A stretch of 6,653 nucleotides of DNA. It comes from Treponema sp. (GTDB lineage Bacteria; Spirochaetota; Spirochaetia; Treponematales; Breznakiellaceae). Location: contig JAITQR010000034.1 of assembly GCA_031288815.1 (NCBI GenBank), forward strand, positions 1-6,653. Direction: 5' to 3'. The position numbers were made by a program, and so were the translations under genes. The first letter of the stretch is position 1; every line of letters starts with the position of its first letter. The notes under the pieces are model-generated. The model searched no databases, was not told the DNA's origin, and saw nothing but the letters and a program-made list of their open reading frames with translations. Shown in pieces: positions 1 to 6,653 of the stretch.

Positions 1-253
1 TGTCCACTATCCACCGGGGATCTTCCGGTATACGTCCGCCTACTTTTACGGTAACCTGCCGCTGATTTTCCAGATTGGTAATGAGTAACTCTGTCCCGAA
101 GGGATAAGTCGCGTGGGAAACACACAATTCGGTATCCGAAGATTCATACCAGGAAGCCATATCTTCCTTCGCGGCGTTTTGGTTCTGTTGGGTAGCAACC
201 GGCATGGATACTAAAATACTCATCAGTACCGCTGTACAGTATACCTTCTTCAT
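1..253 (-). CDS. RlpA-like double-psi beta-barrel protein, N-terminal 84 residues (cut by window edge)
   Basis: Secreted protein of the RlpA / double-psi beta-barrel family; relatives bind or cleave peptidoglycan in the periplasm. Residues 1-20 form a signal peptide: two lysines, a hydrophobic stretch, then S-M-P-V-A with likely cleavage before T21. The fold's opening motif A-S-W-Y (33-36) is followed by S-H-A-T-Y-P-F-G-T (46-54), then I-T-N-L (58-61) and W-I-V-D at the cut end, all in family order. H47 matches the catalytic histidine of Pseudomonas RlpA. The family's V-N-D-R-G-P, with its catalytic aspartate, reads V-G-G-R-I-P here (71-76), so lytic transglycosylase activity is doubtful. The segment between W-Y and the histidine is only about 10 residues, much shorter than in classical RlpA. 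The start is the ATG at 251-253, preceded by A-G-A-G-G six bases upstream. It has its own promoter and is not obviously part of the mutS operon. The family call is good; the exact function is unknown. Confidence 0.8.
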   Translation of the reverse strand, partial: MKKVYCTAVLMSILVSMPVATQQNQNAAKEDMASWYESSDTELCVSHATYPFGTELLITNLENQRQVTVKVGGRIPEDPRWIVD

Positions 254-259
254 CTGACA

Positions 260-264
260 CCTCT
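260..264 (-). promoter_or_regulatory. Ribosome binding site of the RlpA-like gene
   Basis: On the minus strand AGAGG lies six bases before the ATG at 251-253, within AAGAGGTG. It fixes this start and sits only about 10 bases downstream of the end of the structured repeat at 274-350, so folding of that repeat could affect access to it. Confidence 0.7.
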
Positions 265-273
265 TTTCAATTA

Positions 274-350
274 ATCAACATACCTCACCCTTCAGGGCCG
301 AGGTATATTGTTCTCCCATGGTGGTTAAACTCAAGATTTAACACCTTAAG
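274..350 (-). repeat. Structured intergenic repeat, left copy (RNA-like, ends in a hairpin)
   Basis: Read on the minus strand, this 77-base stretch matches the plus-strand copy at 6455-6529. The first 43 bases agree at 37 positions, with five of the six differences being transitions. The last 13 bases, GAGGTATGTTGAT, are identical. Homology stops abruptly after GTTGAT. The core contains TAACCACCATGGGAGAAC. It is followed by a hairpin at 281-301: stem CCTC/GAGG, a G-U pair, a bulged G, CCC/GGG and loop TGAA. The closing G-U pair would be a C-A mismatch if the other strand were the RNA. The copy lies in the predicted leader of the RlpA-like gene and in the same orientation. It could be a transposon end or omega-RNA-like remnant, or a genomic structured RNA; no tnpA or tnpB is present. 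Confidence 0.8.
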
Positions 351-364
351 AACGCCCTAAAACT

Positions 365-400
365 CCCCCGCGCAAGCGGGCTCTTGGGTATTAAACCCTT
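365..400. repeat. REP-like palindromic element (two adjacent hairpins)
   Basis: Two small hairpins sit side by side. The first is CCCGC (367-371) pairing with GCGGG (376-380) around GCAA. The second is GGGT/ACCC around ATTAA in GGGTATTAAACCC (386-398). On the minus strand this reads as a GAAGGGTTTAATACCC block followed by a GC-rich stem with a TTGC loop. I recall that layout from dispersed REP-type elements in many bacteria, but I cannot check how many copies this genome has. The 13 bases GGTATTAAACCCT (387-399) recur exactly inside the right repeat at 6460-6472. Confidence 0.55.
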
Positions 401-425
401 CGCTACGAATAAATATATGGATCTG

Positions 426-454
426 AGTATACACCATTGAGACGCGAAAATCAA
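426..454 (-). promoter_or_regulatory. Sigma70-type promoter for the RlpA-like gene
   Basis: On the minus strand a -35 box TTGATT (449-454) and a -10 box TATACT (426-431) are separated by exactly 17 bases. Each box is one base from consensus. Transcription would start near position 419 and run toward the RlpA-like gene at 253, leaving a leader of about 165 bases. That leader would contain the REP-like hairpins and the structured repeat. This is the best promoter in the window, judged by eye only. Confidence 0.65.
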
Positions 455-457
455 GGT

Positions 458-531
458 TTCCGGGCCTTTTTCAGTGTTTTGCCCGGAAGATACCCCTGAC
501 AGGGACAATTCACAAGGCCCGGAATCCCGGG
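458..531 (-). terminator. Possible transcription end of the mutS unit: two hairpins after the stop codon
   Basis: Downstream of the mutS stop on the minus strand there are two stems. CCCGG/CCGGG with a 4-base loop spans 518-531. An 8-bp stem TTCCGGGC/GCCCGGAA with a 15-base loop spans 458-488. The second is followed a few bases later by GATTTT, a weak T-run, and abuts the -35 box of the next promoter. Neither is a textbook rho-independent terminator, because the T-run is short and displaced. A smaller CCCT/AGGG stem lies at 494-504. Confidence 0.35.
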
Positions 532-543
532 TGTATGAAACCC

Positions 544-3198
544 TCAATACGAATCAAACAGGCTGGGGTTTTCGGGATCCGCCGGGTTTTTTTTGCTTTT
601 CACGGATCCGCAATTTTTTTCGGTGTTTAACAGATTTTTCCACTTTTGTAGTTTTTGCAGAGCCGCCATGGGGGTTATATTGTCCGGATCCAGGGCGTTT
701 ATTTCCTCAAGAAGGCGGCGAAGGTTCGCCGGAACGGAATTTTCCCCGGTGGGCGCGGGTTTGGGGGAAGGCGCAAGGGCAAGTCCCCTGTCCCGCTCCT
801 CAAGCTGTTCCATGATGCCGGCGGCCCTGTCCAGAACTTCCCGGGACAGGCCCGCCAGACGGGCCACGTGGAGCCCGTAGGATTCCGCCGCCGGGCCTTC
901 TTTTATGCGCCGGAGGAAAACTATCTCCCCATCCCGGTTCAGGACTTCCATGGAACGGTTCGCCATGCGGGGATGGGAAAGCAGGGAAAGCTCATGGTAA
1001 TGGGTGGCGAAAAGGGTACGGCACCGAACCTGGTTCAGGAGTTCTTCGCATACCGCCCAGGCGATGGACAGACCGTCCTTCGTTCCGGTTCCCCGGCCCA
1101 CCTCGTCCATAATGACCAGGCTCATATCGGTGGCGGTGTTGAGGATATAGGCGGTCTCGTTCATTTCCGTGAGGAAAGTGGATTCCCCCCGGGCAAGATT
1201 GTCCGAAGCCCCTACCCGGCAGTAGATCCTGTCCGTAAGCCCGATCCGGGCTTCCCGGGCGGGGACGAAGCTTCCCATCTGGGCCATAAGGGTGATCAGC
1301 GCCGCGGCGCGCAGGTAGGTGGACTTTCCGGCCATATTTGGCCCGGTGATCAGGGCGAAAGAAACATCCCTCTCCAGAATAATGTCGTTAGGGATAAACT
1401 CTCCGGCCGGCAGATGGGCCTCCACCACAGGATGCCTGCCTTCCAGGATAACGAGCTCCTTCCCGTTGTTTATCGAGGGCCGTACCCAGTTGTGGATGGT
1501 GGAGGCCCGGGCCAGGGACTGGGCCGCGTCGAGTTCCGCGAGCCTGGCGGCGGCGGCGGCCAGATCCCGGAGATTCTCCTTTACCTTCTCCCGAATTTCC
1601 AGGAAAAGCCTCTTTTCCAGTTCGATGATCTTATCCGAAGCCCCGTTAATATCCGATTCCAGGCCGGCCAGCCGGTCGGTACTGAAACGCTCGCCGGCGA
1701 CAATCCCCTGGCGCCGGATAAAATGGGGAGGAACCTTAGAGAGATGCGCCTTGGTTACCTCGAAGAAGTAGCCGATAAGCCGGTTGTAACGGATCTTGAG
1801 GCTCGATATCCCCGTATTTTCCCGCTCCTCCTCCAGGTAGCCCTCCAGGAGCTGCCTGCCGTTGTCCTGAAGCCGGCGGAGCTCGTCCAGTTCGGCGTTG
1901 TAGCCCTGGCGAATAAGGTTTCCTTCGGTGAGCAGTATAGACGGATCCTCGCAGAGCCCCCTCGCCAGGAGATCCCGAATCGCCGTCAGGGCGGAAAGAT
2001 CCGTTCCGGACAGAAGCCGCGCGTCCGGGGACTCAAAGGAGACCGAAAGCGGTCTTACCAGTTCCTCCACCCTCTCCAGGGAATCCAGGGCGTTCCTTAC
2101 CGCCGTCATGTCCTTGCCGTGGGCCTTGTCCATGGCGATGCGGGAACTTAAACGTTCCAGATCCGGGGTTTTCCCCAGAAGCTCCCGCAGGACGCCCAGG
2201 GACGGCTGATCCCGGTAGAAAGCCTCCACCATGTCCAGCCGGGCGCTAATAGCGGCGGCGTCCCGCAGGGGGCGGAGGATCCGCCGTTTGAGGAGCCGCC
2301 GGCCCATGGCGGTACGGGTTTCGTCCGTCACCTCCAGGAGGGAAAAGCGGGATTCCCCGTCCCGCAGGCAGCGGATAAGCTCCAGGTTCCGCTGGGAAGA
2401 TTCGTCTATCCCCACGTACTCCCTGTCCCGGTAGACAGTGATGGTATGGACATGGGGAATAAGGATCCTGGCGGTGTCGTCCAGATAGTCCAGAAGCGCG
2501 CCGGCGGAAAGGATCTCCGGGCTGTCATCCTCCAGGCCGAAGCCTTTAAGGCCGGCCGTTTTGAACTGCCGGAGAAGCCGCTGCCTGCCCCTTTCCTGAT
2601 CAAAAAGCCAGTCCGCCCAGCGGTTCACCACCAGATCGGGCCGATCAAGAACAGCCCGGGCTATCTTGCCGTCCTCCTCGAGCAGGGATTCCTGCAGGAT
2701 CAACTCTTTTATCTGGAGCCGTTCCAACTCCTGCCTGAGCCTTTCCGCGGCCCCTTCGCGGGAAAAACTGGTGGCGTGGAAATCTCCGGCGGAAAGGTCG
2801 ATATAGGCGAAGGAGAGACGCCGCCAAAGAGGCCCCCCAAAGGCGGCGAGACAGGCCAGGTAGTTGGAGCTTCCCTTATCCAGGAAATCCTCGTCCACGG
2901 CGGTGCCGGGGGTGATTACCTCCACCACCCTCCGTTCGATAAGGCCCTTGCCCGGCTCGGCAAACTGTTCACAGACGGCTACTTTCTTCCCGTATTTGAG
3001 GAGCCGGGCAATATAAGACCGAGCCGCGTGGTAGGGAATACCGCACATGGGCTGGCTGTTACGGCTGGTAAGGGTGAGATTCAACAGGGCGGATACTTCC
3101 AGGGCATCGTCGGCAAACATCTCGTAGAAATCGCCCAAACGGAAGAAAAGAACTTCTCCCTGATGATCCCGCTTTATCCGCCTGTATTGATCGAGCAT
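544..3198 (-). CDS. mutS: DNA mismatch repair protein MutS
   Basis: Recognises base mismatches and small loops in newly copied DNA and, with MutL, starts their repair in the cytoplasm. The protein has 884 residues as drawn, normal for bacterial MutS. Domain I opens with G-D-F-Y-E (22-26), where F24 and E26 are the mismatch-contacting pair (F36 and E38 in E. coli). Connector, lever and clamp domains follow to about 560. The ATPase has Walker A G-P-N-M-A-G-K-S-T (619-627), signature E-S-T-F-L-T-E-M (672-679), Walker B I-M-D-E (696-699, with G-R-G-T-G-T after it instead of the usual G-R-G-T-S-T) and A-T-H-Y-H-E-L (731-737). A C-terminal oligomerisation helix (834-858) precedes a tail ending P-S-L-F-D-S-Y, a plausible beta-clamp binding motif. 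The ATG at 3196-3198 has no good ribosome site, and homology to E. coli begins before it, so the true start may lie slightly upstream. No mutL is adjacent. Confidence 0.97.
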   Translation of the reverse strand: MLDQYRRIKRDHQGEVLFFRLGDFYEMFADDALEVSALLNLTLTSRNSQPMCGIPYHAARSYIARLLKYGKKVAVCEQFAEPGKGLIERRVVEVITPGTAVDEDFLDKGSSNYLACLAAFGGPLWRRLSFAYIDLSAGDFHATSFSREGAAERLRQELERLQIKELILQESLLEEDGKIARAVLDRPDLVVNRWADWLFDQERGRQRLLRQFKTAGLKGFGLEDDSPEILSAGALLDYLDDTARILIPHVHTITVYRDREYVGIDESSQRNLELIRCLRDGESRFSLLEVTDETRTAMGRRLLKRRILRPLRDAAAISARLDMVEAFYRDQPSLGVLRELLGKTPDLERLSSRIAMDKAHGKDMTAVRNALDSLERVEELVRPLSVSFESPDARLLSGTDLSALTAIRDLLARGLCEDPSILLTEGNLIRQGYNAELDELRRLQDNGRQLLEGYLEEERENTGISSLKIRYNRLIGYFFEVTKAHLSKVPPHFIRRQGIVAGERFSTDRLAGLESDINGASDKIIELEKRLFLEIREKVKENLRDLAAAAARLAELDAAQSLARASTIHNWVRPSINNGKELVILEGRHPVVEAHLPAGEFIPNDIILERDVSFALITGPNMAGKSTYLRAAALITLMAQMGSFVPAREARIGLTDRIYCRVGASDNLARGESTFLTEMNETAYILNTATDMSLVIMDEVGRGTGTKDGLSIAWAVCEELLNQVRCRTLFATHYHELSLLSHPRMANRSMEVLNRDGEIVFLRRIKEGPAAESYGLHVARLAGLSREVLDRAAGIMEQLEERDRGLALAPSPKPAPTGENSVPANLRRLLEEINALDPDNITPMAALQKLQKWKNLLNTEKNCGSVKSKKNPADPENPSLFDSY

Positions 3199-3219
3199 TG
3201 GTGACGAAGCGCCTTGATT

Positions 3220-3233
3220 CGTAAACCCCCTCC
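3220..3233 (-). promoter_or_regulatory. Strong ribosome binding site upstream of the annotated mutS start, facing an ACG codon
   Basis: On the minus strand GGAGG (3229-3233) is followed after six bases by ACG (3220-3222), in frame with mutS. Between that ACG and the ATG at 3198 the frame encodes N-Q-G-A-S-S-P. The S-S-P-M-L-D-Q-Y stretch lines up with T-P-M-M-Q-Q-Y of E. coli MutS. No ATG, GTG or TTG occurs in frame between the ATG at 3198 and the upstream stop at 3289-3291. The ribosome site therefore appears positioned for a start that now reads ACG, or initiates rarely at ACG. Confidence 0.5.
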
Positions 3234-3262
3234 ACGGAAGATATGTCCCTAATATTGGGCTT

Positions 3263-3286
3263 GTTCGGAAACCCCGGTTTCCGAAC
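3263..3286. repeat. Perfect 11-bp inverted repeat between ompH and mutS
   Basis: GTTCGGAAACC (3263-3273) and GGTTTCCGAAC (3276-3286) are exact reverse complements separated by CC. As RNA this makes a hairpin of about 10 bp on either strand. No T-run follows on the minus strand, so a classical terminator is unlikely. An operator, a processing site or a dispersed palindromic element fits better. Confidence 0.75.
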
Positions 3287-3291
3287 CTCTA

Positions 3292-3330
3292 TCGCCTCCG
3301 CCGGGTCTGTGCGCCCGAACACGGCGGCGA
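3292..3330. repeat. Imperfect GC-rich hairpin between ompH and mutS
   Basis: TCGCC (3292-3296) and GCCG (3300-3303), split by a 3-base bulge, pair with CGGCGGCGA (3322-3330), giving nine base pairs around an 18-base loop. It lies five bases from the perfect inverted repeat at 3263-3286. Together they fill much of the 175-base gap after ompH and could slow or stop transcription before mutS. The rest of this gap shows no other clear signal. Confidence 0.5.
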
Positions 3331-3373
3331 TTGAGTCTTTTCCAAAATCCGACAGTTTGAAAAGCCCCGATCC

Positions 3374-3904
3374 TTAACGGCCCGCCTTGGACACCAAATT
3401 TTGAATTAGTTTATCGGTAATATCCACCGTTGGACTGTACCAGAGGATACCGGTATTTTCTTTAAGGTTCAGCACCATACTGTAGCCCTCGCTTTCGGCG
3501 ATAAAACGGATCTCGTCGTAAACCTGTTCCAGAAAGGCCCCGGATTGGGTAAGCCTTTTCTTTTGGGCTTCAAGCTCCTGGGTTTTAAGCTGGTAATACT
3601 CTTTAAGGAGTTCGCTTTTCCGGTAGATCTCGTTTTCCAGCCGAAGGGACTGCTGCTGATTCCCCTGGAACTCCGCGTTGATCTGCCGGTTTTTAAGATC
3701 GTTTATCTCCCGGGTCATCCGGTCTACCTCGTTCTGAACCTGGGCGCTTCTCTCCTCAAAATCACGAACCGCCCGGGAATCGCGGAAAAAAGACACATAG
3801 ACCCGGGACAGATCCACCACGGCAAAGCGGGTAAGCTGCTGGGCCGGAAGAAAGCCGGCAAAGACGGTACACAGGAAAATCGCGCATATCACCATTTTTT
3901 TCAT
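3374..3904 (-). CDS. skp: OmpH/Skp-family periplasmic chaperone
   Basis: Periplasmic holdase that grips unfolded outer-membrane proteins after Sec export and delivers them to the BAM machine. The protein has 176 residues, typical for the family. Residues 1-21 are a signal peptide: M-K-K-M, a hydrophobic core, and F-L-P-A with cleavage probably just before Q22-Q23. The mature start F-A-V-V-D-L-S-R-V-Y (27-36) is the usual first beta-strand of Skp. Residues about 45-135 are highly charged and glutamine-rich without proline, the long coiled-coil arms of the jellyfish-like trimer. The C-terminal part returns to strand and helix (Y-S-M-V-L-N, then T-D-K-L-I-Q-N-L). The ATG at 3902-3904 is nine bases after the bamA stop. 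Its ribosome site AAGGGG overlaps that stop codon, suggesting coupled translation with bamA, its functional partner. Family assignment rests on architecture and context because Skp sequence conservation is low. Confidence 0.93.
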   Translation of the reverse strand: MKKMVICAIFLCTVFAGFLPAQQLTRFAVVDLSRVYVSFFRDSRAVRDFEERSAQVQNEVDRMTREINDLKNRQINAEFQGNQQQSLRLENEIYRKSELLKEYYQLKTQELEAQKKRLTQSGAFLEQVYDEIRFIAESEGYSMVLNLKENTGILWYSPTVDITDKLIQNLVSKAGR

Positions 3905-3913
3905 GGCTTCCCC

Positions 3914-6385
3914 TTAATACGAAGAAAGGGCAAAGGACAGCACAAAGTCAAGCCCGCCTACACCCCCCTTCTCCCAGTTCAGATCCCCGTCTATCGTGCG
4001 GAAACGTTTGGCGAAACCGAAGCGGAAGGGGAATTGGGGAATGGTAAAACGTATGCCCCCGCCTAAACTGTAACGCATATCATCCATCGAGAACTCCTTA
4101 AACAAGGCGTTGGGCGTCGACTTTACCGCCGCGGCGTCGAGGAAGAAATCCCAGGCCAGTACGCCGGGCACGATGGGGAAGCGCAGTTCCGCCCAGTTTT
4201 CCCAGAGAACGAGCCCTTTGTTCCGGTACTCCCCCGTCCAGCCCCGGCCGTAGAACATCCCGTCAATGGCGAGCTGGTTGGCCAGTTCGGCGTGTACCAT
4301 GTCCTGACCCGGCTGGGGCAGCATGAAGGAGATCCCCGTATGGAGGCCGCCGATGATCTTGAAGGAGTATTTTTCGGTTAGGGGGATATTGAGCAGGGTA
4401 TGGAAATACTCGGCCCTGGTATCGGTCCTGATGAATTTTTCAGGCTCCATCGGCAGTATCCCGTATATGCCGAAACGCTGAACCCCGTAGTAACCCCGGG
4501 TAGGATCGTAGTAAATGTCCCGCTGATCCAGGGAGAGGGAAGTCCATACCGAATTCGCCGGAATCGGCGCGTTGTTGTTTCCCCGGATGGTAGGATCAAA
4601 GGGACGGTAAAGATTCGAGTCGTAGGTGTTGATCTTGAAACCGGTTCGTATTCCGCCGCCAAGCCCCAAATTTCCCAGGAAGGTAGACCAGCGGTAGCCG
4701 GTGGAAAAACCGACGGAAATGTACCACTGCTGGTACCGCATCAGATACGCGCTGGGGGGAATCTTCGCGGCGTCCTCGTATTCCCCGTAAGAGCCGAACC
4801 CGTCGGGAAAGGCCCAAGCCTCATCGCCGTTGAAGAAAGGAGCGGTATTATTCATCGCCGTAAGCCGCTCGGTATGGGAAAGGGTAAAGTCGAATCCGCC
4901 GGAAAGGGGAAGGCCGAAAATCCAGCGGTGGGTGTAATTAACGGAAAGGCTTTGGGTGTCGGGAGAAGCGTTGAGCTCCGCGCCCAGACTGTTTCCCGAT
5001 CCCCGCAGATTGCGGTCGTTCCATTTGACCATCCCGGAAACCGGAAAGGCCTCGGGGTCCGAGGTGCCGGAAAAGGTAAGCCCAAACTGAACGTCCGTGG
5101 TAGGCTGCTCCTCCACGTTGAAGATCAGTTCCATCAGGTTGTCGGCACTGCCGAAGGGGGTATCCGGGGCTACCATGGAGAAGTACTGCAGGTTGTACAG
5201 GTTCCGCATACCGTCCATAACCTTTGTCTTGGAGAACACGTCACCCGGCTCCAGAGGGATCTCCCGCAGGATAACATCGGTCTTTGTCTTGGTATTGCCC
5301 CGGACAGTGATGCTTTCTATATGGGCCCGGCCCCGTTCCACGATGGAGATCCGGTAGAAGACCGTCCCGGTTTCCCGGTTTTTCTCTTCATCCCGGCCGA
5401 TGGTGTTGAAGATGTAGCCGTTTTCATAATACAGATCCGCCACCCGCTGCAGATCCGCCTCCAGCCGGCGGGCGTTGGCCGTCGTCCCCGGCTTGGAATA
5501 GATCAGCTTGGCAAGCTGTTCGGTGGGGAAAATATGGTTCCCCTCAAAAGAGACTCCCCCAAAGGTAAAGAGGCTCCCCTCATTAACCCGGAAGGTGATA
5601 ATCATGTTGTTACCGCCATTCGCGTCCCTGACGATCTCCTGGGTTACGTCGCTTACCTCGGCCTCAATATAGCCCCGGTCATGGTAATACTGCACCAGGG
5701 CCTGGCGATCGGCGGCCAGTTTCGCGTCCTGGAAAGCGCCGTCCCTGATAAGGTTTTTCGTCTTCAGGGTAAGCTGTCCCCGCAGGGTTCGATCCGAAAA
5801 AACGGAATTCCCCTGAAAACGGAATTCCCTGATGCTGAGTTTTTCCCCTTCGGTAATATGAAAGAGAACGGTATAGCTGCCGTCCCTGGCCGCCTGAATT
5901 TCGGAGCTGACCGTTACATCGGGGTAACCTTTTTCCAGGTACTTGCCGATCAGTGCCTGTTCGTCAATCCGGATCTTCATCTGGTTTACCACGTCGTTGA
6001 CTTTCAGGGTAATCACATCCAAGAGCTCGCTTCTGCGGATATGGCTGTTTCCCACAAAGGTTATCCTGGCCGCCACCGGCTGCTCCACGACATCGAAGCG
6101 GACAATGACTTCCCTGTTCTCCGGATCCGCGGGAATCGCCGTGGGTTCGATCTTGCTGAAGTATTCCAGGGCGTAGAGCCGGCCCTGGATTTCCAGAAAA
6201 AGTTCGTCACTGAAGGGCTTCCCGATGAAAGGGGCCACGATCCCCTCCAGATCCGTGGCCTTAACATGCTTAAGACCTCTGAAAACGATATCTTTTACCG
6301 GTTTTCCCTGGTACCATTCGCCTTCCTGGGAAAAAACCGGGAAAACGACCATGACAAAAAAGAGAAGTCCAAAACACCGACGCAT
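3914..6385 (-). CDS. bamA: BamA, outer-membrane beta-barrel assembly protein
   Basis: Central insertase of the BAM complex, folding and inserting beta-barrel proteins into the outer membrane. The protein has 823 residues, close to the family norm. A signal peptide covers 1-19 (ending V-F-S, then Q20-E-G). Five POTRA domains follow at about 30-102, 106-180, 183-270, 272-351 and 354-427; four of them open with a strand ending G-N (F-V-G-N, F-Q-G-N, F-E-G-N, V-R-G-N). The barrel fills about 430-823, with alternating aromatic strands. The loop-6 motif usually written V/I-R-G-F/Y appears as Y-G-R-G-W (712-716). The last strand ends S-F-A-L-S-S-Y, so the terminal aromatic is tyrosine. A long polar loop near 506-550 is probably surface exposed. 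The start is ATG 6383-6385 with AGGAG five bases upstream. The gene lies between tamB and ompH, the arrangement I recall from T. pallidum, where the BamA orthologue is TP0326. Confidence 0.97.
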   Translation of the reverse strand: MRRCFGLLFFVMVVFPVFSQEGEWYQGKPVKDIVFRGLKHVKATDLEGIVAPFIGKPFSDELFLEIQGRLYALEYFSKIEPTAIPADPENREVIVRFDVVEQPVAARITFVGNSHIRRSELLDVITLKVNDVVNQMKIRIDEQALIGKYLEKGYPDVTVSSEIQAARDGSYTVLFHITEGEKLSIREFRFQGNSVFSDRTLRGQLTLKTKNLIRDGAFQDAKLAADRQALVQYYHDRGYIEAEVSDVTQEIVRDANGGNNMIITFRVNEGSLFTFGGVSFEGNHIFPTEQLAKLIYSKPGTTANARRLEADLQRVADLYYENGYIFNTIGRDEEKNRETGTVFYRISIVERGRAHIESITVRGNTKTKTDVILREIPLEPGDVFSKTKVMDGMRNLYNLQYFSMVAPDTPFGSADNLMELIFNVEEQPTTDVQFGLTFSGTSDPEAFPVSGMVKWNDRNLRGSGNSLGAELNASPDTQSLSVNYTHRWIFGLPLSGGFDFTLSHTERLTAMNNTAPFFNGDEAWAFPDGFGSYGEYEDAAKIPPSAYLMRYQQWYISVGFSTGYRWSTFLGNLGLGGGIRTGFKINTYDSNLYRPFDPTIRGNNNAPIPANSVWTSLSLDQRDIYYDPTRGYYGVQRFGIYGILPMEPEKFIRTDTRAEYFHTLLNIPLTEKYSFKIIGGLHTGISFMLPQPGQDMVHAELANQLAIDGMFYGRGWTGEYRNKGLVLWENWAELRFPIVPGVLAWDFFLDAAAVKSTPNALFKEFSMDDMRYSLGGGIRFTIPQFPFRFGFAKRFRTIDGDLNWEKGGVGGLDFVLSFALSSY

Positions 6386-6390
6386 TAAAA

Positions 6391-6395
6391 CTCCT
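6391..6395 (-). promoter_or_regulatory. Ribosome binding site of bamA
   Basis: On the minus strand AGGAG lies five bases before the ATG at 6383-6385. This supports that start and a signal peptide beginning M-R-R. Confidence 0.8.
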
Positions 6396-6423
6396 AAAGA
6401 ACGATTCTCCCCCTAAAGGGCGG

Positions 6424-6453
6424 GATATGGCCGTTCCGCAAGGTATGAATCAA
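6424..6453 (-). promoter_or_regulatory. Weak candidate promoter for bamA
   Basis: TTGATT (6448-6453) and CATATC (6424-6429) on the minus strand are 18 bases apart and point to bamA. The -10 box is poor. The bases overlap conserved-looking parts of the opposite-strand repeat, so the match may be chance; readthrough from tamB is an equally good explanation. Confidence 0.25.
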
Positions 6454-6454
6454 C

Positions 6455-6529
6455 CATAAGGTATTAAACCCTGAGTCTAACCACCACGGGAGAACAACAA
6501 CCTCGTTCTTCAGGGCGAGGTATGTTGAT
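6455..6529 (+). repeat. Structured intergenic repeat, right copy (RNA-like, ends in a hairpin)
   Basis: Inverted relative to the copy at 274-350 and antisense to the tamB-bamA transcript. It holds CCCTGAGTCTAACCACCACG, then GGGAGAACAACAA and a terminal hairpin at 6501-6520. In that hairpin CCTCGTTC pairs with GGGCGAGG around TTCA, using two U-G pairs that would be C-A mismatches on the other strand. Homology ends at GTTGAT (6524-6529). Just upstream on the same strand are two more small stems: CCC/GGG around TAAA (6411-6420) and CGGGA/TTCCG (6421-6438). ATCAAC at 6449-6454 can pair with the terminal GTTGAT and enclose the unit. The structured unit may therefore span about 6411-6529, but the left copy has no counterpart to the upstream stems. 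Confidence 0.8.
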
Positions 6530-6558
6530 CCCGAAAACCCCGCTCGAACCGAGGCTTC

Positions 6559-6583
6559 GCGGCCCGATAACCGGGATTTCCGC
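6559..6583 (-). terminator. Hairpin after tamB, possible transcription attenuator
   Basis: On the minus strand GCGG, a four-base bulge AAAT, CCCG, loop GTTAT, CGGG and CCGC form an eight-pair stem 24 bases after the tamB stop. No clear T-run follows directly; GGGGTTTT comes about 20 bases later. It may stabilise the tamB 3-prime end or reduce readthrough into bamA. Confidence 0.35.
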
Positions 6584-6606
6584 AAGCGCGACAGGCCGCC
6601 GGGCCT

Positions 6607-6653
6607 TTAAAACACCCAATCCCAGCTTATGGTGAAGGAATTATCGCTAATAT
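6607..6653 (-). CDS. C-terminal end of a TamB-like translocation/assembly protein (cut by window edge)
   Basis: Only the last 14 complete codons and the TAA stop (6607-6609) are inside the window. They read I-S-D-N-S-F-T-I-S-W-D-W-V-F. This is an amphipathic beta-strand of alternating hydrophobic and polar residues ending in phenylalanine, as expected for the C-terminus of TamB (DUF490 family) and of outer-membrane barrel proteins. TamB is a long periplasm-spanning protein implicated in outer-membrane protein assembly and lipid transport, and it commonly neighbours bamA, including in treponemes as I recall. Assignment depends on position, strand and this short strand. Another beta-barrel protein is possible. 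Confidence 0.6.
   Translation of the reverse strand, partial: ISDNSFTISWDWVF

What the first reader, a model, noticed from the sequence alone, without database searches (positions are those of the whole stretch)
274..6529. Pair of structured repeats in inverted orientation flanking the bamA-ompH-mutS block, with base changes that preserve RNA pairing in one orientation only
Copies at 274-350 (minus) and 6455-6529 (plus) share 37 of 43 bases in the core and an identical 13-base end. Their terminal hairpins have different loops (TGAA and TTCA) and different inner stems. Both still fold if G-U pairs are allowed in the element's own orientation, whereas the complement would have C-A mismatches. 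That asymmetry suggests selection on an RNA, or a recent RNA-based origin. No protein gene in the window explains it. The copies are about 6.1 kb apart and could mediate inversion of the segment between them.
Basis: partly seen in the sequence, partly recalled or inferred. Interest (0 to 1): 0.7.

Follow-up and report, generated by a model that had tools for sequence, protein, structure and literature searches.

The report
Transposase-less hairpin elements in treponemes
The two repeats are separate copies of a short mobile DNA element, about 120 bases long and too small to hold a transposase gene, that has spread through many treponeme genomes and looks like a stripped-down relative of a known class of single-stranded-DNA transposons.

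Summary
A covariance model built without the window copies finds A at 273-410 (-), full length, and B at 6429-6530 (+), whose 5' part is decayed. They are two members of a dispersed element matched in 116 of 195 genomes of the nearest relative's family and 40 of 392 sampled across its phylum. The element is too short for a transposase, has two top-strand hairpins with strong covariation and usually follows TT[T/G/C]. Its left end resembles DNA 18-39 nt before IS200-type Y1 transposase genes in 19 of 24 testable genes; its right end resembles DNA at the stop codon in 8 of 23, three very weakly. Best reading: a non-autonomous IS200-type element (PATE/MITE). Hairpins needed on one DNA strand explain the G-U asymmetry without an RNA. 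B is absent from a relative with 90% identical BamA. No relative seen shows the block inverted. Against: the helper is unidentified; the element is not positively associated with Y1 genes, and one single-contig genome has nine near-identical copies but no Y1 hit. A new family of a known kind.

The parts
273..410 (-). Copy A, full-length element (ATTCGT...GTTGATT, 138 nt), inserted after TTT in ...CCATATATTT
   Evidence: R2 model 74.1 bits, E 3.5e-14; boundary by comparison with the family
326..406 (-). Copy A left-end composite hairpin (approximate ends): P1 (tip with interior), P2 (GGGTTTAATACC with GGTGTTAAATC), inner hairpin with an AAGAGCCCGC..GCGGGGGAG extension
276..310 (-). Copy A right-end hairpin (CAATATACCTCGGCCCTGAAGGGTGAGGTATGTTG)
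6429..6530 (+). Copy B; 6457-6529 well preserved, 6429-6456 decayed, with broken pairs in P1 and P2
   Evidence: R2 model 41.9 bits, E 4.1e-7, broken pairs marked in the printed alignment
6495..6527 (+). Copy B right-end hairpin (CAACAACCTCGTTCTTCAGGGCGAGGTATGTTG)
6386..6606 (.). 221-nt tamB-bamA spacer that holds copy B; the spacer is 41 nt in L001

Best explanation
A and B are two independent insertions of a non-autonomous IS200/IS605-type element (a PATE, or IS200-derived MITE): a left-end and a right-end hairpin with no transposase gene. Inferred mechanism: when the top strand is single-stranded, mainly as lagging-strand template, the two hairpins form. A Y1 HUH transposase of IS200 type supplied in trans nicks after TT[T/G/C]AT at the left and after the element's own TTGAT at the right, excises it as single-stranded DNA and inserts it after another TTNAT. 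Shown here: multicopy dispersal, hairpins with covariation, target preference, end similarity to IS200-type transposase loci of the same bacterial family, absence of B in a relative. Inferred: action in trans, the nick positions, the identity of the helper.
For: Matches in 116 of 195 family genomes and 23, 31, 12, 41, 13 and 13 in six genomes at E <= 0.001. Nine copies in G141 at unrelated sites, eight letter-identical over 117 nt and the ninth over 116. Left-end profile hits 18-39 nt before the tnpA start in 19 of 24 testable genes (E <= 0.05, best 1.6e-10 in 70 kb); in 1.2 Mb of G141/G143 pieces only four hits exceed 13 bits against 27 in the 70 kb. Right-end profile hits at the stop codon in 8 of 23, best E 3.4e-5. 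The transposase is IS200 type: NF033573 133.7 bits, cut-off 55; PDB relatives include the ISHp608 transposase 2a6m. At 46 sites T stands at -3 in 41 and at -2 in 43; TT[T/G/C] in 38. Tandem GTTGAT/TCGTG junctions. Covariation score 0.227 v 0.081 in shuffles and at most 0.055 when slid. Top strand on the lagging template in 77 of 121 copies of five genomes, two-sided p 0.0035. No element in the L001 spacer.
Against: The element is not positively associated with Y1 genes: any PF01797 (E <= 0.001) in 62 of 116 element-bearing v 57 of 79 other genomes (odds ratio 0.44, p 0.011); the matching tnpA subgroup in 21 of 116 v 20 of 79 (p 0.28). G141 has no PF01797 match. No tnpA bracketed by exactly this element's ends was seen; P1 and part of the interior have no counterpart that I recognised in the autonomous ends. 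15 of 23 right ends gave no hit, and three of the eight that did have E 0.7, 6.4 and 8.1. 21 of the 40 printed left-end hits lie elsewhere in these loci, so such hairpins are common there. Strand bias is not significant in any one genome (24/41, 8/13, 8/13, 16/23, 21/31); copies and tandem pairs are not independent, and gene orientation could confound it. A hand count of the pattern hits gave 8 of 15 in G143 (no bias) and 15 of 18 in G141, one near the terminus left out.
Confidence: 0.85

Rival explanations
1. A structured RNA gene or cis-acting RNA family, the RNA being what selection acts on.
For: Strong covariation, including a tip helix with three standard pair types at two of its four pairs; G-U over A-C 29 v 9 cells; copy A lies 19 nt upstream of the start codon of the ORF at 2-253, on the same strand.
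Against: No Rfam match to the element in the window; the two matches listed lie elsewhere and far below their gathering scores. Copies sit at unrelated sites, some letter-identical, B is missing in a close relative, there is a target preference, and the ends resemble those of IS200-type loci.
Confidence: 0.06
2. omegaRNA or guide-RNA remnant of a TnpB or IscB element.
For: General look of the 3' end (GGGAGAACAAC, then a hairpin), from memory only. One very weak R1 match (E 5.2) lies just after a TnpB gene in L143.
Against: TnpB (PF07282, E <= 0.001) in 7 of 116 element-bearing v 17 of 79 other genomes; IscB-type RRXRR in 2 of 195 at E <= 0.001 and 0 over the cut-off, in a search whose control genomes rang nowhere; no Rfam HEARO match in the window or in seven loci.
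Confidence: 0.03
3. REP/BIME-like repeats spread by a REP-type tyrosine transposase (RAYT) rather than an IS200-type TnpA.
For: Y1 proteins outside the IS200-like subgroup occur in these genomes; G143 has three PF01797 matches but none to the subgroup. REPs too are hairpins processed as ssDNA (PMC6006769 passages).
Against: Two different ends and a target preference, as in IS elements; the ends resemble loci of a gene that scores 133.7 bits as IS200 (cut-off 55) and 27.3 as REP transposase (cut-off 80).
Confidence: 0.06

Closest known systems
PATEs (palindrome-associated transposable elements) of Haloquadratum walsbyi, PMC3119063
   Same: Short, without transposase, near-terminal palindromes like those of IS605-type transposons, no target duplication, multicopy; small elements insert into them (passages read)
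   Different: Bacterial lineage; one family with a covarying composite left end shared across many genomes
IS200/IS605 insertion sequences (IS608, ISDra2)
   Same: LE and RE hairpins, target beside LE (TT[T/G/C]AT) resembling the RE end (TTGAT), modest lagging-template bias, ends similar to local IS200-type tnpA loci
   Different: No tnpA or tnpB inside
REP/BIME and REPIN elements with TnpA-REP (RAYT)
   Same: Dispersed hairpins linked to Y1 HUH enzymes
   Different: REPs are 21-65 nt (PMC6006769); here two different hairpins in about 118 nt
TnpB omegaRNA / IscB HEARO RNA
   Same: Superficial look of the 3' end (memory)
   Different: No Rfam match, no linked TnpB or IscB seen

Membership tests
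PATE / IS200-derived MITE | Near-terminal palindromes similar to those of IS200/IS605-type transposons | tested here: met
   Left end 19 of 24 genes; right end 8 of 23, weaker
PATE / IS200-derived MITE | Too short to encode a transposase | tested here: met
   41 distinct copies of 110-150 nt, picked by their end motifs
PATE / IS200-derived MITE | No target duplication | tested here: met
   46 sites, 3 nt of slack at each end: longest end repeat at most 4 nt in 39, 5-7 nt in 7; no fixed length. No exact empty site was available
PATE / IS200-derived MITE | Multicopy and mobile | tested here: met
   Letter-identical dispersed copies; no element in the L001 spacer
PATE / IS200-derived MITE | Mobilised in trans by an IS200-type TnpA | not testable with these tools
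   No experiment; genome-level association is absent or negative
IS200/IS605 insertion sequence | Encodes tnpA (Y1) and/or tnpB | tested here: not met
   Copies of 110-150 nt hold no such gene; works like one, is not an autonomous member
IS200/IS605 mechanism | Preference for the lagging-strand template | tested here: inconclusive
   77 of 121 pooled, p 0.0035; none of five genomes significant alone; confounders open
TnpB/IscB omegaRNA | Linked TnpB or IscB, or Rfam HEARO match | tested here: not met
   the IscB search had no ringing control
REP/REPIN | Hairpin with 5' guide tetranucleotide, beside a RAYT gene | not tested
   RAYT neighbourhoods were not examined

The most novel reading that the evidence does not exclude
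A mobile element spread over a wide lineage of spirochaetes whose covarying structure, including the tip helix P1 beside a conserved GA/GA pair, is kept by selection for a second role as RNA or by a helper other than a known Y1 enzyme, so that it has spread in genomes such as G141 that hold no recognisable Y1 transposase.
Probability: 0.12. Interest if true: 0.6.

Novelty: new member of a known kind. Interest (0 to 1): 0.35.

Why it matters
It identifies a repeat family of termite-gut and other treponemes for which I found no report, shows that one-strand wobble asymmetry in a repeat can signal ssDNA transposition rather than RNA, and gives nearly identical copies and a covarying end structure with which helper use and end recognition of IS200-type enzymes can be tested. 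It also warns against calling such repeats regulatory RNAs.

Tried and rejected
omegaRNA, HEARO and TnpB origin was tested and set aside: in six genomes PF01385 0 of 6, PF14239 0 of 6, PF07282 1 of 6 at E <= 0.001 and 0 over the cut-off; family-wide searches; R1 over 60 transposase loci gave nine matches, none better than E 0.58, four of them just after a Y1 or TnpB gene (L127, L116, L112, L143). Plasmid and phage records gave one 28-base match in Rhizobium (E 0.3) and none. Block inversion. Alignment A3 was wrong, nine of its 20 rows being taken on the wrong strand or at wrong coordinates; it was discarded for A4. A DnaA motif search in five pieces of G141 and G143 found nothing, so origin and terminus come from GC skew of 20 to 32 sampled 20-kb pieces per genome and are rough. 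Papers: no report of this element showed in the listings for Treponema azotonutricium, repeat, transpos; termite, Treponema, insertion sequence, MITE; Treponema denticola, IS200; Treponema primitia, repetitive element, palindromic, transposase, MITE (any two terms, 10 of 3,331 listed); Treponema, extragenic palindromic, IS200, non-autonomous. Only listings were seen for these, and the library is open-access papers only. Listings served for background; passages were read of three papers.
Full report
What was checked. The window carries, on the minus strand, an ORF at 2-253 (no Pfam match), mutS (544-3198), ompH/skp (3374-3904) and bamA (3914-6385), and the end of a tamB-like gene at 6607-6653, so named from its match to the L001 gene (name recalled). 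The repeat pair is real. Covariance model R2, built from 21 copies outside the window, finds A at 273-410 (-), 74.1 bits, E 3.5e-14, and B at 6429-6530 (+), 41.9 bits, E 4.1e-7, with the left part of B decayed; a third, weaker hit is the right end of B read on the other strand (unfiltered).

Family. A 72-base query from B gave 77 blast matches in G001 (the genome of L001, whose BamA is 90% identical), 14 in G006, 2 each in G002 and G005, 3 in G003 and none in G004 at E <= 10; many are pieces or the reverse strand of one copy. Model R1 (17 sequences, both window copies included) matched 116 of 195 genomes of the family at E <= 0.01, 40 of 392 genomes drawn from the phylum at E <= 1e-4, and 23, 31, 12, 41, 13 and 13 places in G141, G143, G214, G548, G359 and G340 at E <= 0.001, the weakest of them partial. 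By recall only, the lengths of G141, G143 and G359 fit Treponema azotonutricium ZAS-9, T. primitia ZAS-2 and T. denticola ATCC 35405; no call names them. In G141 nine copies lie at unrelated places, eight identical over 117 nt and the ninth over 116.

Anatomy. Typical copies read ATTCGTG, a variable pair of bases, GAGGGGTTTAATACC, an inner hairpin, GGTATTAAACCCCGA, a variable stretch, a linker with GAGAACAAC, a right hairpin and TGTTGATT. Helices: P1 pairs the left tip with the interior; P2 is GGGGTTTAATACC with GGTATTAAACCCC; P3 lies inside P2; P4 is the right hairpin. On A4 (21 sequences, none from the window) 96.4% of cells pair against 88.7% in shuffles, 12 pairs change on both sides against 6.9, and the covariation score is 0.227 against 0.081 (0 of 500 shuffles) and at most 0.055 when slid. 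At its outermost varying pairs P1 shows U-A, C-G and G-C. A2, which includes the window copies, agrees. These controls do not remove relatedness of the copies. In an alignment of 42 sequences (41 copies plus A; B left out) G-U cells number 29 and A-C cells 9; as distinct states 15 and 6, p 0.078.

Mobility and target. At 46 distinct sites of copies picked by ATTCGT and GTTGAT ends, T stands at -3 in 41 and at -2 in 43, and -1 is T, G or C in 45; TT[T/G/C] precedes 38. Copies sit in tandem at GTTGAT/TCGTG junctions. No direct repeat of fixed length flanks them. The tamB-bamA spacer is 221 nt in the window and 41 nt in L001; L001 to L007 have no element match at E <= 1. Without copy B the window spacer is still about 80 nt longer than that of L001, so L001 shows absence but not the exact nick. 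Copy A could not be tested this way: none of the seven loci matched the ORF at 2-253.

Relation to IS200. Left-end and right-end profiles made from copies outside the window (those of ordinary length) were searched against 30 loci with matches to one Y1 transposase (41 of 195 genomes at E <= 1e-12, fragments and distant matches included; only the 30 fetched loci were used). The left-end profile hits on the gene's strand, 18-39 nt before the start, in 19 of 24 testable genes (E <= 0.05, best 1.6e-10); 21 of the 40 printed hits lie elsewhere. In 1.2 Mb of G141 and G143 pieces, which hold real copies too, four hits exceed 13 bits; in the 70 kb of these loci 27 do. The right-end profile hits at the stop codon in 8 of 23, three of them at E 0.7, 6.4 and 8.1. 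The protein is IS200 type. In G001, the nearest genome, such a gene is followed by CTCGGGCAAACATACC..GGTAGTTGATC, close to the element's right part.

Mechanism. PMC6006769 (passages) states that IS200/IS605 enzymes bind subterminal hairpins of ssDNA, read a target tetranucleotide beside LE and the end of RE through guide sequences, and act on the lagging-strand template. The element fits: hairpins kept on one strand, TT[T/G/C]AT beside the left end, TTGAT at the right end. In five genomes the top strand is on the lagging template in 77 of 121 copies, p 0.0035; singly 24/41, 8/13, 8/13, 16/23 and 21/31, none significant. In G141 the near-identical class is 8 of 9, p 0.039. Origins and termini were fitted to GC skew only, tandem pairs are counted twice, gene orientation was not controlled. 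A hand count of the pattern gave 8 of 15 for G143 and 15 of 18 for G141. An IS605 survey in Halanaerobium saw no strand preference, 10 of 22 on the leading strand (PMC7290912 passages), so the bias is not universal.

Against this reading. Genomes with the element have Y1 genes less often, not more: 62 of 116 against 57 of 79; the matching subgroup 21 of 116 against 20 of 79 (lists copied). G141, a single contig, has no PF01797 match at E <= 0.001. Many of these genomes are fragmented, with copies at contig ends, which can hide transposons, and helpers can be lost after spread; in Haloquadratum strain-specific insertions are seen although all IS200-type transposons of one strain are pseudogenes (PMC3119063 passages). 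Both are explanations after the fact.

Known kind. PATEs are described in PMC3119063 as transposase-free elements without terminal inverted repeats or target duplication, with near-terminal palindromes related to those of IS605-type transposons; one PATE-like sequence was reported in Halanaerobium. The element meets the features I could test. No paper on it showed in my searches.

Verdict. Two separate insertions of a new PATE-like family; an RNA gene pair or an inversion switch is not supported. Interest is moderate: an ordinary mechanism, a sizeable family, and an open helper question.

Noticed in passing
window 3263-3286: Perfect palindrome GTTCGGAAACCCCGGTTTCCGAAC between ompH and mutS; the pattern GTTCNGAAACNNNNGTTTCNGAAC occurs in 9 of 342 loci (L116 and L196 are the same place), so perhaps a second dispersed palindrome.
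   Followed up: partly
L035 285-299 and 368-382, L042 444-458 and others: A 15-nt hairpin GAACCGCAGGTTCGA is nested in hairpin loops of copies in G001, in both hairpins of one copy; 20 of 342 loci hold it (several loci overlap).
   Followed up: partly
L031, L048 and L068 (same place as L037): Another small hairpin insert, TCGGACTTGCTCCGCAAGTCCG-like, interrupts the 5' arm of P2 in some G001 copies.
   Followed up: no
window 455-527: Imperfect inverted repeat (23-nt arms, 27 nt between them) just after mutS, perhaps its terminator.
   Followed up: no
window 254-272: Copy A ends 19 nt before the start codon of the ORF at 2-253, same strand, so it may form part of that gene's leader.
   Followed up: no
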